Positions 1-6,579 of a stretch of DNA of 6,579 nucleotides are shown here, piece after piece. Origin of the DNA: Sporomusa sp. (GTDB lineage Bacteria; Bacillota_C; Negativicutes; Sporomusales; Sporomusaceae). Numbering within the stretch: position 1 is the first letter of the stretch; the number at the start of each line of letters is the position of its first letter. The notes beneath the pieces are model-generated. The model was not told the DNA's origin. It did no database searches and saw nothing but the letters and a program-made list of their open reading frames with translations. The position numbers were made by a program, and so were the translations under genes. The stretch covers positions 1 through 6,579 of the forward strand of contig JAQSXM010000197.1 of the NCBI GenBank assembly GCA_029256645.1, in the 5' to 3' direction.

Positions 1-438
1 TGCTTATTGCCTGTAGCTGAGGCGGTAGATGGCCAGTCCCTGGCAGGCGGGGGAGTTTTTATTGCCCCAGGGGGAGAAAACATGTCAGTGCAGGCAGGAC
101 CTGATAGGAAAGTTCAGTTTAAACTAGATAAGGGTCCTTCTGTGCACGGCGTCCGTCCTGCCGCAGATGTGCTATTCAAGTCGGTTGCTCAAGGTTTCAA
201 ATCAGTGGGTGTGTTAGCCATAATACTAACAGGTATGGGCTGTGATGGACGGGATGGTGTCCGGGCTATGAAAGAAGAATGCAACTGTTATTGTATTCTT
301 CAAAGTGAGCGTACTTGTGTGGTATATGGAATGCCGCATTGCGTTGCAGAGGCGGGCTTAGCCGATGAAACGGTTGATCTTACTAACATTTCCGCCCGCA
401 TTGTACAGATTGTTTTAGACGGAGGGGGATTACTATAA
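1..438 (+). CDS. cheB: Chemotaxis response regulator protein-glutamate methylesterase CheB, C-terminal part (5' end outside window)
   Basis: CheB removes methyl groups from (and deamidates) glutamate/glutamine side chains of chemoreceptors in the cytoplasm, opposing CheR. The frame is open from base 1, and about 145 residues are visible of a protein that is usually 340-360 long. The receiver domain, linker and catalytic Ser and His lie upstream of the window. Visible methylesterase landmarks are an EAxDG segment and IAPGG near the left edge, RPAADVLFKSVA (family RPS-D-LF-S) at bases 154-189, and LTGMGCDG with the catalytic Asp at 244-246. A VVYGMP block follows near 319-336. The TTG at base 7 is not a real start, because homology continues to the edge. 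The segment is unusually rich in cysteine (six between 241 and 342). The stop overlaps the proposed ATA start of cheR. Family assignment is secure; only completeness is limited. Confidence 0.94.
   Translation, partial: CLLPVAEAVDGQSLAGGGVFIAPGGENMSVQAGPDRKVQFKLDKGPSVHGVRPAADVLFKSVAQGFKSVGVLAIILTGMGCDGRDGVRAMKEECNCYCILQSERTCVVYGMPHCVAEAGLADETVDLTNISARIVQIVLDGGGLL
421..437 (+). promoter_or_regulatory. Shine-Dalgarno and near-cognate ATA start of cheR
   Basis: GGAGG (421-425, within GGAGGGGG) lies inside the last codons of cheB and is 9 bases ahead of an in-frame ATA at 435-437. That ATA overlaps the cheB stop as ATAA. In the cheR frame there is no ATG, GTG or TTG from here to 570. The in-frame ATT at 429 is too close to the site and the CTG at 447 is too far (21 bases). 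The layout equals a standard ATGA overlap with one G-to-A change, which leaves the cheB stop intact (TGA to TAA). Start by inference; not proven. Confidence 0.6.
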
Positions 439-1292
439 ACTCTAATCTGTCTCCAGCAGAATTCGCTTTATTCCAGGAGTATATAAAGGAACAATGTGGA
501 ATCGATTTCAATGAAGACAAATCCTACTTAATCGAAAGCCGGCTTTCAAAATTTTTAATTAAGTTTGAATTGGCCAGCTTTGAAGAGCTATACCGGATGC
601 TTAATAAACAACAAGATGCAGGCTTGGCTGAGAAAATAATTGATGCAATAACTACGAATGAAACGCTTTGGTTCCGGGATAAAACGCCGTGGATAACTTT
701 AGAAGAAGTATTATTACCTGCATATATTAATGAGATTAGGAGCGGCCAGCGCTCCAAGGTGAGAATATGGAGTGCAGCGTGCTCCTCAGGGCAGGAACCA
801 TATTCTATAGCAATGTGCATTGATCGCTATCTTAAGCGTTCCCGGGTGCAGGACGTTACCTTAGCCCATTTTGAAATACTCGCCACTGATATATCTTCAA
901 CCGTCCTAACACTCGCCCGGATGGGTAAATATGATACAATCTCGATGTCTAGAGGTCTGGACCACGAATACCGGGATACCTACTTCCAGCAAGAGGGTAG
1001 GATTTGGAAGCTTGCCGAAGTGGTGAAAGACGCAGTGGCATTTCGGCAGTTTAATCTTCAAAATAGCTTCATTGGATTAGGAAAATTTGACGCAGTATTT
1101 TGCCGGTATGTTACAATTTATTTCTCTGAGAAATTCAAAAAAACGGTTTTTTCAAAAATTGCCAACAGTCTAACAGAACAAGGGGTACTCTTCATTGGGA
1201 ATTCAGAGATATTTTTTGATTACAAAGAAAACTATGAAATGAGGCAGTACAAAAACGGGGCCTTTTTTAGGGTGAGGGGTGACTCTGAATGA
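435..1292 (+). CDS. cheR: Chemotaxis protein methyltransferase CheR
   Basis: CheR transfers methyl groups from S-adenosylmethionine to glutamates of chemoreceptors, providing adaptation memory. With the ATA start at 435 the product is 285 residues, the usual size. Residues about 5-60 form the helical N-terminal domain (SPAEF, YLIESRL). The SAM-binding domain follows: TTNET at 73-77, WFRD at 79-82, SAACSSGQEPYS at 113-124 as the SAM loop, ATDIS at 150-154, CRYV at 223-226 and IYF at 228-230. The usual CRNV block has Tyr for Asn at 225, and the usual FFR is WFR. A start at the TTG at 570 would remove 45 residues of conserved N-terminal domain and has no Shine-Dalgarno site, so I reject it. The last codons overlap cheY by ATGA. 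Function is near certain; the exact start is an inference. Confidence 0.93.
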   Translation: MNSNLSPAEFALFQEYIKEQCGIDFNEDKSYLIESRLSKFLIKFELASFEELYRMLNKQQDAGLAEKIIDAITTNETLWFRDKTPWITLEEVLLPAYINEIRSGQRSKVRIWSAACSSGQEPYSIAMCIDRYLKRSRVQDVTLAHFEILATDISSTVLTLARMGKYDTISMSRGLDHEYRDTYFQQEGRIWKLAEVVKDAVAFRQFNLQNSFIGLGKFDAVFCRYVTIYFSEKFKKTVFSKIANSLTEQGVLFIGNSEIFFDYKENYEMRQYKNGAFFRVRGDSE

Positions 1293-1666
1293 AAATTTTA
1301 TCAGTAGATGATTCAGCAATCATCAGGAAGATCATCTGTAGTGGGGTAGAACTGCTGGATTATGGGTTCATGGAAGCTGAGGATGGTCAGGAGGCTCTTC
1401 GTTTACTGGCACAGGAAGATGCTGCTGATATCGGTTTAATCCTTTTGGACTGGAATATGCCAGGTATGGGTGGTTTCGAATTTTTACAGAGAATAAAAAG
1501 TGATATTTCGTTAAGAGATATTCCTGTTATGATGGTTACAACCGAAAGTGAGAAGGCCTGTATTATCCAGGCAATACAGGCAGGCGCCATAAATTACCTG
1601 GTTAAACCGTTTTCTATTGAGGAATTGATGAAAAAAATATTAGAATGTACCGGGGAAGGGATATAG
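1289..1666 (+). CDS. cheY: CheY-like single-domain response regulator
   Basis: This is a 125-residue stand-alone receiver with no output domain, the size of CheY. It should be phosphorylated by CheA and act on the flagellar switch, in the cytoplasm. The acidic pocket is Asp7-Asp8, the phospho-acceptor is Asp54 (LLDWNMPG), the switch Thr is Thr84 or Thr85 (MMVTTES), and the conserved Lys is Lys106 in VKPF. The ATG overlaps the cheR stop as ATGA, with GAGGGG at 1274-1279 nine bases ahead, so the two are translationally coupled. It is followed two bases later by a CheX-like phosphatase, which supports a chemotaxis role over a generic receiver. The aromatic switch position of enteric CheY (Tyr106, just before the Lys) appears to be Tyr103 here (INYLVKP). 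Confidence 0.9.
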   Translation: MKILSVDDSAIIRKIICSGVELLDYGFMEAEDGQEALRLLAQEDAADIGLILLDWNMPGMGGFEFLQRIKSDISLRDIPVMMVTTESEKACIIQAIQAGAINYLVKPFSIEELMKKILECTGEGI

Positions 1667-1671
1667 ACATG
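1651..1671 (+). promoter_or_regulatory. Shine-Dalgarno deciding the cheX start
   Basis: GGGGAAGGG at 1652-1660 lies 8 bases before ATG at 1669. An in-frame ATG at 1645 overlaps cheY and has no purine-rich site ahead of it, so 1669 is preferred. Confidence 0.6.
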
Positions 1672-2142
1672 GAAATAGCCAAGAATGACTTTCTTCAAAA
1701 CTGCCTCTCCCGGGCTGTTATTGAGGTAATTGGTACAATCGCGGGCGTTGACTTTGTCCGGCATCCGGAAAGTACTCCCAAACAGCATAATAATTCAGGC
1801 GGACTGACCGGTGCTATGCTGGTTCACGGCGAAAGAAATGCGCTGCTTTCCATCACTCTGTCTAAGGGCGATGCCGCCGCTATCGTATCTGCTATGACTG
1901 GTGTAAATCAGTCAGGGCTGTCAGAGGCCGATTTATACGATGGTGTTGCGGAAATGGCAAATATGGTTGCCGGCAGGGCAAAAGCATTACTGTCGGGAAC
2001 CGGTTATCACTATGCGATTACGGCTCCTTTTACTATAGTTGGTGAAAAACATTTTATAGTGTATAAGAAGCAGGCAGCGCAGGTCTCTATGAGCTTTACT
2101 GCCGGTGAAATGGTAATCCAGTTAGGGTTGGCTTATGTATAA
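1669..2142 (+). CDS. cheX: CheX-like CheY-P phosphatase (CheC/CheX/FliY family)
   Basis: The product has 157 residues from the ATG at 1669. Proteins of this family dephosphorylate CheY-P in the cytoplasm. The diagnostic part is the helix around residues 92-104, reading AEMANMVAGRAK, which holds Glu95 and Asn98 in the ExxN phosphatase motif and the following small residue plus Gly. Only one such motif is visible, as in CheX; CheC has two. The N-terminal segment LSRAVIEVIGTIAGVDF and the C-terminal beta-strand-rich half (TIVGEKHFIVYKK, then VSMSFTAGEMVIQLG) also fit CheX. It starts two bases after the cheY stop, so substrate and phosphatase are made together. It is the last gene before a terminator. 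A CheC-like protein working with CheD is the alternative, but no cheD lies in the window. Confidence 0.82.
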   Translation: MEIAKNDFLQNCLSRAVIEVIGTIAGVDFVRHPESTPKQHNNSGGLTGAMLVHGERNALLSITLSKGDAAAIVSAMTGVNQSGLSEADLYDGVAEMANMVAGRAKALLSGTGYHYAITAPFTIVGEKHFIVYKKQAAQVSMSFTAGEMVIQLGLAYV

Positions 2143-2154
2143 CAGACAGAATAT

Positions 2155-2198
2155 AAAAAGCACGATTGAGCGGCTGCGGCTGGTCAACGTGCTTTTTT
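2155..2198 (+). terminator. Rho-independent terminator of the chemotaxis operon
   Basis: It lies 12 bases past the cheX stop. The stem GCACG (2160-2164) pairs with CGTGC (2188-2192), is extended inward by TTGA (2166-2169) with TCAA (2184-2187) past a bulged A, and outward by A5 with T6. A run of six T follows the stem (2193-2198). The loop is GC-rich. The opposing A-run makes weak termination from the other strand possible. Confidence 0.85.
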
Positions 2199-2375
2199 CT
2201 ATTTCTGCAATATAAATGCTCAGAATCCTGAAAGTCTGTATGAATGCCTGGATAGCTTGGAATTATATGAAAGTAACGCTTTCTTAGTGCGTTCTAACTG
2301 GCTTATCAGCAAGTACTGCTAATTGCAAATAGGTTAAAGACAAGAATTGGAGTCTTAGAAGGGGGGCATATAACC
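2199..2375 (+). other. Intergenic leader before the ABC-type unit; no convincing gene or promoter
   Basis: This spacer separates the chemotaxis terminator from the membrane-protein gene and must hold that unit's promoter, but I find no clear -35/-10 pair. There are two small inverted repeats. GAAAG/CTTTC (2269-2273 and 2279-2283) has a 5-base loop. AAGAC/GTCTT (2337-2341 and 2352-2356) has a 10-base loop and sits just upstream of the Shine-Dalgarno. One frame is open from the stop at 2167 to TAA at 2320 but has no usable start, and its length is unremarkable by chance. Confidence 0.5.
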
Positions 2376-2378
2376 TTG
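2359..2378 (+). promoter_or_regulatory. Shine-Dalgarno and TTG start of the large membrane protein
   Basis: AAGGGGGG (2359-2366) is 9 bases ahead of TTG at 2376. The next in-frame ATG, at 2394, would be 27 bases away. The six extra residues (MRHIRK) add positive charge to the cytoplasmic N-terminus. Confidence 0.65.
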
Positions 2379-4727
2379 AGACATATTCGAAAAATGTTTG
2401 TACGCACCTTCATTGCCAATTCCTTTAACCGTGACCTGGTGGTGCTTGTTATTATCAGTGTAGCTATCGGGTCATTTTTAGGAAGTTTAGTATCAAGGGC
2501 TGCTAACTCATATTTTTCAGGAACCATTTCTACCCTTGTTGGCGATTACGGTGAGTTTGATGTTATTATTAATATCCGCGAAGAAATGAAAGCAGAGGGA
2601 CGGGCTCAAGCCGAAAAGATTCTAGCGCAGGTATATCCAGGTGCTAAATTAAAGGAGGGGCCGACCTTAACCGGCTTAACCAGCTTTTTTGTTGGGCTTC
2701 CGGCTGAATATAAGACAAAACAAACCTATGAGGCGCTAGATACTACATTTGGCAGTGTTCCCGGCCGTTCCGGCATTAGTATTATGACTGAACCACGTGT
2801 TACCGTTAAGGGCGTGCCGGAGGGGGCAAGAAACATTATTATTGAGCAGATAATGCAAATAGAAGGGGTGTTATTTGCCTTTCGGGACGGCGGCTCAGTA
2901 ACAGTAATTGTAGCAACCCTGGATAAATCAGCTTATGTCAATGACGAGGTTGAGAAGCTGCTTAAGCAGTATCAGTTGATAGAGATTGCTTTTCCTGTTG
3001 GCAGTGAGCCGGAAAATCCGATTCGGTTGGGTGAACAAATTGCTGAGGGTATCCGGGCCGATAAAGCGGTAGGTTTTGCAGAGAGTGTATCTGCCGATAC
3101 CAAAAATGATGAAATGGTGTACCTGGTGAGTACCATGCTGGAGCTTAAGCGGTTTCTTTCAGCTTATATCACGCAGGTCACTATTACCCCAGCGGCGGGC
3201 ATTAAATTTACACCCGGCGATGTAATCGCTTTTCAGGGATCGGCACCGAGCGAACCGGTAGCCGCTAATGTACCAGAGTCGGGAAATGTTCTGGTCCAAA
3301 TAACTGAGGTTGGCGGCGATGGCTTGGCTAAAGGCATGATTACGCAGGGCGATGGTGCGCAAATGGCTAATAACCAGGGTTATGTAGTTATAAATAATAC
3401 AGTAGGTGCTCAGGCCGGTACGGCGTCAATTCATAATCCGCGGCAGCAGTTAGGGAATGCCCTGAATGAAACAGCTAAACTTGTTGGGCAAATTCCGGGT
3501 TTTGCTCAGGATGCCCAGCAGATGACTACCGTTGCCAGCAGCGCCCTCAACAGCTACGGCAGCAGCCTTGCTGCCATTGAGCAGACCCTGGTAAGTCTGG
3601 AGGGGGCCGGCGCAACCATTCAGTCTGCGACTAGCGGTCTGGCCAATATTAACACCAGCGGTATTCAGGCCCAGCTTGATAATTCCTCGCGTGCTCTAGG
3701 TGGTCTTGTAGGGACATTTCAAGTGATTAAGGTGATAAATCCCGATATTGCCACTTCAATTAATGAGTTGACAACTACGCAGCAAAACCTGGATAATCTC
3801 CGCTCAGGCTTAAGCCAATTAGACAATGTGGCCGCCAATGCCCGCCAGGCGCGTTCGGCGATTGATAATATAGTAGCCAACGGACATAATACTATAGCCA
3901 CTTTACGTGCCTTTGACGTCGATAACGCCAGGCAGACGTTAAACAGTGCCAGTACCCATCTGGCTCAGGTTCAACAGTTTAATACTCCCTTGATTGCGAC
4001 GCAATTACAGGTGCTGGGATCAGCTATTCCCAATCTGCGGGATGATGAAATTAGCCGCTCGATACAGCTTCTGGATAAGGTTATTGCCGGACAGGTAAGC
4101 CCCAGTCAGCGAATTCAGATCTTAACAAATGGCAATATCAGCCCTGATTTTGTTGCACCTGTTATCTATCGTGAAGTGGGGCATAGTAACCTCTCCTTAT
4201 ATAAGTCCGAGCTGGGGGTTGTCGAGCCTGATCCCCGGGCTGAAGTTATGACAATTCTGACCCAGGTCAAAGCCATTCTTGCCGGTATGATTGCGCTCAT
4301 TGCCGCAATCTTATTCTTAGTGCTTGACCATACGGCCATCATGTCGGTCATTCGCCGAAACCGCTCAGTGAATAAAGTGCAGGCCAAAGGGTGGCGCCGG
4401 TTTTTTCAAAGTATAAAAAATACCCTCACTGCACCTGAGTGTTTGTACGGTATGGCGATTGGCGCCACGCTGCTTACCGCTATGTTTATCCTGGCTGGTG
4501 GAGGCATTCCCTATCTGCCCTGGATTGGAGTACCGTTTCTGGGGGCCTTGTTTGGGCTGATTGTAGCTAATAATACAGAGAAGATAAGTCCGGTTTCTAT
4601 CGATGAGGTGACTGCAGGAGAAGCACTGGGGTTGTCATTTGATGAAGTTATGCGGGAGATTGTCATTCCCAATGGTCGCCCTGGCCTCTTGCAAAAACTT
4701 AACCGGCGGAAAATGAAATTTAAATAA
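2376..4727 (+). CDS. Large envelope-spanning membrane protein, probable membrane partner of the downstream ABC ATPase (family not recognised)
   Basis: This 783-residue protein belongs to no family I can name. A basic N-terminus is followed by one membrane span (about 20-40), then an extracytoplasmic part (about 41-628), a span (about 632-653), a basic cytoplasmic loop (about 656-686), two more spans (about 688-709 and 713-731) and a cytoplasmic tail of about 50 residues. One N-terminal span, a giant ectodomain and three C-terminal spans recall FtsX/MacB-type (type VII) ABC subunits, but I see no FtsX or MacB signature. The ectodomain seems to have mixed alpha/beta modules (about 58-270), a beta-rich, glycine-containing module (about 268-345), and a long Ala/Ser/Asn/Gln/Thr-rich helical stretch (about 355-580) likely to form coiled coils. 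The only cysteine is Cys689. The tail (746-772) matches the EAA-loop spacing of ABC importer permeases. The ATPase gene starts 14 bases after the stop, so they are almost certainly one transcript. Substrate unknown. Confidence 0.75.
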   Translation: MRHIRKMFVRTFIANSFNRDLVVLVIISVAIGSFLGSLVSRAANSYFSGTISTLVGDYGEFDVIINIREEMKAEGRAQAEKILAQVYPGAKLKEGPTLTGLTSFFVGLPAEYKTKQTYEALDTTFGSVPGRSGISIMTEPRVTVKGVPEGARNIIIEQIMQIEGVLFAFRDGGSVTVIVATLDKSAYVNDEVEKLLKQYQLIEIAFPVGSEPENPIRLGEQIAEGIRADKAVGFAESVSADTKNDEMVYLVSTMLELKRFLSAYITQVTITPAAGIKFTPGDVIAFQGSAPSEPVAANVPESGNVLVQITEVGGDGLAKGMITQGDGAQMANNQGYVVINNTVGAQAGTASIHNPRQQLGNALNETAKLVGQIPGFAQDAQQMTTVASSALNSYGSSLAAIEQTLVSLEGAGATIQSATSGLANINTSGIQAQLDNSSRALGGLVGTFQVIKVINPDIATSINELTTTQQNLDNLRSGLSQLDNVAANARQARSAIDNIVANGHNTIATLRAFDVDNARQTLNSASTHLAQVQQFNTPLIATQLQVLGSAIPNLRDDEISRSIQLLDKVIAGQVSPSQRIQILTNGNISPDFVAPVIYREVGHSNLSLYKSELGVVEPDPRAEVMTILTQVKAILAGMIALIAAILFLVLDHTAIMSVIRRNRSVNKVQAKGWRRFFQSIKNTLTAPECLYGMAIGATLLTAMFILAGGGIPYLPWIGVPFLGALFGLIVANNTEKISPVSIDEVTAGEALGLSFDEVMREIVIPNGRPGLLQKLNRRKMKFK

Positions 4728-4729
4728 GC

Positions 4730-4744
4730 GGAGAGATGGGCATG
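4730..4744 (+). promoter_or_regulatory. Shine-Dalgarno deciding the ATPase start
   Basis: GGAG (4730-4733) is 8 bases from the ATG at 4742 but only 2 bases from the in-frame ATG at 4736. The later start gives the usual ATPase opening MLVIQNLYKQFG and is preferred; the difference is two residues. Confidence 0.6.
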
Positions 4745-5515
4745 CTTGTTATCCAAAATCTCTATAAACAATTTGGTAGCCTGGTGGCTATAAATGATGT
4801 TAATCTTACTGTTAATAAAGGGAAGACAGTGGTGCTCATGGGGCCGTCAGGCTGTGGCAAGTCAACCACTATTCGTGCGATTAACCGGCTGGTAGAGCCT
4901 GACCGTGGCTCTATCATGCTGAGTGGTGCTAATATCCTGACAATGCAACCCGATGAACTGCGTGATATTCGTAAGCGCATCGGCTTTGTGTTTCAGCATT
5001 TTAATCTTATTAGCCGGTTAACCACCGCTGAGAATGTCATGTTAGGTTTAGTTATGAGCGGTATGAATAAAGAATTAGCCAGGGACAAAGCAATTGAGTC
5101 CCTGAGTAAAGTTGGGTTGGAGAATCATCTGGAGCATCGGCCCAATGAATTATCCGGCGGACAGCAACAACGTGTTGGCATTGCCAGGGCTCTGGCTTAT
5201 GAACCTGAGCTTATGCTCTGGGACGAGCCAACCGCTTCACTGGATCCAATCCTGGTGCGAGAGGTATTGATTGTTATGGAGGAGCTAGCCCGCTATCGAG
5301 CCAGTACTATGCTTGTGGTAACCCATGAACTGCCTTTTGCCCTGCGTGTCGCCGATGAAATCGTCCTGATGGATGAAGGGTGCATTGTCGAGGTTGGTGC
5401 CCCCTCACAGGTTTTTGTTAATCCTGCTTCAGATATCGGGAAGAAATATAAAGAATTAATTGAATACCAAATGAATACCAGTGCCCAAAGCCTGTCGGGA
5501 AATCGCATTGAATAG
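4742..5515 (+). CDS. ABC transporter ATP-binding protein, polar amino acid (GlnQ/HisP)-like
   Basis: This is a complete 257-residue ABC ATPase with all motifs intact: Walker A GPSGCGKST at 34-42, Q-loop Gln85 in VFQHFNL, signature LSGGQ at 137-141, Walker B ending in Asp161 with catalytic Glu162, D-loop SLD at 166-168 and H-loop His195. The Q-loop context (FQHFNLISRLTTAENV), DEPTASLDP and VADEIVLMDEGCIVEVGAP are typical of the GlnQ/HisP group that drives amino-acid importers. Yet no permease of that type and no solute-binding protein is next to it. The partner should be the 783-residue membrane protein 14 bases upstream. It hydrolyses ATP on the cytoplasmic face; the cargo, and whether it imports, exports or does mechanical work, cannot be told. 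The common automatic label 'amino acid ABC transporter' would probably mislead here. An in-frame ATG at 4736 is an alternative start. Confidence 0.93.
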   Translation: MLVIQNLYKQFGSLVAINDVNLTVNKGKTVVLMGPSGCGKSTTIRAINRLVEPDRGSIMLSGANILTMQPDELRDIRKRIGFVFQHFNLISRLTTAENVMLGLVMSGMNKELARDKAIESLSKVGLENHLEHRPNELSGGQQQRVGIARALAYEPELMLWDEPTASLDPILVREVLIVMEELARYRASTMLVVTHELPFALRVADEIVLMDEGCIVEVGAPSQVFVNPASDIGKKYKELIEYQMNTSAQSLSGNRIE

Positions 5516-5560
5516 GTAAAAAAGCACCATGAACAATTTAGTTCATGGTGCTTTTTTACC
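5515..5560. terminator. Bidirectional Rho-independent terminator between the ABC unit and tetR
   Basis: A perfect 20-bp stem (5515-5534 with 5541-5560) closes a 6-base loop, AATTTA. The arms carry A6 on one side and T6 on the other around GCACCATGAAC/GTTCATGGTGC, so each strand gives a hairpin followed by a U-run. The stem's first base is the last base of the ATPase stop codon, and the other end is one base from the tetR stop. It serves both convergent genes. Confidence 0.95.
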
Positions 5561-5561
5561 T

Positions 5562-6203
5562 TTAAGAGGTTGGTGTTTCTAAATGAATGCTGCCTGCCGG
5601 TGCACCAAATAGGGTTTCTATTAGCTTCCCGGCAATCGCCAGCTTATTTTTTATGATTGTTGGGTCTGATTCATGCCCGAATTCTGTGGGCGAAGTGGCT
5701 TCCAGCAAGGCAGCTATAATACCGGCAAAGAAAGATAGGGTCTCGTCTATATGGGTAACCTGGGTTACCCCTTCCTGATTGCCCTGTTCCAGAATGCTTT
5801 TAAACAGCGGGGCGGCAATTACCTGAAGTTGGCGCCAGACTTTGTTGATCAATTCACCCTGTTTTTCTTTATATAAAACGGTAGCAATCAGCCCTGGTTC
5901 ACCCGAGTAACACAGTTTATAGAAATGACTGATAAGCAATTGTAATTTTTCCAAAACGGTTGCATTTTCAAGATGACAAGACTGAATATGGTTTACCATA
6001 TTTTTGGCATAACGGGCAAAGATGGCTTCAAGAAGGGCTTCTTTCGAAGGAAAGTAGTAATAAAAAGTACCTTGTGCTACATTAACTCTTTTGACAATAT
6101 CCTGGACTGTAGTTTTTTCATAACCTGCAGACAGGAATAACTCCAGAGCTGTATCCATTAATTCAGCCTGGCGTACATGGGGATCTTTGGTAATTCTGGC
6201 AAT
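5562..6203 (-). CDS. TetR/AcrR-family transcriptional regulator (proposed ATT start)
   Basis: This is a DNA-binding repressor of the TetR family; the ligand and targets are unknown. From an ATT at 6203-6201 the product is 213 residues and opens MARITKDPHVRQAEL, a typical TetR beginning. The helix-turn-helix is in residues about 31-51: TTVQDIVKRVNV, then the recognition helix AQGTFYYYF, followed by PSKEALLEAIF. The C-terminal ligand and dimer domain is poorly conserved, as is usual. The first ATG, at 6158, would cut into helix 1 and has no Shine-Dalgarno, and no ATG/GTG/TTG occurs between it and the in-frame stop at 6230-6228. The gene is convergent with the ABC unit and is the last before the shared terminator. 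A perfect inverted repeat at its own predicted transcription start implies autorepression. It may control the ABC unit or the FecE-like operon upstream, but neither is shown by the sequence. Confidence 0.9.
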   Translation of the reverse strand: MARITKDPHVRQAELMDTALELFLSAGYEKTTVQDIVKRVNVAQGTFYYYFPSKEALLEAIFARYAKNMVNHIQSCHLENATVLEKLQLLISHFYKLCYSGEPGLIATVLYKEKQGELINKVWRQLQVIAAPLFKSILEQGNQEGVTQVTHIDETLSFFAGIIAALLEATSPTEFGHESDPTIIKNKLAIAGKLIETLFGAPAGSIHLETPTS

Positions 6204-6216
6204 CGGAAAACACCTC
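6201..6216 (-). promoter_or_regulatory. Shine-Dalgarno and near-cognate ATT start of tetR
   Basis: Read on the minus strand, GAGGTG (6216-6211), a six-base match to the anti-Shine-Dalgarno, is followed by a 7-base spacer and then ATT (6203-6201), which opens the family-typical ARITKDP sequence. No standard start codon lies between the upstream in-frame stop and ATG 6158. Confidence 0.6.
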
Positions 6217-6222
6217 GCTTGT

Positions 6223-6238
6223 ACTGACTAATGTCAGT
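6223..6238. promoter_or_regulatory. Probable TetR operator (inverted repeat)
   Basis: ACTGAC (6223-6228) and GTCAGT (6233-6238) form a perfect inverted repeat around TAAT. It starts just past the -10 box of the tetR promoter and covers the predicted transcription start (about 6236), upstream of the Shine-Dalgarno. TetR-family repressors commonly bind such repeats to block their own promoter; assignment to this TetR is inferred from position. Confidence 0.7.
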
Positions 6239-6242
6239 TTAA

Positions 6243-6271
6243 ATTGTAAATTAAAACAATTCTGTTGTCAA
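6243..6271 (-). promoter_or_regulatory. Sigma-70-type promoter of tetR
   Basis: On the minus strand the -35 TTGACA (6271-6266, perfect consensus) is 17 bases from the -10 TACAAT (6248-6243, one mismatch to TATAAT). The spacer is AT-rich. Transcription should begin near 6236, inside the inverted repeat. Confidence 0.85.
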
Positions 6272-6327
6272 TGAGGCTTGCCATGAAAAACTTGTTTACT
6301 TCCCGATGGTTAACGGTAGTATATACC
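6272..6327 (-). other. Spacer after the FecE-like gene; no terminator seen
   Basis: Between the FecE-like stop and the tetR -35 box I find no GC-rich hairpin followed by a T-run on the minus strand. Only weak repeats occur, such as GGTA/TACC at 6315-6327. Transcription from the upstream ABC operon could therefore run into tetR in addition to tetR's own promoter. Confidence 0.35.
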
Positions 6328-6579
6328 TTAAGCAGAGCAATGACAGGGGTGATAGGAGATTGCCAAATAACCGGTAGCTGAGTTTTTCTGAATCGTGCAG
6401 TCGATTTCATACACATCGCGAATCAATTGCGGGGTTATAATTTTGTTTGGCGGTCCGTAAGTAACAATTGCTCCGTCTTTCATGACATACAACTTGTCAC
6501 AATACATAGCCGCCAGGCTGAGATCATGCAAAGCGGCAAGTACGCCGATGCCAAGTGACTTTACTATAGAAAGCAGTTG
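6328..6579 (-). CDS. FecE/BtuD-type ABC transporter ATP-binding protein, C-terminal part (5' end outside window)
   Basis: The minus-strand frame is open to the window edge and gives the last 83 residues of an ABC ATPase that is usually about 255-270 long. The H-loop is in LAALHDLSLAAMYCDKL, with the conserved His at 6528-6526. Next come YVMKDGAIVTYGPP and TPQLIRDVYEID, the pattern of the FecE/FhuC/BtuD group serving iron-siderophore, heme or cobalamin importers. Walker A, signature and Walker B motifs lie outside the window. The TTG at 6531 is only an internal leucine codon, not a start. The extreme C-terminus is HPCHCSA, which I do not recognise as a family feature. The substrate cannot be told; a binding protein and permease would be expected upstream on the minus strand. 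Confidence 0.88.
   Translation of the reverse strand, partial: QLLSIVKSLGIGVLAALHDLSLAAMYCDKLYVMKDGAIVTYGPPNKIITPQLIRDVYEIDCTIQKNSATGYLAISYHPCHCSA

Follow-up and report, generated by a model that had tools for sequence, protein, structure and literature searches.

What does an ATPase related to those of amino-acid importers do beside a membrane protein that has no complete permease domain? The question is raised by two open and adjacent reading frames on the + strand of the window (the whole stretch of 6579 nt from Sporomusa sp. that was analyzed), which the initial annotation took for a candidate ABC machine. The pair combines the parts of an ABC system in an unfamiliar way, and its usual seat, in other genomes, is an operon for lipopolysaccharide (LPS) and the outer membrane.

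A GlnQ-type ATPase and a giant ectodomain

On the + strand, cheB (cut), cheR, a response regulator gene and a cheX-like gene are followed by the gene for a 783-residue membrane protein with a giant ectodomain, here called BIG (2376..4727, TTG start; defined by open frame, relatives, hydropathy, and model), and by that of a 259-residue ABC ATPase of the polar amino-acid (GlnQ) group (4736..5515; open frame, motifs, profile and PDB searches, and tree). For the ATPase, ATG 4742 is a likelier start than 4736, with GGAGAG seen by eye at 4730–4735. The − strand carries a tetR gene, convergent with the pair, and an 83-residue open fragment. A hairpin with A and T runs 3′ of the pair (5518..5557, + strand) is a possible terminator, recognized by eye and absent from the terminator scan, and the promoter/terminator scan of the window gave output no greater than that of its shuffles. 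Neither a permease nor a binding-protein gene was found in the window by ORF list or Pfam, so that, within the window, the pair indeed occurs without these standard partners.

The ATPase presents, in order, the Walker A motif GPSGCGKS, the FQ of the Q-loop, LSGGQ, the Walker B motif LMLWDEP, ASLD, and THE. Among solved structures, the closest in sequence is that of the polar amino-acid ATPase 4yms (E 6.8e-65); the NCBIfam models proV (246 bits) and GlnQ (239 bits) both score below their cut-offs. In a tree of 55 rows, 17 ATPases from such pairs form one clade (98/99), with polar amino-acid ATPases as sister (86/90, a support below the tree's starred level and based on three polar rows, two of one gene). 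Fourteen ATPases encoded beside FtsX-type proteins form their own clade (100/99), apart from the pair ATPases, as is the LptB-like group. PDB search and tree thus support the initial placement of this ATPase in the amino-acid importer group.

In BIG, hydropathy gives four strong spans, at residues 21–39 (TM1, 2436..2492; helix 16–55 in the model), 633–651 (TM2, 4272..4328), 689–707 (TM3, 4440..4496), and 713–731 (TM4, 4512..4568), all on the + strand, which leave about 590 residues outside. A marginal peak at 164–182 is placed by the model inside the ectodomain. A cytoplasmic location of the ends would fit the charge pattern (five K+R and one D+E in residues 1–20, eight and one in the loop 652–690). 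The topology initially proposed, with four spans and about 590 extracytoplasmic residues, is therefore recovered from hydropathy and charge.

The ectodomain is predicted to consist of ferredoxin-like units and long helices. The models contain a ferredoxin/ACT-like alpha–beta part (residues 61–200, 2556..2975, + strand; fold matches mostly at about 60–140), a mostly beta part (267–353, 3174..3434, +; a segment barely covered by the fold searches), and long helices (356–572, 3441..4091, +). With a pTM of 0.43 for the full model, the arrangement of these domains is unsure. No match to Pfam or NCBIfam was accepted, and at this level the large protein remains, as initially annotated, without a confident match to a characterized family. 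A PDB sequence search with the window BIG or with its profile A1 gave nothing below E 0.1. Several candidates were set aside: weak matches in Pfam, NCBIfam, PHROGs, and PADLOC, mostly to the helical part; PDB coiled-coil matches of the profile A3 (best E 7.6e-6), taken as matches of helix composition; three ectodomain matches at E ≤ 0.001 (a T-protein and two aspartate kinases) with TM ≤ 0.20 on the query; and a Foldseek match to MmpL5 (TM 0.12, rmsd 34).

Conservation of the pair

Among 7998 candidate proteins scored, 236 are relatives of BIG at E ≤ 0.001, so that BIG is conserved and not a chance frame. Source names among the best 120 of these 236 include Sporomusa, Pelosinus, Thermosinus, Anaerospora, and Dendrosporobacter, mostly with the label "hypothetical protein"; one (P0027) is labeled "ABC-type amino acid transport system permease subunit," and the closest among the matches listed (P0002, 99%) lies on a Sporomusa sp. 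contig. With A3, Bacillota is the sole phylum among the names of the 120 matches listed. A scan of genome contigs with the single sequence confirmed no BIG relative; an alignment-based scan gave 108, of which the best 80 constitute 74 loci. Their titles name Negativicutes genera, Halonatronum (Halanaerobiales), "Peptococcaceae," a "Clostridiales" MAG, and numerous MAGs of Bacillota.

A related ATPase (47%–83% identity to that of the window) follows 3′ of BIG in 72 of the 74 loci, at 11–754 bases (median 37). The two others are a contig that ends inside BIG (L061) and an Anaerospora locus with no ATPase after BIG (L035). In one genome (G194, locus L087), the two proteins are fused in a single 967-residue frame that adjoins lpxC, with residues 1–694 matching BIG (23%) and 731–965 the ATPase (47%). 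Four genomes (L083, L084, L085, and L094) have a short BIG of 616–657 residues, still matched at both ends and with ATPase and LpxC coming next. The proposed gene pair is thus a conserved one, and in the material examined there are no genomes with the two genes regularly apart and the ATPase beside an amino-acid permease; the exception to the pairing is the Anaerospora locus.

The C-terminal coupling segment

Conservation in BIG is highest in the C-terminal tail (mean 0.88 over residues 751–783), and 8 of the 25 invariant columns of the diverse alignment A3 fall within residues 747–770. From hhalign, profile hits, and conservation, residues 744–770 (4605..4685, + strand) form a coupling segment that resembles the EAA loop found in importer permeases. 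When the last 169 columns of an alignment of 87 relatives and the window are compared by hhalign with 21 permeases, they match at 96.3% (E 1.7e-9) over residues 710–772, a match that covers the EAA loop of polar amino-acid permeases together with the span before it. (The permeases are 21 of 22 candidates; for six of them the score against L086 is weak, and their polar type is less certain.) The value is 94.8% with the full-length profile, drops to 7.6% with a reversed permease alignment, and does not exceed 0.3% in five column shuffles.

The same motif appears from the other side. In the survey of 299 genomes described below, the more diverse profile A3 matches the same 59 genomes as A1 and, weakly, 29 more; in 27 of these 29 (the exceptions are G296 and G074), frames of 218–264 residues match the tail region of BIG. 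All 12 such frames that were fetched matched again, and the 10 scanned are all PF00528 permeases; the polar-permease model TIGR01726 is passed by six fetched permeases and by L086. A single A3 match near E 1e-4 in a genome means little alone, and the weight of these matches is that they all fall on one motif.

In the window BIG, the EAA triplet begins with T in place of E. A five-span permease has two further spans after the EAA loop. In BIG, just 13 residues follow the coupling segment, so these two spans are absent, and a complete permease domain PF00528 gave no Pfam match at E 0.1. The resemblance of the tail to a permease EAA loop explains why the partner is a GlnQ-like ATPase, and its agreement with the ATPase tree points to a polar amino-acid importer as the ancestor.

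The usual seat of the pair

The pair is usually found in the LPS/outer-membrane operon. In Pelosinus fermentans (L037, Pfam), the gene order is Omp85, an unknown gene, OmpH, an OmpH-like gene (below cut-off), OmpH, LpxD, YjbH, a lipid A acyltransferase, BIG, the ATPase, LpxC, a FabZ-type gene, an LpxA-type gene, LpxI, LpxB, an ABC protein with membrane domain (MsbA-like), and a Kdo transferase. In Halonatronum (L066), LptF/G, LptC, and OstA/LptD_N-type genes lie 5′ of the pair and LpxC 3′. There is no gene for a solute-binding protein among the Pfam-scanned neighbors of these two loci. Within 3 kb downstream of BIG, 51 of the 74 loci have LpxC, 5 have FabZ only, 12 have neither, and 6 are on contigs too short.

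The survey comprised 299 genomes drawn from the phylum Bacillota, with completeness unreported. Profile A1 matched 60 of them; one (G031) was dropped because its match is an ordinary amino-acid permease, and 59 remain. Omp85 is above cut-off in 59/59 of these versus 17/240 of the other genomes, LptF/G in 57/59 versus 16/240, and LpxC in 46/59 versus 16/240; since the genomes are related, Fisher p-values for this co-occurrence overstate independence. Of the 46 genomes with both BIG and LpxC, G209 has them on different contigs; in the other 45, LpxC lies downstream, starting 0.8–1.25 kb beyond the BIG match in 44 and 2.3 kb beyond a partial match in the genome with the fusion. The association with an outer membrane, suggested initially for the case of a diderm host, is thus borne out as a co-occurrence with outer-membrane genes.

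Thirteen genomes have LpxC and Omp85 but no BIG family; the pair is therefore not indispensable, and an LPS outer membrane is possible without it. Ten of these were inspected: in seven (L095, L096, L097, L099, L112, L113, and L114), LpxL or LpxD sits directly beside LpxC, at the site expected for the pair; L098 has other genes beside LpxC, L104 lies at a contig edge, and L103 is unresolved by the ORF caller. Conversely, the pair is retained in 13 BIG-positive genomes that gave no match to LpxC. Nine of the 10 inspected show LptB-, LptF/G-, or OstA-type neighbors; L109, a short locus, has an LpxB-like gene as its sole envelope neighbor. Since the pair stays beside Lpt-type genes where LpxC is not matched, its role is probably not tied to LpxC itself.

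Copies outside the LPS operon

The window copy stands alone, as a duplicate outside the LPS operon. In a tree of 44 BIG proteins, it forms one clade (100/100) with nine others outside the operon, nested with moderate support within the operon copies of Negativicutes. The two kinds occur together in several genomes, among them P. fermentans JBW45 (L029, L037), P. propionicus (L004, L014), Sporomusa sp. KB1 (L005, L017), and Anaerospora (L035, L008). The surroundings of stand-alone copies vary: an FtsH-type protease gene is near L005 (Pfam), L025, and L035 (both by BLAST cluster), the Anaerospora paralog lies 3′ of tetR, hlyD, and acrB genes, and L029 has radical SAM, flavin reductase, ROK, and FGGY kinase genes as neighbors.

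Possible functions

Computation supports the pairing, the fusion, the EAA-loop similarity, the ancestry of the ATPase, and the seat in an envelope operon. In the sampled genomes, the pair occurs only with outer-membrane assembly genes and usually within the LPS cluster; it therefore probably helps to build the outer membrane. With middling confidence, we favor an amino-acid importer rebuilt into an inner-membrane ATP motor that does periplasmic work for outer-membrane biogenesis in diderm Bacillota, probably in the handling of lipid or LPS. The assembly would probably contain two copies of each protein (2:2). With only 13 residues after the coupling segment and the last permease spans missing, passage of a small solute across the membrane is improbable. 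Instead, the four spans, driven by ATP, may set in motion the membrane-near ferredoxin-like domains and the long helices, and this mechanical output in the periplasm could extract a lipid-like molecule, such as phospholipid or LPS, out of the inner membrane or power a partner with that task. A bolder version is possible, if rather doubtful: a new architectural class of ABC system, with an importer permease truncated after the EAA loop and linked to a giant ectodomain, that transfers phospholipid or LPS from the inner to the outer membrane of diderm Bacillota, inherited from a diderm ancestor and lost with the outer membrane.

The place of the pair before lpxC could also be that of a regulator and not a carrier, an FtsEX-like switch of a periplasmic or membrane enzyme acting, for example, on the balance of LPS and phospholipid. 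The constancy of LpxC downstream (45/46 genomes), the FtsH-type protease genes near three stand-alone copies, and the FtsX-like topology of BIG speak for such a switch, but it is unlikely, given the 13 LpxC-negative genomes that keep the pair, the Lpt-type neighbors in 9 of the 10 inspected, and the lack of support for sequence kinship with FtsX/MacB. We see little chance that the pair is a lipoprotein-releasing machine standing in for LolCDE in Negativicutes, where LolA and LolB were not found according to a passage of Antunes et al. (2016, PMC5007114). An ATP-driven pair with a large ectodomain would suit that task; on the other hand, the pair is present also in Halonatronum, while Halanaerobiales have LolA homologs (same source), and in the annotated loci it sits beside LPS and Lpt genes, not lipoprotein genes.

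The GlnQ-type ATPase and the EAA-like loop would be expected of a variant nutrient importer with the ectodomain in place of a binding protein; such an importer is very improbable, since PF00528 gives no match at E 0.1, BIG ends 13 residues beyond the loop, the window shows no gene for a binding protein, and the seat is the LPS operon. A further reading concerns just the window copy: the convergent tetR gene, and the tetR, hlyD, and acrB genes before the Anaerospora paralog, could suggest a duplicate that responds to stress, serves in export or in membrane repair, and is controlled by a TetR-type regulator. This too is improbable: a convergent tetR does not show control, and other stand-alone copies (L029) stand beside unrelated genes.

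The finding suggests that an importer coupling module has been reused for envelope work, a combination that, to our knowledge, the usual ABC types do not offer. The pair could serve as a marker of outer-membrane-bearing Bacillota. How lipids travel to the outer membrane remains to be explained, and the operon has at its center a conserved, ATP-driven machine that offers a direct genetic target. Recognizable LptD/E were not found in diderm Bacillota, according to a passage of Antunes et al. (2016, PMC5007114). We did not find a description of the gene pair in the literature at the level of titles, abstract openings, and selected passages. It may be drawn in the work of Taib et al. 2020.

Comparison with known systems

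The initial annotation compared BIG to FtsX/MacB-type subunits. As in the type VII ABC systems (FtsEX, MacB, LolCDE, YbbAP), BIG has, by hydropathy and charge, four spans with one large loop after the first, and this part of the comparison, the four-span topology with a giant ectodomain, holds. Kinship is not supported by sequence: neither the FtsX domain PF02687 nor the MacB core domain (MacB_PCD) gave a Pfam match in BIG at E 0.1, hhalign against 26 FtsX-type proteins (26 of 28 candidates) gives 3%–5%, although in this weak alignment the last three spans are colinear, and the ATPases that partner FtsX proteins belong to another clade than the pair ATPases. For YbbAP-TesA, an extraction of lipids powered by ATP-driven movement, with no path for transport, has been proposed (PMC12646458); for the mechanism of the pair, it may serve as an analogy only.

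The pair and the Lpt system (LptB2FG-LptC-LptA) are ABC machines of the same operon region. They differ in that BIG has no match to LptF/G (PF03739, no Pfam match at E 0.1) and that the pair ATPase is separate from the LptB-like rows. An MCE or MlaE domain was likewise not detected in BIG by sequence (Pfam, E 0.1), nor was MMPL or ACR_tran (Pfam), and the fold matches to RND/MmpL proteins (9mvz MmpL5, 8deu MtrD) are partial with low TM. COG4372/DUF3084, named in a passage of Antunes et al. (PMC5007114) as a possible new outer-membrane-related protein, is probably not the BIG family, since DUF3084 is a separate gene in L065.

Among the closest known systems are also the polar amino-acid importers (GlnPQ/HisQMP, type I; PF00528, TIGR01726), with which the pair shares the ATPase group and the coupling segment with the span preceding it. 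The pair differs from them in having no complete permease domain, just 13 residues after the loop, and no binding-protein gene seen, and it is set apart by its giant ectodomain and its seat in the LPS operon.

Genomic surroundings of the pair and of related loci

In the window, the pair formed by the 783-residue membrane protein (BIG; 2376-4727, + strand) and its ABC ATPase (4736-5515, + strand) is preceded by chemotaxis genes (positions 1-2142: a truncated cheB, cheR, and genes for a response regulator and a CheX-like protein). At 6328-6579 on the − strand, a C-terminal ORF fragment resembles, by eye, an iron/B12-type ABC ATPase, with no Pfam match at 1e-4.

Close to three BIG copies outside the LPS operon (loci L005, L025 and L035) there is a gene for an FtsH-type protease, identified by Pfam in L005 only (5877-7964, divergent relative to BIG) and by BLAST cluster in L025 and L035. 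In Anaerospora (L035, 2986-10343), tetR, hlyD and acrB genes (RND pump) immediately precede the BIG paralog, which has no adjoining ATPase gene.

An LpxC-like gene also occurs within a sugar-modification cluster (WbqC, DegT, glycosyltransferase, FemAB, GFO/IDH) at locus L102, in a genome with no Omp85 match; judged from gene order, L100 and L101 have the same arrangement. The surveyed genomes G088, G155 and G232 are of this type, the Omp85 match being absent.

In genomes without an LpxC match, LptB-, LptF/G- or OstA-type genes and Omp85 are retained around the BIG-ATPase pair (L105, L111, L091-L093, L106-L108 and L110). Their retention is a hint of an outer membrane whose classical lipid A is altered or missing.
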